Part shown: piece by piece, positions 1 through 64,000 of the stretch | How positions within the stretch are numbered: position 1 is the first letter of the stretch | Layout: each line of letters begins with the position of its first letter | Assembly (NCBI GenBank): GCA_947472765.1 | Contig: CANJCM010000005.1 | Location: 46,527-110,526, forward strand | Origin: Opitutia bacterium | GTDB lineage: Bacteria; Verrucomicrobiota; Verrucomicrobiia; Opitutales; Opitutaceae | Direction: 5' to 3' | Length of the DNA: 64,000 bases | The notes under the pieces: model-generated | The model's database searches: none | Told to the model about the DNA's origin: nothing | Seen by the model: only the letters and a program-made list of their open reading frames with translations | Made by a program: the position numbers and the translations under genes

Positions 1-1742
<1,742 letters not shown>

Positions 1743-1771
1743 GCCCGCCGGCGAGTTTCTGCACCATTCAA

Positions 1772-1800
1772 GGCCCACGAAAGTGGGCCTTTTTGCTTTT
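1772..1800 (+). terminator. Rho-independent terminator after acs
   Basis: A 7-bp GC stem (GGCCCAC / GTGGGCC) closes a GAAA tetraloop and is followed by TTTTTGCTTTT. It lies 30 bases after the acs stop codon. The form is classic and the call is secure. Confidence 0.93.
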
Positions 1801-1833
1801 GTGCGTCTAGCGCGCGTGGCGTCGCCTCGATGA

Positions 1834-2598
1834 GTGGTCAACTTTCCCCGCCGCCGTTACCGCCTCGGTGCGTTTCCGTTCCTCGCCATCCTCGCGCCGA
1901 CGCGGTTGCGCTTCAGGAAAGGACCGCCTCAGCGGGGTGCGCGGGGATGGTCCGGTTTCACGCTCGTGGAACTGCTCGCCGTTGTCGCGATCGTCGGCGT
2001 CCTCGCGGGAATTCTGATTCCCAGCGTGGGAGCGGCCCGGGCGGCGAGCCAGCGGGCGCAGACTCGTTTGCAGTTCGCCGCGTGGACGGTGGGATTCGAG
2101 GCGTACCGGCAGGAGTACGGCCAGTATCCGCCCTTGCCGGGCGGCGCCGCCGCCGCGCTGATCAACACGGGAGCCGGCACCACGCCCGCTGCCGACCACT
2201 GGTTTCACGACGCGCTGGCGGGTCGGCATCGCGACGGCTCGGCCCTGGCCGATTCGGCGCCGGAGAATCCGCGCCGGCTGCGCTTCCTGAGTTTCGGCGA
2301 GAATGATTTCGTCAGCGGGTCCGACGTCGCGGTGGGCGAAAATCGGAACGACGAACTGCAGTTGGTGCGGGATGCGTTCGCCAATACCGCGATCGCCGTC
2401 GTGATCGACGCCAACCTCGACGGGCTGATCAATGCGGGCGACCTCGCGGAGTTGCCCGCGGTGGTGGCACGCCACGGGACGAAGGCGTTGCGCCCGTCGG
2501 GCATTCTCACCGGGCCGGGTGTGCGGGCCGGAGTCATCTTCTACAGCGCTCGTCCCGGTGCCGTCGACGAGGACGACCTGATCATGAGCTGGCCATGA
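1834..2598 (+). CDS. Type II secretion/pilin-like major pseudopilin (GspG-like)
   Basis: This is a prepilin-like protein, probably processed by a prepilin peptidase and assembled into a pseudopilus or pilus. The cleavage motif is W-S-G|FTLVELLAVVAIVGVLAGIL, with the conserved Glu at +5 and a hydrophobic helix. The downstream residues (RAQTRLQFAAWTVGFEAYRQEYGQYPPLPGG) are typical of GspG-type pseudopilins. The open frame gives a ~40-residue leader from GTG at 1834. TTG at 1906, giving a ~15-residue leader, is a plausible alternative start. It is the first gene of a five-gene cassette in which every junction is a 4-base ATGA overlap, so translation is probably coupled. Substrate and role are not known. 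Confidence 0.85.
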   Translation: MVNFPRRRYRLGAFPFLAILAPTRLRFRKGPPQRGARGWSGFTLVELLAVVAIVGVLAGILIPSVGAARAASQRAQTRLQFAAWTVGFEAYRQEYGQYPPLPGGAAAALINTGAGTTPAADHWFHDALAGRHRDGSALADSAPENPRRLRFLSFGENDFVSGSDVAVGENRNDELQLVRDAFANTAIAVVIDANLDGLINAGDLAELPAVVARHGTKALRPSGILTGPGVRAGVIFYSARPGAVDEDDLIMSWP

Positions 2599-3203
2599 AG
2601 AGGTGTTCCTCGAGTGGCGTCGTCGGGGGGATGGGGTTCACGCTCATCGAACTCCTGGCGGTGCTGGGCATCATTGTGCTGTTTGCCGCCGTGGGAGTCG
2701 TGACCTGGCGACCAATCCCTTCGGCAGGGCTGCAGGTGAGCGCGCAGCTCGTGGCGGAGTTGTTGGCCGACGCTCGGGCGCTGGCGGTCGCGACCCAGTC
2801 GCCCGTCCGATTGGTCGCCACGCCGGAGAGTGTTTCGGCTGGCGCGCCGCTGGTTCACTGGACGCGCTGGCGGATCTATCGCTCTCAGAGCTCGGACCGC
2901 GGAGGCTGGGCCGCCGTCGGCCCCGAGCATCGCCTGCTGGAGCGGACGGTGATCGCGATCGAGTCGTCGCGGTTGCTGACGGCGACGGGTGCGGAACTGG
3001 GGATCGGTAGTCCGATGACCGCGAGCGACGGTACTGTGCGCTATGTCGAATTTGCGCCGGATGGAACGTCACAACCGCGTTCGGAAACAGGGGACGGAAT
3101 GATCGCGCTCGAAACCGAGGAGGCGCCATCCGCCGGTGCGCGGCGGCTGATCCGCTGGCGGCAGAACGGCAGTATTTCCATCGAGGAGGTCACTAATTCA
3201 TGA
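2595..3203 (+). CDS. Minor pseudopilin (GspH-like)
   Basis: A prepilin-type protein of 202 residues. The leader MKRCSSSGVVGGMG is followed by FTLIELLAVLGIIVLFAAV, with Glu at +5 after the processing glycine. The following segment (AQLVAELLADARALAVATQSPVRLV) matches the GspH/FimT layout, in which a long N-terminal helix precedes a beta-rich head. The start ATG overlaps the stop of the preceding pseudopilin. It probably contributes to the tip or shaft of the pseudopilus built by this cassette. Assignment to GspH rather than another minor pseudopilin rests on order and layout, not on alignment. Confidence 0.8.
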   Translation: MKRCSSSGVVGGMGFTLIELLAVLGIIVLFAAVGVVTWRPIPSAGLQVSAQLVAELLADARALAVATQSPVRLVATPESVSAGAPLVHWTRWRIYRSQSSDRGGWAAVGPEHRLLERTVIAIESSRLLTATGAELGIGSPMTASDGTVRYVEFAPDGTSQPRSETGDGMIALETEEAPSAGARRLIRWRQNGSISIEEVTNS

Positions 3204-3793
3204 AGGTTCGAATTGCTGCAGTGGTGCTCGAAAGCGATCGCGGTGAAACTGCGACGGAAGCGGCTTTCAATCTGATCGAGGTCATCGCGGCGCTGGCGAT
3301 CTTCGCCGTGGGGATTGTCGCTCTCGTCGGACTTTTTGGGGCATGGCTCCGGCCGTTGGCAGAAATGGAAGACGAGGCGGTGGCCGCTGGCCTCATGGTG
3401 CCGCTGCGGCTCGAATTGGAACGACGTGCGCGCGAGACGAATTCCCTGGCCCCGGTGCGCGCCTTGATTCTCACACCGGCCGCAGCTTCCGGTCCGTCGG
3501 GCGAAGGCGACCCGTTCCTCGTCGCCCCGCGGTCGGGGGCGTTTGTCGCGAGCGCGAACGATGAACGTTGGGCGACGGGTTGGGGTCCGCCATACTTCGT
3601 GATTCGGCTCTATCGCAATTCGTCGCTGCCCTATGGCTCCGACACCGATTTGCCGGAGTGCGTCACGTACACGGCCGAAGTGCGCTGGCCCGGATTTGTC
3701 GCGGGAAACAGCGCCGAAGGGTCCGCCCCGCGCGTGGCGGCGGCTTCGACGGCGCAGTCGCACCTCCGGCTGCAAGGCGCGGTCTCCCCATGA
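3200..3793 (+). CDS. Minor pseudopilin (GspI-like)
   Basis: A prepilin-like protein of 197 residues with the motif FNLIEVIAALAIFAVGIVAL after a ~22-residue leader; the Glu is again at +5. The residue before the putative cleavage site is Ala (TEAA|FNLIE) rather than the usual Gly. Prepilin peptidases tolerate this, but it is uncommon. The position in the cassette and the short hydrophobic helix fit GspI. Both ends overlap the neighbours by four bases. Confidence 0.76.
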   Translation: MKVRIAAVVLESDRGETATEAAFNLIEVIAALAIFAVGIVALVGLFGAWLRPLAEMEDEAVAAGLMVPLRLELERRARETNSLAPVRALILTPAAASGPSGEGDPFLVAPRSGAFVASANDERWATGWGPPYFVIRLYRNSSLPYGSDTDLPECVTYTAEVRWPGFVAGNSAEGSAPRVAAASTAQSHLRLQGAVSP

Positions 3794-4782
3794 GAGCGAA
3801 GCGGCCGTCGCGAAACGCCGGATTCACGCTGGTCGAGCTGCTGGTCGCGGCCGCACTCGGCGCCCTGCTCGCAGCGATCGCGGCGCAGTTCGGCGCGCGG
3901 GTGACCGACAGCTTTGCCCGGGCCGCGGGACGTCTGGCGGCGGCCCGCGAGGCGCGAGTTGCGCTCGATCAAATCGGCCGGGACTTCTCGTCGGCGTGGT
4001 TTCGCGACGACGGCAACGTATGGCTCGCCGCGGATCTCATCGCCGATCCCGCGCTGGGCCTGGAGGATCTTTGGGTTTCGGCACCGGTGAACGGCCGACC
4101 GCTCGCCACCGTGACGGCGACCGCCGACGGGCCAATGGAGGATAGTCGCTTCGGTGGAGCCGGGGTTTGGCTGCGATTCTTTACGACGGCCAACGTGACC
4201 GATCCGACAGCGTTTGCGGCCGCGCCGGTGGCGGTCGGCTACCGGATCGTCCGACGAACCCGGACAAACGGCACGCCAGCCGGATACCAGCTTTGTCGTT
4301 TCGCCACTCGTCCTGCGGGTGATGGGGTGGCGGACGGGGTCCTCGAGTCGGGTTACAACCTGACTGCGCCCGCCTACTCCGAGGGCAGTCCAGCGTGGCG
4401 AATGACTCCGGGAGACCCGACAGAGTCCTCCTTCGTCCTCGCTGACGACGTGGTCGACTTCGGCGTCCGGTGCTTCGTTTACGACCGCGGGTCTCCGGAC
4501 GGGCAGCGGTTGATTTTTCCCCAGGCTTCCGGAGCGGCCAGCAATGCGCTGCGAGCAAGTCGGCGCCGGGTGTCGGCGCCGATTACCGGTGAAGCGGACG
4601 AGTTCCCGGACGTGATCGAGGTCGCGGTGAGAATCCTGACGCCTGAGGGAGTGCAGTTGATATCTGCGTGGGAGGCAGGCCGCCTCCCACAGACGCCGGT
4701 GGCAGCCGACGACGAATGGTGGCGCCTGGTTCTGGCGCATTCGCGCGTTCACGTCCGCCGCATCGTCATCCACGCCGCATGA
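3790..4782 (+). CDS. Minor pseudopilin (GspJ-like)
   Basis: A prepilin-like protein of 330 residues starting MRAKRPSRNAG|FTLVELLVAAALGALLAAI. The frame is open further upstream, but the ATG at 3790 gives a normal short basic leader and overlaps the preceding stop codon (ATGA), so it is preferred. The head domain is large (about 290 residues) and contains VALDQIGRDF, like the GspJ-type segment after the helix. It probably forms the pseudopilus tip complex with its H, I and K neighbours. It is longer than a proteobacterial GspJ, as is usual for the verrucomicrobial cassette. Confidence 0.8.
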   Translation: MRAKRPSRNAGFTLVELLVAAALGALLAAIAAQFGARVTDSFARAAGRLAAAREARVALDQIGRDFSSAWFRDDGNVWLAADLIADPALGLEDLWVSAPVNGRPLATVTATADGPMEDSRFGGAGVWLRFFTTANVTDPTAFAAAPVAVGYRIVRRTRTNGTPAGYQLCRFATRPAGDGVADGVLESGYNLTAPAYSEGSPAWRMTPGDPTESSFVLADDVVDFGVRCFVYDRGSPDGQRLIFPQASGAASNALRASRRRVSAPITGEADEFPDVIEVAVRILTPEGVQLISAWEAGRLPQTPVAADDEWWRLVLAHSRVHVRRIVIHAA

Positions 4783-7700
4783 AGCTTGGGCACAGACTGC
4801 CCTGTGCGCGCAGAGACACCGGCGGGCGTCACGCTGGCTTCGTGCTGCTGCTCGCCGTCGCGCTGCTGGCATTCGTGAGCGCGCTGGTGGTTGGGCTCGG
4901 GGCGCTGGCGAAGGCCGAGAGGAGCGGCACGGTCGGGCGGACGCAGCAGGCTCAAGCGAAGGCCAACGCGATGGTTGGCCTGACGGTTGCGCTGGCTCGG
5001 CTGCAACGCTGGGCGGGACCGGACCAACGGGTGACGGCGACGGCGGGGAGCCGGCCGGGAGTGGCGCAGCCGCACTGGACCGGAGTCTGGGACGCGACGA
5101 CCGATTCGACGGCGCCGTCGACCTGGCTGGTGAGTGGCAGCGAAGCAGATGGCGCTGCGATCTCGCCCGACGATCCGCTGAGCGGAGCTTCGGGAGTGGA
5201 GATGTTTCGCAGCAGTGATGCCGGCGATCCCGTTTCCGTACTGGCGCCGGCCGTGGCGATTCGTGATGACTTCGCCTCCGTCGCGGCTCCGCCAGTGGGG
5301 CATTATGCGTGGTGGATTGGGGATGAAGGCGTAAAAGCGCCGGTGGCTTCGGCCGCGCCATCCGCCGCGTTCGGGCACGATTCGGCCGTTAGCTCCGGGG
5401 AGCAGCGTCAGTGGCGACAGGCCGCCGCGCTCGGAGCGAGTCCGCCCGCGTCGGCAGCAGGTCCGATCTTCGAACCGCGGGACGCTCTCAACGCGTCACT
5501 CGTCGAGGCTGGTCGCATCCTGACCCGCGAGCAGTTGGCGTATGTGAAGTCAGGTGACGGCGCGCCGCTCGGCCGTGACGCCGTGATGCGGCGGGCGCTG
5601 ACGTGGACTGCGAACAACCGGAATGTCCTGGCCGATTCGCGGAGCGGCGGGCTCAGGCAGGATCTCTCGCTTGCACCCGAGCTGCTGGGCCCCGCGTTTG
5701 CCGCGTGGGCCGATTATGGATCCCACCTCGAGCCGACGACCGCCGCCGCTGACCCGGCGCATTCGATTCTTCCGGCCTACGGGGCGGATCCGCTGCGGCG
5801 GCGGCACCGCATTGTCGTACCGGTGCGGGCCGCGGGAGTTACCTTTTCCACCGCGCCGGTGCTGTCGTCGTTTTTTCTGCAGTTCAATGTCCGGCGGGTT
5901 GGCGGCAACTCGGCGCCCGCGGCGACGAACGCGATCGAAATTCGGGCGCGGCTGGTGGTGCAGCTCTGGAACCCATTTACCTCGGCCCTCGTGCCGGAGC
6001 CGCTGCGGCTCACGGTAACAGGGCTGCCCGATCTCACGCTGATCGACTCGAACGGCGGGCGGCAGACGATTGCGCTGCAGGCGCGTTTCGGGAGTCCGAT
6101 GCGAATCGCGCTGCCGGCGGACGACGCGGCGTTTCCCGGCGACGCGGACGATCATTCCTGGCTCCCCGGGAGGGTCTATGCGTGGCGAACCCATGGCGGA
6201 ACCAGCGGCGCGTGGGAAACCGAGTTCTACAACCGCACCCTGAGCGTCGCGAACGCCAACCTCTGGATCGTGCCAGCCGGGATCAGTTACCTCCCGCCGG
6301 CAAACAACAGCGTGACGCTGACCATCGCGGGCGCCGAGTCGCAGCTCACCGTCGAACTGCAGAAGGCCGATGACACGCTGCTCTCCACCGTGCGGAGTCC
6401 GCGCTACGCCGCCTTTTCGACCACGCCGCAGCGGACGAACAACAATGACGAATATCGCTTCGGCTTCGCGCTCCGCCTGATCGACCCGGTGGATTTCGCG
6501 GCCGCACCTGGGAACTCGCCGTGGCTGGTGGGCGAGGGAGGCGATCCGCGAGCCGTCGCCACGGGCGAGCCGCTGTATCGGACCGGGAGCGGAGGCGATC
6601 TGCCGAGCGCGTACGTCGGCGTGAGCGGCAACGCCGTGCTCACCGACGAAAACCGGCTGCTTGATCGCGTGATGGGCCGCAGCGGCATGTCGTACAACGA
6701 GGACACGCCGGTCTTCGAGTTGCCGCGCCAGCCGTTGCTTTCGATCGGGCAATTGCAGCACCTCCAGCTCGACGGCGGACGACCCTTCTCCATCGGGAAT
6801 CCCTGGTCAGCGGGCCGGCAAGTGAACGGTTACGCCGCGCCCGAAATCTTCGATCGGTTCTTTTTCACGGGGCTCGATCCGCGGCCCGTGCCCGATGGGC
6901 CGGAGTATCTGCTGCTGCCTCCACCATTGCTCGAGGTTTTGCGCACGAATCCCAGCACGGGTGAGCCCACGACGGCCGCGGACCTCCGTGCGGTGCCGGC
7001 GGCGCGTTCGTCCGCTCTGGTGCTGCAGGCGGGGAGTTTCAACGTGAACTCGATCCAAACGGAAGCGTGGGCGGCGGTGTTGCGAAGCTGCCGTGTCGTC
7101 CCGGGCGAAACCTTCGATTACCTCGAGCCCACCGCGAGCAGCGGCACGGCCGGGGACGACTCGGTCGGACATGAGGCCGCGCCGGGCGCGAGCTTCTTCC
7201 GCTTTTCCCAATCGGCCCAGGAAACCTGGCGCGCTGATGCGGGCTACGCGGCGAGTTCGACCGCGCCGCCCTCGGCGCCTTCGACGCCCTCGGTGGCCAA
7301 TACGCATTTGTATCGGAAGGGCCGTCGCGGCTTGAGCGATGCGGCGGTGAACAACCTGGCGGACGCGATCGTGGCGGCGAATGCGATCCGCCAGCGCGAA
7401 AGCGGACCCTGGCGGAGTTTGGCGGAGTTGGTGAGCCCGCAGTCGTCGCTCGGGGGAAAAAGTCTGTTCGAACACGCCATCGCCGCGGCGGGCTTGAATG
7501 CGGACGTCGCGGAGTTCAGCTCCCAATGGCTGACGCCGGCGGACCTCCTGACGTCCCTTGCTCCGGTGCTCTTCGCCCGGTCGGACACGTTTTGCATCCG
7601 CAGTTACGGCGACGCCGCCAACCCGTTCACGGGCGAGGTCGAAAGTCGCGTGTGGTGCGAAGCCATCGTGCAACGAATGCCGTCGTATTTTGATCCCGCC

Positions 7701-7808
7701 GATGCCGCGGAGACACTGCCGGCGGATCTCACGCGCGCTGTTAACCGGGATTTGGGCCGTCGATTTCAAATCGTGAGTTTCCGCTGGCTGAACCGAACCG
7801 ACCTGTGA
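4779..7808 (+). CDS. Very large GspK/PilX-like cassette protein
   Basis: A protein of about 1009 residues. The N terminus has a basic leader, the site RHAG|FVLLLAVALLAFVSALVVGL and no Glu at +5, as in GspK/PilX, which cap the pseudopilus and lack that Glu. The remaining ~950 residues form a huge exported region, roughly three times the length of GspK. The C-terminal part (SDAAVNNLADAIVAANAIRQRESGPWRSLAELV) recalls the SAM-like helical repeats of GspK. ATG 4779 overlaps the previous stop and is preferred over the longer open frame. I read it as the 'A' protein of the Verru_Chthon-type cassette. The function is unknown; exposure on the cell surface or a role in secretion is inference. Confidence 0.78.
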   Translation: MKLGHRLPCARRDTGGRHAGFVLLLAVALLAFVSALVVGLGALAKAERSGTVGRTQQAQAKANAMVGLTVALARLQRWAGPDQRVTATAGSRPGVAQPHWTGVWDATTDSTAPSTWLVSGSEADGAAISPDDPLSGASGVEMFRSSDAGDPVSVLAPAVAIRDDFASVAAPPVGHYAWWIGDEGVKAPVASAAPSAAFGHDSAVSSGEQRQWRQAAALGASPPASAAGPIFEPRDALNASLVEAGRILTREQLAYVKSGDGAPLGRDAVMRRALTWTANNRNVLADSRSGGLRQDLSLAPELLGPAFAAWADYGSHLEPTTAAADPAHSILPAYGADPLRRRHRIVVPVRAAGVTFSTAPVLSSFFLQFNVRRVGGNSAPAATNAIEIRARLVVQLWNPFTSALVPEPLRLTVTGLPDLTLIDSNGGRQTIALQARFGSPMRIALPADDAAFPGDADDHSWLPGRVYAWRTHGGTSGAWETEFYNRTLSVANANLWIVPAGISYLPPANNSVTLTIAGAESQLTVELQKADDTLLSTVRSPRYAAFSTTPQRTNNNDEYRFGFALRLIDPVDFAAAPGNSPWLVGEGGDPRAVATGEPLYRTGSGGDLPSAYVGVSGNAVLTDENRLLDRVMGRSGMSYNEDTPVFELPRQPLLSIGQLQHLQLDGGRPFSIGNPWSAGRQVNGYAAPEIFDRFFFTGLDPRPVPDGPEYLLLPPPLLEVLRTNPSTGEPTTAADLRAVPAARSSALVLQAGSFNVNSIQTEAWAAVLRSCRVVPGETFDYLEPTASSGTAGDDSVGHEAAPGASFFRFSQSAQETWRADAGYAASSTAPPSAPSTPSVANTHLYRKGRRGLSDAAVNNLADAIVAANAIRQRESGPWRSLAELVSPQSSLGGKSLFEHAIAAAGLNADVAEFSSQWLTPADLLTSLAPVLFARSDTFCIRSYGDAANPFTGEVESRVWCEAIVQRMPSYFDPADAAETLPADLTRAVNRDLGRRFQIVSFRWLNRTDL

Positions 7809-8524
7809 GCTCCCGCTGCCTCCTTCGACTCGTCACGGTGCTTTTGCTGGTCGGCGTCTACGCGACTGGGCCAATGATTTTCGCGGCGCCGCCGCCTACC
7901 GGGGGCAAGGAGGCGGTGACGATCCGGTTTGGAGTCTTTGCGCTTCGGCCGATCAAAAGCCTCGGCTTTGTCCCGGCGCCAAACGCGGCTCCGCAACCGC
8001 TGGAGTTCTATCCCACGGCCCGCTCGCCCGAATATGTCGCGGTGGTGACAGGACCGCTCACGTTCGTTGACTCGGAAACGGGTCGGGTGGTGGCGGAAGT
8101 CGGGTTCCCGCCGAATCTAACCAAAGCCCTGTTGGTGTTCGTGCCCAACCGTCCGGGCCGCGGGGCGGGGTTCGAGGTGCTGGTCATCGACGACGCCCAG
8201 GGCGCGTCCGGGGTGGGGCAGCTTTCCATTTTGAACCTGAGCGGTCTTGAGCTGCACGGTGCGCTCGGCCGCCGGGCCATCCGGCTGGGTGCCGGCCTGC
8301 AGCAACTCGGCGCGATTCGCGGAGCCGAAAAGATCGAGCTGCGTGCCACTCACGCGGGTCGTGAATTCCGGGCTTACACCGATCAAGTTGCCGTCCGTGG
8401 CGAGGAACGGGCTCTGCTGATCCTGTTTCCTCCGTTTTACGCCGGTTCGCTGGAAATCCAAGGACGTCTGCTGGTCGACGAAGGCGCGGATTCGGCGAAG
8501 AATCCGGGTGCTTCCGGCCGCTAA
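7805..8524 (+). CDS. Secreted protein of unknown function coupled to pseudopilin cassette
   Basis: I do not recognise the family. The 239-residue product begins with a cleavable-looking signal peptide (hydrophobic VTVLLLVGVYATGPMIFAAP), so export is likely. The body is rich in beta-strand-prone segments (VTIRFGVFALRPIKSL, LLVFVPNRPGRGAGFEVLVI) and has no cysteines or enzymatic motif that I can name. Its GTG start overlaps the preceding TGA (GTGA), which makes it a sixth member of the pseudopilin operon. It could be a secreted substrate or an envelope partner of the pseudopilus. Confidence 0.72.
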   Translation: MSSRCLLRLVTVLLLVGVYATGPMIFAAPPPTGGKEAVTIRFGVFALRPIKSLGFVPAPNAAPQPLEFYPTARSPEYVAVVTGPLTFVDSETGRVVAEVGFPPNLTKALLVFVPNRPGRGAGFEVLVIDDAQGASGVGQLSILNLSGLELHGALGRRAIRLGAGLQQLGAIRGAEKIELRATHAGREFRAYTDQVAVRGEERALLILFPPFYAGSLEIQGRLLVDEGADSAKNPGASGR

Positions 8525-8538
8525 CGCTCGATTGGGGA

Positions 8539-8613
<75 letters not shown>

Positions 8614-8740
8614 GTCCTATCCCATGGTCCGGTGAGCCGGTCCAATCTTTCCAAACTGCTTCGCCGTCGGAGCAGGGGTGGGTATTAGGCGGCGGCGCAA
8701 TTTTCCGGCAAGCAAAAATGGGTCCCGGCGCCGGCCACCG

Positions 8741-8870
8741 GCCGATTTGCGATTACCGATTCTCAATGGCCAATTTTCAATCCGAGCCGAACCCGCTGGC
8801 GCTCGTCGCGCCGTGGCGGTGGCAGGGATTGAAAATTGAGAATTGAAAATTGGTAATCTGGAATTTCGGG
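8741..8870. repeat. Inverted-repeat element, copy 1
   Basis: First copy of an element found again at 9291-9426. Both copies start GCCGATTTGCGATTACCGAT and end TGGTAATCTGGAATTTCGGG. AT-rich arms flank a GC-rich core (GCTCGTCGCGCCGTGGCGGT). In this copy the left arm has diverged (TCTCAATGGCCAATTTTCAAT) while the right arm is intact. Confidence 0.85.
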
Positions 8871-8954
8871 AGCTCCACAGCCGAGGCCGGAGGTCGGAGG
8901 ACAGACGGCGGACGACAGAGCGGGCAACTCGTTCTCCTTCTCTCGGTGGAGCGG

Positions 8955-8992
8955 AGAACGAGAACGATTACGAGAATGAGAACGAGGAAAGC
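8955..8992. repeat. GA-rich imperfect tandem tract
   Basis: A run of 6-base units close to GAACGA or GAATGA (GAGAACGAGAACGATTACGA and so on). It is preceded by GTTCTCCTTCTCTC, which can pair with its start. It looks like a simple-sequence tract without a coding role. Confidence 0.5.
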
Positions 8993-9207
8993 GCGTGGCG
9001 GGGTGCTTTGAATAGATGGCCGAAGCTGCCTCGGCCTGCGTCTCACTACGGGTCACAACACGGGCATCGCTAGCTGCCGCGAGGACGACGTCCGGGAGGG
9101 GCAACACCGAGCCGTCCGAGGATTTTTTTGCGCCTTTTGTGCCTTTTTGCGGCCAACACCCGCTCGGTCTCTGTGTTTTCGTCGTAAACTGGAATCTAAC
9201 GGGAAGA

Positions 9208-9233
9208 GGCCCGGCGGTGAGCGCCGGCCCTAC
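9208..9233 (-). repeat. REP-like hairpin
   Basis: A 26-base imperfect palindrome. Its minus-strand reading begins GTAGGGCCGGCGCTC and ends GCCGGGCC. It shares the GTAGGG..CTCG..C pattern with elements at 18368, 18414, 42227, 48318, 63531 and 63647. Confidence 0.6.
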
Positions 9234-9290
9234 GAGGGCGAGCGTTGTCGTCTTCTGCCGAAAGCGGCGAATGCCTCCCCGAGCGAAAGC

Positions 9291-9426
9291 GCCGATTTGC
9301 GATTACCGATTTTCAATTCTCAATTTTCAATCCGGGTCGAACACGCCGGGGCTCGTCGCGCCGTGGCGGTGGCGTTGGCCGGGATTGAAAATTGAGAATT
9401 GAAAATTGGTAATCTGGAATTTCGGG
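9291..9426. repeat. Inverted-repeat element, copy 2
   Basis: Second copy, 550 bases after the first and in the same orientation. Its arms at 9301-9333 and 9382-9414 pair over 33 bases with a single mismatch, around a 48-base GC-rich core. Transcribed in either direction it would form a very stable long hairpin. No open reading frame or transposase lies within it, so it is MITE-like or REP-like. An AT-rich fragment at about 48209-48243 looks like a degenerate partial relative. Confidence 0.85.
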
Positions 9427-9459
9427 TGCTTCCCGCCGCTCGTCTCGAATGGGCCGACG

Positions 9460-10077
9460 TCAACTCGTGGGTCCCGCCGGTTCGCCGCCGGCGGCGGCGC
9501 CGTCGAGGAGGGTCCGCAACTGCCGGCCGAGCTGGTCCAACCGATACGGCTTCTGCACGATGACGTGCTGGCCGAGTTGCTCGAACTGGCGCCGGGACTC
9601 GGGTGTAATGTGGCCGCTGGTCACCATCACCCGCACCGTGGGACGGCAGACCCGGATGATTTTGAGGACGTCGAGGCCGCTCGCACCCGGCATGTTGAGG
9701 TCGAGGATCACGGCATCGATCCGACGCGATACGTCGCTGACTTTCTCGATCGCCTCGATTCCGGAGGAGGCATGCTCGGTCCGGTAGCCTTTGCGGCTGA
9801 AAGCGCTCGCGAGGACCGCGGGAACGGCCAGCTGGGCGCGCGGGGCGAGGGGCAGGAAGATGTGGAACGTGCTGCCGGTGCCCGGCGTGCTGTCGATATC
9901 GAGGTAACCGTGGTGGGAGACCACGATGCCGTCCCGACGACCCTCGCGCACGGGCACTATCACGTCCGGCACAAGGAGGTGAGCGGCACCGTGAACCGCG
10001 CGGTGAAACTTTAAATCGAGACAGGTATCGTCCGGTTGCCACCTGCGCGGCGAGCAGTCCTTCGCGCCTGGTTCCAC
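9460..10077 (-). pseudogene. Decayed hybrid histidine kinase / receiver fragment
   Basis: The open frame carries two recognisable pieces of a hybrid sensor kinase. One is the end of the HATPase domain (GIVVSHHGYLDIDSTPGTGSTFHIFLPL). The other is a receiver domain (GYRTEHASSGIEAIEK, AVILDLNMPGASGLDVLK, VMVTSGH, VQKPY) with the phosphoacceptor Asp, the Ser/Thr and the Lys retained. Between them the receiver's first strand and its acidic pair (the usual VDDE) are missing. Upstream, the kinase core, His box and G1 box cannot be found in any frame. The only start is a GTG in a non-matching leader. This is best read as a remnant; a residual stand-alone receiver is less likely because the metal-binding acidic residues are gone. 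Confidence 0.68.
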
Positions 10078-10083
10078 TCCAGT

Positions 10084-11346
10084 TTAGGCCGCCGGTGCCG
10101 GCTCGGTCGAACCGCGCCAGACGACCGGAGCAACTTCGCCGAGACCAAAAATGTAACCGGCCGCGCCGGTCAGCGTGACGATGCCGGTGGCGGCGAAGGC
10201 CCAGAAGAAATGTCCGGTGCGCCCCACAACGAAGCCGGTGAGGGCCGGCGCGACCACGCCGGCGAGATTCGCCGTGAAATTCTGCATGCCCGACCAGCGC
10301 CCCACCGCCGCCGGACCGGCGAGGGTGTGCGTGATGGTCCAGTGGCTGGAGGCGAAGATTCCGTACGCGACGCTGGCAAACATCAGCAGCGCCATCGCAG
10401 GGAAGGTTCCCGGCACCAGCGGGACAAAGATGATCAGCGTCGCAAGCCCGAGCCCGGTGGCGGTGCAGGTTTTTCGGACCTTGGTCACGGAGACCCCACG
10501 CGCGAGGGCTCGATACGACCACCAGCCCGCCAGCATCGTCGCCGCGGCCGAGAACAAAGGCGGCAGCGAACCCACCGCCGCCATCATACCCATTGTGAAG
10601 TGCCGTTCCTCGACGAGGTAATACGGCAGCCAGGTTAGCAGAAAATAGATGAAGTAGTTGCCGCAGAAATGTCCGGTGAACGTCGGCCAGATCGCCGGCT
10701 GGCGGAGAATTTCCCGCACGCTGGGCTGCGGTCCCACCGCCGGGCCCTCCCTCTTCACTTCTTTCGGCATCCACTTGAACCAGAAGGGTAGCCAGATCAG
10801 CGCGCCGACGCCGAGCGCGACGAAGAACGGCCGCCAGCCGAAGCGCGCCACGAGCAAGCCACCGAACAGCGTGCCGAGGGCCGGGCCCACCTTGGAGCCG
10901 GCGTCGATCATCGCGTTCGCCATCCCGCGCTGTCGCTCATTGAGCCGCGCGGTCAGAATCTTGGCGTAGCATGGATAGGCCACGGACTCCCCTGCGCCCA
11001 GCACCAGCCGCAACAGGAGCAGCGTCGTGAAGCTTCCGATCAAACCGGTGGCGGCGGTGGCCACGGACCAGACGAAGAAGCCGCCGGCCATGACCCAGTT
11101 CACATCCCAGCGATCAACGAGCCAGCCGGACACGAGTTGAAAGACCGAATACGTCCAGAAAAACGACGAGAGCAGAAGACCGAGCTGGCTGGGCGTGATG
11201 CCGAGCTCCCCTTTGAGCAGCGGGGCGGCAATCGAAAGGTTGCCGCGGTCGATGTAGTTGATCGCCACGGAAACAACGAGCAGCGCGATCACCGGCCATT
11301 GCGCAGCGGGCTTTTTCCGGGGGGAGGACGGAAGGGCGTGGGCCAT
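10084..11346 (-). CDS. MFS transporter, anion:cation symporter-like family
   Basis: A 420-residue integral membrane transporter of the major facilitator superfamily, with about twelve hydrophobic segments. The first helix carries NYIDRGNLSIAAP, the hallmark near TM1 of the ACS family, which takes up hexuronates, glucarate, phthalate and similar organic anions. Other typical segments are GWLVDRWDVNWVM in the loop 2-3 region, GAGESVAYPCYAKI in TM4 and GMANAMIDAGSKVGPALGTL in TM5. The substrate cannot be fixed from sequence. The gene stands alone, with a kinase remnant downstream and a 14-bp palindrome 21 bases before its ATG. Confidence 0.88.
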   Translation of the reverse strand: MAHALPSSPRKKPAAQWPVIALLVVSVAINYIDRGNLSIAAPLLKGELGITPSQLGLLLSSFFWTYSVFQLVSGWLVDRWDVNWVMAGGFFVWSVATAATGLIGSFTTLLLLRLVLGAGESVAYPCYAKILTARLNERQRGMANAMIDAGSKVGPALGTLFGGLLVARFGWRPFFVALGVGALIWLPFWFKWMPKEVKREGPAVGPQPSVREILRQPAIWPTFTGHFCGNYFIYFLLTWLPYYLVEERHFTMGMMAAVGSLPPLFSAAATMLAGWWSYRALARGVSVTKVRKTCTATGLGLATLIIFVPLVPGTFPAMALLMFASVAYGIFASSHWTITHTLAGPAAVGRWSGMQNFTANLAGVVAPALTGFVVGRTGHFFWAFAATGIVTLTGAAGYIFGLGEVAPVVWRGSTEPAPAA

Positions 11347-11655
11347 TGCTTCGGATTGTCCGGTCCCGTTGAATATTCAACCCGGAATCCGGGTTTCTCT
11401 GGCCGCCGCGCATTCCTCGTCCGACGCCACCGGATCCCGGTCCTCAAGATATTCCTGCAGCTTTTTAGCAGCGTGGGCGGGCGCGCCGGGGACGTCGTTT
11501 AAAATTCCGGCGCGAGTTTTCCGCCATCGCCACGCGATTCCGGCGAACCGCGGACCCGCTGATCGGTCAGTCCTAATTGAGCGGTGCGCCTGCTACACTA
11601 CGGTAGCAAAATTGAAGGTGCTATTTTTCGCCGCGGTCCTCCTTTTCTAAAAGAT
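11347..11655. other. Intergenic region upstream of MFS gene
   Basis: About 310 bases between the divergent MFS gene and the small protein at 11656. It contains the palindrome at 11368-11381 and the nearby CCGGAATCCGG. I see no RNA gene or other repeat, and no convincing reading frame. Confidence 0.5.
11368..11381. promoter_or_regulatory. Candidate operator palindrome before MFS gene
   Basis: GTTGAATATTCAAC is a perfect 14-bp palindrome in a GC-rich background, 21 bases upstream of the MFS start codon. This is the expected place for a repressor site. No regulator gene is adjacent, so the binding factor is unknown. Confidence 0.4.
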
Positions 11656-11859
11656 ATGGGTCAGAAAAAACAAATCAACGCGCGCGTCCCGGACAATCTG
11701 CACAAGGTGATCTTGGAGCGCGCCACATTGATTGAGGAGACCCAAGGCGGATACCTGAGCCTCATCGCCCAGTGGTGGTATGCTCAAGGCAACCCACCGG
11801 TGAACGAGTATGAGGCGCGCCTGCTGGCGGAGCAGAAGTCCACCGAACCCGGCAAGTAG
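11656..11859 (+). CDS. Small conserved-looking protein, possible ribbon-helix-helix
   Basis: A 67-residue product starting MGQKKQINARVPDNLHKVIL. The INARVPDNLH segment followed by predicted helices (ERATLIEETQGGYLSLIAQWWY) resembles the beta-helix-helix layout of Arc/MetJ-type regulators, but the match is weak and the function is unknown. The frame continues upstream to 11584, yet the ATG at 11656 gives the more natural N terminus. There is no good ribosome-binding site. It ends 6 bases before the convergent TPR gene. Confidence 0.55.
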   Translation: MGQKKQINARVPDNLHKVILERATLIEETQGGYLSLIAQWWYAQGNPPVNEYEARLLAEQKSTEPGK

Positions 11860-11865
11860 TCGGCG

Positions 11866-12174
11866 TCACCAGGACGCGAGCAGCGCCACAAGTTCCCGCT
11901 CGGGATCCTCGTGCTGCTGCTGCCGCGCGAGTTCGAGGGCGTTCTCGAGCAGCGGCCGCGCCTCTTCCCGGTGCCCCAGTTCCAGCAGGAGTTTGCCGAG
12001 AAGAATCCGTGGCATCATCCAGTCGGCGCGCGAGGCGACGCAGACTTCGTAGTGGGGAACCGCCGCCGCTCCCTGGCCTTCCGCGACCAGCGCCTGGGCG
12101 AGGCTGAAGCGAAACAGCGGGTTGGCCGGATCGCGGGCAACGAGCGCCGCAAAATTTTCCGCCCGCGTCGGCAC
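11866..12174 (-). CDS. TPR-repeat protein
   Basis: A 102-residue helical protein with about two and a half tetratricopeptide repeats: ANPLFRFSLAQALVAEGQGAAAVPHYEVCVA and ILLGKLLLELGHREEARPLLENALELA. It uses GTG at 12174 and starts 5 bases after the stop of the PP2C phosphatase, so the two are almost certainly co-transcribed. It could act as a protein-binding adaptor for the phosphatase. There is no signal peptide. Confidence 0.78.
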   Translation of the reverse strand: MPTRAENFAALVARDPANPLFRFSLAQALVAEGQGAAAVPHYEVCVASRADWMMPRILLGKLLLELGHREEARPLLENALELARQQQHEDPERELVALLASW

Positions 12175-12179
12175 GCTGC

Positions 12180-12902
12180 TTAAAGCGAATCGACGAACAC
12201 CACGACGCCCGTGGCGTTGTCCGGACCACCGCGCCGGACCGCGAGGGTCACGAGTTCATCAATCACGGCCTGGGGATTCGCGCCCCCGGTCAGGAGCGTC
12301 CCGATTTCGGAGTTCGGGATCATCCGGGTCACTCCATCGGTGCAGAACAGGTAACGATCGCCCGCCACGAGCGGACGCTCAATGATGTCGACCTCGGGCG
12401 GCGTCGGCTGGCCGATGCAGCGGGTGAGCGCATTGCGATTGGCCTCGTGGTAATAGATCACGTCACCGCGCGCGCGCCGCAGCCGGGCCTCGTTCTCCAC
12501 GGAGTGATCCTCGCTCAACTGCAGGAACTCGGTCCCCCGCACGCCGTAGCAGCGGGAGTCACCGACGTGCGCAATCCGGAGGACATTGGCCTGCACGCAG
12601 GCGAAGGTCAGCGTGGTGCCGATGCCCATGGCCGGGCTCATCTTGCGGCCGAGCGCGGCGACCATCTCGTTGGTGTGGTGGACAATCGCCACCAAGTCCG
12701 CCGCCCGGTCCGGCGGGAGCGCGTGAAACGCCCCGACGATCTCGTCCGCGGCCAGCTGGGCGGCCTCACCGCCTCCGGGCAACCCGCCCACGCCATCCGC
12801 GACCCCAAACACCAGGCAGCCCTCATCGAGGATGAAGCGGTCTTCATTTTCACGGCGAACCCGTCCGATGTCGGTGAGCGCCGCGGTGCGAAGTGACAGC
12901 AT
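12180..12902 (-). CDS. PP2C-family serine/threonine protein phosphatase
   Basis: A 240-residue soluble metal-dependent (PPM) phosphatase that would dephosphorylate Ser/Thr-phosphorylated proteins. The canonical motifs appear in order: GRVRRENEDRF, GVADGVGGLPGG, HVGDSRCYG, FCTDGVTRM and GGPDNATGVVV. The metal-coordinating aspartates are all present. It resembles stand-alone bacterial Stp/PrpC phosphatases. No Hanks-type kinase is next to it; the operon partner is the small TPR protein. Confidence 0.92.
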   Translation of the reverse strand: MLSLRTAALTDIGRVRRENEDRFILDEGCLVFGVADGVGGLPGGGEAAQLAADEIVGAFHALPPDRAADLVAIVHHTNEMVAALGRKMSPAMGIGTTLTFACVQANVLRIAHVGDSRCYGVRGTEFLQLSEDHSVENEARLRRARGDVIYYHEANRNALTRCIGQPTPPEVDIIERPLVAGDRYLFCTDGVTRMIPNSEIGTLLTGGANPQAVIDELVTLAVRRGGPDNATGVVVFVDSL

Positions 12903-12932
12903 GGTTGAGCGCGACCCTAGGTGCCGCGGTGA

Positions 12933-15008
12933 CTAGGCGAAAGGATGAAATTGCGCCTCCCGGGTTTCGCGGGTGAGCACCGTGAACTCCGGCTGGGGCA
13001 GCGAAGCCACGAAGAGCCGGCCATAGCTCTTCGCGAGCACCCGCGAATCGAGAATCGTGATCAGCCCGCGATCGCTCGCCCGCCGGATGAGCCGGCCGAC
13101 CCCCTGCCGGAACTTGATCAACGCGTCGGGCAGGGTGAGCTCCTGAAACGGCTGGCCGCCTTCATCGCGGATCCGATCGCTGCGCGCCTCGGTAATCGGG
13201 TGGGTGGGCGGATCGAACGGCAGCCGGGTGATGACGACCTGGCCCAGCGCGTCGCCGGGCACATCCACCCCGGTCCAGAAACTATCCGTGCCGAAGAGGA
13301 CCGCATTGCCGAGTGAACGCATGCTTCGCGCCAGCTCGGTGCGCGACAGGTCCGCGCCCTGCATCAGGAACGGCCGGCCCGCCAGGCGGTATTTCTCCTC
13401 CACCAGCGCGGCCACCGCGCGCATGTCACTATAACTCGTGAAGAGCACCAGCGATCCGCCGGCGACCCGTTCCGTGCAGAACAGGATGTAGTCCGCGAGC
13501 ACATCGAGCGCGAGGCGGGCCTCTTGGGCGGTCGGCAGCGGGACATCGTTCGCCACGAAGACCCGCATGTGGCGCGCGAAGTCGAACGGCGAAGCCACGA
13601 TGGCCGCCCGCGCCTCTTCCGCTCCCACCCGCCGGGCATACGGCGCCATTTCCCCGCCGACCGCGAGCGTGGCACTCGTACAGGTCACGGAGGTGCCGCG
13701 GCCAAACAGATGTTTCCTTAACTCCGGAGCCACGTCGATCGGCGCGCTCCGGAGGGTCACAATGGTTTCCTTCCGGCCGCCGCGCTCCGCCCAGTAAACG
13801 TGCCCCGGATCGCCGAGCGTCAGCCATTCGGTCGCGCCGGCCTGAATCGCCTTCAACTTCTGCTTCTGCTCCAGCAGTTCGTCGCGCTCGCGTCCGTCCT
13901 CGAGCTTGTCCGCCAGCCGGGAGACGAGCCGGTGCAGGACGTCGAGCGGTTGATCCAGCATCGGCTCCGCGGCGCCGGTCTCACGCAGCCGGACGATCGA
14001 GCGCTCCCGCAGCAGCGACTGCCCGATGAAGTCGAAGAACTGGCGGGACGCGTCCAACGCATCCTGCACGAGCTGCTGCGCCTCGGCCCCGCCGAGCTTG
14101 CGGAGCACGCCGCGTTTCGTCCGCGGATTGAAGAGATACTTGAGCGCCCGATCCACGCCGTAGCTCGAGAGCGACAACCCGAAGTTCTGCGTCGCGACCT
14201 CCGGCACCGTGTGCGCCTCGTCGAGCACCAGAAAGTCATCCGCGAACAACACGCCCTTCGCATCCGCCCCCGCGCCCTGGGCCTGGGCGCCACCGGCGTT
14301 GATCAAGGCGAACAGCAGCGCGTGATTGACGATGACGAGATTCGCCGACCGCAGCCGGGCGCGGGCCCGCTGGTAAAAGCACTTCTGGCCGTCGCAGTGC
14401 TTGCGCGAGCAGGAGGAGGAATCGGCGCTCACTGCATCCCAGACCTCGGCCCGCGGGGCCGGTTTCAGCTCGTGGCGGATGCCGGTGGTCGTCGTATCGG
14501 ACCAGGCCGCAATACGCTGCAACTCGTCGTAGTCGGCATCGGCGAGCAGCGTGGCCCGATCGGCGAGCGCGTGGCCAAGGCGCGTCGTGCAGAGGTAGTT
14601 CGATTTGCCGACGAGCACGGCGGACTTGAAATCTCGATACGCGGCCAGTTCCGGCCGCGAGGCGAAGAGCCGGCGGCAGACCGGGAGATCGTTGGACTCG
14701 AGTTGCTCCTGCAGGGCGATCGTGTGGGTGGAGACGATCAGTTGCCGCGACTGATCGACGGCGCGGATCAGACCCGGGATGAGGTAGGCGAGGGACTTGC
14801 CCACGCCGGTGCCGGCTTCGAAGAGCAGCGGTGCGTCGGCCTCCATCCCGGCCGCGACCGCGCGCGCCATCGCCTCCTGCTGGGGGCGGTGTTCCAGGTC
14901 CAGCGCCTCCTGCAGCCAGCCGCCCTCGGCAAAGATCTTCGGGGTCAGGACGGGCGCATGGCTCGCGGGTGCGGGCGCCGAACCGGTGTCTTCGCTTAGG
15001 CCGATCAT
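12933..15008 (-). CDS. dinG: DinG-like XPD-family ATP-dependent helicase
   Basis: A 691-residue superfamily 2 DNA helicase of the Rad3/XPD/DinG group, unwinding 5'-3' and probably acting in repair of R-loops or replication blocks. It shows Walker A (FEAGTGVGKSLAYLIP), motif Ia (STHTIALQEQL), a four-cysteine iron-sulfur region (C at LCTTRL, then SCSRKHCDGQKCFYQ), the DEAH box (VLDEAHTVPE) and the C-terminal motifs FGTDSFWTGVDVPGD and QGVGRLIRR. ATG 15008 is used. It is divergent from the gene at 15122. YoaA-type paralogues share this layout, so the symbol is indicative. Confidence 0.9.
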   Translation of the reverse strand: MIGLSEDTGSAPAPASHAPVLTPKIFAEGGWLQEALDLEHRPQQEAMARAVAAGMEADAPLLFEAGTGVGKSLAYLIPGLIRAVDQSRQLIVSTHTIALQEQLESNDLPVCRRLFASRPELAAYRDFKSAVLVGKSNYLCTTRLGHALADRATLLADADYDELQRIAAWSDTTTTGIRHELKPAPRAEVWDAVSADSSSCSRKHCDGQKCFYQRARARLRSANLVIVNHALLFALINAGGAQAQGAGADAKGVLFADDFLVLDEAHTVPEVATQNFGLSLSSYGVDRALKYLFNPRTKRGVLRKLGGAEAQQLVQDALDASRQFFDFIGQSLLRERSIVRLRETGAAEPMLDQPLDVLHRLVSRLADKLEDGRERDELLEQKQKLKAIQAGATEWLTLGDPGHVYWAERGGRKETIVTLRSAPIDVAPELRKHLFGRGTSVTCTSATLAVGGEMAPYARRVGAEEARAAIVASPFDFARHMRVFVANDVPLPTAQEARLALDVLADYILFCTERVAGGSLVLFTSYSDMRAVAALVEEKYRLAGRPFLMQGADLSRTELARSMRSLGNAVLFGTDSFWTGVDVPGDALGQVVITRLPFDPPTHPITEARSDRIRDEGGQPFQELTLPDALIKFRQGVGRLIRRASDRGLITILDSRVLAKSYGRLFVASLPQPEFTVLTRETREAQFHPFA

Positions 15009-15121
15009 CAGGTGAGCGCGAAGACGTGACGGCGTTCCCGGGCAAGATCAACCCCGCGCTGCCACGCATTCGCCGGGTTCGCGCGCTTGCAGTGAAATCC
15101 CGCCCTCGTTAAATTCATCTC

Positions 15122-16018
15122 ATGTTCGGCCGTCGTTTTTTTTCTGGTCCGCTCCTGGCCTCCGCGCTGCTCGCGCTGGCCGTCAGCACCGTCTCACCCC
15201 TGGCGATCTCCGCCCGCGCCGCCCAGCCGCAGTCCAGTCAGCCGTGGGAGAACGGCCTCGGCATGAAGTTCCTGCCGGTGGCCGGCACGGAGGTGCTCTT
15301 TTCCGTCTGGGAGACGCGAGTGCGGGATTTCGCGGCGTTCGTAGACGCCACGAAGTACGATGCGACCAAGGGCATGCTCTCGGTGCGTGACGATGGCTGG
15401 CGGCAGAATGGCGACACCTGGCAGTCGCCTGGTTTTCCCCAGACGCCGCTGCATCCGGTGGTCGGCGTGAACTGGGAGGATGCGCGCGCGTTTTGTGCGT
15501 GGCTGACGGAATCCGAGCGGGCGGCCGGGCGGCTCGCGGCCAGCCAGGTGTACCGGCTTCCCACGGACGAGGAGTGGAGTGCGGCCATCGGATTGCCCCG
15601 CGAGCACGGTGGCACCCCCAAGGAGCGCAACGGCAAGGCGGGCGAGGTCTACTGGTGGGGTACGGCGTTTCCGCCGCCCGCGGGCGTGGGTAACTTCTCC
15701 GACGAAACCGCCAAGGGTGGCCGGCATCCGGATTGGAATATCGTGGTCGGATATAAAGACGGCTTCGAAGACGCTTCGCCCGTGGGCAGCTTCACGGCGA
15801 CCAAGACCGGGCTCTACGATCTGACCGGCAATGCGTGGGAGTGGTGCGAGGACTTCTTCGACGGCAAGGCCGGCGCGAGGGTGCTGCGCGGCGGCGCGTA
15901 CAGTCGGCTCGGGGCGCATCATCTCGAGGCTTCGTTCCGGCTCGATGTTGCGCCGCAGCGGCGGCGGGCGGATTTCGGCTTTCGGTGTGTCCTCGCGGCG
16001 GGCCCGGGCACGCCCTGA
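15122..16018 (+). CDS. Exported FGE/SUMF1-fold protein, probably non-oxidase
   Basis: A 298-residue protein with a signal peptide (LLASALLALAVSTVSPLAISARA) and one formylglycine-generating-enzyme-type domain: GLGMKFLPVAGTEVLFSVWETRVRDF, HPVVGVNWEDARAFCAWL, YRLPTDEEWSAA, LYDLTGNAWEWCEDF and RVLRGGAYSR..FGFRCVL. True formylglycine enzymes carry a redox Cys pair in the last segment. Here that segment (GGAYSRLGAHHLEASFR) has none, so sulfatase activation is unlikely. A sugar-binding or structural role is more probable, as for many SUMF1-like proteins. Confidence 0.85.
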   Translation: MFGRRFFSGPLLASALLALAVSTVSPLAISARAAQPQSSQPWENGLGMKFLPVAGTEVLFSVWETRVRDFAAFVDATKYDATKGMLSVRDDGWRQNGDTWQSPGFPQTPLHPVVGVNWEDARAFCAWLTESERAAGRLAASQVYRLPTDEEWSAAIGLPREHGGTPKERNGKAGEVYWWGTAFPPPAGVGNFSDETAKGGRHPDWNIVVGYKDGFEDASPVGSFTATKTGLYDLTGNAWEWCEDFFDGKAGARVLRGGAYSRLGAHHLEASFRLDVAPQRRRADFGFRCVLAAGPGTP

Positions 16019-16099
16019 GTCAATGGGCAAAGTGCCGGTGTCGGCCGAAGAAGTGTTTGAATTTGCGACCCCGGTACGCCGGGGCGATTCTCGCGCCTA

Positions 16100-18340
16100 A
16101 TGGAACACCGCCACAACGGGGCCCACAATTGGATCGAGGAGCTGGTTGCGTTCCTTCGGACGCAGCCCGCGGTGAGCGCCGTCCGGATCGATCCCACGGC
16201 GCAGAAGGTGGAAGTGGCCACCATCGGCAATGTCGCCCTCGAAGGCCTGGAGGAGAAACTGGCCGAAACGATCGCGGCCATCGAAGCCGAGCTGGCGACC
16301 AAGGGTTTCAGCCAGGCACCCGCCGGTTACTCCATCCGCCGCGAAGGCGCTGCCACGGTCGTGGGTCGCGACTCCTGCACCACCGCGGAAAAAATGTGGC
16401 TCTGGCGGGAGATGGAGTGGCCGGAAATCAAGGCCGAGCCGACCGCGGCGGATCAGGAGTGGCGGCTGCTCGCGGTCCTGGCGACGATTTGCGGGGCCGC
16501 CGGAATCATCGGCGTGGCGGCCGGCTATCTCGCCCCCGAAATCAAGTGGCTGCCGCGGGTCTTTTTTCTCATCGGACTCGTCACCGGCGGCTGGGATGCC
16601 GCGATCGACACGTGGAAGAGCCTGCGCAAGGGCGACGTGGACATTCATTTCCTGATGCTCGCCGTCGCGGTGGGCGCGATGTTCATCGACGCCTGGGGCG
16701 AGGCCGTGCTGCTGCTCTTCCTTTTTTCCGCCTCCGGCGCGATGGAGGAGTACGCCCTCGATCGCACGCAGCGCGAAGTCAGCGCCCTCCTCAAGAGTTC
16801 GCCCAAGCGCGCCACGATTGTCCTCGCGGACGGCTCGGAGCACGAAATCGCGGTCGAGGAACTGCAACTGCGGCACCGGGTGCGCGTGAAGCCCGGCGAA
16901 GGCTTCGCGGCGGACGGAGTGGTGGTCCTCGGGAAGAGCGCCAGCGACGAGTCCACGCTGACGGGCGAGGCGGCGCCGGTGGAAAAGAACGTCGGCGATC
17001 AAGTCTTCAGCGGGACCATCAACCTCTGGGGACTGGTTGAGTTCGACGTCGTGCGACTGCCGGCGGAGAGCACGCTGCAAAAGATCATCCGGCTGATCCA
17101 GACGGCCCAGAAGCTGAAGGCACCGAGCGAGCGGTTCACCGATCGCTTCGGCACGGGTTACACCTACGCGGTGATCGGCGGTTCCTTCCTGATGTTTCTC
17201 ATCTGGTGGCAGGGCTTCCACCTGCCGGCGTTTACGAACACGCCCGAGACGCGCTCCGCCTTTTACCGGGCCATGACGCTGATGGTCGTCGCGAGTCCGT
17301 GCGCGCTGGTGCTGTCAATTCCGTCGGCGATTCTCGCGGCGATTGCCTGGGGTGCGAGACATGGCGTGCTCTTTCGTGGCGGCGCGGCGATCGAGAAGCT
17401 GGCCGACGTGGGCGTCGTGGCCCTCGACAAGACCGGCACCCTGACGACCGGCGAACTCAGTGTGGTCGGTTCCGAAAGTTACCCGAAGGGTCGGGAGCGT
17501 GAGGTCCTTGAACTCGCCTATGCGCTCGAGGCGAAGTCGCAGCACCCGATCGCCCGCGCCATCGTCCGGCACGCCCGGGCACAAGGCGTCGCGGAACTGG
17601 GCGTGGCGGATTTCCAGTCCCTCACGGGGCAAGGCCTGCGCGGAACCATCGACGGCGCGACCCTGATGCTGGGCCGCCGCGAACTCCTGGAAAGCGGCCC
17701 GCTCGCCGAATGGGCGCGAAAACTTCCGCCGGCGTCCGCCGAGTTGAGCGAAGTCTGGGTCATTGGCCGCGGGCTCGTTGGCCGGATCCTGCTGCGCGAT
17801 CAGATCCGCGCCGAGTCACGCGGCGTGCTGGCCGAGTTGAAGCGCCACGGCATTCGCACCGTCATGCTCACCGGCGACCGGCGCCACGCGGCCGAGGCGG
17901 TTGCCCATGAGATCGGCATCGACGAGGTCCGCGCCGGACTCACGCCGGAAGGAAAGGTCGAGGCGATCCAGTCGCTCCGCGGCGGGAAGCACAAGGTCGC
18001 GATGATTGGCGATGGCGTGAACGACGCTCCGAGCCTCGCCGCCGCGGATGTCAGTGTCGCGATGGGCGCGAGGGGCAGCGACGCCGCGCTCGAGCAGGCC
18101 GAGGTGATCCTGATGCACGATCGGATCGAAAATTTTCTCGCCGCCTACCGGCTCAGCCGCCGTGCCCGCAGTGTGATTCGACAGAATCTCGCCGTTTCGC
18201 TCGGGGTGGTGATCGTCATGGTCATCGCGACGGCCTTCGGCGCGGTTCCCCTGGCGGTGGGCGTTGCGGCGCATGAGGGGAGCACGCTGGTGGTGTGCTT
18301 GAATTCGCTGCGGCTGCTCTTCGGTCGGAATCAGGCGTGA
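16100..18340 (+). CDS. P1B-type heavy-metal ATPase (P1B-4-like)
   Basis: A 746-residue membrane pump exporting a divalent metal (Co, Zn, Cd or Fe). It has the phosphorylation site DKTGTLT (Asp443), the TGE actuator loop, KSQHPIARAIV, MLTGDRRHA and GDGVNDAPSLAAADVSVAMG. The transport-site motif is SPC (399-401) and the last membrane helix carries AHEGSTLVV. SPC plus HEG-type residues mark the P1B-4 subgroup. The N terminus has an HMA-like fold (VSAVRIDPTAQKVEVATIGNV..LEEKLAETI) but lacks the CxxC metal site; it begins instead with a His-containing stretch, MEHRHNGAHNW. No metal-responsive regulator is adjacent. Confidence 0.92.
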   Translation: MEHRHNGAHNWIEELVAFLRTQPAVSAVRIDPTAQKVEVATIGNVALEGLEEKLAETIAAIEAELATKGFSQAPAGYSIRREGAATVVGRDSCTTAEKMWLWREMEWPEIKAEPTAADQEWRLLAVLATICGAAGIIGVAAGYLAPEIKWLPRVFFLIGLVTGGWDAAIDTWKSLRKGDVDIHFLMLAVAVGAMFIDAWGEAVLLLFLFSASGAMEEYALDRTQREVSALLKSSPKRATIVLADGSEHEIAVEELQLRHRVRVKPGEGFAADGVVVLGKSASDESTLTGEAAPVEKNVGDQVFSGTINLWGLVEFDVVRLPAESTLQKIIRLIQTAQKLKAPSERFTDRFGTGYTYAVIGGSFLMFLIWWQGFHLPAFTNTPETRSAFYRAMTLMVVASPCALVLSIPSAILAAIAWGARHGVLFRGGAAIEKLADVGVVALDKTGTLTTGELSVVGSESYPKGREREVLELAYALEAKSQHPIARAIVRHARAQGVAELGVADFQSLTGQGLRGTIDGATLMLGRRELLESGPLAEWARKLPPASAELSEVWVIGRGLVGRILLRDQIRAESRGVLAELKRHGIRTVMLTGDRRHAAEAVAHEIGIDEVRAGLTPEGKVEAIQSLRGGKHKVAMIGDGVNDAPSLAAADVSVAMGARGSDAALEQAEVILMHDRIENFLAAYRLSRRARSVIRQNLAVSLGVVIVMVIATAFGAVPLAVGVAAHEGSTLVVCLNSLRLLFGRNQA

Positions 18341-18367
18341 TCGGCTGGGGCAAGTCGACCGGGCTTC

Positions 18368-18439
18368 GTAGGGCCGGCGCTCGTCGCCGGGCCACGACGT
18401 TCCTTCGCGAAAAGGCCCGCCAGCGAGCGGCGGCCCTAC
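18368..18439. repeat. Inverted pair of REP-like hairpins (BIME-like)
   Basis: Two 26-base palindromic units in opposite orientation, at 18368-18393 (plus) and 18414-18439 (minus), separated by 20 bases. Each starts GTAGGGCCG and ends CGGGCC around a CTCG loop on its own strand. They lie between the convergent 3' ends of the metal ATPase gene and galE, and could stop transcription or protect both 3' ends. Confidence 0.75.
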
Positions 18440-18533
18440 ATTCCACCATTCCGGCCGGGCAGGGTGGCGCGTCGTGCCGGCGTGGGTTGGCGCCCACTCT
18501 TCTCGCCGCTTGGAGGCGCGGCGCTACTTTCGT

Positions 18534-19535
18534 TCACCGGCCCGGCCGATCCGCGTAACCGCGCGGATGGCTCGAATGCCACTTCCACGCGGTGGCGACG
18601 ATCGAGTCGATGTCGGGAAACTTCACCTTCCAGCTGAGTTCGCGCTGCGCTTTGGACGAATCGGCATAGAGCGCGGGCGGATCGCCGGCCCGGCGGGGCT
18701 TGTCCACGATTTTCACGGGACGGCCCGTGGCCTTTTCGACCGCACGGATGACTTCGCGATTCGAAGTCGGCTTGCCGGTGCCAAGGTTATAGAAGAGCTG
18801 CGTGCCCGGCACGGCCAGCCGGTCGAAGACTGCAATGTGCGCCCGGCTCAAATCGTCCACGTGGACATAATCCCGCAGGCAGGTGCCGTCCGGAGTAGGG
18901 TAGTCGGTCCCGTACAGCTCGAGGTGCGGCCTCCGTCCCATCGCGACATCGATCGCCACGGGAATCAGGTGCGTCTCGGGATCATGGTCCTCGCCGATCG
19001 AACCGTCCTCCGAGGCGCCGGCCGCGTTGAAATAGCGAAACGCCGCAAACGAGAGGCCGTTGGCATGCGCGAGGGCCTTCAGCGTGTTCTCGAGGTCCAA
19101 TTTCGTCTGGCCGTAGGGATTGATCGGCGCCTGCGGGAGCGTCTCGTGAATCGGCAGCGTCGCCGGAATGCCAAAGGTCGCGCAGGTCGAGGAGAACACG
19201 AATTTCCTCACCCCGGCGGCCAGCATCGCCCGCAGCAGGTGGAGCGGCGCGACCGTGTTGTTGAAGTAGTATTTGAGCGGGTCTGTGACCGACTCGCCGA
19301 CGTAGCAGTACGCCGCAAAGTGCATGACGACATCGATGCGCTCTTCCTGCAGGACCCGCCCCACGGCCACCTCGTCGCCCAGGTTGGCCTCATGGACTGG
19401 CACGCCCGGAGCCACCGCGGCCCGGTGACCGTACACAAAATTGTCCAGCACCACCGGTCGATGCCCGGCGGCCACCAATTGTCGCACACAGTGACTGCCA
19501 ATGTAACCAGCTCCCCCGACGACGAGTACGTTCAT
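18534..19535 (-). CDS. galE: UDP-glucose 4-epimerase
   Basis: A 333-residue enzyme interconverting UDP-glucose and UDP-galactose, supplying galactosyl units for polysaccharide. It has the NAD-binding MNVLVVGGAGYIGSHCV, the catalytic SSTCATFG and NPYGQTKLDLE (the Y-x3-K pair is YGQTK), and the family segments GEDHDPETHLIP and GTDYPTPDGTCLRDYVHV. The frame is open ~48 codons upstream, but ATG 19535 starts exactly at the Rossmann strand and has AAGG in the right place. It is divergent from the ketosynthase at 19685. Confidence 0.95.
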   Translation of the reverse strand: MNVLVVGGAGYIGSHCVRQLVAAGHRPVVLDNFVYGHRAAVAPGVPVHEANLGDEVAVGRVLQEERIDVVMHFAAYCYVGESVTDPLKYYFNNTVAPLHLLRAMLAAGVRKFVFSSTCATFGIPATLPIHETLPQAPINPYGQTKLDLENTLKALAHANGLSFAAFRYFNAAGASEDGSIGEDHDPETHLIPVAIDVAMGRRPHLELYGTDYPTPDGTCLRDYVHVDDLSRAHIAVFDRLAVPGTQLFYNLGTGKPTSNREVIRAVEKATGRPVKIVDKPRRAGDPPALYADSSKAQRELSWKVKFPDIDSIVATAWKWHSSHPRGYADRPGR

Positions 19536-19684
19536 GCAAGTATTACCTTCATCACCGACATCCCACGCATCGACAAGCAGATCCATCGGTGGTGCGATAC
19601 GAAGTCCGGCCCACGATCCCGCCGTTGGGCGAGCGTGGTATTGCTTTCGCGAGGAGGTTGGGTAGCGATTTCCCTTCACCTCGA

Positions 19685-20923
19685 ATGAAGGACTCGCGCA
19701 TCGTCATCACCGGCGTCGGACTGACCGCACCCAACGGCAATACGCTGGCGGAATTCCGCGGCAATCTCCTGACCGGGGTGGCCGGAATCGAGCGCATCGA
19801 GATCCGGTACATGGGCCCGCAACTGGCGGGGGTCTGCCACTTCGACCCGCTCAAGTACCAGAAAAAGAAGGAGGTCCGCGTCGGCACCCGGGCCGGCAGC
19901 ATCAGCATCTACTGCGCTCGCGAAGCCCTGGCAGACAGCGGTGTGTCGGTCGAGACGCTGTCCAAGGATCGGACCGGCATTTACATTGGCCTCACCGAGC
20001 ACGGCAACGTCGAGACGGAGAACGAAATCTACGCCATCTCGAAGTTCGGCTACGACACGAAGTACTGGTCCCATTACCACAACCCCCGGACTGTCGCCAA
20101 CAACCCGGCCGGTGAGGCGTCGCTCAATCTCGGCATCACCGGGCCCGCCTACACCATCGGCGCCGCCTGCGCCGCGGGTAACATGGGCCTGATTCACGCC
20201 GCGCAGATGCTGCGGCTCGGCGAGGTGGACTTCGCGATTTGCGGTGGCGTCAGCGAAAGCATCCACACCTTCGGCATCTTTGCGGGTTTCAAGTCCCAGA
20301 ACGCGCTCGCGACGCACGACGTGCCCCACAAGGCCTCACGTCCCTTCGACCTCGCCCGCAACGGCATCGTGATTTCCGAGGGCGGCTGCCTCTACACCCT
20401 GGAACGCCTCGAGGACGCGCAGAAGCGGGGAGCGAAGATTTACGCCGAGATCGCCGGTTACCACGTCAACAGCGACGCCAGCGACTACGTCCTTCCCAAT
20501 CCGGTGCGGCAGGAGGAATGCATCCGCGCCGCGATCCGCCGGGCCGGCCTGACCCCGCAGGACATTCACATCGTCAACACCCACGCCACGGCCACGCCGC
20601 TGGGGGACATTCAGGAGTGCGAGGGGATCCGCGCGGTGTTCGGCGCCGGCTGTCCCGACACTTACATCAACAACACCAAGAGCTTCATCGGACACGCCAT
20701 GGGCGCCGCTGGGGCTTTGGAACTCGCGGGTAATCTTCCATCCTTCGACGACCTCACCGTGCATCCCACGATCAACGTCGTGAACCTCGACCCCCAGTGC
20801 GCGTTGCCGGGCCTCGTCCTGAATCACCCGCGCAAGGTTGCGAAAGTGGATACGATCCTGAATAACTCCTTCGGGATGCTCGGAATAAATTCCACGTTGA
20901 TTGTTAAGCGGTTTGTCCCCTAA
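19685..20923 (+). CDS. FabF-like 3-oxoacyl-ACP synthase (KAS II type)
   Basis: A condensing enzyme that would extend an acyl chain on ACP with malonyl-ACP. It has 412 residues from ATG 19685; the open upstream frame has no family match. The triad is complete: Cys162 in GAACAAGNMG, His300 in NTHATATPLGD and His337 in SFIGHAMGAAG. Several normally invariant neighbours differ (NTHATA instead of NAHGTS; RPFDLARNGIVISEGG instead of RPFDxxRDGFVxGEG), so it is probably a specialised paralogue and not the housekeeping FabF. It is followed by its own ACP gene 17 bases downstream and begins the putative unusual-lipid locus. Confidence 0.88.
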   Translation: MKDSRIVITGVGLTAPNGNTLAEFRGNLLTGVAGIERIEIRYMGPQLAGVCHFDPLKYQKKKEVRVGTRAGSISIYCAREALADSGVSVETLSKDRTGIYIGLTEHGNVETENEIYAISKFGYDTKYWSHYHNPRTVANNPAGEASLNLGITGPAYTIGAACAAGNMGLIHAAQMLRLGEVDFAICGGVSESIHTFGIFAGFKSQNALATHDVPHKASRPFDLARNGIVISEGGCLYTLERLEDAQKRGAKIYAEIAGYHVNSDASDYVLPNPVRQEECIRAAIRRAGLTPQDIHIVNTHATATPLGDIQECEGIRAVFGAGCPDTYINNTKSFIGHAMGAAGALELAGNLPSFDDLTVHPTINVVNLDPQCALPGLVLNHPRKVAKVDTILNNSFGMLGINSTLIVKRFVP

Positions 20924-20940
20924 TTCCGCGCACCTGACCC

Positions 20941-21201
20941 ATGACCAAAGACGAATGCAAGAAGCTGGTGCTCCATATCATCGCGGACATCGCGCCGGAT
21001 GAGGACCTCAGCAACGTCAAACCCGACGTCCGGCTGCGGGATCAGCTCCAGCTCGATAGCATGGATTTCCTCGATATCGTCATGGAACTCCGGAAGCGCC
21101 ACGGGATCGAAGTCCCGGAGGCGGATTACGTCCAGCTCGCGAGCCTCGACAGCTGCGGCGAGTACCTGACGCCGAAGTTCAACGCCCTCGCGAAGCACTG
21201 A
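20941..21201 (+). CDS. Acyl carrier protein (dedicated)
   Basis: A small acidic carrier protein of 86 residues. The phosphopantetheine site is LQLDSMDFLDIVMEL, with Ser40, followed by the usual helix III region. It starts 17 bases after the ketosynthase stop and is closed by a strong terminator, so ketosynthase and ACP form a two-gene unit. The sequence after the DSM motif (RKRHGIEVPEADYVQLASLDSCGEYL) is like ACPs of secondary or special fatty-acid systems. No phosphopantetheinyl transferase is in the window. Confidence 0.9.
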   Translation: MTKDECKKLVLHIIADIAPDEDLSNVKPDVRLRDQLQLDSMDFLDIVMELRKRHGIEVPEADYVQLASLDSCGEYLTPKFNALAKH

Positions 21202-21225
21202 GCGAATCAGGAGCTCCTGACGACA

Positions 21226-21252
21226 AAGCCGGGCCCACCGCCCGGCTTTTTG
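21226..21252 (+). terminator. Rho-independent terminator after ACP gene
   Basis: The stem AAGCCGGGC / GCCCGGCTT closes a five-base loop and runs into TTTTT. It separates the ketosynthase-ACP pair from the flavoprotein genes downstream. Confidence 0.9.
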
Positions 21253-21285
21253 CTGGTCGTGGCTCAGGTGGTGGCAGCTGAGTGG

Positions 21286-21504
21286 CACGGGTCTCCCGAC
21301 CCGTGATTTTTTCTGCCGATCGCACCGAGGTGGAATCCAAAGCCAGGCTGTTTGGCGTGGCCGTGTCCGTGAGGACAGGGACTTCCAAATCGCTTCGCCG
21401 CAAGTTCGTCCCGCTGCTCACGCAGCGGGCTACAATGCGAACTTCGGAATCCCCCTCATGGGTCAGCAGACCCATGCCACGATGATGGAGCCACCGCTGC
21501 GGGC
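21286..21504. repeat. Cluster of palindromic hairpins before the first flavoprotein gene
   Basis: Three hairpins in about 220 bases. CACGGGTC-TCCC-GACCCGTG followed by ATTTTTT lies at 21286-21312 and could also terminate transcription. CCCGCTGCTCACGCAGCGGG lies at about 21412-21431. CATGGGTC-AGCA-GACCCATG lies at about 21459-21478. They resemble different repeat families of the REP type. No gene is seen in the stretch. Confidence 0.55.
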
Positions 21505-22989
21505 TTGTTCTCGCCGGTCGCGGTGGTCTCAATCGCCAATTCGTCCTTGAATACGCGTACTCATTACGACGTGGCCATCATCGGCGCCGGCATGTCCGGC
21601 CTCGCCGCCGGCATCCGGCTGGCGCACTTCGGCAAGGCGGTCTGCATCTTCGAGCGCCACAACGCGGTCGGCGGCTTGAATGGGTTCTACAGCATCGCGG
21701 GCCGGAAGTACGACGTGGGCCTGCATGCGATGACCAATTTCGTGCGGCCGGGCGTAAAGGGGACGCCGCTCACCAAACTGCTCCGGCAACTTCGCATCGA
21801 GCGGGAGGAATTCGCCTTGTGCGAACAACGGCAGTCCCGGGTCGCGTTCGGCCCGCGCGGCGAGACTTCGCTGCGGTTCACGAATGATTTCGCGGTGCTC
21901 GAGCAGGAGGTGGCGCAGCGCTTTCCGGCCGAGGCGGACGGATTTCGGCGGCTCGTCGCGGCGGTGCGGACCTTCGATGACGTTTCGCTCGACGCGAAGC
22001 CCGTGTCGGCCCGAAGCATCGTGCGCGAGCACCTCCGCGATCCGCTGCTCGAGGACATGCTCTTCTGTCCGTTGATGTACTACGGCAGCGCAACGGAGCA
22101 AGACATGGAGTTCGGGCAGTTCGTGATCATGTTCAAGGCGCTCTTCCTCGAGGGCTTCGCGCGTCCGTTCGAAGGCGTTCGTCAGGTGCTGCGGGTGCTG
22201 CTCGACAAATACCGCGCCGCCGGCGGCGAGCGCCGGATGAAGTGCGGTGTACAGCGGATTTCGCGACGCGCGGATGGCGTCAATGTGCTGCGCCTCGACT
22301 CCGGCGAGGAAATCACCGCGGCCCATGTCATCTCCTCCATCGGCGCGCCGGAAACCGAGCGGCTGATGGCGAACGAAGTCGGGCGTGAGCAGGCGGCCCC
22401 GGCGGCGACGCCCGGACGTCTGTCGTTCGTCGAAACGATCAGCGTGCTGAAACCGCAGCCCGCGGACCTCGGGTGGGGCGACGATACGATCATCTTCTTC
22501 AACGACTCGCCGCGGTTCGACTACGCCCGCCCCGGGGATCCCGTCGATCCGCGCAGCGGCGTCATCTGCATTCCGAACAACTTCGAGTACGGGTCCGGCA
22601 AAACCTTGTCCGAGGGACTGGTGCGCGTGACCTGCCTCGCGAACTACGATTACTGGGCCGGACTAAACGAGGAAACCTACCGCGCGGAAAAGCAGCGGTG
22701 GTACCGGACCGTGCAGGCAAGTGCGCAGCGTTTCCTGCCGCCACTGACCGCCCCAACGGCCTTCGATCGTGCGGTGGTGGCGACGGATATGTTCACGCCG
22801 CGCACGATCACCAAGTTTACCGGACACCTGCAGGGCGCGATCTACGGGGCGCCGGTCAAGCAGCGCCAGGGTCGGACCGCGCTGCCCAACGTCTACCTGT
22901 GCGGCACGGATCAGGGTTTTCTGGGCATCGTCGGCGCCATGCTCAGCGGCATCTCGATGGCGAACTATCACATCTTGCAAAAGGGTTAG
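21505..22989 (+). CDS. Phytoene-desaturase-like FAD-dependent oxidoreductase 1
   Basis: A flavoprotein of up to 494 residues of the phytoene desaturase / carotenoid isomerase / retinol saturase superfamily. These enzymes desaturate, saturate or isomerise hydrophobic polyenes. The FAD dinucleotide motif is DVAIIGAGMSGLAAGIRLAHFGK with the acidic end at IFERH, then NAVGGLNGFYSIAGRKYDVGLHA. The C-terminal FAD segment is LPNVYLCGTDQGFLGIVGAMLSG. The start is uncertain: TTG 21505, GTG 21523 or TTG 21547, the last giving MNTRTHYDVAIIG. It is unlikely to be a carotenoid enzyme, since no phytoene synthase is near, and its neighbours are fatty-acid enzymes. Confidence 0.82.
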   Translation: MFSPVAVVSIANSSLNTRTHYDVAIIGAGMSGLAAGIRLAHFGKAVCIFERHNAVGGLNGFYSIAGRKYDVGLHAMTNFVRPGVKGTPLTKLLRQLRIEREEFALCEQRQSRVAFGPRGETSLRFTNDFAVLEQEVAQRFPAEADGFRRLVAAVRTFDDVSLDAKPVSARSIVREHLRDPLLEDMLFCPLMYYGSATEQDMEFGQFVIMFKALFLEGFARPFEGVRQVLRVLLDKYRAAGGERRMKCGVQRISRRADGVNVLRLDSGEEITAAHVISSIGAPETERLMANEVGREQAAPAATPGRLSFVETISVLKPQPADLGWGDDTIIFFNDSPRFDYARPGDPVDPRSGVICIPNNFEYGSGKTLSEGLVRVTCLANYDYWAGLNEETYRAEKQRWYRTVQASAQRFLPPLTAPTAFDRAVVATDMFTPRTITKFTGHLQGAIYGAPVKQRQGRTALPNVYLCGTDQGFLGIVGAMLSGISMANYHILQKG

Positions 22990-23012
22990 GACACCGGCGA
23001 AATGCCCGCGCC

Positions 23013-23870
23013 ATGAAAACTCTCTTTCGCCTCGCGCTTCTACCGCTCGCGATCGCCTCGTTGCAGGCCGCACCCGGCCCGAATCCCAAGGAAAATCTCG
23101 GCCTCCAGCTGTGGAGCCTCCGGGCCACCTCCAAGGAGAGCATGACCGCCGCGCTGGACCTCGCCAAGGGCTACGGATTCAAGACGGTCGAGACGGCCGG
23201 GACGGGGAATCTCACGGTGGCCCAGTTCACCGCCGAGCTGAAGTCGCGCGGTCTCTCCGCGTTCAGCGCGCACATCGGCTACGACGCGGCGAAGAAGGAC
23301 ATCGCCGCTGCCATTCGCGAGGTGAAGGCGATGGGCGCCAAATTTCTCATCATCCCGAGCCTGCCGCATCCGTCCGCCTTTGGTGCCAATGAGGCCCGCA
23401 AGTTCGCGGCCGACTTCAATACCTTCGGCGCCGCCTGCAAGGCCGCGGGGATTCGCTTCGGTTATCATCCGCACGGTTTCGAATTCACCCCCACGGGTGC
23501 CGCCCGCGGCGAACTCGCCTTCGATGTCCTCGCGCGCGAAACCGATCCCGAACTCGTCTGCTTCGAGATGGATATCTTTTGGGCCTTCCATGCCGGTCAG
23601 GATCCGGCCCGGCTATTTGCCAAGTATCCCGGTCGCTGGGCCCTGGCGCACGTGAAGGACATCCGGAAGGGCGCCGTCACCGGCCTCTCCACCGGCAGCG
23701 CGCCGCCCACGGACAATGTCGCGGTCGGTTCCGGCCAGCTTGACTGGACCGAGATTCTTACGGCGGCCCAGGCCGCAGGCGTGGAGCACTATTTCATCGA
23801 GGACGAGACACCGACGCCGCTGCAGTGCATCCCGGACAGCCTGAAGTTCATCCGCGGGCTGAAGCTCTGA
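23013..23870 (+). CDS. Exported sugar-phosphate isomerase/epimerase-like TIM barrel
   Basis: A 285-residue protein with a signal peptide ([19 protein letters not shown]) and an AP-endonuclease-2/xylose-isomerase-like TIM barrel: [56 protein letters not shown] and [10 protein letters not shown]. The Glu, His and Asp residues that usually bind the divalent metal are present. Verrucomicrobia and planctomycetes carry many secreted paralogues of unknown substrate, probably sugars. It sits, oddly, between the two flavoprotein genes of the lipid locus. ATG 23013 starts exactly at the signal peptide. Confidence 0.85.
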
Positions 23871-23898
23871 TCAGCCTCCGCGCCGCGCCCACTTCTGC

Positions 23899-25365
23899 AT
23901 GGCTTACGACTGGCTCAAAGGCGTCGCCGACGAGTATGATGTAATCGTGATTGGCAGCGGCCTGGGCGGCCTGACCGGCGCCAACGTCCTGGCGAAAGCC
24001 GGCCACCGGGTACTGCTGCTCGAACACCATTACCAGTTCGGCGGACTCGCGACCTGGTTCACGCGCAAGGGCGGACACATCTTCGACATTTCGCTGCACG
24101 GCTTTCCGAGCGGGATGATCAAGTCCTGCCGCAAGTATTGGACGAAGGAGATCGCCGGGGCGATCGTCCCGCTGAAGGACATCCGCTTCGTCAACCCGCA
24201 GATGGATGTCTGGACGACCTTCACGCGCGAAGACTACACCCGGGTGCTGGTCGAGAAATTCGGCCTCGAGCGCGCGCAGGTGGAGCGGTTCTACGAGCAC
24301 CTGCGGTCGATGAACTTCTACGACAACAACCCGGAGACCACCGGGCAGATGCTCGAGCGGTACTTCCCCGGACGTGACGACGTGAAGCGGTTGCTGATGG
24401 AGCCGATCGCCTATGCCAACGGATCGACGCTCGACGACCCGGCGATCACGTATGGAATCGTCTTCTCGAATTTCATGGGCGCGGGCGTCTACACCTTCCG
24501 CGGTGGCTCCGACGACCTGATCGAAAAGATGGTCGCGGAGCTGAAGCGCAACGGCGTGGAAGTGCGGAAGAAGGTCCTCGTGGATCGTATCCTAGTTGAG
24601 GAACGCAATGGTCGGAAAGTGGCGACCGGCATCGTGGCCAAGAGCGGCCGTGTCATTCGCGCCCGCGCCGTCCTGTCGAACGCCAACATTCACAACACGG
24701 TTTTCCGCCTCGCCGGCGAAGAGAGTTTTCCGGCGGACTTCGTGCAGGAAGCGAAAGCCGTCCGCATCAACTCGAGCTCGTGCCAGGTCTACCTCGGGAT
24801 TCGCAAGGGCGAGACGATTCCCCACATCGGCGATCTCGTTTTTACTTCAGCCAACCCCAAGTTCGACAGCGCGGAGCTGACGGATTTTCACACGACGAGC
24901 CGGACCTTCTCAGTTTACTATCCCGACACCCGGCCGGGCTCGGATCGATACACGGTCGTCGTCTCGCTCAACGGCCAGTACGGCGACTGGGCGGCGCTGT
25001 CGGAGGAAGATTACGAGCGGGAAAAGCAGCGCCTGATCGAGGAGTCTCTCGTTGCGCTGGAGCGGTTCATTCCCGATGTGCGCGGCAAGATCGACTGGAC
25101 CGAGGCCGCCACGCCGCGGACGATCGAGCGCTACACGACCCACGCCCGCGGCACGTCCTTCGGCACGAAATTCGAAGGCCTCAAGGTTTCGATGGAGTTG
25201 CCCGACAAGTTGCCCGGCCTCTATCACGCGGGTTCGGTCGGCATCATCATGTCGGGCTGGCTTGGGACCATCAATTACGGCGTCATTGTTGCGAACAAGA
25301 TCGACCAGTATCTCTTTCAAAATCGCCCGGCCGCTCCCGCGCCTGCGGCCCAATCCCAGCCATGA
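23899..25365 (+). CDS. Phytoene-desaturase-like FAD-dependent oxidoreductase 2
   Basis: A 488-residue second member of the same flavoprotein superfamily. The FAD motif is [36 protein letters not shown], followed by [19 protein letters not shown]. The middle has the [27 protein letters not shown] segment typical of CrtI/CrtH/RetSat-type proteins, and the C terminus has [19 protein letters not shown]. It is clearly diverged from the flavoprotein at 21505, so the two probably perform successive or different steps. The stop overlaps the ATG of the dehydratase gene (ATGA), tying it to the fatty-acid-type enzymes. Confidence 0.86.
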
Positions 25366-25823
25366 CTCCCGTCACCGACCTCATCCCGCACCGGCCTCCA
25401 TTTCTCTTTGTCGATGCCATCGTGTCGGAACTTCCGGATGGGATGATTGCGTCGCGGCGCTGGCGCCCTGAGGAGGATTTCTACCGCGGACATTATCCCG
25501 GCGCCCCGATCACTCCCGGCGTTCTGCTCTGCGAGGCGGTGTTTCAAACGGCCGCCTGTTTTCTGGCGCTGAAGGCGCGCGCCGCCGGAGCAAAGCCGGG
25601 CGAGGGCGTGCCGTTGATCGCGAAAATCAGCGACGTGCGCTTTCGCCAGCCGGTTTATCCGGGCGACGACATTCTGCTCGAGGTGAAGCAGAAGGACGCG
25701 ATGGGCGGCTTCACGATGATGAGCGGCTCGATCAAGAAGGCCGACGGCACCCGCGTGATGAACGTGGATTTCTCGGTGGCGTGGAAGACGCCCGCCGCGA
25801 GTGGTGGCGAAGCCAGGCCTTGA
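25362..25823 (+). CDS. FabZ-like 3-hydroxyacyl-ACP dehydratase (hotdog fold)
   Basis: A 153-residue enzyme that would dehydrate 3-hydroxyacyl-ACP to the trans-2-enoyl form. The signature is [14 protein letters not shown], followed by [25 protein letters not shown]. It contains the catalytic His44 and Glu58 in the positions of FabZ His/Glu, and later [22 protein letters not shown] 25362 overlaps the flavoprotein stop. It is probably a pathway-specific paralogue acting with the ACP at 20941. FabA-type isomerase activity cannot be excluded. Confidence 0.88.
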
Positions 25824-25842
25824 TCTGCGATCGCGCGCTCCG

Positions 25843-26682
25843 ATGTCCGACTTCCTCCAGCTCACCGGCCAGACGTTTCTCGTCTTCGGCGTCGCCAACC
25901 GGAAGAGCGTGGCGTGGTTTGTCGCGAAGACGCTGGAAGAGCAGGGGGCTCGCGTCCTCTACAGCGTTCGCTCCGAGGCCCGGAAGCAGTCGCTGACGGC
26001 GCTGCTCGCGGCCAAGCCGGTTTTCATCTGCGATGTGGAGCAGGAAGGCGCCGTCGATCGGCTCGCGTCGGAAGTCGCCGCCGCGGGACACGCGCCGCTC
26101 GCAGGCATCGTCCACTCGATCGCGTTCGCGAATTACTCCGAGGGCTTCAAACCGTTCCACGAGACGAAGCGGGCCGACTTCCTCCAGGCGACCGCAGTCT
26201 CCGCCTTCTCGCTGGTCGAGATGGCCCGGGCGTTCAAGCCGCACCTCGCGCCGAATGCGTCCGTCGTGACCATCGGCATTTCGTCGCTGCTCGTGACGCC
26301 CGACAACTACGGTTACATGGGCCCGATCAAGGCCGCCCTGGAATCCGCCGTCCGCTTCCTCGCGAAGTCTTTCAGCGCGACGAGCGCCGTGCGCTTCAAC
26401 GCGGTTGGAGCCGGGCCGCTCAAGACGAGTGCGTCCGCCGGGATTCCCGGTTATTTGGAGAGCTACCTGTACGCCGAGAAACTGACGTTTCGGAAGAAGA
26501 ACCTCGAGACGGCGGAGGTCGCCAATGTCGTGCTGTTCCTGCTTAGCCCACGCAGCAGTGGCATCAATGGCACGACCCTCGTCGTCGATGCCGGGCTCGG
26601 CTCCAACTATTTTGATCAGGAAATCGTCCGGCTCACCATGCGGCCGGAAGTGAAGTCGGGGAACGCGTCCCCGTCCGCCTGA
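25843..26682 (+). CDS. FabI-like enoyl-ACP reductase (SDR family)
   Basis: A 279-residue short-chain dehydrogenase of the FabI subgroup, reducing enoyl-ACP with NAD(P)H. The start [21 protein letters not shown] matches the FabI cofactor segment. The active pair is Tyr156-x6-Lys163 in [12 protein letters not shown], the same numbering as E. coli FabI. The end ([18 protein letters not shown]) carries the usual C-terminal signature. ATG 25843 is chosen over an upstream start inside the dehydratase gene's end. With the ketosynthase, ACP and dehydratase it supplies three of the four fatty-acid elongation steps; no ketoreductase is in the locus. Confidence 0.87.
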
Positions 26683-26683
26683 C

Positions 26684-27709
26684 ATGCGGTTCGAAAACGT
26701 CTGCCTCGAGTCGCTGGCGGTCGCGCTGCCAGAGGAAATCTGGACCTCCGCGGACATCGAGGAACGGCTCCGCCCGCTGTACGAGCGCTTGAAGCTGCCG
26801 GCCGGGCGCCTCGAGCTGATGACCGGGATCCGCGAACGCCGGATGTGGCCGGTCGGGACCCGGCCCTCCGACGCCAGTGCGGCCGCGGGCCGCAACGTCC
26901 TCGCCAAATCGCAACTCAGTGCCGCGCAGGTCGAACTCTTCATCCATGCGGCCGTGAGCCGCGACATGCTCGAGCCGGCGACGGCCTCGTTTGCGCATCG
27001 CAAGATTGGACTGCCGGCGACGGCGCAGATCTTCGATGTGTCGAACGCGTGTCTCGGATTTCTTAATTCGCTGACCGTGGCGGCGGGCTTGATTGAGTCG
27101 GGACAGATTCGGTGCGCGCTCGTCGCCGCCGGCGAGAATGGTCGTCCGCTGGTCGACCAGACACTGCGCACCCTCGTCGAACAGCCGCTCTCACGAAACG
27201 AGATCAAACCGTTCTTCGCGAATCTCACGATCGGGTCGGGCGCGGTGGCTGCGATGGTGTGCCATCGTTCGCTGGTGAAAGGGCGGGCGCACCGGCTGCT
27301 CGGCGGCATCGCCCGCGCGGCGACGCAGCATAGCGAACTCTGCCAGGGCGACACCCACGGTACCGAGGCGCTCGCGATGCAGACCGACTCGGAACAGTTG
27401 CTCGTCGCGGGTGTGACGGTGGCGAAGGAAACCTGGACCGATTTCACCGCTGACCACGGGACGGATTTTCAGCGCTACGTCTGCCATCAAGTCGGCACGG
27501 CGCATCGGAGAAAGTTATACGAGACCCTCGGTCTCGACCTTGCGCGGGACTTCTCGACCTTCGAGACGCTCGGCAACACCGGATCGGTTGCGCTGCCGGC
27601 CACGCTCGCCGCGGGCGTGGAAGCCGGAGCGATCCGCGAGGGCGATCGCGTGGGATTGCTCGGGATCGGGAGCGGATTGAACTGCCTGATGCTCGCGCTC
27701 GAATGGTAA
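26684..27709 (+). CDS. oleA: OleA-like acyl-CoA head-to-head condensing enzyme (thiolase fold)
   Basis: A 341-residue KAS III/thiolase-superfamily enzyme. OleA joins two fatty acyl-CoA chains to a long 2-alkyl-3-keto acid, the first step of long-chain olefin synthesis. Key residues are Cys123 in FDVSNACLGFLNSL, His268 in VCHQVGTAH, Asn298 in LGNTGSV, and Glu97 in SRDMLEPATAS, which fits the extra glutamate base that distinguishes OleA from FabH. GIRERRMWPVGTRPSDA also fits OleA. It follows the enoyl reductase by one base and overlaps the next gene by seven. A FabH-type priming enzyme is the alternative, but the OleB neighbour argues for OleA. Confidence 0.8.
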   Translation: MRFENVCLESLAVALPEEIWTSADIEERLRPLYERLKLPAGRLELMTGIRERRMWPVGTRPSDASAAAGRNVLAKSQLSAAQVELFIHAAVSRDMLEPATASFAHRKIGLPATAQIFDVSNACLGFLNSLTVAAGLIESGQIRCALVAAGENGRPLVDQTLRTLVEQPLSRNEIKPFFANLTIGSGAVAAMVCHRSLVKGRAHRLLGGIARAATQHSELCQGDTHGTEALAMQTDSEQLLVAGVTVAKETWTDFTADHGTDFQRYVCHQVGTAHRRKLYETLGLDLARDFSTFETLGNTGSVALPATLAAGVEAGAIREGDRVGLLGIGSGLNCLMLALEW

Positions 27710-28596
27710 GCGACGTCCAAATTCCGGCGGCGCTGAAGGGGGAGTACCCGTTCACACCGAAGTCGTTTCGCACCGCGTCCGGCGCCCGCCTGAGCTTCCT
27801 CGACGAAGGACCGCGCACGAACTCCGCGGTCCTGATGGTCCACGGCAATCCCACCTGGTCGTTTTACTACCGCGGCTTGGTCAAGGCGCTCGCACCGGAA
27901 CGACGCTGCGTCGTTCCGGATCACGTAGGCATGGGACTCTCGGAAAAGCCGGAGGACTATCCTTACACTCTCGCGACTCGAATCGCAGACCTCGAGGCGC
28001 TCGTGGCGTCGCTCGGGCTGACGGAGATCGATCTCGTCGTGCACGACTGGGGTGGCGCGATTGGGTTTGGTTTCGCGGGCCGCAATCCCGGATTAATCCG
28101 GCGAATGGTGATTCTGAATACGGCGGCGTTTCCCGCGCCGCACATTCCCGCGCGGATCTCGGCGTGCCGGCTGCCGGTGCTCGGCCCGTTGTTGGTCCGC
28201 GGCTTGAACGGTTTTGCCGGTCCAGCCACGTGGATGGCGATGCACCGGCGCAAACTCTCGGCGGTGGAAAAGCAGGGCTACCTGCTGCCGTACGATAGCT
28301 GGCAGCATCGCGTGGCGGTCAATGCGTTCGTCCGGGACATCCCGATGCAGGCGTCGCACCCGACCTGGACGACGTTGACCGAAGTCGAACGCGGGCTGGC
28401 TCAATTCCGGGATCGAACAGCGCTCGTGATCTGGGGCGGTCGGGACTTCTGTTTCCACGACGCCTTTCTGCGGCGCTGGCAGGAGATCTTTCCGACCGCG
28501 AAGGTGCACCGACTTGCTGATGCCGGGCACTACGTCCTCGACGATGCGCGTGAGGAAGTCGTACCGCTGGTGCAGGCGTTTCTCGGGTCCGACTAG
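27703..28596 (+). CDS. oleB: OleB-like alpha/beta hydrolase (haloalkane-dehalogenase family)
   Basis: A 297-residue hydrolase. OleB decarboxylates the beta-lactone made by OleC to the final cis-olefin. The oxyanion motif is HGNPTWSFYYR, the nucleophile is Asp115 in VVHDWGGAIG, with His276 in DAGHYVLDD and Asp248 in IWGGRDFCF. The Asp nucleophile plus Asn49/Trp116 are the halide/lactone-pocket residues of this family. ATG 27703 lies within the last codons of oleA, so the two are translationally coupled. Without the neighbour it could be called a haloalkane dehalogenase; OleC and OleD do not follow and are not elsewhere in the window. Confidence 0.8.
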   Translation: MVSDVQIPAALKGEYPFTPKSFRTASGARLSFLDEGPRTNSAVLMVHGNPTWSFYYRGLVKALAPERRCVVPDHVGMGLSEKPEDYPYTLATRIADLEALVASLGLTEIDLVVHDWGGAIGFGFAGRNPGLIRRMVILNTAAFPAPHIPARISACRLPVLGPLLVRGLNGFAGPATWMAMHRRKLSAVEKQGYLLPYDSWQHRVAVNAFVRDIPMQASHPTWTTLTEVERGLAQFRDRTALVIWGGRDFCFHDAFLRRWQEIFPTAKVHRLADAGHYVLDDAREEVVPLVQAFLGSD

Positions 28597-28611
28597 GCTT
28601 GGAAGCACCAC

Positions 28612-28822
28612 TAACGAATTTCGCCAACGGCGAAATTTTGATGGTGTGGCTCCGGCTAATCGCCTGCGCTCAAAGAATCGGGCCCGCTGAATCGCGGGCG
28701 TGATACACCGGACGCGGTTTTGCTTCACCTCGGCCGCGATTAGCAGCCGCCCCGGGCGCACGCCGCAGCCGATTAGGCGGAGGCTCCGGATCAAGATTTC
28801 GCCGTTGGCGAAATCCGTCCGT
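28612..28822. repeat. ~210-bp imperfect inverted-repeat element
   Basis: The outer arms each contain the 19-bp palindrome ATTTCGCCAACGGCGAAAT (left 28618-28636; right, as its complement, 28796-28814). They continue pairing through TTGAT and GCTAATCG-like segments for about 55 bases at roughly 80% identity. The interior has a further hairpin, GCCCGC-TGAATC-GCGGGC (28682-28699). There is no open frame. It fills the gap between the convergent oleB and malQ genes and may act as a two-way transcription stop, or may be a MITE-like insertion. Confidence 0.72.
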
Positions 28823-28837
28823 GGCTCCTCCTTGGTT

Positions 28838-30418
28838 TTACGCCGCCGGCGAAGCCGCCTGGCCATCGCGTCCGTAAAGCGCGCCGAGTTCGCGAAGATA
28901 ACTGGCAGATTGCGCGGACAGACTGGAGAGCTGCGCGGGTTGGTAACGCCAAGTCCAGTTGCCCTGGCTCTTGCCCGGCGTGTTGAAGCGGGCGCTCGAA
29001 TCGAGACTGAGCAGGTCGGTCATTGGAATGACCGCGAGGTTCGCGACCGAGGCGTAGGCCGAGCGGACAAAGTCCCAGCTGATTTCCTGGCCGCCGACGC
29101 GCAGGTAGCGCCGGAGGTGGTCGCGGGTCTTTTCGTCCGTCGTGGCGTACCAGCCAACCGTCGTGTCGTTATCGTGCGTGCCGGGATAAACGACGCAGTT
29201 CGCGCGCTGATTATGGGGCAGGTAGAGGTTGTCGGAGCCGCCGCCGAACGCGAATTGGAGCACGGCCATCCCGGGCAGGCCGGTCGCGGCCCGGAGCGCA
29301 ACCGTCGCGGGAGTGAGCAACCCGAGATCCTCGGCGATGAGCCGGCAGGTGGGCAGGGCGGCCCGCACGGCGCGAAAGAAATCGAGACCGGGACCCTCGA
29401 CCCAATTGCCGGTACGAGCGGTGGCGGCGCTGGCGGGCACGGACCAGAACGCTTCGAAGCCCCGGAAGTGATCGATTCGCACCACGTCGTAGAGATCGAA
29501 GTTGGCCCGCAGACGGCGGAGCCACCACGCGTAGTTTTCCTTCGCGTGGGCCGGCCAATCGTAGAGTGGGTTGCCCCAGAGTTGGCCGTCCGCCGAAAAA
29601 TAGTCAGGCGGAACTCCGGCGACAAAGGTCGGGCGGTGCGTCTTCGGATCCAGCTGAAAGAGCTGCGGATCGGCCCAGACGTCAGCGCTGTCGAGCGCGG
29701 TGAAGATGGGTGCGTCGCCGATGATGCTGATGTCACGGCGGGCGGCCTCGGCGCGCAATTGCGACCACTGCGCGAAGAAGAGGAACTGGATGAAGGCGTA
29801 GGCTTCCGCCGAATGCTCGAGTTGTGAGCGCAGCTTCGATTTTTTTGCCGCGGCGCAGAAACGGGCTTCGGCCGGCCATTCCCACCAAGGTTTGCCGCCA
29901 AAATAATCCTTTAAGGCCGAGAAGAGGCTGTAGCTCTCCAGCCACTCGGCGTTTCGGGCCCGGAAGGCGGCGAAGTCACCGTAGGCGGCCAGGCTGGTCG
30001 GCTGGCGACGCCAGGCGCGGTGGGCGGCGAACAGCAGGGGACGCTTCCGTTCGTAGAGTGCACCGTAGTCAACTTCGGAGGCGGTCAGGGCGCGCAACGG
30101 TGCGAGGTCCGCATCGCTGAGTAGCCCCGCGCGAACGAGGGGCAGCAAATCGATCAGGTAGGGGTTACCCGCAAAGGACGAAAAGCACTGGTAAGGGGAA
30201 TCGCCATAACCTGTCGGCCCGAGCGGGCAGAGCTGCCAGTATTTGAGTCCCGCGCTTTTCAGGAAATCGAGAAAGGCGATGGCCGCTTGGTCGAAAACAC
30301 CGACACCCTGGTTATTCGGCAGCGAGGTGGGGTGCAGCAGAACTCCCGCCGAGCGGTGACCGAGCCAGTTAAACAGGCCGGGTTCAGTCGGAGCAGTTGG
30401 GTCGGATAAGGGAGGCAT
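28838..30418 (-). CDS. malQ: 4-alpha-glucanotransferase (amylomaltase, GH77)
   Basis: A 526-residue cytosolic enzyme that transfers alpha-1,4-glucan segments between maltodextrins or glycogen chains. It shows SAGVLLHPTSLPNNQGVGVF, KYWQLCPLGPTGYGDSPYQ, the nucleophile region VVRIDHFRGFEAFWSVP, the acid/base LIAEDLGLLTP and VVYPGTHDNDTTVGWY. ATG 30418 is chosen over an in-frame GTG at 30430 because AGGTG, the likely ribosome-binding site, contains that GTG and sits correctly for 30418. It is the last gene of the minus-strand run from pilT. Confidence 0.95.
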   Translation of the reverse strand: MPPLSDPTAPTEPGLFNWLGHRSAGVLLHPTSLPNNQGVGVFDQAAIAFLDFLKSAGLKYWQLCPLGPTGYGDSPYQCFSSFAGNPYLIDLLPLVRAGLLSDADLAPLRALTASEVDYGALYERKRPLLFAAHRAWRRQPTSLAAYGDFAAFRARNAEWLESYSLFSALKDYFGGKPWWEWPAEARFCAAAKKSKLRSQLEHSAEAYAFIQFLFFAQWSQLRAEAARRDISIIGDAPIFTALDSADVWADPQLFQLDPKTHRPTFVAGVPPDYFSADGQLWGNPLYDWPAHAKENYAWWLRRLRANFDLYDVVRIDHFRGFEAFWSVPASAATARTGNWVEGPGLDFFRAVRAALPTCRLIAEDLGLLTPATVALRAATGLPGMAVLQFAFGGGSDNLYLPHNQRANCVVYPGTHDNDTTVGWYATTDEKTRDHLRRYLRVGGQEISWDFVRSAYASVANLAVIPMTDLLSLDSSARFNTPGKSQGNWTWRYQPAQLSSLSAQSASYLRELGALYGRDGQAASPAA

Positions 30419-30434
30419 CGGCCAATTCACCTAC

Positions 30435-30449
30435 TTAACATAATGTTAA
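30435..30449. promoter_or_regulatory. Candidate operator palindrome before malQ
   Basis: TTAACATAATGTTAA is a perfect odd-length palindrome (7-bp arms about a central A). It lies 16 bases upstream of the malQ ATG, in an AT-rich island in the 58-base gap after lepB. Its position fits a repressor or activator site controlling malQ separately from lepB. Confidence 0.5.
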
Positions 30450-30476
30450 TTGTGCATACCGACCCTAGGGAAAAGG

Positions 30477-31757
30477 CTAACGGGCAGGACCCCAGTGACT
30501 CGTAAACGGGTAATAAACGAATATCGGCCGGCCCACGACGTCCTTGGCCGGGACGAAGCCCCAATAACGTCCGTCCTGGCTGTTTCCCGAATTATCGCCC
30601 ATCGCGAAGTACTTGCTCGCTGGCACCGTCATCTTTTCGCCGCGGCCAAGATAAGTGCCGCCGATTGGACTGTTGAAATAGCCCCGATACTTGTCGGCCC
30701 GCTTCGCATTCGCCTCAAAGGCGTCCGAGCCCGTGATCGGCTTCCCGTTTCGATAAATCACTGGTTCCCGAATCTGAAGTTCGTCGCCGGGACCGCCCAC
30801 GAGCCGCTTGATGTAATACTGCGCGAGCTGCTGCCCGGTGCTCGGATCCACCATGTACTGACTCTGGATGTGATCGGTCCGGAAAACGAAGCCCTGCCCC
30901 ACCTTCGGTGCCGCGAAGTGATAGCTCATTCGATCCACGAAGAGCTGGTCGCCAGTAATGATGTCGAAGGAAAGGTACGGCTTCCCGGCGACCGCCGGTT
31001 TCGAAAGCTTCACCAGCCGGACCGCATTCAGTCCGCGCACGGCTCGATCTGCGCCCTCCGCCAGCTCGGCGCGACGATCAGCCGACAACCCCGTCGCCTC
31101 CTCGATGGCCCAGTCGATGTCGAAATCCTCCGGGACCTGCATCCGCACGGGCTTGTCGTTGACCAAAAACGTCAGCTCCCGATTGCGTGCCGGAAAAATG
31201 AACCAGTTCCGTCCGGGTTTCATTTCGGTGAACAACCGGCCGGAACCGCGAATCACCGGCAAATAAACCGGGCCGGACTCGGTCGGGACCATCTCGCGGC
31301 GCTTCGCCCCGAACATCACGAGCCGGGCCACCTTCATGAGAGGGCCAGGCGCATCGGCCGGATCCTTCCAGACCTCGGGCGTCATGCCGTTGTAGGTCGG
31401 CCACATCGAATTCGTCGGAATCTTGAACGGCTGAACAAAGTAGGTCCGGATGCCGAGAATCACAATCGCCGCCACGAGGAAGAACTCGATGTTCTCCGTC
31501 AGCGCCGACTTCGGATAAATTGCCCCGCCCGTGCTTCGCAGCGTCTCCTCGAGCGACTCGATCCCGAGCTTCAATTTCTCGGCCCCCGCCCGCTCCTTCA
31601 CCATCGCCTGCAGCGCGGCCGTCTGGCCCTGGAGCTCCGTCAACTGGGTGGGGCTCAGGACGTCGCGACGGAAGTGATACACCTTGCTTGCGAGCTCCAG
31701 CCAGTTGGCCGCGTTCTCGCGCATTTTCTTTTCCTGCGATGCAAAGAAGCCGAACAT
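30477..31757 (-). CDS. lepB: Signal peptidase I, extended form
   Basis: A 426-residue membrane peptidase that removes signal peptides from exported proteins. After an ~85-residue cytosolic, partly coiled N-terminal extension comes one membrane helix (IEFFLVAAIVILGIRTYFV), then the catalytic Ser117 in FKIPTNSMWPTY and the general-base Lys in YYIKRLVGGPGDEL. Box E appears as FAMGDNSGNSQDGRYWGFV. Between Ser and Lys there is an insertion of about 180 residues, so the protein is much longer than E. coli LepB (about 324). The gene lies 149 bases after lepA on the same strand. Confidence 0.94.
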   Translation of the reverse strand: MFGFFASQEKKMRENAANWLELASKVYHFRRDVLSPTQLTELQGQTAALQAMVKERAGAEKLKLGIESLEETLRSTGGAIYPKSALTENIEFFLVAAIVILGIRTYFVQPFKIPTNSMWPTYNGMTPEVWKDPADAPGPLMKVARLVMFGAKRREMVPTESGPVYLPVIRGSGRLFTEMKPGRNWFIFPARNRELTFLVNDKPVRMQVPEDFDIDWAIEEATGLSADRRAELAEGADRAVRGLNAVRLVKLSKPAVAGKPYLSFDIITGDQLFVDRMSYHFAAPKVGQGFVFRTDHIQSQYMVDPSTGQQLAQYYIKRLVGGPGDELQIREPVIYRNGKPITGSDAFEANAKRADKYRGYFNSPIGGTYLGRGEKMTVPASKYFAMGDNSGNSQDGRYWGFVPAKDVVGRPIFVYYPFTSHWGPAR

Positions 31758-31906
31758 GGTGGTCGCGTCGGTGGTGGGCGGTTCTGGGACAGAGAGATTC
31801 CGGCGAAGTTCAGCGGCCCGGGACGCGGGCAGCCAGCCGGATCTGGACCTTTTGTCCGATCAGCGCCGATCCGCCTCCCGGATGATTCCGGTCGCGGAGC
31901 AGCCGC

Positions 31907-33703
<1,797 letters not shown>

Positions 33704-33705
33704 CG

Positions 33706-34617
33706 TCAGGCGGCCAGGTCGTTGAATTCGGCAAAGCTTTTCACGGCCCACGCCTTCTCGGTGCGGCGTGCGAGTCCATTGAGCACGCCGCCCGGCCCCA
33801 GTTCCCAGAATTCCGTGGCGCCTGCAGCCGCCGCGGCGCGCATGCAGTCTTCCCACAACACCGGCGATACGACCTGGCGGACGAGCGCAGCCTTGATGGC
33901 GGCGGGGTCCTGGATGGCCTGACCGGTGGTGTTGGTGAAAATCGGAAAATTCGGGGCGCGGAACGCGATCGGCTCGAGGAAGGCCGCGAATGCCGCTCGC
34001 GCCGGCTCCATCAGCCGCGAGTGATATGCGCCGGCGACGTTGAGTGGCATGACCCTCTTGATTCCGCGATCCTTGGCGGCCGCGACTGCCGCGGCGACCT
34101 TCGTCTTCTCGCCGGAAATGATGATCTGTCCCGGCGCATTGAAGTTCGCCAACTCGATGTCGAACTCGGCGCACAACTCGCGGACCTTGGCCCGCTCCTC
34201 GCCGATGACCGCCGCCATGCCGCCGGTGGTCTGCTCGCAGGCCTGCTGCATCAGCCGGCCGCGCTCGGCGACGACCTTCAGGCCGGTCGCAAAATCAAAC
34301 ACCCCAGCCGCGGCACACGCCGTGACTTCGCCAAGGCTGAGACCGAGCGCATAGCTTGGCTCGCCCGCGGGAATCTTGCCCATTTCACGCAACGCTGCCT
34401 GCAGGGCCAGTCCGTGGACGAACAACGCCGGCTGGCAGACCTTCGTTTGGGTAAGCTCCGCTTCCGGTCCTTCGAAGCAAACTTGCTTCAAATCCCACCC
34501 CAAAACACGGCCAGACTCGTCGTACAGGGCCCGCGCCGCCGGCGATTGCTCGTACAGCGACTTCCCCATCCCGACTTTTTGGGCCCCCTGTCCCGCAAAT
34601 AAAAATGCCAATGCCAT
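33706..34617 (-). CDS. fabD: Malonyl-CoA:ACP transacylase
   Basis: A 303-residue enzyme that loads malonate from CoA onto ACP for fatty-acid elongation. It shows FLFAGQGAQKVGMG, the nucleophile serine in ALGLSLGEVTA, the conserved NFNAPGQIIISGE and the catalytic His in NVAGAYHSRLMEPA. It is followed at 2 bases by lepA. It is 6 kb from the special ketosynthase/ACP locus and on the other strand; as the only fabD in the window it may serve both general and special synthesis. Confidence 0.96.
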   Translation of the reverse strand: MALAFLFAGQGAQKVGMGKSLYEQSPAARALYDESGRVLGWDLKQVCFEGPEAELTQTKVCQPALFVHGLALQAALREMGKIPAGEPSYALGLSLGEVTACAAAGVFDFATGLKVVAERGRLMQQACEQTTGGMAAVIGEERAKVRELCAEFDIELANFNAPGQIIISGEKTKVAAAVAAAKDRGIKRVMPLNVAGAYHSRLMEPARAAFAAFLEPIAFRAPNFPIFTNTTGQAIQDPAAIKAALVRQVVSPVLWEDCMRAAAAAGATEFWELGPGGVLNGLARRTEKAWAVKSFAEFNDLAA

Positions 34618-34663
34618 GATTGAAACACGCGAGACAATCGCCCGCGCCGGACGAATCCAAGCC

Positions 34664-35569
34664 CTAAAACCGCTTTAGCGGCTTGAAGTAACGATCGTCG
34701 TTCGCGGGCCTCGCAAAATCGGGAATTTTCGCGGGCGGCGGCGTGGGAGCCAGCTCGTAGCGCACGGGCGCCGGCGCCGGCATCGCGGCCACGGGCGTCA
34801 CCGGCAGAGCCAGCGCGCCCGACGGGGGCGCCGGGTCATTCATCGCCGAAAGGTAAGGATTCTCGGCGGGCGCCGGCGCCAGCCCGGACGGACCGTCACC
34901 CCGGAAAGGCGTTCGGACGTCGGGCCGAAGCGAAAACATCGGATCCTGCGCGGACACCGCAGTGCCAGGGAGCGCAACCGGGCTCGCGGGGTTGGCGGTC
35001 GAGCCTGACGTCACCGTCGGCTTCAACAACGCATAATCCTGCGCGGTCATCCAACCTGCGAGGAACGGCGCGAGCGGATTCGGCGGAGGTTCGACTTCGC
35101 GCCGTTCCTGGGACTCGGATGACGTTTGGCGGCGATTATCCGGGGCCGTGGTGAAATTAGTCTGGTTCGCAGACTTTTCGGTGCCCCACGCCTCGGCCGG
35201 ATCGGCGTTTTTCCCGGTGCTTCCCTTGCCGTTCCGGTCGCGAACGCCTGACTTTTTTTCGCCCTTTTCCATCGCATCGACGAGCCAGTTCGCGGACTTC
35301 GCCTTCTTTCTTGGGTCAGTCTCATTGTCCCGCTCCGACGCTGGGGCCCGGGGTGCCGGCGTGGACAACTGCAGTTCCGGGACAGTCAGTCGCGGCAAAT
35401 CCGCCTTCGGATGCAGCGCCTCCTCGCGCGAGGCCTTGATCGAATCGAAATCGCGCTTCGCCGCCGACAGCGAACTCTCAGTGGCCGGAGCCGGAGCGGC
35501 GGCTCCTTCGGCGGCCCGCCCCATCGCGGCGGCTCCAAGAGCCAGCGGAAGGACGAAGAACCAGCGCAT
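34664..35569 (-). CDS. Exported proline/alanine-rich protein of unknown function
   Basis: I do not recognise the family. The 301-residue product has a signal peptide (MRWFFVLPLALGAAAMGRAA). A charged middle part (SERDNETDPRKKAKSANW..AMEKGEKKSGVRDRN) is followed by proline-rich spacers (APAPVRYELAPTPPPAKIP). One more ordered patch, NPLAPFLAGWMTAQDYALLKP, may be the functional part. It sits between pilT (20 bases away) and fabD on the same strand. The low complexity suggests a periplasmic or envelope linker protein, possibly linked to the pilus machinery. Confidence 0.68.
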   Translation of the reverse strand: MRWFFVLPLALGAAAMGRAAEGAAAPAPATESSLSAAKRDFDSIKASREEALHPKADLPRLTVPELQLSTPAPRAPASERDNETDPRKKAKSANWLVDAMEKGEKKSGVRDRNGKGSTGKNADPAEAWGTEKSANQTNFTTAPDNRRQTSSESQERREVEPPPNPLAPFLAGWMTAQDYALLKPTVTSGSTANPASPVALPGTAVSAQDPMFSLRPDVRTPFRGDGPSGLAPAPAENPYLSAMNDPAPPSGALALPVTPVAAMPAPAPVRYELAPTPPPAKIPDFARPANDDRYFKPLKRF

Positions 35570-35589
35570 CGTAATAGGATGAGAACAGA

Positions 35590-36693
35590 TCAGGATTTGA
35601 TGAAAATCCCCTTCAGGTTCATCTCGAGCTGCTGTGGGTTGGGCGAATACTTCAGGCCGTCGGTCTTGCTGATGCGGCCGGCCTTGATGAGACGGTAGAT
35701 GTCCTTGTTGAAGGAAAAGGTCGCCGAGTCGCTGCTGCTCTCGAGCAGGCCCTGGATCTTCTCATTCTGACCTTCGAGGATCAGATTCTTCACCGTCGCG
35801 TCAGCGGTCAGGATCTCGTTCACCGGCTGCCGGCTGTTGCCTTCGATCGTCGGGATGAGCTTCTGGCAAACGAATCCGCGCAAACTGCCCGAAATCGCGC
35901 GGCGGGCCTGATCCATTTCCTCGGCCGGAAAGAATTCGAAAAGACGCGTCAACGACTGTGCCACCGTTGCGGCGTGCATGGTGGAGAACACGAGGTGACC
36001 GGTTTCCGCCGCGGAAATGGCGGTCTCGAACGTTTCGCGATCCCGCATTTCACCGATGAGAATGATGTCGGGGTTCTGGCGCAGAACCGCCTTGATCGCC
36101 AGGTCGAAGCTCGGCACATCGAGGCCGATCTCACGTTGCTGGAACAGGGATTTGTCGTCCTGAAAAGTGTACTCGATCGGGTCCTCGATCGTCACGATGT
36201 GCTTGTCCTGGTTCTGGTTCACCCAGTTCATCATGGCAGCCATCGTGGAGCTCTTGCCGGAGCCGGTCGCACCGCACACGAGCAGGATGCCGTCCTTGGC
36301 CTGAACCATCTTAATGAGCGCGTCGGCCGTCTGCCCGAGACCGAGCTGCTCGAAATTCGGCACCGTGCTCTTGATGTGACGCATGACGATGCTGACGAGC
36401 CCGCGCTGATGGAACGCGTTCACCCGGAAGCGCCCGATGCCCTCGAAAGCGTACGCGAAGTCGACCTGGCCCTCGTCGTCCCAGCGCTTTTTGAAAACCT
36501 TCGGCACGTTTTCGTCCACAAATGCCTGGGCCTCGGGACACGTGATCGGATCCATGTCGACCGGCTTCAGTTTGCCCGCAAGCCGGACATACCCGGGTTT
36601 GTTCGATTTGATGATGATGTCACTGACGCCGCTATCGACCGCCAGCTTGAGCAGATCGTTGATAATTTCGGTGGCCGGTGAGACGGAGGGCAT
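35590..36693 (-). CDS. pilT: PilT/PilU-type pilus retraction ATPase
   Basis: A 367-residue cytosolic hexameric ATPase powering type IV pilus retraction. Walker A is LLVCGATGSGKSSTMAAMM, the Asp box is IVTIEDPIEYTF, Walker B is NPDIILIGEMRDRETFETAI and the His box is STMHAATVAQSLTRLFEFFP. The C terminus lacks the classic AIRNLIRE retraction motif of PilT, which leaves PilU as an alternative. ATG 36693 is used. The pseudopilin cassette at 1834-7808 is a possible functional partner, but not an operon partner. Confidence 0.9.
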   Translation of the reverse strand: MPSVSPATEIINDLLKLAVDSGVSDIIIKSNKPGYVRLAGKLKPVDMDPITCPEAQAFVDENVPKVFKKRWDDEGQVDFAYAFEGIGRFRVNAFHQRGLVSIVMRHIKSTVPNFEQLGLGQTADALIKMVQAKDGILLVCGATGSGKSSTMAAMMNWVNQNQDKHIVTIEDPIEYTFQDDKSLFQQREIGLDVPSFDLAIKAVLRQNPDIILIGEMRDRETFETAISAAETGHLVFSTMHAATVAQSLTRLFEFFPAEEMDQARRAISGSLRGFVCQKLIPTIEGNSRQPVNEILTADATVKNLILEGQNEKIQGLLESSSDSATFSFNKDIYRLIKAGRISKTDGLKYSPNPQQLEMNLKGIFIKS

Positions 36694-36771
36694 GAGTGTC
36701 GCGGGTAGAAAAGCGTTGCGGATTACCTATTTCGCCCTGCTTTGTTCAGCAAGGCTTCATTGGTAAAATTC

Positions 36772-37656
36772 ATGAAACTCCGTCCTCTCACCGGCACGAT
36801 CACCGCGCTCGCCACTCCCTTCCGCCAATCGCGGATCGCCTATGACGATCTGAAGAAACTGGTCTCGCACCAGATCAAGGGTGGCATCAACGGGCTCGTC
36901 CCCATGGGCACGACCGGCGAATCGCCGACGCTGAGTCACGAGGAGCACATGGAAGTGATCCGCTTCGTGATCGCTGAGACTCGAGGCCGCGTTCCCGTCA
37001 TCGCCGGGACCGGATCCAATTCGACCCATGAAGCGGTGGAGTTGACCGGACTCGCGCACGAAGCGGGCGCCGACGCCATGCTGCTGGTCGCGCCGTATTA
37101 CAACAAGCCGAGCCAGGAAGGCCTGTTCCAGCATTTCGCGGCCATCGCCGAAGCCACCGATCGTCCGATCATCCTCTACTCGATTCCGGGCCGCTGCGGC
37201 GTCGAAATCAGCGTCGGCGTCGTCGAGCGCTTGCGCGCAAAGTTCAAGCACGTCGCCTGGATCAAGGAAGCCGGCGGCAGCGTCGATCGCGTGGATCAAC
37301 TCAAGCAGGCGCTCGGATCCGATCTCACGGTGCTAAGTGGTGACGACTCCCTCACCCTGCCCTTCATGGCCGTCGGGGCCGAGGGCGTCATCAGCGTTGC
37401 CTCGAATCTCTACGTCCGGGAAATCTCGAAGATGGTCCTGCTCGCGCTCGCTGATGACTTCGCGGCGGCACGCAAGATTCACCAGCGGCTTTATCCGGCG
37501 TTCAAGACGCTCTTCATCGAACCGAATCCCGTTCCGATCAAGGTCGCCCTGGCGCGGGCGGGGATCATCGGCTCGGCCGAGGTGCGCCTCCCGCTGTGCG
37601 GCATGAGCGCCGCCAACGCGCGGGTGCTCGAACAGGTCCTGGCCAAGCTCGATTGA
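36772..37656 (+). CDS. dapA: 4-hydroxy-tetrahydrodipicolinate synthase
   Basis: A 294-residue TIM-barrel aldolase condensing pyruvate with aspartate semialdehyde, the first committed step to lysine and diaminopimelate for peptidoglycan. It shows PMGTTGESPTLSHEEH, the catalytic Tyr in ILYSIPGRCG, the Schiff-base Lys in VAWIKEAGGS and VLSGDDSLTLPFMAVGAEGVISVASN. ATG 36772 gives the normal N terminus MKLRPLTGTITALATPF. dapB follows at 8 bases, so the two form an operon that probably continues into ruvA. Confidence 0.96.
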   Translation: MKLRPLTGTITALATPFRQSRIAYDDLKKLVSHQIKGGINGLVPMGTTGESPTLSHEEHMEVIRFVIAETRGRVPVIAGTGSNSTHEAVELTGLAHEAGADAMLLVAPYYNKPSQEGLFQHFAAIAEATDRPIILYSIPGRCGVEISVGVVERLRAKFKHVAWIKEAGGSVDRVDQLKQALGSDLTVLSGDDSLTLPFMAVGAEGVISVASNLYVREISKMVLLALADDFAAARKIHQRLYPAFKTLFIEPNPVPIKVALARAGIIGSAEVRLPLCGMSAANARVLEQVLAKLD

Positions 37657-37664
37657 GCCGTCCC

Positions 37665-38396
37665 ATGGCGATCACTCTCTTAATCAACGGGGCCAAGGGC
37701 CGGATGGGCCAGGCCCTGCTCGGCGCCGCCCGGGAAATGGCGCTGCCGGTCGGCGCTGCGATCGACGCAGGTGACGACCTTGCCGCCGCTCTCGCCACCT
37801 CCGACGTCGTCGTCGACTTCAGCGCGCCGTCCGCGACGCGGGCGGTGCTTGAGGCGGCGGTGGCCCGACAGAAGCCCGTCGTGCTTGGAACCACCGGCCA
37901 CTCCGCGGAGGAAAAAAAGGCGCTGCTCGCGCTCGCCGGTCGCGTTCCGTGCGTCTGGGCGGGTAATTTCTCCGTCGGCGTGAATCTCCTTTTCGCGCTC
38001 ACCCGCCACGCTGCGTCGGTGCTGGGCTCTGACTACGACGCGGAAGTGGTCGAGATGCATCACCGTTTCAAGAAGGACGCACCCAGCGGCACGGCCGCCC
38101 GGCTCCTCGAGATCATCCTTGAGGAACGAAAGCTCGACGCCCGGGCCCTCCGGCATGGCCGCGAGGGGCTGACTGGCGAGCGGACGTCGACCGAGGTGGG
38201 CATTCATGCGCTTCGCGGCGGCGATGTCGTGGGCGACCACACCGTCATGTTTGCGGCCCTCGGTGAACGGCTCGAACTCACCCACAAGGCCAGCGACCGC
38301 GGTATCTTTGCCCGCGGCGCCCTGCGCGCGGCCCAGTGGGTGGTCGGAAAGCAGCCCGGTGTTTACGACATGCAGGACGTCCTGGGGCTGAAGTAA
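37665..38396 (+). CDS. dapB: 4-hydroxy-tetrahydrodipicolinate reductase
   Basis: A 243-residue NAD(P)H enzyme performing the step after DapA in diaminopimelate synthesis. It has the nucleotide motif INGAKGRMGQAL, DFSAPSATRAVLEAA, GTTGHSAEEK and the active-site EMHHRFKKDAPSGTA, with the catalytic His and Lys. ATG 37665 is preferred because the upstream in-frame region lies inside dapA. It is slightly short but complete. Confidence 0.96.
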   Translation: MAITLLINGAKGRMGQALLGAAREMALPVGAAIDAGDDLAAALATSDVVVDFSAPSATRAVLEAAVARQKPVVLGTTGHSAEEKKALLALAGRVPCVWAGNFSVGVNLLFALTRHAASVLGSDYDAEVVEMHHRFKKDAPSGTAARLLEIILEERKLDARALRHGREGLTGERTSTEVGIHALRGGDVVGDHTVMFAALGERLELTHKASDRGIFARGALRAAQWVVGKQPGVYDMQDVLGLK

Positions 38397-38406
38397 TCCC
38401 CTGACC

Positions 38407-39009
38407 GTGATTACCTCCATTCAGGGAACGTTGACGGCGGCGACGCCGCTGCGCGCGATTGTCGAGCTGAACGGTTTCGGCTACGAGGTGAATGTCCCGG
38501 TGACGACGGCGGAAAAGCTGCCCGTGGTCGGAGCGATCGTGAAGCTCCACACGCACGTCATTTACCGCGAGGACGCGCAGACTCTCTACGGCTTCGCTTC
38601 GCCCGCGGAACGCGATTTTTTCCGTTTGATGATCGAAAACGTCACGGGCGTCGGCCCGAAGATGGCCCTGACGATCATGAGCCGGCTCTCCCTGCCGCTT
38701 TTGGAGAGCGCGATTCGCATGGGCGACATCGCGCTGCTCGCGAAGTGTCCGGGGATTGGCAAGAAGACCGCCGAGCGACTCATCGTCGAACTGAAGTCAA
38801 AGGTCGGCGGCGACACCCTGACCGCGAGCAGTGAGCCCGGCGCGCCGGCCGCGGCTGAATCGCCGCGCAGCGTCACCCGTGATGCCGTCGCGGCCTTGAT
38901 CGCCCTCGGCTACAAGGCCGCGGAGGCCGACGAAGCGATCCGTCGTTCCGCCCTCGCACTCGGTGCCGGCGCCACGACCGAAGCCTTGATCAAGAAGTCG
39001 CTCGGCTGA
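38407..39009 (+). CDS. ruvA: Holliday junction branch-migration protein RuvA
   Basis: A 200-residue subunit that binds four-way junctions as a tetramer and loads RuvB. Domain I begins MITSIQGTLTAATPLRAIVELNGFGYEV. The two helix-hairpin-helix motifs are VTGVGPKMALTIMS and CPGIGKKTAERLIVELKSK. A flexible Ala/Pro-rich linker leads to the C-terminal RuvB-binding domain (TRDAVAALIALGYKAAEADEAIRR). It uses GTG, 10 bases after dapB. ruvB and ruvC are not nearby. Confidence 0.95.
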   Translation: MITSIQGTLTAATPLRAIVELNGFGYEVNVPVTTAEKLPVVGAIVKLHTHVIYREDAQTLYGFASPAERDFFRLMIENVTGVGPKMALTIMSRLSLPLLESAIRMGDIALLAKCPGIGKKTAERLIVELKSKVGGDTLTASSEPGAPAAAESPRSVTRDAVAALIALGYKAAEADEAIRRSALALGAGATTEALIKKSLG

Positions 39010-39052
39010 CGAATCCCGCGCAGCGCGTGACCGACCTTTCGATCGGAGAGGC

Positions 39053-39066
39053 CGCGGAATTCCGCG
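39053..39066. repeat. GC-rich palindrome between convergent genes
   Basis: CGCGGAATTCCGCG is a perfect 14-bp palindrome lying between the convergent ruvA and anti-sigma genes. It has no T-tract. It may serve as a weak two-way 3'-end hairpin. Confidence 0.4.
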
Positions 39067-39073
39067 CCCCTTC

Positions 39074-39775
39074 TTACTTGTTGAATTTGAAACCGACCCA
39101 CTCGGGTTCAGCACCCGGCTGGACACGATAATTCCGCGGGCGCACGTCTATCGGTGCGGCCGGCGAATTCTCAAACCGCAGGCTCTCGACCGGTACCCGC
39201 TGCGGCAGCGGTGTGATTTGCACCGTGCGCATCCACTCGAACTTCGCGTTGGTCTGATCTACCGCGGCGGCCATCAAGGCTTCGGCCTGGGCGTTGCCCG
39301 TCAGCAGCAGGCGATTGGACGGAGCCGGCGGTTGCGGCGCGGGCACGCTCACGGCGTGGACGAGACCGGGCTTCAAAGCGGGAACCCGGTCAGACGACGC
39401 CACGGGAGAAGCGACACTGCGCTCCTGTGCGATCGGTGCGACGGAGTTCCCGGGAAGCTGTTGCCGAAGCCCGACGAAAACTGCGACGCAGGCCGCGGCG
39501 GCGAGACCGCCGAAGGCTAGCATCTGTCCGACGCGCGGCGCACGCCGGGCCGGCTGGTCAAATGACAGCACCTTGCCACCCACGGGGGAAAGCTGCTCGG
39601 TCTGGAAGTCTTGGGCGAGGACCGTGCACGCCTTCTGCATCCGACAATACTGGCGATAAATCTGGTGCCGCTCCGGATTGGACTGCACCTCGGCCTCGAG
39701 CCGGGCCGCATCGGCGACGGTGATCTCGTGGTCGATGTAGAGGTTGAGCAATGCGATGAATTCCGAATCTTTCAT
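39074..39775 (-). CDS. Membrane anti-sigma factor-like protein
   Basis: A 233-residue protein encoded directly after the ECF sigma factor and overlapping it by four bases, which is the usual place for its anti-sigma factor. The N terminus (DSEFIALLNLYIDHEITVADAARLEAEVQSNPERHQIY) matches the short cytosolic helical domain of bacterial anti-sigma factors. It has a single membrane segment (MLAFGGLAAAACVAVFVGL). The periplasmic part is Pro/Ala-rich. The zinc anti-sigma spacing HxxxCxxC is not present (H-x6-C-x5-C instead). Confidence 0.78.
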   Translation of the reverse strand: MKDSEFIALLNLYIDHEITVADAARLEAEVQSNPERHQIYRQYCRMQKACTVLAQDFQTEQLSPVGGKVLSFDQPARRAPRVGQMLAFGGLAAAACVAVFVGLRQQLPGNSVAPIAQERSVASPVASSDRVPALKPGLVHAVSVPAPQPPAPSNRLLLTGNAQAEALMAAAVDQTNAKFEWMRTVQITPLPQRVPVESLRFENSPAAPIDVRPRNYRVQPGAEPEWVGFKFNK

Positions 39776-40374
39776 TTAAAGTCCTCGCCTAGCTTCGAGC
39801 GCAGGCTTTCGCGGGCGCGGGCAATTCGGCTTTTTACGGTTCCCACGGAGATGCCAAGGATTGCGGCGATTTCCTCGTAGGACATGTTCTTGACGTTGCG
39901 CAGCACGAGAATCTCGCGGTGCTTGCTTGAGAGTCGATCCATGCCTTTCCCGATTCGGTCCACGAATTCCTGCGTGACCGTGATGTCGTCGGGCGACTCC
40001 ACTTCCGCCGGAATCACGTCGCTGAGCGTCATGTCGTTGTCCTGGCCCAGCGGGGCATCGAACGACACCGACTGGTCCCGCTTGCGGCGCCACCAGTACC
40101 AATACCGGTTGCGCGCCAGGTTGGTCGCGATCTGGTAGAGCCAGGTCGAAAACGCGGAATCGCCGCGAAAGTTCACCAGGCCGCGATGGGCCCGGATGAA
40201 GGCATCCTGGGTGACTTCCTCCGCGTCCTGTTGATTCCGCAGCAACTGGTGAACCATGGAATAGATCCGGTCCCAGTAGCGTGACACCATTTCGTTGAAC
40301 GCCGCCTGGTCGCCGTTCTTGAAGCGGTCAACCAGCAGGCGATCAAAGGCAACTTCTTGAGCTTTGGCGGACAT
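39772..40374 (-). CDS. ECF-type RNA polymerase sigma factor
   Basis: A 200-residue extracytoplasmic-function (sigma-E-like) factor directing RNA polymerase to stress or envelope promoters. Region 2 is NEMVSRYWDRIYSMVHQLLRNQQDAEEVTQDAFIRAHRGLVNFRG with STWLYQIATNLARNRYW. Region 4 is MDRLSSKHREILVLRNVKNMSYEEIAAILGISVGTVKSRIARARESLR. ATG 40374 has GAGG as ribosome-binding site and removes a non-matching upstream extension. It is probably autoregulated and held by the co-encoded anti-sigma protein. The target regulon is not visible. Confidence 0.93.
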   Translation of the reverse strand: MSAKAQEVAFDRLLVDRFKNGDQAAFNEMVSRYWDRIYSMVHQLLRNQQDAEEVTQDAFIRAHRGLVNFRGDSAFSTWLYQIATNLARNRYWYWWRRKRDQSVSFDAPLGQDNDMTLSDVIPAEVESPDDITVTQEFVDRIGKGMDRLSSKHREILVLRNVKNMSYEEIAAILGISVGTVKSRIARARESLRSKLGEDFK

Positions 40375-40733
40375 ACGGTCTGCCTCGCTCTGATGGGTGT
40401 ATTTTTGAATTGTTCCCAATATCTGTGAGGGGGCGGGCACGGTGGCAGTCGCACCTGGCCCGGTCAACAGTACCGCGTGGCAAATGTTCGAACTCGTCCA
40501 CCGTCGCTTCGAAAATCGCGTCGTCGAGCCCTTGTGACGCCTTTCGGCTTGCCGGTGAAAGTTAACCGAACCTAATACCAAACGCTCTACGTGTTACTTT
40601 GCAGATTCGTTTCCCGGGTCTCTCCTCCCTGCGCCGGTTGCGCTGGTCAGCGAGTCGCTCGCGCCAGCAGGCCAGTTGAAGTCAGGATATCCGGGGCGGA
40701 TATGTCGGGTAACACCTTGTCAGTTTGGTTTTT
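40375..40733. other. Intergenic region upstream of sigma factor and tRNA-Lys
   Basis: About 360 bases between the divergent sigma gene and tRNA-Lys. It must hold both promoters. An AT-richer patch (GTGTATTTTTGAATTGTTCCC, about 40396-40416) lies just upstream of the sigma start. I see no repeat, terminator or gene. Confidence 0.5.
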
Positions 40734-40808
40734 GGGTCGATAGCTCAATGGTAGAGCAGCGTCCTTTTAAGTCGTTGGTTGAGGGTTCGAATCCCTCTCG
40801 ACCCACCA
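40734..40808 (+). tRNA. tRNA-Lys (anticodon TTT)
   Basis: A complete 75-base cloverleaf. The acceptor is GGGTCGA/TCGACCC, the D arm is GCTC..GAGC, the anticodon loop CTTTTAA has TTT at 40766-40768, the T arm is GAGGG/CCCTC with TTCGAAT, and CCA is encoded. The anticodon stem contains one T-T mismatch. It ends only 27 bases before the start of a response-regulator gene on the same strand. Confidence 0.93.
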
Positions 40809-40835
40809 TCCTTCCCAGTTCATTTCCTCCAGCCC

Positions 40836-41483
40836 ATGAAGCGTCTCGTCATCATTGAAGATCAAACCGCCATCCGCGAGATGCTCGTGGAAATTCTGCG
40901 GCTGGACGCAAATTACCAACTCGTCGGCGAAGCCGGCGACGGCCAGAGCGCGGTGCAGTTGTGCCTGGATGCCAATCCCGACGTTTGCGTCCTCGATGCC
41001 AAGCTGCCGGGACTGAACGGGGTCGATATTCTCCGCCGGATCAGCAAAAAGCTCCCGCAGATGCGTGTGCTGGTATTCTCGGGTCACGAGAATCCGGTGC
41101 TGGTGCGCGAGATGCTCGAAGCCGGCGCGCATGGGTTCGTGGAAAAGACCGCCGGGCTCTTCGAGTTCAAGAAGGGTCTCGAGACCGTCGCGAATGGCGG
41201 CACGTATTTTGGCCCGGCGGTCGCCGCCCTGCTACGCAACGTCGTCGCGAATCCGGCCACCAGCAACGCGCCCGATTTCCTCACGGATCGGGAGCGCGAG
41301 ATTTTGCAGCTCGTCGCCGAAAGCCACAGCACGAAGGAGATCGCGGCCAAGCTCGGCATCAGCGTCAAGACGGTCGACAATCATCGCACGAATCTGATGC
41401 GAAAACTCAATCTGCACGACGTCGCCAGCCTCACGCGTTACGCGTTGGAGGTGGGCCTGATCGAACCCAAAAAGACCGTGTAA
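40836..41483 (+). CDS. NarL/LuxR-family response regulator
   Basis: A 215-residue two-component regulator. The receiver domain has the acidic pair in LVIIEDQTAIREML, the phosphoacceptor Asp in DVCVLDAKLPGLNGVD, and Ser/Lys at VFSGH and VEKTAG. The LuxR-type helix-turn-helix is LTDREREILQLVAESHSTKEIAAKLGISVKTVDNHRTNLMRKL. The conserved start is MKRLVIIEDQ at ATG 40836; the longer open frame would run into tRNA-Lys. No cognate kinase is adjacent. Confidence 0.93.
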   Translation: MKRLVIIEDQTAIREMLVEILRLDANYQLVGEAGDGQSAVQLCLDANPDVCVLDAKLPGLNGVDILRRISKKLPQMRVLVFSGHENPVLVREMLEAGAHGFVEKTAGLFEFKKGLETVANGGTYFGPAVAALLRNVVANPATSNAPDFLTDREREILQLVAESHSTKEIAAKLGISVKTVDNHRTNLMRKLNLHDVASLTRYALEVGLIEPKKTV

Positions 41484-41546
41484 TAACCTTGCCGGGCCAA
41501 TCGGGTTTGCCAATAGGTCTGTCTCCCCCTTTCGCCTTCTCTTCTC

Positions 41547-42128
41547 ATGAAACTTGCTTCGCTGAAACTCTGCCTCGTTGTCGCCGGTGGCTCGCTCTTT
41601 CTCGCGGGTTGTCCCCATACGCCGACCCGCCCGGATCCGAGCGCGACGGCGATTGGGATGCAGCCCGGCGGCGGTCGCACCGGTGCATTGAATCCGACAG
41701 ACGTACCCGTGAATCTCGAGGCGCCCGGCCTGACGCAGCGCCCGGAAGGTTTCGATGCGAACAACCAGAATCGCACGGCCCTGCAGGCGGTGTACTTCGA
41801 CTTTGATCGCTCCGACATCAAGCAGGCCGAGCGCACGAAGCTCCAGGCGGCGAAAGAATACCTGACGAAGAATCCCGGCTATCGCCTCCTCCTCGAAGGT
41901 CACGCCGACTGGCGTGGCACCGCCGAGTACAATCTCGGCCTAGGCGAGCGCCGCGCGAACGCCGCCAAGACGTACCTCATCTCGATCGGCGTCACCGCCG
42001 ACAAGCTCGAGACCGTCTCCAAGGGCAGCCTCGAAGCCGCGAAGAACGGTGATGATGCGACGATGGCGAAGGATCGCCGCGTCGATCTCGTGGTCGTGAA
42101 CCCCAGCACGGCGCCCGCGCCGCTCTGA
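41547..42128 (+). CDS. pal: Peptidoglycan-associated lipoprotein (OmpA/Pal)
   Basis: A 193-residue outer-membrane lipoprotein that anchors the outer membrane to peptidoglycan. The lipobox is SLFLAGC with Cys22. After a ~65-residue linker comes the OmpA-like domain: AVYFDFDRSDIKQAERTKLQAAKEYL, LLEGHADWRGTAEYNLGLGERRANAAKTYL and AKDRRVDLVV, with the diaminopimelate-binding Asp and Arg present. The rest of the Tol system is not in the window. It ends with a strong terminator and is transcribed alone. Confidence 0.9.
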   Translation: MKLASLKLCLVVAGGSLFLAGCPHTPTRPDPSATAIGMQPGGGRTGALNPTDVPVNLEAPGLTQRPEGFDANNQNRTALQAVYFDFDRSDIKQAERTKLQAAKEYLTKNPGYRLLLEGHADWRGTAEYNLGLGERRANAAKTYLISIGVTADKLETVSKGSLEAAKNGDDATMAKDRRVDLVVVNPSTAPAPL

Positions 42129-42148
42129 GTTCGAAGAATTCCACTTTC

Positions 42149-42178
42149 AAGCCCCGGCCGAAACGCCGGGGCTTTTTT
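42149..42178 (+). terminator. Rho-independent terminator after pal
   Basis: A ten-base stem, AAGCCCCGGC / GCCGGGGCTT, closes the loop CGAAAC and is followed by TTTT, 20 bases after the pal stop codon. Confidence 0.93.
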
Positions 42179-42226
42179 GTGCCCCAAAGCGGACCCTCGA
42201 AGTAAATCACCTATTCTCCATTGCCC

Positions 42227-42251
42227 GGGCGTGGACGAGCCACGCCCCTAC
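42227..42251 (-). repeat. REP-like hairpin between convergent genes
   Basis: A 25-base palindromic unit whose minus-strand reading starts GTAGGGGCGTGGCTCGTC. It is the same pattern as the REP-like elements at 18368 and 63647, and lies between pal and the M20 peptidase gene. Confidence 0.65.
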
Positions 42252-42281
42252 GAATGGACGTTTCGACTACAAGCCGTCTTC

Positions 42282-43655
42282 CTAGCGGCGCGCGAGGTCC
42301 GCGAGCATCCGGCGTGTCGTCTCGATGCCCTTCTTCATCACGTCGAGATTGAAGCTCTCATTCGGTGCATGGAGATTATCCTCGGGCAGGAAGAGACCGA
42401 ACATCACGGAATCGAGACCGGTGACGCGCTTGATGTCGGCGATGATCGGCACGCTGCCGCCCTCGCGGAGGTACAAAGGCGGACGTCCCCAAACTTCCGT
42501 GACCGCCTTGTCCGCGGCGCGAAAGGCCCGCGCCAGTACCGGCGATTGATCGCGCGGCGTGTTGGAGCGATCGGGCGGGACCACGGCGTAAGGATCGCCC
42601 TTGTGCTGATCGACGAAGGTGAGTTTCACGCCGGACGGCGTGCGGGCGCGAATCGCTGCGATCACCAGTTCCTTGACCCGATCGGGCTGCTGATTCGGCA
42701 CGAGCCGACAGCTCAGTTTTGCGAACGCCTTGCTCGGAATCACGGTCTTGGTCCCCTCGCCCTGGTAGCCGCCGCCAATGCCATTGATCTCAAGCGTGGG
42801 CTGGAAGCGCGCGGACTCGAACGGCGAGAAGCCGGGCGTCGGGTAAAACGAATCGATCCCGAGGAACTCCGCGTACGCCTTCTCATCGGCGCCGAGCTTG
42901 CGCAGTTCCTCCCGTTCCCACGGATGAACCTCGCGGACGTCATCGTAGAAGCCAGGGACATTCACCTTTCCCTCCGGCGTGTGGAGTGTCGCGAGGATCT
43001 CGGCCAGCGCCTGAATGGGATTGCGCAGCACGCCGCCGTGCAGGCCGGAGTGCAGGTCGCCCTTCGCGCCGGTGACATGGACATCAAACAAGGTCAGGCC
43101 ACGCAGGCCGCAGGTGAGCACGACCTGATCGGGATTCGGCAGCGCCGTGTCGGAGAGGAACACAAAGTCAGCCTCCCGCAGCTTGTCGGCGTAGCGCTCA
43201 AGGAACTTGGGGAAACTCGGGCTTCCCATCTCCTCCTCGCCCTCGACGAGGAACGTGATGCGCAGGGGCAGCTGCGGATTCTCCTCCAGCAACTTCGCGA
43301 CCGCTGCGATGTTGGTCAGGAGCGGCCCTTTGTTGTCCGCCGCGCCGCGACCAAAGATGCGGTTACCGATGATGGTCGGCTCGAACGCCGGGGTCTTCCA
43401 CAGCTCGAGCGGATCAGCCGGCTGCACGTCATAATGGCCGTAAATCAAAACGTGCGGCCAGCTCTTGTCGCCACCGCGCTGGGCAAAAACGATTGGATGC
43501 CGATCGGTCGCGACCACCTCGACCTTGAACCCGAGCGAGCTCAGGAGGTTCGAAACGAACTCCTGAGCGCCCTTCATGCCTTCGCGCTGGGTCGAGTCGG
43601 TCGAGATGCTGCGGTGCCGGATGAACTCCTTCAGTTTTTCAACGTGGTCGAACAT
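42282..43655 (-). CDS. M20-family dipeptidase/metallopeptidase
   Basis: A 457-residue cytosolic zinc peptidase, probably a dipeptidase of the carnosinase-like (CNDP) subgroup. Metal-site motifs are VLIYGHYDVQP, FGRGAADNKGPLL and the catalytic FLVEGEEEMGS. A later His is in GDLHSGLHGG and the last ligand in EDNLHAPNE. A dimerisation lid separates the two halves. ATG 43655 gives MFDHVEKLKEFIRH, the family N terminus. It is third in a minus-strand run after purH and the M48 gene. Confidence 0.9.
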   Translation of the reverse strand: MFDHVEKLKEFIRHRSISTDSTQREGMKGAQEFVSNLLSSLGFKVEVVATDRHPIVFAQRGGDKSWPHVLIYGHYDVQPADPLELWKTPAFEPTIIGNRIFGRGAADNKGPLLTNIAAVAKLLEENPQLPLRITFLVEGEEEMGSPSFPKFLERYADKLREADFVFLSDTALPNPDQVVLTCGLRGLTLFDVHVTGAKGDLHSGLHGGVLRNPIQALAEILATLHTPEGKVNVPGFYDDVREVHPWEREELRKLGADEKAYAEFLGIDSFYPTPGFSPFESARFQPTLEINGIGGGYQGEGTKTVIPSKAFAKLSCRLVPNQQPDRVKELVIAAIRARTPSGVKLTFVDQHKGDPYAVVPPDRSNTPRDQSPVLARAFRAADKAVTEVWGRPPLYLREGGSVPIIADIKRVTGLDSVMFGLFLPEDNLHAPNESFNLDVMKKGIETTRRMLADLARR

Positions 43656-43716
43656 GCGTCCACGGTGGCCCACTCCCCCGCCGAGCGCCAATCGCAAAAG
43701 GGCACCCGCCGCCGCG

Positions 43717-44649
43717 CTACGGCCGCCGCGGCGCCAACGCTTTCGCGGGCGTCGCGGGAGATGTCGGCACGGCGGTCGCGGCCGGTGCCGCCTTCGAGGC
43801 GGGCGTCGCCGGTGGCGTGGAACTCGGGCCGTCCCGGAACCGCGCCCGGTTCGCCTCGTAGAGCGGGACCACCTGCGGCATCAGCGCCTTCAGATCGGAG
43901 ATGCGCTTTTCATCGGCCGGGTGGGTCGAGAGGAGGGCGCTAACGCTGGAGGCCTTCCCGCCGCCTTTCTCCGAAGCCTGCTTCTGCGACACCATCTTCT
44001 GCCAGAACGTGATGGCGGCCCGCGGGTCGTAGCCGGCCCGCGCGGCATAGACCGCGCCCATGCGATCGGCCTCGCTCTCGTTGTTGCGGGAATGTGGCAG
44101 CACCCGGCCCACCGTCGCCAAGCCACCATAGGCGAGGTCGAAGAGCTGCCGGTTGCCGGTGTCCGTCTTGGCCTCGACGACCGCCCCAGCGACTTCGCCA
44201 AGGCCGGAAATCAACAGCGCTTCGGACATCCGCTCGGCCCCGTGCCGCGCGATGACATGGCCAATTTCATGGCCCATGACGGTCGCAAGCTCGGCGTCAT
44301 TTTCGGCGAGCTTCAACAAGCCGGTGTACACGCCAACCTTGCCGCCGGGCAGCGCGAAGGCGTTCAGTTCAGGTGAATCGAACACGACGAACTCCCATTT
44401 TGCATCCGGTAATTCGTTGCCGACGGCCTGGGCAATTCGCTGGCCGATCCGGGTGACGCGGGCGTTGTAGGCGGGATCGGTCGAAACCTTCTCCTTCTTC
44501 CGGATATCCGAAAACGACTGCTGCCCGAGGGTGACTTCCTCGCCTTGGGAGAGCAGTACCAGCGAACGGCGGCCCGTGACCGGATTCGTGTAACAGGCGG
44601 TTAGCGCCAGCAGAGCGAATGCGAGGAACGACTGGATGACACGGTGCAT
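43717..44649 (-). CDS. M48-family zinc metalloprotease, lipoprotein
   Basis: A 310-residue envelope protease resembling LoiP/YcaL and the M48 part of BepA, which act in outer-membrane protein quality control. The signal ends in a lipobox, ALLALTAC (Cys19), followed by [15 protein letters not shown]. The zinc site is [13 protein letters not shown], with the third ligand in [21 protein letters not shown]. The C terminus is a long Ala/Pro/Thr-rich tail of about 45 residues. It lies 39 bases after purH on the same strand. Confidence 0.92.
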
Positions 44650-44688
44650 GGTGGGATCGGGAAAGAGACCGGCCCGGGCCGAACGGGT

Positions 44689-46236
44689 TCAGTGCTTAAA
44701 GTGCCGGGAGCCGGTAAAGACCATCGCCATGCCGCGCTCGTCGGCGGCCGCGATAACCTCCGCGTCGCGGACTGACCCGCCTGGCTGAATGGCTGCCGTC
44801 GCCCCGGCGGTCGCCGCCGCAATCAGGCCATCGGCAAACGGGAACAGCGCTTCGCTGGCGACGACCGAGCCGCGCAAATCGAGCCCGGCCTCGCCCGCCT
44901 TCCACACCGCGATGCGGGAGCTGTCGACGCGCGCCATCTGGCCGGCGCCGACGCCGAGCGTCTGTTCGCCGCGGCAGTACACGATCGAGTTCGACTTCAC
45001 GTGCTTGCCGACCTTCCAGCCGAACATCATCGCGGCCCACTCTTCCGGCGTCGGCTGACGGCGCGTCACGACCTTGAACTCGCTCACGTTGCCCAGCGTG
45101 CGATCGCGATCCTGCACGAGCACGCCGCCCACGACGGAGCGAATCTCCTGCAACGCATCGGCGCCGATGCCGCCCTTGGCGATCATCAGGCGCAGGTTCT
45201 TCTTCTTCGCGAGCAGCGCAAGTGCATCGTCCGTGAAGCGCGGGGCGATGATGACCTCGGTGAAGATCTCGGCGATGGCCGCCGCGAGCGGACCGTCGAG
45301 GGTCTGGTTCACGACGATGATGCCGCCGAACGGCGCCTGGCGATCCGTGGCGTAGGCTTTCTCCCAGGCCTCGAGCAGCGTGTCGGCACTCGCGACACCA
45401 CACGGATTCGTGTGCTTGAGAATCGCGACGGTCGGCCGCTCGAATTCGCCGATCAGGTAAGTGGCCGACGTGATATCGAGAATGTTGTTATACGAGAGCT
45501 CCTTGCCCTGCAGTTGCGAGAAGTGCTCGTGGAACGTGCCGTAAAGCGCGGCCTGCTGGTGGGGATTCTCGCCGTAGCGCAGGGTCTGGGCCTTCTTCCA
45601 GGAGAGCGACAGCGTGTTCGGAAAGCCGCTGATCGCCGCGAGATCCGGCTCGGCCGCCTGGGCCTCGAGATAGCGCGCAATCGCCGCATCGTAGCTGGCG
45701 GTGCGCTGGAACACCTTCAGCGCGAGCTGGCGCCGCAGCGCGGACAATTTCTCCGGGGCGGCGAGCGCCGCCAGCACGGGAGTGTAGTCGTCGGGGTCAC
45801 ACACCACGGTCACGCTCTCGTGATTCTTCGCGGCGCTCCGCAGCATCGAGGGTCCGCCAATGTCGATGTTCTCAATCGCCTCCTCGAAGTGCACGCCGGG
45901 TTTCGCCACCGTCTGCTCGAACGGGTAGAGGTTCACGACGACGAGCTCGATCATCTCGATTCCATTCTTCTCCGCCTGGGCGAGGTGATCCGGCAGATCA
46001 CGACGACAGAGCAACCCGCCGTGAATTTTCGGATGCAGGGTCTTCACCCGGCCGTCCATGATTTCAGGAAATCCGGTGTGCTGGCTCACCTCGGTCACCG
46101 GCAGACCTTTTTCGGCCAGGAGCTTCGCCGTACCTCCCGTGGAGAGGAGTTTGAACCCGTGCTGGCGGACCAGCGTGGTGGCGAATTCGACGAGTCCGCG
46201 TTTGTCGGAGACCGAGAGAAGGGCGAGGCGAGCCAT
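44689..46236 (-). CDS. purH: Bifunctional AICAR transformylase / IMP cyclohydrolase
   Basis: A 515-residue enzyme carrying out the last two steps of purine synthesis to IMP. The N-terminal MGS-like cyclohydrolase domain is [51 protein letters not shown]. The C-terminal transformylase domain has [15 protein letters not shown], the catalytic Lys-His in [11 protein letters not shown], and [13 protein letters not shown] 46236 begins at the family N terminus. It is divergent from apaG. Confidence 0.97.
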
Positions 46237-46341
46237 GCGGCGATTTCTGTTTGGCGGCGCGCGGCTCAGCAAGCGCGAAACCCGATCCGGCGGACCTGGA
46301 ATGTCGCTTGCTGCGGGGCGAAAGCCGCGTCTCCTTGCCGC

Positions 46342-46725
46342 GTGTCCTCATCCTGTGCCCTGCCCGGCCTCACCGCCACGCTGGAAAAGCTCAGCTACCA
46401 TCATGGTGGCGCGAGCCTCCCACCGGACAAGCCACACGCGTTCGTCTACCACATCACGATTTTGAACAGCTCCGATCGGGTGGTCACTCTCCTCGGCCGC
46501 AAATGGGTCGTGCTCAATGCGGACGGGACCCGGTTCGTGACCGAAGGCGATAAAATCGTCGGCGAGTGTCCGCGGCTGACGCCCGGCGAGGCCTTCACGT
46601 ATAACAGCTACCATGTCGTCGGCATGGACGCGACTGCCCACGGCAGCTTCCACGGCACCGACGAGTACGGCAACAAGGTCCACGTCATCCTGCCGCCGTT
46701 CGAATTGCAGGTGCCGCGAGGATGA
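46342..46725 (+). CDS. apaG: ApaG-domain protein
   Basis: A 127-residue fibronectin-like beta-sandwich protein. ApaG proteins are linked genetically to Co2+/Mg2+ tolerance and Ap4A metabolism, but their molecular role is unclear. It shows [52 protein letters not shown] and [26 protein letters not shown], matching the family end to end. The frame is open far upstream antisense to purH; the only sensible start in range is GTG 46342. Confidence 0.88.
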
Positions 46726-46845
46726 CGACCACGGGCATCGCGCGGTCATTCGTGAAGGCCTGGCACGGATGAACGACCTCATCGCGCCGGCCCGAAGAAG
46801 ATCGTTCTCGTTCTTCCGGCGGTTCTCCTTCTTTCTGCCGGTTTC

Positions 46846-48204
46846 ATGAAATTAACGGATCTGAACCGCGATGGCGGCATCGGTGCCAATTCGCTGTTCG
46901 TGCAGCTCGGGGATCTCCGGATTCTGGTCGATTGCGGGCTGCATCCCAAGCGGGTCGGCCGGGCCGCGACGCCGGATCTGGCACCGCTCCGCGGGGTCAC
47001 GCTCGACCTGATCATCATCACGCACTGCCATCTTGATCACATCGGCAGCCTGCCGGTGGTGATGCGGGAGCACCCGAACACTCCGGTGATCATGACAACC
47101 TCGAGCCGGCTGCTGATCGAGCGGATGCTGCACAACTCGGCCAATGTGATGATGCGGCAGCGCGAGGAGAATAGCATCCCCGACTACCCGCTCTTCACGC
47201 ACGACGACATCGATCGGTGCAGCAAGCGCCTGACCGGCCTCCCCTTCAACCACCCCAAGCATTTTCGCGGGACGAAGGACGACGTGGAAATTACTTTTCA
47301 TCCCGCGGGCCATGTCGCCGGCGCCGCCGCGGTGGAGATTCATTACAAGCAGCGGCGGATCTTTTTCACGGGCGACGTGCTCTTCGATTCGCAGCGGACC
47401 CTGCCCGGGGCGCGCTTTCCTGCCGGACACTTCGACACGCTCATCACCGAGACGACGCGGGGCACGACCGAGCGTCCCCTCGGCAAGGAACGCGTCAATG
47501 AGGTCGCCCGGCTGATCGCCTCGATCAACGACACGATCACACGCGGCGGCTCCTACCTTGTTCCCGTCTTCGCGCTCGGCCGGATGCAGGAACTGCTCGC
47601 CGTGCTGCACGACGCGCGAAAGTTCGGCCGGCTCGTCGAGTGCCCGATCTACGCGTCCGGACTCGGTGTCGATCTGGCCGATTACTTCGACGAGATCAGC
47701 CGGAAGACGAAGCACGTGAATTTCAGCCGCTCCATCCTGAAGGATCTCCACCTGAAGCCGATGCCGCGCAAACTGACGCCCGGTGAGGATCCCCAGCAGA
47801 AATCCCTCTATGTCGTGAGCTCCGGCATGATGGTCGAGCGGACGCCGAGCTACACCCTGGCCTCGGGCCTGCTCGGACACCCGCGCAATACGATCGGGTT
47901 CGTCGGCTATTGCGATCCCGATACTCCCGGTGGCCACCTGCTCGCGGCCGCCCCGGGCGACGAGTTCATCTTCGAGGCCGCCAGTGTGCGCACGAAGGTG
48001 AAGGCCAAGATCGAGCGCTTCGAACTGAGCGGCCACGCCGACCGCGAGGAACTGCTCGAGTTCGCGATTCAGACTGAGGCGCGCCACATCGTGCTCACCC
48101 ACGGTGACCCGGCGGCGCGGGCCTGGTTTGCCCATCAGCTCGCCCAGCAGGCGCCAAAGTCCAAGGTCCTCGATCCGATTCCGCTCCAGACGTACACGGT
48201 CTGA
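46846..48204 (+). CDS. MBL-fold beta-CASP RNA nuclease-like protein
   Basis: A 452-residue metallo-beta-lactamase-fold protein of the CPSF73/YSH1 type, probably an RNA endo- or exonuclease. The zinc motif is IIITHCHLDHIGSLPVVM, the next His is in FHPAGHVAGAAAVEI, and the Asp is in FFTGDVLFDSQ. The beta-CASP part has GGSYLVPVFALGRMQELL, and later SSGMM, RFELSGHADREEL and HIVLTHGDPAA. It begins at ATG 46846. A second, truncated MBL-type gene starts at 63780. Confidence 0.88.
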   Translation: MKLTDLNRDGGIGANSLFVQLGDLRILVDCGLHPKRVGRAATPDLAPLRGVTLDLIIITHCHLDHIGSLPVVMREHPNTPVIMTTSSRLLIERMLHNSANVMMRQREENSIPDYPLFTHDDIDRCSKRLTGLPFNHPKHFRGTKDDVEITFHPAGHVAGAAAVEIHYKQRRIFFTGDVLFDSQRTLPGARFPAGHFDTLITETTRGTTERPLGKERVNEVARLIASINDTITRGGSYLVPVFALGRMQELLAVLHDARKFGRLVECPIYASGLGVDLADYFDEISRKTKHVNFSRSILKDLHLKPMPRKLTPGEDPQQKSLYVVSSGMMVERTPSYTLASGLLGHPRNTIGFVGYCDPDTPGGHLLAAAPGDEFIFEAASVRTKVKAKIERFELSGHADREELLEFAIQTEARHIVLTHGDPAARAWFAHQLAQQAPKSKVLDPIPLQTYTV

Positions 48205-48317
48205 GCGATCGAATTTTCAATTTTGGATTCTCGGTTTTCGATTGGGCTGGCGACGGCGGAATGTCGGGCGCGGACGAGGCACTCCGCCCCGACGGGAATA
48301 TCCGAACGTTCACCTTC

Positions 48318-48342
48318 GTGGGGGCGCGCCTCGTGCGCGCCC
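48318..48342 (+). repeat. REP-like hairpin between convergent genes
   Basis: A 25-base unit beginning GTGGGGGCGCGCCTCGTG and ending GCGCCC, nearly identical to the element at 63647. Just upstream (about 48209-48243) is an AT-rich stretch resembling an arm of the 8741/9291 repeat. Confidence 0.65.
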
Positions 48343-48368
48343 TCGGCCGACGCACTCAATCCACCCCG

Positions 48369-49166
48369 TCAAAGCGCCATCAGGCTCCGCAGTTCCTTCA
48401 CCATCGTGGGACTGCCCGCCGCGTAAACGATGCGCCCCATCTTCAGGTCGAACTGCTTCATGGGCAGTTGCTCTCCATTTAGAAAGACGACCTCGCCTCC
48501 CGCGGCCCGCACCAGCGGGATGGCCGCCGCGAGGTCCCAGATCTTCACGTTGAAGTCCACGCAGCCGTCGAGCAGCCCGGTTGCGACGTACGCCAGATGC
48601 AGCGTCGCGCTGCCGAGACCGCGAATCTTGAACTTGGAAATCACCTCCGCCGCCTTGGGCACGAGCGATTTCTCGAAAGGACTGTGGAAACCGACGAGCG
48701 TTTCCCGCGTGAAAGGTGCCGTGCTCACGCGCATCGGTTTTTCCCCATCGAAGGCCCCATAGCCCGGCCCGCCGTGCATCAGCACGCGCCGGCTGAGATC
48801 ATAGACCACGCCATAGATGGGCTCGCCGTGCTCGCAGAGTGCGAGGCTGATGGCGCAGTGCGGAATCCCGAGCGCGAAGTTGTTCGTGCCATCGATCGGA
48901 TCGAGCACCCAGGAAAACCGGGCTCGCACGGGAATCGGGGCATCCGCGCCGCTGAGTTCCTCGCTGAAGAGCTGATCTTCCGGGAAACGCGCGCCCAGTT
49001 CGCCGAAGATGGCCTCGGAAATGGCGATGTCCGCCGCCGTGACCCGGCTCTCGTCGGCCTTCCACTTGCTTTCGACGCGACCGAACTCGCGGTGGAGGCG
49101 TTCGGTCTGCCCGAGCACGGCTTGGCGGGCGGCGGCGATGCGGAGATCGACTTCAGGTGAAGGCAT
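48369..49166 (-). CDS. Inositol-monophosphatase-family phosphatase
   Basis: A 265-residue Mg-dependent, lithium-sensitive-type phosphatase (IMPase/SuhB/CysQ fold). Metal-site motifs are FSEELSG, WVLDPIDGTNNFALG and FNVKIWDLAAAIPLVRAAGG. The substrate could be inositol phosphate, histidinol phosphate or 3'-phosphoadenosine phosphate; the sequence does not decide. It is last in the dinB, FmdB-like, IMPase minus-strand run. Confidence 0.92.
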   Translation of the reverse strand: MPSPEVDLRIAAARQAVLGQTERLHREFGRVESKWKADESRVTAADIAISEAIFGELGARFPEDQLFSEELSGADAPIPVRARFSWVLDPIDGTNNFALGIPHCAISLALCEHGEPIYGVVYDLSRRVLMHGGPGYGAFDGEKPMRVSTAPFTRETLVGFHSPFEKSLVPKAAEVISKFKIRGLGSATLHLAYVATGLLDGCVDFNVKIWDLAAAIPLVRAAGGEVVFLNGEQLPMKQFDLKMGRIVYAAGSPTMVKELRSLMAL

Positions 49167-49220
49167 GGCGCTGAGTCATCCCACAGCAAGCCGCGGGACT
49201 GAAGAGTTATTTTCCCCGAT

Positions 49221-49763
49221 TCACTCGTAGTCGTAGAGCTTGGGGTCGCGGCGGGCCGCGACCCGGCGGGCCCGAAACCGATGGCGCCGTTCCCTGGGAT
49301 CGGCTGCGATCGCCGGCATCCCTGCTGGGTCGCCGGTCGGATCGTTCGGATCGGCGTCGACACCCAACTGCTCCTCGAGCGAATCCGGATCGGCGCCTTC
49401 TTCGAGCTTGCGCACGACTTCCTCCATCTCGCCGTCAATCTTTTCGCCCGTGAGCTCCGACATCCGCCGCATCATCCGCGCCATGGCCTTCGGATCGTTT
49501 TCATCCACCTGCGAAAATTCCTTCTCCATTGCGCCCATCGCCGCATCGACCCGTGCATCGCCTTCGTTGGGCTCCGTGGCGGATCCTTCGGCCGGAGGTT
49601 CGCCGCGGTCGCCCGAGGAAATGGCGAACGCCGAGACCATCTTGCGCAGCCGGAACCTGGGATTGTCGGGACACCGCGGCACCGTCTGCCCCTGCGCGAG
49701 GGTCTTCGCGTAGAACTGGTAAATCGTGTGATTGTTCGGGCAGTAGTACTCGTAGATCGGCAT
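49221..49763 (-). CDS. FmdB-like N-terminal domain protein
   Basis: A 180-residue protein. The first ~45 residues (MPIYEYYCPNNHTIYQFY..VPRCPDNPRFRLRKMVSAFAI) match the FmdB 'putative regulatory protein' start, normally a CxxC..CxxC zinc ribbon. Here only two single cysteines remain (residues 8 and 31), so zinc binding is doubtful. The long acidic tail contains SQVDENDPKAMARMMRRMSELTGEKIDGEMEEVVRKLEEGADPD, helical and conserved-looking, followed by an Arg-rich end. It lies 17 bases after dinB. Function unknown. Confidence 0.8.
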   Translation of the reverse strand: MPIYEYYCPNNHTIYQFYAKTLAQGQTVPRCPDNPRFRLRKMVSAFAISSGDRGEPPAEGSATEPNEGDARVDAAMGAMEKEFSQVDENDPKAMARMMRRMSELTGEKIDGEMEEVVRKLEEGADPDSLEEQLGVDADPNDPTGDPAGMPAIAADPRERRHRFRARRVAARRDPKLYDYE

Positions 49764-49780
49764 GAAGAATCTTCGGCCAA

Positions 49781-50962
49781 TTAAGGCCGTTCGCGTTTTC
49801 TGGCAAGCTGGTGCCCGTGACGCACGGCCTCGCCCGTCTTCTGGTTGAGCTGATCGACGATGGCCGCGAGCCGCCGCCGTTTCTCTTCGGCCTCGCCAAA
49901 CATTTCCAACTGGCGGCCGCCCTCCTCCACCGTGGAAAACCGCACACTGATGAGTCGCAAGGGACGCCTTTCCTGCCAGGCGGCCCGGAGCAGCGGGCCG
50001 ATCAATGGATAAAATGGCGCCTCGAGGTCAGTCGCCTCCGGCAGGCTCCGGCCGTGCGAGGCCTGGCTGAAGTCCGGATAGCGGATCTTGAGCGTCAGGG
50101 TTCGCACGCGTTTCCCATCGGCCCGGATTTTCGGCAGCAGTTCGTCGACCATCCGCTTTGCGATTCGCTCGATCTCGGAAAACTCGGAGAGGTCGTGACC
50201 GAAGGTCTCCTGCTGCGAGTAACTCTTCGCGTCGTCGTGTTCCGTGTCCACCGACCTGTCATCCTCCCCGCGCGCCATCGCCACCATCCCGCGCCAGCCG
50301 CGGCCAAAGATCGTCTCCAGTTCGCGTTCGGATCGCGTCAGCAGGTCGCCGACGAGCCGGAGCCCATGGCGTTCCGTCAGCAACGCCTCGGTCTTCGCCC
50401 CGACTCCGGGGAGCTTCCCGATCGACAACGGAGCGAGAAAGGCGGCCTCCGTCCCGGGCGGCACGATCACAAATCCCCGCGGCTTGCGCAGCTTCGAGGC
50501 GATCTGGGAAACGAGCTTGTTCGTCGCGAGGCCGAACGAAACCGGCAGCTGTAACTGGTCCCACAACTGTTGCTGCAACTGACGGACCCGGGCCGCGAGT
50601 TCGTCGGCGGAGCCAAAACCACAGGGCCCCAGGTCGAGATAACCCTCGTCGATCGAGTTGCGCTGCACGAGTGGCGTCAGCGTCTCGCACCGGTCAAACA
50701 TCTCCCGGGACTTCCGACTGTAGAGTCCGGAGGTGTGCGGGAGCAGAATGAGATCCGGACAAATCTTCAGGGCCCGCTGCGTCGGCATCGGCGTGTACAC
50801 TCCGCAGGCCCGCGCCTCGTAGCTCGCCGACGAAATGATCCCGCGTTCCCGGCCGCCCACGGCACACTTCGTGCCACGGAGGTCGGGCCGAAGCGCAAGT
50901 TCGCACGACACGAAAAAGGCGTCGGCGTCGAGGTGGACAATGCTGGGCAGGACGAGGGACAC
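49781..50962 (-). CDS. dinB: DNA polymerase IV (Y-family)
   Basis: An error-prone translesion polymerase of about 393 residues. Catalytic carboxylates lie in IVHLDADAFFVSCE and in RNSIDEGYLDLG (usually SIDEAYLD). The helix-hairpin-helix is IGKLPGVGAKTEALL. Little-finger residues include SYSQQETFGHDL and VRTLTLKIRYPDFS. GTG 50962 gives a normal N terminus; TTG at 51004 is possible but adds a non-family leader. SOS control is plausible, but I could not identify an operator. Confidence 0.9.
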   Translation of the reverse strand: MSLVLPSIVHLDADAFFVSCELALRPDLRGTKCAVGGRERGIISSASYEARACGVYTPMPTQRALKICPDLILLPHTSGLYSRKSREMFDRCETLTPLVQRNSIDEGYLDLGPCGFGSADELAARVRQLQQQLWDQLQLPVSFGLATNKLVSQIASKLRKPRGFVIVPPGTEAAFLAPLSIGKLPGVGAKTEALLTERHGLRLVGDLLTRSERELETIFGRGWRGMVAMARGEDDRSVDTEHDDAKSYSQQETFGHDLSEFSEIERIAKRMVDELLPKIRADGKRVRTLTLKIRYPDFSQASHGRSLPEATDLEAPFYPLIGPLLRAAWQERRPLRLISVRFSTVEEGGRQLEMFGEAEEKRRRLAAIVDQLNQKTGEAVRHGHQLARKRERP

Positions 50963-51079
50963 GCGTGGCAGGCCTGAGCGGAGCGACCGCGCCGCAAAAG
51001 ACAATGCGGCGGTGGAGGCGCCGAAAGACCATCGGGAGGAACACGAATTTCGTCCCCGATAAAATTAGGGCTGGCTAAT

Positions 51080-51211
51080 ATGGATCCCAGCCATTGCCTA
51101 GAGCTGTCCTTCCCCTACCCCGGCGCGTTGTACATGATCCTGATCGCGATTTTCTCCATCATTGTCCTGCTGATGTGCTGGCTTTGCTATCACGGGGAAC
51201 AGAATAACTGA
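51080..51211 (+). CDS. Small single-pass membrane protein (43 aa)
   Basis: A short frame from ATG 51080 to TGA 51209-51211, with AGGG as ribosome-binding site nine bases before the start. The product is MDPSHCLELSFPYPG.., then a strongly hydrophobic helix (MILIAIFSIIVLLMCWLCY) and a polar tail, HGEQNN. The charge layout and clean single helix look like a real small membrane protein. It lies between the divergent dinB gene and the yebC-like gene. Function unknown. Confidence 0.5.
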   Translation: MDPSHCLELSFPYPGALYMILIAIFSIIVLLMCWLCYHGEQNN

Positions 51212-51260
51212 CGGCCACTTCGGCATTGCCGACGTCCTCCGCCTTACCAGTCTCGCGCCC

Positions 51261-51992
51261 ATGGGACGTCAATGGCTTCACGCAAAACGCGCGATCGTTA
51301 ACCTCAAGAAGGGTCAGACGGTCGGTAAACTTGTGAAAGAAATCACGGTCGCCGCCAAATTGGGCGGGGCCGACCTCGAGGCCAATGCCCGGCTCTCCGC
51401 GGCCGTCGACAAGGCCAAGAAGGCCAGCGTCACCCGCGACGTCATCCAGCGCGCGATCAACAAGGGCGCCGGAGTCGGCGACGACAAGCTGGTGCTCGAG
51501 CACGTGGTCTACGAAGGCTACGCCCCGCACAAGGTGCCGGTGATCGTCGAGGTCATGACGGACAATCACAACCGCAGCGCCGGGGAGATTCGCCTCCTCT
51601 TCAAGAAGGGCCATCTCGGCGGCGCCAACAGCAACAAGTTCCTGTTCGATCACGTCGGGATCGTGGAAGCCCACCATCCCGATGGTGCTTCGGACCTCGA
51701 AGCGGCCGCGATTGAGGCCGGCGCGAACGAGTTCGAGCCCTTGAGTCACGAACAGAACGACGATTTGCCCGAGGGCCACGCCGCCGCGCGCTTCCTGACC
51801 GAACGGACTGCGGTTCACGCCGTCTCGACCTGGCTCAAGCAGCACGGCTGGCAGGTCATCACCGCGGAACTGGGCTACGTCGCGAAGCAATATCCGGCGC
51901 TCGATGACGCTGGTCGCTCCGAAGTCGGCGAGTTTCTGCAGGCGATCGAGGATAACGACGACGTGCAGCGCGTCTGGGCGGCGGTGAAATAA
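51261..51992 (+). CDS. YebC/PmpR-family protein
   Basis: A 243-residue three-domain protein. The family contains DNA-binding regulators, and members linked to translation through poly-proline stretches. The N terminus GRQWLHAKRAIVNLKKGQTVGKLVKEITVAAKLGGADLEANARLSAAVDKAKKASVTRDVIQRAINKG is the YebC signature. Later segments are YEGYAPHKVPVIVEVMTDNHNRSAGEIR and KKGHLGGANSNKFLFDHVG. Residues usually written GSVSYLFDRKG are replaced here by ANSNKFLFDHVG. Transcribed alone. Confidence 0.92.
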   Translation: MGRQWLHAKRAIVNLKKGQTVGKLVKEITVAAKLGGADLEANARLSAAVDKAKKASVTRDVIQRAINKGAGVGDDKLVLEHVVYEGYAPHKVPVIVEVMTDNHNRSAGEIRLLFKKGHLGGANSNKFLFDHVGIVEAHHPDGASDLEAAAIEAGANEFEPLSHEQNDDLPEGHAAARFLTERTAVHAVSTWLKQHGWQVITAELGYVAKQYPALDDAGRSEVGEFLQAIEDNDDVQRVWAAVK

Positions 51993-52049
51993 GAGGCGCC
52001 CCGCGGGATTGGATTTTTGGTGCTTCCGGACTCGGCTGCGCCGGCCCGA

Positions 52050-52070
52050 AGTCCGGCGGTCAGCCGGACT
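52050..52070. repeat. Hairpin between convergent genes
   Basis: AGTCCGGC and GCCGGACT form an 8-bp stem about a five-base loop, between the convergent yebC-like and uvrA genes. There is no T-tract. It could be a REP-type unit or a two-way terminator. Confidence 0.5.
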
Positions 52071-52103
52071 ATCCGTCAGTACCACCATCGACCGGTCAGG
52101 CCC

Positions 52104-55007
52104 CTACCGGACCAGCGTCCGCCAGCGCCGCAAGGCTTCCCCAGTGAGCGAGCGGGGTTCCTTTTCAATCCCGGCGGTCGTGCCGGAGAAAATCAGTTCA
52201 CCCCCCTCGCGGCCGCCACCCGGCCCCAGATCGATCAACCAGTCCGCCAGATTGATCACGTCGAGGTTGTGCTCGATCACGATGACGGTGTTGCCGGCAT
52301 CGCGCAGCTTGAAGAGCAGATCCATCAGCTTCTGGATGTCCGACCAATGGAGTCCCGTCGTGGGCTCATCGAGAATGTAGAGCGTGGAGCCTTGCTGCCG
52401 TTTGCTGAGTTCCAATGAGAGCTTGATTCGCTGCGCCTCGCCACCCGAGAGCGTCGTCGCCGATTGTCCCAGCGTCAGATAACCGAGGCCGACCGCGTCG
52501 AGGGTCGCGAGCTTGTCGATCACGCGGGGAATGTTTCGAAACAGCTGGATCGCCTCGCGAACCGTCAGATCCAGCACATCCGCGATCGACTTGCCGTGGA
52601 ACAGGACCTCGAGGGTTTCGCGATTGAAGCGGCGACCCGCGCAACTCGGACACGGCGCGTAGGCGTCCGGCATGAACTGCATGTCGAGCTTGATGGCGCC
52701 GTCACCCTGGCAGCGTTCGCAGCGCCCGCCGCGGACATTGAATGAGAAACGGCTCGGCTTGTAGCCGCGGACCTTCGCCAGCGGCACCTGGGCATAGAGA
52801 TCGCGCAGCAATGGCAGGAGATCGACGTAGCTGGCGGGATTCGATCGCGGGCTGCGTCCGATCGGCTCCTGGTCGACCTGCACGAGCTTCTCGAAGAAAT
52901 CCAGATTCTCGAGGCGCCGATGCGCGCCGGGGATCGTCCGGGCCCCGTTCAGCTTGCGGGCCGCGGCCGCCGCGAGGATGTCGAGGACGAGCGTGCTCTT
53001 GCCCGAACCGCTCACCCCGGTGACGCAGGTCAGCAGGCCCACCGGAAACTTGGCGTCGATTCCTCGCAGATTGTTGGCGCGGGCTTCCCGCACGGTGAGC
53101 CAGGCGCCGTCCGGGAGCTTCGGCTTCGCCTCGCGTTCCACCTTCAAGGCGCGGGAGAGATAGCCTCCGGTCTGGGAAACTCGCGGCGGCAGGGCCGCAC
53201 ACGCCGCGGGTGAACCTTGAAAGAGCAACTGGCCGCCCTCGCTGCCGGCTTCGGGCCCGAGTTCGATCAACTCATCGGCGGCCCGCATCGTGTCCTCGTC
53301 ATGCTCGACCACCAGGACGGTGTTCCCGCGATCCCGGAGCGCGATGAGGGTATCGAGCAGCTTCTGGTTGTCGCGGGGATGCAGTCCGACGCTCGGTTCG
53401 TCCAGCACGTAGATCACGCCCACCAGCCCCATGCCCAGCTGCGTCGCGAGCCGCACCCGCTGGGCCTCTCCACCCGAGAGCGTGCCGTAGTCTCGCTCCA
53501 GCGTCAGGTAACCGAGGCCGGTCTCGAGCAGGAAGTGCAGCCGCTGCTCGATGCCGGTCACCACTTCGCGGACCGCCGGGTTCTCCCCGTGGCGGGCGAC
53601 CACGGCCGCCGCCATCCGATGCGCCGCGGCGACATCGAGCTTCATGAACTGCGGAAAAGTCAGCGCCGAGGCGCCCGCGATCGCCGGGTCCGCCGACGCG
53701 ACTCCAGTCTCCAGGGTAACGGAGCCGCTGCGGGCATTCAGCCGGGTGCCGTGGCATTCCGGGCAGACCCCGCTGATCATGAAAGTCATGAGGCGGGCGC
53801 GGAAGCCCTCGCTCGCCGTGTGACGGAAGCTCTCCTCCAAATCGGCCATGACACCTGCGAACGGCATCGCCTTGGCTTCCCGCATGCGGCGGAGCTTGAA
53901 CGCGAATTGCCGGTCCCCCGCCCCCTGCAGGATCTGCGTGCGGGTGGCTTCCGGGAGTTTCTTCCACGGCACGTCGGCATCGAAAGGGAGCTGCTCCGCG
54001 AGCTGCTTCAGGACGGCGTTGTGCTTGATGATGAGATTTTTTCCGCCGATGCGCCACGGTTTCAACGCACCTTCGCGGATCGATTTGTCCGGATCCGCGA
54101 CGATCAGCTCCGGCGCGAAACGCAGCTTGCGCCCGAGGCCGTCGCACGTGGAGCAAGCGCCCTCGCGGACACTGAACGAGAAGTGACGGGGCGTGAGTTT
54201 CTCGAAGACGTCGCCGCAGACTTCACAGGCGCGCGACTGGCTCAGCGAAAGTTCACGCCAAGGGGCGTCGGCCGACTTCTGGGCCAGGACGCCGGCCCGG
54301 TCCTTGCCTTCGCGGAAGGCCAGTTCGAGCGAGTCGGCGAGCCGGCTGCGCTGGTCCGCGTTGGCGACGAGCCGATCGATCACCAGGTCGACGGCGACTT
54401 CGCGCGTCCCCATGCCCGCCGGCAGGAGCTTGGAATCCTCGAGGGTCTTGATTTCGCCGTCGATGCGAACCCGTTGAAACCCGCGCTGGCGCAGACGCGG
54501 CAGCTCCTCGCGCAGCACACTTGGCTTCGCGCGCATGAACGGGGCCAGGAGCACCACGCGTTCGCCCGCGCACTCGGTTAGGATGCGTTGGACATTGTCG
54601 TCGAGCGACCGCTGCACCACGCGGCCGCCATCCTTCGGACAAAATTGCTGGCCCAGCAGTGCCCAGAGGAGCTGCGCATAGTCCGCGATTTCCGTCGCCG
54701 TCGCAATCGTGCTCCGGGGGCCGCCGCTGCCGGTGCGCTGCTCGATCGCGAGGACGGGCGAGAGCCCGTGGATGAAATCAACATCCGGGCGCTTCAACTG
54801 ATCGAGCACCTGCCGGGCCTGTGCACTCAGCGACTCCATGTACTTGCGATAGCCCTCGGCATAGATCGTATCGAAGGCCAGCGACGACTTGCCGGAGCCG
54901 CTGGGCCCGGTAATTACGATCAACTTTCCCCGCGGCAGCCGGAGCTCGAGGTTCTTTAAATTGTGCTCGCGCGCGCCTTTTACGTGGATGTGGGTCGGGA
55001 CGTGCAT
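52104..55007 (-). CDS. uvrA: Excinuclease ABC subunit A
   Basis: A 967-residue damage-recognition ATPase of nucleotide excision repair. Two ABC modules are seen: Walker [16 protein letters not shown] and [14 protein letters not shown], with signatures [17 protein letters not shown] and [16 protein letters not shown] and Walker [17 protein letters not shown] and [15 protein letters not shown]. Zinc modules are CEVCGD..CSTCDG and CERCQG..CPSCAG. ATG 55007 gives the normal [20 protein letters not shown]; the upstream open frame is not family-like. It is divergent from the DUF1302 gene. Confidence 0.97.
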
Positions 55008-55017
55008 GAGACGAACG

Positions 55018-55029
55018 CGCAACGTTGCG
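55018..55029. promoter_or_regulatory. Candidate palindromic site before uvrA
   Basis: CGCAACGTTGCG is a perfect 12-bp palindrome 10 bases upstream of the uvrA ATG. It could be an operator for damage control, but it does not match an SOS box I can name with confidence. Chance is possible in GC-rich DNA. Confidence 0.25.
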
Positions 55030-55216
55030 ATAATCGGCGGGGCGTCAAAGCGAGAAGCGCGGACGCCACCCCCACCCGGCGAACTGCCCAGCGACCGCGG
55101 TTTCACTCTTGCCCCGCGTCGGGGGTCAGCGTTTTTCTCCTCCGTCCAGCTGTGCTTTCCGCGCCTTGCTTTCAGCCCTAATCCCTGGCGCGGATCTTCC
55201 GGCCGCGTCGCCCCCC

Positions 55217-57193
55217 ATGAAAAGCCCCCTGTTTTCCCGTGCCGCCTCGAATCTTGCGCGGTGGACCCTGACCGGCCTCAGCGTGATGCTGGGCGGAGTC
55301 GCATTGCGCGCCGTGCCCCTCGAGCTGGGTGAGGTCACCGGTGCCTTCGACACCACTTTGTCCTTCGGCGGCCTCTACCGGCTGCAGAATCCGGATCCGG
55401 ATTTCTACGGCGTGGCCAACACGTTCCGCGGTGTGCCGGGCCGTCAGAACTCCGTGAATACGGACGATGGCAACCTGAACTACCCGCGCGGCCTGAGCTC
55501 GGCTCTCTTCAAAGGCTCGCACGAACTCGAACTTCATTACCAGGACTTCGGCCTGCTCGTGCGCGGTTACTGGTTCGCCGACCGGATCAGCGATCAGACG
55601 GCCCGCACGCCGTTGTCGGCTCGCGCGAATGCCCGGGTCGTGCGCGGCGGCGAGTGGCTCGACATGTACGGCCGGTTCAAATTCACGCTCGGCGAACGCA
55701 CGCCGGTTGATCTGCGGATTGGACGGCAGGTGCTCAGCTTGGGCGAGAGCACGTTCCTGCCGAACGGCATCAATGTCGTGAATCCGGTGGACCTCTCCAA
55801 GCTCCGAAATCCCGGCGCCGAACTGAAGGAAGCCTTCCTGCCGGTGAACATGGTCAAGGCGTCCATCGGCCTGACGGAGAACCTCACGATCGAGCCGTTC
55901 TGGCTGCTGGAGTTCCGGCGCAACGAACTCGAGCCGGCCGGCACCCTGTTTTCAACGAACGATTTTGCGAGTCCGGGCGGCAGCCAGGTCTGGCTGGGGA
56001 CCGGCTCGCTCTCCGATCTCGGCACGCTTGGCGGCATCGGCCGCGCCGACGATCGCACGGCACGCAACCAGGGTCAGTACGGTGTCGCCGTCCGCTGGCT
56101 GGCCCCGCAGCTCAACAACACCGAGCTCGGTTTCTACTATGCGAAGTTCAGCAGCCGTTCGCCGGTGATCAGCACGCGCACTCCGACCGCCGCGATTAAC
56201 ACCAATCTCACGGGCCCGCTGACGATCGCGTTCGTGCAGGGTGGCCTCCCCCCGGCGACCGCCTCCGCGCAGGCGGCCTTTGTTTTCGGGGCGATCGTGA
56301 AGTCGCTCACGGCGCCGGCCACCCTCACGCCGACCGAAATCGGAACGCTGCAGTCCGCCGCGGTCCAGGCCGCCATCGCGGGCGCACGCAAGATTGCGCT
56401 GCTCCAGGCCGCCGCGACCGGGCGCTATTTCACGGAGTACCCGGAGGACATCACCATGACGGGCGTCAGCTTTAACACCGCCCTCGGCAAGACCGGCATC
56501 TCCTGGCAGGGCGAGGTTTCGCACAAGCAGGACGTGCCGCTCCAGGTCGACGATGCCGAACTGCTCTTTGCCACGGTTTCCTCGCTCACGAATTCCGCTG
56601 GCAGCACCTTTGGCTCGAGCAACCAGATCGGCAACTACCTCGGTCAGCTCAATCAGGAACTGCCGGGCTATCGGCGGCACAAAGTCTGGACCGCCCAAAG
56701 CACGCTCACGAAGGTGTTCGGCCCGACCCTTGGTTCGCAGCAATTCACGCTCCTCGGCGAGGTCGGCGGAGTCTGGGCGGATCTTCCCGCCAAGGGCACG
56801 CTGCGCTACGATGGCGCGGGCACTTTCACCTCGGGCGATCAGACCGCCTTGAACAACACGGGCACGCCCACGCTGCTGGCGACGCCCGAAAGTGCGTTTG
56901 CCGACTCGTTCTCGTGGGGCTACCAGATCCTGGCCCGGCTCGACTACAACAACATCTTCCCGAACGTTAATCTTCAGCCGAGCGTCGCGTTCACCCACGA
57001 CGTCCGGGGCAATACGCCGCTGCCACTCGGCAATTACATTCGCGGTCGCAAGAGCGTGAACGTCGCCGTCGAGTTCACCTATCGGAACGCGTGGTCCCTC
57101 GAGCTGCGCTACGTGAACTTCTATGGTGCGGGAGTCTACAATCTCCTCTCCGACCGCGATTATTGCGCCACCACGATCAAGTACTCCTTCTAA
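55217..57193 (+). CDS. DUF1302-family outer-membrane beta-barrel-like protein
   Basis: A 658-residue exported protein, first of a conserved four-gene set. After a signal region ([17 protein letters not shown]) it shows the DUF1302 hallmarks: [80 protein letters not shown] and [24 protein letters not shown] strands. The C terminus ends in Phe (TTIKYSF), like outer-membrane barrels. The protein probably forms a channel or receptor for a hydrophobic compound. ATG 55217 starts at the signal peptide. Confidence 0.87.
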
Positions 57194-57219
57194 CCGCCGC
57201 CTGGCGACCCGTTCCCCGT

Positions 57220-58587
57220 ATGAACCACTTTTCCCCGCTTCCCGGCCTCCTCCTCGCTGTCACGGCTCTCCTCGGCGTTTCCTCCCGGGCAGCGGTCTCC
57301 GAGACCGACGCCGCCCGCCTCGGCCGCGATCTCACGCCCTTGGGCGCCGAGATGGCCGGCAACGCCGACGGCAGCATTCCCGCGTGGACCGGCGGGATCA
57401 CGACTCCGCCCGCGGGCTACAAGGCGGGAATGCATCACCCGGATCCTTTCGCCGCCGATCAGCCGCTCTATACCATCACGTCCGGCAATCTCGCCCAGTA
57501 CGAGGCGAAGTTGCCGGCCGGCTACCTTTCCGTCTTCCGAGCCTATCCAGACTACAAGCTCATCGTCTATCCCACCCGGCGGAGTGCGTCCAATCCGCCA
57601 CGGGTCTATGAGGCCACGAAGACCAACGCGACCCGCGCGCAACTGATCGCCGACGGCAACGGGCTGAGCGGGGCGCTCGTCGGCGTCCCCTTTCCGATTC
57701 CGCAGAACGGCCTCGAAGTCGTCTGGAATTTCCTCACCCGCTACCGCGGCGTCGCGGCGTCCCGTCATATCGATCAGACGGCGGTCGAGCGCGGCGGCGG
57801 CTATCAATTGGTAAAGCTCGAGGATGAGTTTCTCTTCAATTACGCCCGGCCCGACCTCACTGCCGCGGCCCTCGCCGAGAGTAACACGCTGATCTATTTC
57901 AAGCAGGCGGTGACTTCTCCGGCCCGGCTCGCTGGCAGCATCCTCGTCGCGCACGAGACGATGGATCAGGTGAAGGAGCCGCGCCGGGCCTGGGTCTACA
58001 ATGCCGGCCGTCGCCGCGTCGCCCGCGCCCCGAATATCGCCTACGACAATCCCGGGACCGCCGCGGATGGGCAGCGCACCAGCGACCAGTTCGACATGTA
58101 TAACGGCGCGCCGGATCGCTACGAGTGGAAGCTCGTCGGGAAAAAGGAAATGATTGTCCCGTACAATTCCTACAAGCTGCACTCCGACAAGTTGAAGAAC
58201 GGCGACATCCTGAAGCCGCTGCACATCAACCAGGAGCTCGCGCGTTACGAACTGCATCGCGTCTGGGTCGTCGAAGCGACGGTGAAGCCCGGCACGTCGC
58301 ACCTCTACGCGCGGCGCACGTTCTACATCGACGAGGATAGCTGGCAGATCGTCGCCGCGGACCAGTACGACGCCCGCGGCCAGATGTGGCGCGTGTCGGA
58401 GGCGCACTGCATCAACTACTACGACGCCCAGGTTTACTGGAGCACTTTGGAGGTGCACATGGATCTGCAGAACGGCCGCTATCTCGCGGTCGGACTCGAT
58501 AACGAGAACGCGATGTACGATTTCACGATCAAGCGGTCTCCAGCCGATTACACGCCCGACTCCCTGCGGCGCGAGGGCCTGCGGTAA
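57220..58587 (+). CDS. DUF1329-family periplasmic protein
   Basis: A 455-residue exported protein of the DUF1329 family, which resembles LolB-like lipid-binding folds and is nearly always paired with DUF1302. Signal peptide: PGLLLAVTALLGVSSRA. Typical segments are AARLGRDLTPLGAEMAGNADGSIPAWTGGI, DEFLFNYARPDLT, RRAWVYNAGRRRVARAPNIAYDNPG, FDMYNGAPDRYEWKLVGKKEM and RRTFYIDEDSWQIVAADQYD. It follows DUF1302 by 26 bases. It probably ferries a lipid-like molecule between the inner-membrane pump and the outer membrane. Confidence 0.9.
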   Translation: MNHFSPLPGLLLAVTALLGVSSRAAVSETDAARLGRDLTPLGAEMAGNADGSIPAWTGGITTPPAGYKAGMHHPDPFAADQPLYTITSGNLAQYEAKLPAGYLSVFRAYPDYKLIVYPTRRSASNPPRVYEATKTNATRAQLIADGNGLSGALVGVPFPIPQNGLEVVWNFLTRYRGVAASRHIDQTAVERGGGYQLVKLEDEFLFNYARPDLTAAALAESNTLIYFKQAVTSPARLAGSILVAHETMDQVKEPRRAWVYNAGRRRVARAPNIAYDNPGTAADGQRTSDQFDMYNGAPDRYEWKLVGKKEMIVPYNSYKLHSDKLKNGDILKPLHINQELARYELHRVWVVEATVKPGTSHLYARRTFYIDEDSWQIVAADQYDARGQMWRVSEAHCINYYDAQVYWSTLEVHMDLQNGRYLAVGLDNENAMYDFTIKRSPADYTPDSLRREGLR

Positions 58588-58636
58588 CTCGCGACGGCGG
58601 CGGGAAGCCGTCCGTCTGCCGTGGCGAACTCACCGG

Positions 58637-59635
58637 ATGCCTCCACCCGCCCGCCGCTTCGTCCACCGACCGCGATTCGCCGTGGACTCGAAGTTCCTCC
58701 CGCGCGGCTCCTGCTCCGTCCTCCTTTGGCTGTGTTCGCTCTTGGCGGTCGCAGCCGGAGAGGTCGTTCCCCGCATGTTGCTGCTGGACGGGGCCCTGGC
58801 CGGTGAGGCGATCGTTGCCGTAGGCGAACGCGGCACGATTCTGCGGTCCACCGATCGCGCACAGACCTGGCGGTCCGTGGCCGCCCCGACCCGGGCCACC
58901 TTGACGGGCGTCAGCTTCGCACCCGACGGCCGCCAAGGCTGGGCAGTCGGTCATGACGCGATCATCCTCGCGACGGTGGATGGCGGCCTCACCTGGAGCC
59001 GGCAATTCCAGGGCGAAAGCCTGCAGGATTCCTTTCTCGATGTCGTTGCGATCGACGGCACCCACGCGATCGCCGTCGGGGCCTACGGGCTCTTCCTGAC
59101 CACCGCCGACGGTGGTCGAAACTGGGAACGGCAGCCGGCTGTCGCGGGGGACTTTCATCTCAACCGCATCACCCGCGGACCGACCGGTACGCTCTACCTC
59201 GCCGGCGAGAGTGGCACGCTGCTGCGCTCCCGCGATTCCGGCCGCACCTGGAATCCCATTCCAACACCGTACGAGGGTTCCTTCTACGGAATTGCTCCCA
59301 TCAGTAACTCAACCCTCCTCGCGTACGGACTGCGTGGGCATGCCTATCGCTCGATTGACGACGGGGCGCACTGGGACCTTATCGCGGTGCCCGAACCGGT
59401 CATGTTAGCTACGGCCGCCTCGACTTCCGGAACGGTGATCTGGTTCGCCGGTCAGGCTCGAACCCTTCTCACGAGCCGGGATGGGGGTAAGACGATGGTG
59501 AAGTCCGACGGGGCTCCGGCCACCGCGATCGCCGAACTTGTTCCGCTCGCGCCAGGTCTCCTCCTCGCCTTCGGGGAAGCCGGGGTGACTCGCCTTGAGC
59601 TACCAGTGGGTGTCGTGGCGTCTTCACCCCGCTAA
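58637..59635 (+). CDS. YCF48/BNR-repeat beta-propeller protein, exported
   Basis: A 332-residue protein with an N-terminal signal region (SVLLWLCSLLAVAAG) and about six repeats of the type GTILRSTDRAQTWRSV, IILATVDGGLTWSRQ, LFLTTADGGRNWERQ, TLLRSRDSGRTWNPI and HAYRSIDDGAHWDL (Asp-box S/T-x-D-x-G-x-T-W). This predicts a beta-propeller. YCF48 proteins act in assembly of membrane complexes; here it is likely an assembly or accessory part of the DUF1302/DUF1329/RND set. It lies 49 bases after the DUF1329 gene. Confidence 0.87.
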   Translation: MPPPARRFVHRPRFAVDSKFLPRGSCSVLLWLCSLLAVAAGEVVPRMLLLDGALAGEAIVAVGERGTILRSTDRAQTWRSVAAPTRATLTGVSFAPDGRQGWAVGHDAIILATVDGGLTWSRQFQGESLQDSFLDVVAIDGTHAIAVGAYGLFLTTADGGRNWERQPAVAGDFHLNRITRGPTGTLYLAGESGTLLRSRDSGRTWNPIPTPYEGSFYGIAPISNSTLLAYGLRGHAYRSIDDGAHWDLIAVPEPVMLATAASTSGTVIWFAGQARTLLTSRDGGKTMVKSDGAPATAIAELVPLAPGLLLAFGEAGVTRLELPVGVVASSPR

Positions 59636-59650
59636 CCAATCCCCTTCCCG

Positions 59651-62011
59651 GTGTCTCTCGACAAACTCACCGCCTGGATGTTTCGGCACCGCACGCTGCT
59701 GGTGGGCGTGTTCGCGGTTTTGACGGGTGTGATGGCCTGGTTCGCCAGCGGGCTGCGCGTCGACGCCAGTTTCAACAAGTCCCTGCCGACCGCCCACGAG
59801 TACATCCAGGTCTTCACCAAGCATCAGCGGCTCTTCGGGGGCGCGAATCGGGTCCTCGTCGCGCTGATGGCCCGCGACGGCGACATCTTCACGCCGAAAT
59901 TTTTCACCGAGCTGAAACGGGTCACGGACGAGGTGACTTTTCTCCCTGCGGTCGATCGCCCGCAGGTGCAGTCGCTGTTCACGCCCAACGTCCGCTATGT
60001 CGAGGTGGTCGAGGACGGGTTCGCGGGTGGAAATGTGATCCCCGCGGACTTCACCCCCACGCCGGCGAACTTTGCCCGGGTGCGGGAGAACATCATCAAG
60101 TCGGGCAAGCTCGGTCAGCTCGTCGCGAACGATTTCTCCGGCGCGATCGTCAGCGCCCAGTTGCTCGAGCTCGATCCGGTCAGCGGCGAGAAAATCGACT
60201 ACACCCAGGTGGCAGCCCGGCTCGAGGCGATCCGGCAACGGGTCGAGTCAGAAAGCCACGGAGCGATCACCGTGCACGTGATCGGTTTCGCCAAGGCGAT
60301 GGGCGACGTCGCCGAGGGCGCCCGGGGCGTCCTCTCGCTTTTCGCGGTTTCTGTGTTCGTGACGAGTCTGCTGGTCTGGAACTACGCCGGGCGCTGGAAA
60401 CTCGCCGCGGCTCCCATCGTGTGCTCGCTCGTCGCGGTGGTCTGGCAACTCGGACTGCTGACGGCGCTCGGTTACGGCATCGATCCGTTTTCGATTCTCG
60501 TGCCATTCCTCGTCTTCGCGATCGGCGTGAGCCACGGCGTGCAGAAGATCTGCACGTTCCGGAACGAGGCCTTCAAGGGGCTGGACGGCCCCGCCGCCGC
60601 GCGTTCGGCGTTTCGGCAGCTCATCGGCCCCGGCATCGTCGCGCTCCTCACCGACACGGTCGGCTTCATCACGATGCTCGTGATCGCGATCCCGACAATC
60701 CAGGAGCTTGCCATCACCGCGAGTCTCGGGGTGGCCGTCATCATTATAACGAATTTCTTCCTTCTGCCGCTGCTCCTTTCTTACCTGCGGCTGCCGCCCT
60801 CCTATGCCATCTGGGTGTCTGGACGTCGCGCCGCCGGCGATGCGCTCTGGGGCCGGCTGGTCCGCAGCCTGAAGCCAAAGCCGTCGATGATTATCATCGT
60901 CCTGGCCCTCCTGCTCGGCGGCTGGGCCTATTGGAAATCCGGCGAGGTGCGCATCGGCGACACCCTCGCGGGCGTGCCGGAACTGCGAGCCGACTCGCGC
61001 TACAACACTGACACCCGCGTCATCACCTCCAAGTTCAGCATCGGGGTCGACATCCTTTCCGTCATTGTCGAAACGATGCCCAACGGCTGCGTCGACTACG
61101 ACGTCATGGCGCTGATGGACCGCTTCGAGGGCCGGATCCGCGAGGTCCCCGGGGTGCAGTCCGTGATCTCGTTGCCCGCGATGACGAAGATCGTGAACGC
61201 CGGTCTGAGCGAAGGCTCGCTCAAGTGGCGCATCCTGCCGCGCAACCCGCAAGCCCTGGCGCAGGCGGTCTCACCCATCGACACCGCGACCGGCCTGCTG
61301 AATGCGGACGGCAGCGTGATGCCGATCCTGATTTTCCTCACCGACCACAAGGCCGGCACCCTGCGGGCAGTCACCGATGCGACCAAGGCCTTCATCGCCG
61401 AAAATCCGTCCCCGAAGGCGCGCTTCCGGCTCGCGAGCGGCAATGCCGGAGTGATGGCGGCGACCAACGAGGTGGTCGCGGCGGCCGAGCGACCGATCCT
61501 CCTCTGGATCTTTTTTGCCGTTACCGCGCTCTGCCTGATCACCTTCCGCTCGCTGCGCGCCGTCATCTGCATCGTCCTGCCCCTGGCCCTCGTGAGTTAC
61601 CTGGCCTACGTGCTGATGGTCTATCTCGAGATTGGGCTGAAGACCTCGACCCTTCCCGTCGTCGCGCTCGGCGTCGGCATCGGGGTCGACTACGGCATCT
61701 ACATCTTTGCGCGGCTTCAGACCGCGCTCCTTGCCGGCGAATATTTCGAAGACGCGATGTGGAACGCGCTCAAGGATGCCGGCGCCGCCGTGGTCTTCAC
61801 CGGGCTCACCCTCGCCATCGGCGTGAGCACCTGGGTGTTCTCGAGTTTGAAGTTCCAGGCGGACATGGGCGTGCTGCTGGCCTTCATGTTCCTCGTCAAC
61901 ATGGTGGCTGCGATCGTGCTGCTCCCGGCGATGGCCCGCTGGCTGTGGCGGCATCACACTGGCCGCACCGCCGTGCCGTTCCCGATGCGGCAGCCGGCCC
62001 AGCGCCTCTGA
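59651..62011 (+). CDS. RND-superfamily (MMPL/SSD-like) exporter
   Basis: A 786-residue inner-membrane transporter with about twelve helices in two related halves, each followed by a periplasmic loop domain. Features are VDASFNKSLPTAHEYIQVF, FSILVPFLVFAIGVSHGVQKI in the sterol-sensing-like helix 4 region, and VALGVGIGVDYGIYIFARLQ with the proton-relay Asp of HAE2/HAE3-type pumps. It uses GTG 59651, 15 bases after the propeller gene. With its three upstream partners it should export or place a hydrophobic compound in the outer membrane. The substrate is unknown. Confidence 0.9.
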   Translation: MSLDKLTAWMFRHRTLLVGVFAVLTGVMAWFASGLRVDASFNKSLPTAHEYIQVFTKHQRLFGGANRVLVALMARDGDIFTPKFFTELKRVTDEVTFLPAVDRPQVQSLFTPNVRYVEVVEDGFAGGNVIPADFTPTPANFARVRENIIKSGKLGQLVANDFSGAIVSAQLLELDPVSGEKIDYTQVAARLEAIRQRVESESHGAITVHVIGFAKAMGDVAEGARGVLSLFAVSVFVTSLLVWNYAGRWKLAAAPIVCSLVAVVWQLGLLTALGYGIDPFSILVPFLVFAIGVSHGVQKICTFRNEAFKGLDGPAAARSAFRQLIGPGIVALLTDTVGFITMLVIAIPTIQELAITASLGVAVIIITNFFLLPLLLSYLRLPPSYAIWVSGRRAAGDALWGRLVRSLKPKPSMIIIVLALLLGGWAYWKSGEVRIGDTLAGVPELRADSRYNTDTRVITSKFSIGVDILSVIVETMPNGCVDYDVMALMDRFEGRIREVPGVQSVISLPAMTKIVNAGLSEGSLKWRILPRNPQALAQAVSPIDTATGLLNADGSVMPILIFLTDHKAGTLRAVTDATKAFIAENPSPKARFRLASGNAGVMAATNEVVAAAERPILLWIFFAVTALCLITFRSLRAVICIVLPLALVSYLAYVLMVYLEIGLKTSTLPVVALGVGIGVDYGIYIFARLQTALLAGEYFEDAMWNALKDAGAAVVFTGLTLAIGVSTWVFSSLKFQADMGVLLAFMFLVNMVAAIVLLPAMARWLWRHHTGRTAVPFPMRQPAQRL

Positions 62012-62085
62012 ACGCCCCGCGCGCGCTCCATGGCCGGTTTCTACTGGCCACCGTCGCGGTCCTCCCTTCCCCTTGCGCGGTCGTC

Positions 62086-63234
62086 GTGCCTGCCGAAACC
62101 AACGCGCCTCTTCTCTCCGCCAGCCAACGCCGTGTGGTCGGCGCCTGCCTGACAATCCTGGCCTTCCTCGGCTCGTTCGCGCTGGTGATCGGCGCCTTCA
62201 TGGTCCTGGGGCAACTGCTGAGTTATTTCTCCAGCGTGCTCTGGCCGCTGGCCGTGGCCGGGGTGCTGGCCTCGATCCTGCGTCCGCTGGTGGAGCGACT
62301 CGAGCGCCGCTTCCGGCTCCGGCGCGCGGCGGCCGTCGTGCTGCTCTATGGCGTCTTCGTGCTGCTGGCCGCGGGGGCCCTCGTGCTGCTGCTCCCGCCC
62401 GTCATTGACCAGTTAATCAACTTCATCATCTACCTGCCGGACCTTTGGGAACGGGCGCTGAGTTATGTGACGGTGCACTATCCGGACTGGATCGCGCTCG
62501 CCCAGCGGCATCTCGCGAATCCCACGGTCCGCAGCGCCGCCGACAGCATTGTCGCCCAGAGTCGCTCCCTCTTCACGCACGCCCTCCCCTCCCTCCAGGC
62601 CGCGTTCGGGGGAATCCTCGACGTGCTCACGTTCCTCACCCACGTCGCCATCATTCCCGTCTATCTGTTTTTCTTCCTGCTGGCCCGCGGCGAGCAGACG
62701 AAGGACCTGGGCTCGCATCTGCCCTTCCTGCGTCCCGGCGTCCGCGAGGATGTCGGCTTTCTCGCGAGCGAGTTCGTGGCCATCGTGGAATCTTTCTTCC
62801 GCGGCCAGCTCCTGATTGGTCTCTGCATGGGTGTCCTCTTCGCGATCGGTTTCAGTATCATCGGCCTCAAGTTCGGACTCTTCCTCGGACTCGCCCTCGG
62901 CATCCTCAACATCGTGCCGTATCTCGGGACCATCATCGGCCTCGGCATCGCCCTCCCTCTGGCGTTCTTCCAACCCGAGGGTGGCTGGAATCTCGTGGGG
63001 CTCGTGCTGCTCGTTAACGGAGTCGTGCAAGCGACGGAGGCCTGGGTGCTGACCCCGCGCATTCTCGGCCATCAGACCGGGCTCCACCCGGTCATGATCA
63101 TCGTCGCCATATTCTTTTGGGGCACGGCCTTCGGCGGCATTCTCGGCATGCTGCTCGCCGTGCCGCTGACCGCGTTCTTTGTCACCGCGTGGCGGCTGGC
63201 GAAGCGGAAGTATTTCCTCGCGGCCGATGCCTGA
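62086..63234 (+). CDS. AI-2E-family transporter (PerM-like permease)
   Basis: A 382-residue integral membrane protein of the AI-2 exporter / YdiK / PerM superfamily, with about eight helices. The typical core is LKFGLFLGLALGILNIVPYLGTIIGLGIALPLAF, and later TPRILGHQTGLHPVMIIVAIFFWGTAFGGILGMLLAVPLTAF. Substrates in the family range from signal molecules to Na+/H+ exchange, so none is assigned. GTG 62086 is the likely start. It may be co-transcribed with the RND gene, 74 bases upstream. Confidence 0.9.
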   Translation: MPAETNAPLLSASQRRVVGACLTILAFLGSFALVIGAFMVLGQLLSYFSSVLWPLAVAGVLASILRPLVERLERRFRLRRAAAVVLLYGVFVLLAAGALVLLLPPVIDQLINFIIYLPDLWERALSYVTVHYPDWIALAQRHLANPTVRSAADSIVAQSRSLFTHALPSLQAAFGGILDVLTFLTHVAIIPVYLFFFLLARGEQTKDLGSHLPFLRPGVREDVGFLASEFVAIVESFFRGQLLIGLCMGVLFAIGFSIIGLKFGLFLGLALGILNIVPYLGTIIGLGIALPLAFFQPEGGWNLVGLVLLVNGVVQATEAWVLTPRILGHQTGLHPVMIIVAIFFWGTAFGGILGMLLAVPLTAFFVTAWRLAKRKYFLAADA

Positions 63235-63493
63235 GCGTCCGCCGCCCGGCGAGTGCGCCAATTGCGGAACCTCGATTCCGCGTCACGCCCGTTCCTGTCC
63301 GGAGTGCGGCGCCGATGAACGCACGGGCTGGCGCGAAGCCGATCTCTACGACGGACTGGATTTGCCGGAGGTCGACGAAACCGGCTCCGCCCGCCGCCGA
63401 CGGCCGCGACAGGTCAATGGCGTGGCGTGGTACTGGTGGTTAATCGGGGCGCTCCTGCTCGCGTTACTGCTCACCGGCCTGGGATGGCGCTAG
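63227..63493 (+). CDS. Zinc-ribbon membrane protein
   Basis: An 88-residue protein whose ATG overlaps the end of the permease gene. The N-terminal zinc ribbon is CANCGTSIPRHARSCPECGAD (CxxC-x11-CxxC), followed by an acidic then Arg-rich linker and one C-terminal membrane helix (WYWWLIGALLLALLLTGLGW). Such tail-anchored zinc ribbons usually bind nucleic acids or proteins near the membrane. Function unknown; the overlap suggests coupling with the permease. Confidence 0.82.
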   Translation: MPERPPPGECANCGTSIPRHARSCPECGADERTGWREADLYDGLDLPEVDETGSARRRRPRQVNGVAWYWWLIGALLLALLLTGLGWR

Positions 63494-63530
63494 AGCAGAC
63501 TGAATCGAAGTGTAGGCAAGAACGCTTCGC

Positions 63531-63671
63531 GGGCGCGCACGAGGCGCGCCCTTACACAAGCCATGCAGGGCGGGACTCGTCCACGCCCCGCCGGCACGCC
63601 AACTCTAAATCTGACCCAGGACCTGTGGGAGTGGACGATCCGTATTGTAGGGGCGCGCCTCGTGCGCGCCC
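63531..63671. repeat. Cluster of REP-like hairpins
   Basis: An inverted unit at 63531-63556 and a direct unit at 63647-63671 are almost identical (on the plus strand the second begins GTAGGGGCGCGCCTCG). Between them is a variant hairpin, GGGCGGGACTCGTCCACGCCC, at about 63568-63588. This fills most of the 286-base gap before the next gene. Confidence 0.7.
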
Positions 63672-63779
63672 AGGAGGTCGCGCGCGCGTTGTCAGGTCCG
63701 CCTCAACTCAAACGGCTCATTCGCGGAAAAGCGCCGGCCGGCTTGAGCTTCGGGACGCGTGGCCAAAGCTTGGCGGAAT

Positions 63780-64000
63780 ATGCCATGGGAGGTGGAGTTT
63801 CGCGCCGGAGTCTGGCTGCCGCAAATCGAGTGGTGGCTCGACGCCCATTTTCCGCAAAAGCGGTCATTCGTCTCGCATGCCCACTCGGACCATGTCGCCC
63901 CGCACGGTGAAATTCTCTGCTCCGCGGGCACGTCGCGGCTGATGCACGCCCGCATGCCCGGCCGGCGCGTCGAGCACGTGCTGCCGTTTGCCGCGCCCGA
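63780..64000 (+). CDS. MBL-fold hydrolase/exonuclease, 3' end cut by window edge
   Basis: From ATG 63780 the frame stays open to the right edge (73 codons): MPWEVEFRAGVWLPQIEWW.. then FVSHAHSDHVAPHGEILC. The HAHSDH zinc-binding motif, preceded by a short 'lateral' strand and followed by CSAGTSRLMHARM, is that of metallo-beta-lactamase-fold nucleases such as YSH1-like or ligase-associated exonucleases. It is distinct from the full-length MBL protein at 46846, whose motif is HCHLDH. The remainder lies outside the window. Confidence 0.75.
   Translation, partial: MPWEVEFRAGVWLPQIEWWLDAHFPQKRSFVSHAHSDHVAPHGEILCSAGTSRLMHARMPGRRVEHVLPFAAP

Follow-up and report, generated by a model that had tools for sequence, protein, structure and literature searches.

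Described bacteria in which the head-to-head acyl condensing enzyme OleA acts together with OleB, OleC and OleD differ in how the acyl chains are supplied. The OleABCD of Xanthomonas and Stenotrophomonas is fed by ordinary fatty acids, while Geobacter bemidjiensis reportedly combines a Pfa synthase with OleABCD and a 31:9 hydrocarbon. Pfa together with OleA gives a polyene ketone such as 31:8. Similarly, the OleA of Shewanella takes Pfa-made 16:4 chains to 31:9 (PMC6463001). In addition to these systems, the available sections of an anammox genome study describe type II fatty acid synthase (FASII) clusters in which CrtI-like flavoproteins lie beside KAS and FabZ genes, and a FASII cluster of Desulfotalea psychrophila, likened to the present locus by description only, that likewise holds CrtI-like flavoproteins, KAS and FabZ (PMC2649909); its genes DP1860, DP2405 and DP2406 are candidate orthologues of the flavoproteins described below. 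D. psychrophila contains C31:8/C31:9 hydrocarbons without Pfa, and such hydrocarbons are also reported in Planctomycetes (PMC2649909). A polyene-making extension of FASII has already been proposed for clusters with phytoene-dehydrogenase-like genes, tying such flavoproteins to polyene hydrocarbons, with no ole genes named in those sections (PMC2649909).

The locus analyzed here lies in a 64,000-nucleotide stretch of DNA from an Opitutia bacterium, hereafter the window, and probably encodes a module that makes a dedicated, probably polyunsaturated, ACP-bound chain for OleA and thereby leads to a long polyene hydrocarbon. Its features are as follows:

19685..20923, + strand: KAS, a FabF-like ketosynthase (Pfam PF00109/PF02801)
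20941..21201, + strand: ACP (PF00550)
21225..21249, + strand: putative terminator 3' of ACP, a 10-bp hairpin followed by T's (read by eye)
21547..22989, + strand: FAD1, a CrtI-superfamily flavoprotein with a TTG start (PF01593)
23013..23870, + strand: TIM-barrel gene, sugar-isomerase-like (xylose-isomerase-like; PF01261)
23899..25365, + strand: FAD2, a second CrtI-superfamily flavoprotein (PF01593)
25362..25823, + strand: FabZ-like dehydratase (PF07977)
25843..26682, + strand: FabI-like enoyl reductase (PF13561)
26684..27709, + strand: OleA, head-to-head acyl condensing enzyme (NF006720)
27703..28596, + strand: OleB-like alpha/beta hydrolase, a predicted beta-lactone decarboxylase (PF00561 and its place after OleA)

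All eight genes that an earlier, sequence-only reading had named between 19685 and 28596 were found and are co-directional, and the active-site residues it had assigned are as described when checked in the translations; a ninth, the TIM-barrel gene between FAD1 and FAD2, had been missed. The genes had also been described as overlapping or nearly touching from FAD2 to oleB, which agrees with the spacing in the second half of the set (FAD2-FabZ -4, FabZ-FabI 19, FabI-OleA 1 and OleA-OleB -7 nt); in the first half the gaps are 17 nt (KAS-ACP), 345 nt (ACP-FAD1), 23 nt (FAD1-TIM) and 28 nt (TIM-FAD2). Within the gene set there is no FabG, no malonyl transferase and no FabA-type domain.

The translations retain the catalytic C162/H300/H337/K332 of KAS, the phosphopantetheine serine S40 of ACP, H44/E58 of the FabZ-like dehydratase and Y156/K163 of the FabI-like reductase. 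KAS scores under the cut-off of every NCBIfam fabF model listed (best 309.6 bits versus 493.75), the dehydratase under that of FabZ (90 bits versus 113) and the reductase under that of the best FabI model (171.8 bits versus 362). OleA, with C123/E97/H268/N298 in place, reaches 431.8 bits against NF006720 (cut-off 285) and 212 bits against PDB 3row, whose group scores 205-212 while the first chain outside the group scores 75. Both NF006720 and 3row are labeled 3-oxoacyl-ACP synthase III and are taken by us to be OleA, and these scores uphold the assignment as a true OleA rather than FabH. For OleB (D115/D248/H276 in place), the best model is a haloalkane dehalogenase at 134.6 bits against a cut-off of 241, and family scores do not separate the two; the gene is assigned as oleB because it directly follows oleA, both here and in other phyla. 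Genes for OleC and OleD adjoin one another elsewhere in this genome, on a different contig (locus L042, contig C142). OleC reaches 575 bits against NF006754 (cut-off 478), but 466 of 900 against the olefin beta-lactone synthetase model, the OleC N-terminus lying outside the stretch scored; OleD reaches 363 against the cut-off of 580 of its best model. As in Shewanella, then, all of OleA, B, C and D are present. The OleA family and four-enzyme route are common to this genome and those of Xanthomonas and Stenotrophomonas; unlike there, OleA is here part of a single gene run that also includes a KAS, ACP, FabZ, FabI and flavoproteins of its own.

FAD1 and FAD2, 24% identical to one another, have in common with the CrtI, CrtD and CrtISO carotenoid desaturases and isomerases an amine-oxidase-type FAD fold. 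The TTG start of FAD1 agrees with its homologues. The FAD1 structure model (pLDDT 82.9; best PDB match 4rep, TM 0.70) gives no substrate, and that of FAD2 is of low quality (pLDDT 62.9), so that its fold matches, of which the best is also 4rep, weigh little; identities in the PDB matches of the two models are 15-18%. Carotenoid enzymes give the best matches by family and by fold, which could mean that the flavoproteins are such enzymes and merely adjoin fatty-acid genes. We consider this highly improbable: neither protein reaches the curated cut-off of any of the 25 best families listed for it, the best carotenoid-family score of FAD1 being 66 bits against 587 and those of FAD2 being 109 against 587 for the carotenoid isomerase TIGR02730, its best family, and 81 against 238 for TIGR02734. 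In addition, unlike CrtI, CrtD and CrtISO, both are linked to fatty-acid genes, and their adjacency to KAS-ACP or FabZ-FabI is kept across two phyla. Membership of the carotenoid desaturase/isomerase families is rejected on scores so far under the cut-offs of the models listed, and in a tree built without true carotenoid enzymes FAD1 and FAD2 form two clades of their own, with the anammox flavoprotein as a third; as far as these data reach, the flavoproteins do not group with carotenoid enzymes. In two protein searches, the best 120 of 7999 matches in each were all close, those named belonging to Opitutaceae, Opitutus, Horticoccus or Verrucomicrobia.

A close tie to the anammox ladderane clusters, suggested earlier on the ground that each system places CrtI-like flavoproteins next to KAS and FabZ genes, is not borne out. 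FAD2 and FAD1 are 25% and 22% identical to the anammox flavoprotein and fall outside its clade, which rules out an anammox ladderane cluster. Radical SAM genes and a KAS paralogue that has lost its catalytic residues, both present in the anammox-type locus L198, do not occur between 18534 and 30430; the second anammox KAS is the one so altered, whereas the KAS of the window is intact. In the available sections of PMC2649909, moreover, the anammox clusters contain radical SAM/B12 genes and FabI lies in unrelated clusters, while here the set holds no radical SAM gene and includes FabI. A ladderane-type cluster, in which the chain would be cyclised to strained rings, is therefore the least credible of the readings considered, at the very edge of plausibility.

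In line with the sequence-only reading, synteny is conserved in relatives, both within the order and in Planctomycetota, and the gene grouping is for this reason more than chance. In planctomycete locus L210 the gene order is unchanged between KAS and OleB, and KAS-ACP-FAD1-FAD2-FabZ-FabI with attached ole genes is found in 5 of the 14 planctomycete FAD2 loci read (L210, L211, L212, L213 and L217). Of 38 relatives, 34 have both FAD2 and OleA and the other four have neither; among 188 genomes of the class, 32 have both and two have one alone. With a FAD2 threshold of 1e-60, chosen after seeing the score gap (strongest excluded 2.1e-33, weakest included 3.0e-67), 98 of 392 Planctomycetota genomes carry FAD2, and 96 of these carry OleA; OleA without FAD2 is found in 51. 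At OleA bit thresholds picked after seeing the list, the Planctomycetota OleA genomes with FAD2 number 94/102 (255 bits), 93/96 (269 bits), 92/93 (275 bits) and 88/89 (280 bits).

Counting against the proposed reading are the lack of FabG and malonyl transferase in the set, six of the 14 planctomycete loci, in which FAD1 does not adjoin FAD2, and six of nine FAD2 loci outside the genus, in which FAD2 lacks the other module genes. The last of these, along with the frequent separation of KAS-ACP-FAD1 from ole genes and the presence of FAD2 without detected OleA in three genomes (G138, G534 and G602), would fit a module whose product is an uncommon unsaturated or cyclic fatty acid of the membrane, with OleA and OleB as co-inherited neighbors using ordinary fatty acids. 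The joint absence of FAD2 and OleA from four relatives, the near-constant presence of OleA in planctomycete genomes with FAD2 and the location of ole genes within the same run in two phyla all speak against this explanation, which we hold to be quite unlikely. By contrast, the genome evidence well supports the module as the chain supply for OleA.

A comparison of OleA partners covered 40 of 80 OleA-bearing genomes, the 80 being the best of 561 confirmed stretches; the 40 comprised all 17 with a planctomycete-type OleA and 23 of the 63 others, hand-chosen for spread over phyla. FAD2 was found in 17/17 of the former versus 0/23 of the latter, FAD1 in 16/17 versus 0/23, and PfaA over its cut-off in 0/17 versus 17/23, counts that are inflated by kinship because the partner changed a single time in the OleA tree, in which one branch (SH-aLRT 100) sets apart the 34 rows of module-bearing lineages. 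Among the genomes compared, Lacipirellula limnantheis I41, a cultured carrier, has FAD1, FAD2 and OleA and gives no PfaA match at 1e-40. In the genome studied here, the best match to PfaA (TIGR02813) scores 155 bits against a cut-off of 1010.1 and lies in a 448-aa frame, on which ground PfaA is rejected for this genome. A relative, G013, has a strong partial PfaA-like match (861.5 bits), and module and Pfa-like genes can therefore coexist. The module is predicted to stand in for Pfa, the giant synthase that is the likely chain source for OleA in other bacteria: as in Shewanella, a dedicated KS, ACP, dehydratase and enoyl reductase would serve OleA, but as separate type II proteins rather than megasynthases, and with two flavoproteins and no FabA-type domain in the set.

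The idea of a dedicated ACP-bound chain joined head-to-head thus has good genome support, while flavoprotein action and product are predicted only. In the proposed route, KAS and ACP would extend the chain, relying on the housekeeping synthase for malonyl transfer and keto-reduction; FabZ would dehydrate and FabI would reduce the enoyl group in some cycles only. FAD1 and FAD2, acting as isomerases or desaturases, would set the double bonds that remain, a job performed in Pfa synthase by FabA-type domains. OleA would then condense two chains head-to-head, OleD would reduce, OleC would close the beta-lactone and OleB would decarboxylate. The product would most likely be a hydrocarbon of the C31:9 type (hentriacontanonaene), built from two 16:4-like chains. 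Counting against this reading is the statement, in the part of a review available, that EPA or DHA is also produced by the organisms that make C31:9 (PMC4882568).

The CrtI superfamily includes isomerases and reductases too, and no flavoprotein of this kind is known to us to have been assayed with acyl-ACP. The module could feed OleA with flavoproteins that reduce double bonds, as RetSat-like enzymes, or set cis/trans geometry, giving a special hydrocarbon or ketone that is saturated or has one or two double bonds, rather than a polyene. The same co-occurrence and synteny would be expected, the best family score of FAD2 is to a carotenoid isomerase, and homologues among the matches listed carry the source name retinol reductase. 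Beside other OleAs, however, the place of the module is occupied by PfaA, a polyene synthase, and the planctomycete C31:8/C31:9 hydrocarbons (PMC2649909) likewise favor polyenes; we regard a reducing or geometry-setting role as unlikely, albeit the strongest of the alternatives.

The description of the whole as an undescribed pathway has to be narrowed because ole genes in these phyla are already in print, as the accessible part of PMC7158056 indicates; it is the chain supply that is new. By title or abstract start, no literature was found linking the ole genes of Verrucomicrobia or Planctomycetes with phytoene-desaturase-like flavoproteins. A bacterium that has no known polyene synthase is reported to contain polyunsaturated long-chain hydrocarbons (PMC2649909, in the sections available), and the gene set, found in two phyla, offers a concrete candidate for a synthase of this kind. 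We see an even chance that it represents a new type, namely a fully dissociated, Pfa-independent type II FAS in which two CrtI-superfamily flavoproteins place ACP-bound double bonds, replacing FabA-type domains or oxygen-dependent desaturases, and that provides Opitutales and Planctomycetes with C31:9-type hydrocarbons and OleA with a second, unrelated supplier. If true, CrtI-type flavoproteins would gain a new reaction, OleA would draw its chains from two unrelated sources, and it would become testable how polyene hydrocarbons arise in these phyla.

Two minor features of the locus deserve mention. The TIM-barrel gene is rejected as a part of the pathway, and is likely a passenger, because only 2 of the 7 genus loci in which the run from KAS is found contain it. 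Lastly, the hairpin followed by T's sits in the 345-nt gap between ACP and FAD1, such that the gene set may form two transcripts; a terminator scan, which found 6 terminator-like sites versus 8.0 in shuffles, does not list this hairpin and places another site in the same gap, at 21286-21305.

Translation of the window, which derives from an approximately 5-Mb genome and whose proteins have their closest named homologues, among the matches listed, in Opitutaceae, Opitutus, and Horticoccus, confirms eight co-directional genes at 19685-28596 encoding KAS, ACP, two CrtI-superfamily flavoproteins (FAD1 and FAD2), FabZ, FabI, OleA, and OleB. The active-site residues named in the sequence-only reading were each found at their given positions in the checked translations, and the eight genes it listed stand, but it overlooked a ninth:

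23013-23870, between FAD1 and FAD2: gene for a TIM-barrel protein resembling sugar isomerases; a signal peptide is likely on visual inspection

This gene also lies between the flavoproteins in loci L022 and L029, and five of the seven genus loci carrying the run from KAS lack it at that place; it may be a recent insertion or a passenger. FAD1 starts with TTG at 21547, matching the start of its homologues; the database entry (P0121, 472 aa) begins eight codons further on, within the first strand of the FAD-binding fold.

The identity of the window's OleA was likewise upheld, as it scores 432 bits against a curated model's cut-off of 285. Its best solved relatives form the group of 3row, the Xanthomonas OleA structure (205-212 bits for the group), and the first chain outside this group scores 75 bits. 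OleC and OleD adjoin on contig C142 (locus L042) of the same genome, so that all four Ole enzymes are present, in two places. In some planctomycetes (L211, 14624-17122; genomes G444, G401, and G280), OleA lies within open frames of ~830-870 residues, more than twice the usual length, which are possible fusions. A single stretch of a Myxococcaceae bacterium (L130) carries a first OleA-OleC-OleD set followed by another OleA, which has diverged (173 bits), and another OleD (105 bits).

Two known roles were weighed for the flavoproteins. Among 31 planctomycete genomes with weak matches only to FAD2 (25-31% identity), five of six inspected loci display the order FabZ-KAS-KAS-flavoprotein. In one locus, L198, the second KAS, read by eye, carries V163, N298, Y300, G302, E333, and Q342, the substitutions listed for Kuste3606 in excerpts of PMC2649909 (Table 2), and a radical SAM/B12 gene follows the flavoprotein; because of these two features, L198 was taken as the anammox locus. 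The L198 flavoprotein shares 25% identity with FAD2 and 22% with FAD1, which are themselves 24% identical, and a quick tree search, subject to a long-branch warning, places FAD1, FAD2, and the ladderane-type flavoproteins in three separate clades. Ladderane membership of the window's module was therefore rejected, given this low identity and clade separation. Identity with carotenoid enzymes was also rejected, since FAD1 and FAD2 each score below cut-off against all of the 25 best-matching NCBIfam models listed. Excerpts of PMC4790861 report that CrtI activity was not found for two anammox flavoproteins tested. Separately, one run in genome G384 (L202, 106-9352) groups three radical SAM/B12 genes with two KAS and a pair of CrtI-like flavoproteins, a further relative of ladderane-type clusters that is apparently undescribed.

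Within the window's order, probably Opitutales, FAD2 and OleA travel together. Strong matches to FAD2 (E below 1e-90) and matches to OleA (E<=1e-20) each occur in 34 of 38 relatives, and both are missing from the same four (G009, G028, G030, and G031), of which G009 has a fragmented assembly and matches FAD2 weakly (1.4e-7). Among 188 genomes of the class, a sample overlapping the first by at least three genomes, FAD2 (E<=1e-60) was found in 33, OleA (E<=1e-30) in 33, and both in 32, with all 33 FAD2 matches belonging to the order. One exception, G138, has FAD2, OleC, and OleD within 8 kb (L056, 8352-15877) and no OleA at 1e-30, so that either the gene has been lost or the assembly has a gap; the other, G171, belongs to the class and not to the order. 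It has OleA without FAD2, and its OleA-OleB pair (L055, 7740-9783) groups with Pfa-type OleAs in the tree.

The sequence-only reading had looked to conserved synteny in relatives, and such synteny is present both within the order and in Planctomycetota. All 11 mapped genus loci share FAD2-FabZ-FabI-OleA, and seven have the run from KAS. Among nine loci from other families of the order, three show FAD2-FabZ-FabI-OleA-OleB and six have FAD2 without these neighbors; KAS-ACP-FAD1 is unbroken in eight of nine loci fetched for that run (exception, L072). It is also unbroken in L059; there FabI-OleA is found no more than 8.4 kb away, in reversed arrangement. In eight further OleA loci of the order, OleA adjoins FabI in six and OleB in six, and G128 holds FAD1, FAD2, FabI, OleA, and OleB within one stretch. 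In two families of the order, the gene immediately before KAS-ACP-FAD1 encodes a sigma-54 response regulator (L059, 10383-11882; L067, 5355-6917), which hints at the regulation of this unit.

Named genomes were also scanned with an OleA alignment, and the best 80 of 561 loci split into two kinds by score to the window's OleA. The planctomycete kind comprises 17 loci (L137-L153; 308-346 bits), 16 titled as planctomycetes and one as 'bacterium'; the other 63 (227-282 bits) bear mostly Desulfobacterota/Deltaproteobacteria titles, together with Phycisphaerae, other planctomycetes, Myxococcota, Acidobacteria, and others. Module genes lie near three of these 17 planctomycete-kind OleAs: L149 (OleA, FabI, FabZ, FAD2, FAD1, ACP, KAS, OleD, and OleC in one stretch), L141 (OleA, FabI, FabZ, FAD2, FAD1, and KAS), and L144 (OleA and FabI); they were not seen within the fetched flanks of the remainder. 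Within 1.5-kb flanks in the planctomycete-kind genomes, FAD1 is preceded by ACP in 15/16 and KAS in 14/16, FAD2 is followed by FabZ in 14/17 and FabI in 11/17, and the two flavoprotein genes are separated by no more than 1 kb in 13 of the 16 genomes carrying both. Eight of 14 further planctomycete FAD2 loci show KAS-ACP-FAD1-FAD2, five of which (L210, L211, L212, L213, and L217) continue to FabZ-FabI and ole genes on the same stretch. L210 keeps the gene order of the window from KAS through OleB, then OleC, with one extra 245-aa frame ahead of FabZ; L211 has OleA upstream and OleB-OleC-OleD after FabI; in L213, FAD1 is split over two reading frames; and in L206 and L215, FAD2 stands on its own. 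Across 392 evenly drawn Planctomycetota (FAD2 E<=1e-60, OleA E<=1e-30), FAD2 orthologues occur in 98, OleA in 147, both in 96, OleA alone in 51, and FAD2 without OleA in two (G534 and G602); OleA of at least 275 bits is paired with FAD2 in 92 of 93.

FAD1, FAD2, and PfaA were then compared in 40 of the best-80 genomes, comprising every genome of the planctomycete kind (17) and 23 from the remaining 63; counts are preferred here because kinship inflates any p-value. FAD2 is present in 17/17 versus 0/23 and FAD1 in 16/17 versus 0/23, the sole miss being G233, where a contig edge truncates FAD2, while PfaA exceeds its cut-off in 0/17 (best, 377 bits) versus 17/23. The six other-kind genomes below that cut-off comprise four partial matches (862-932 bits), G250 (394 bits), and G258 (none). 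PfaA above cut-off was likewise found in none of the 38 relatives. A KS-bearing frame immediately precedes OleA in 25 of the 63 other-kind loci (among the best 80 of 561), spanning 1882-2490 aa in seven measured; in the four that were scanned, matches to PfaA and to further type I PKS models stay below cut-off, and FabA-type dehydratase domains exceed the cut-off of one FabA model. In a quick-search tree of 58 OleA rows, one branch (SH-aLRT 100) sets all 34 rows of module-bearing lineages to one side, so that the sample shows one partner change rather than many. G013 (L050, G013:C297), a genus member with FAD and Ole genes, gives a partial, PfaA-like match (861.5 bits), and both chain suppliers may coexist there.

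According to excerpts of PMC6463001, Shewanella OleA is thought to accept a predicted 16:4 chain from Pfa synthase ACPs, OleD, OleC, and OleB completing the 31:9 product. The KS, ACP, DH, and ER domains of the Pfa synthase have counterparts as separate proteins in the window's set; unlike that synthase, the set is without malonyl transfer, keto-reduction, and a FabA-type isomerase, and has two flavoproteins. On this basis we propose a dissociated synthase that would build a polyunsaturated ACP-bound chain, on which FAD1 and FAD2 would place double bonds. The counts of co-occurrence, synteny, and PfaA support the proposed role of the module in supplying this chain to OleA; the chain's proposed polyunsaturation draws on the Pfa analogy and on published accounts (PMC2649909, in excerpt) of C31:8 and C31:9 from Planctomycetes and from D. 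psychrophila, which lacks Pfa. Excerpts of published work already place ole genes in Verrucomicrobia and Planctomycetes (PMC7158056, PMC10176705) and OleA homologues in Opitutae (PMC7064751), and propose polyene-making by flavoprotein-bearing FASII clusters of D. psychrophila (PMC2649909). A search of open-licence papers, judged from listings and excerpts, found no account of the gene set itself, its tie to OleA across two phyla, or its presence instead of PfaA. Nonaene is reportedly made by Opitutaceae strain TAV2 and Planctomyces maris, in work of Sukovich et al. from 2010. One further gene lies near the set:

33706-34617, opposite strand, 5 kb downstream of the gene set: gene with an acyl-transferase domain (FabD-like)

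This gene could be a source of malonyl-ACP, and PfaA-AT matches like its own lie near the equivalent place in several relatives.
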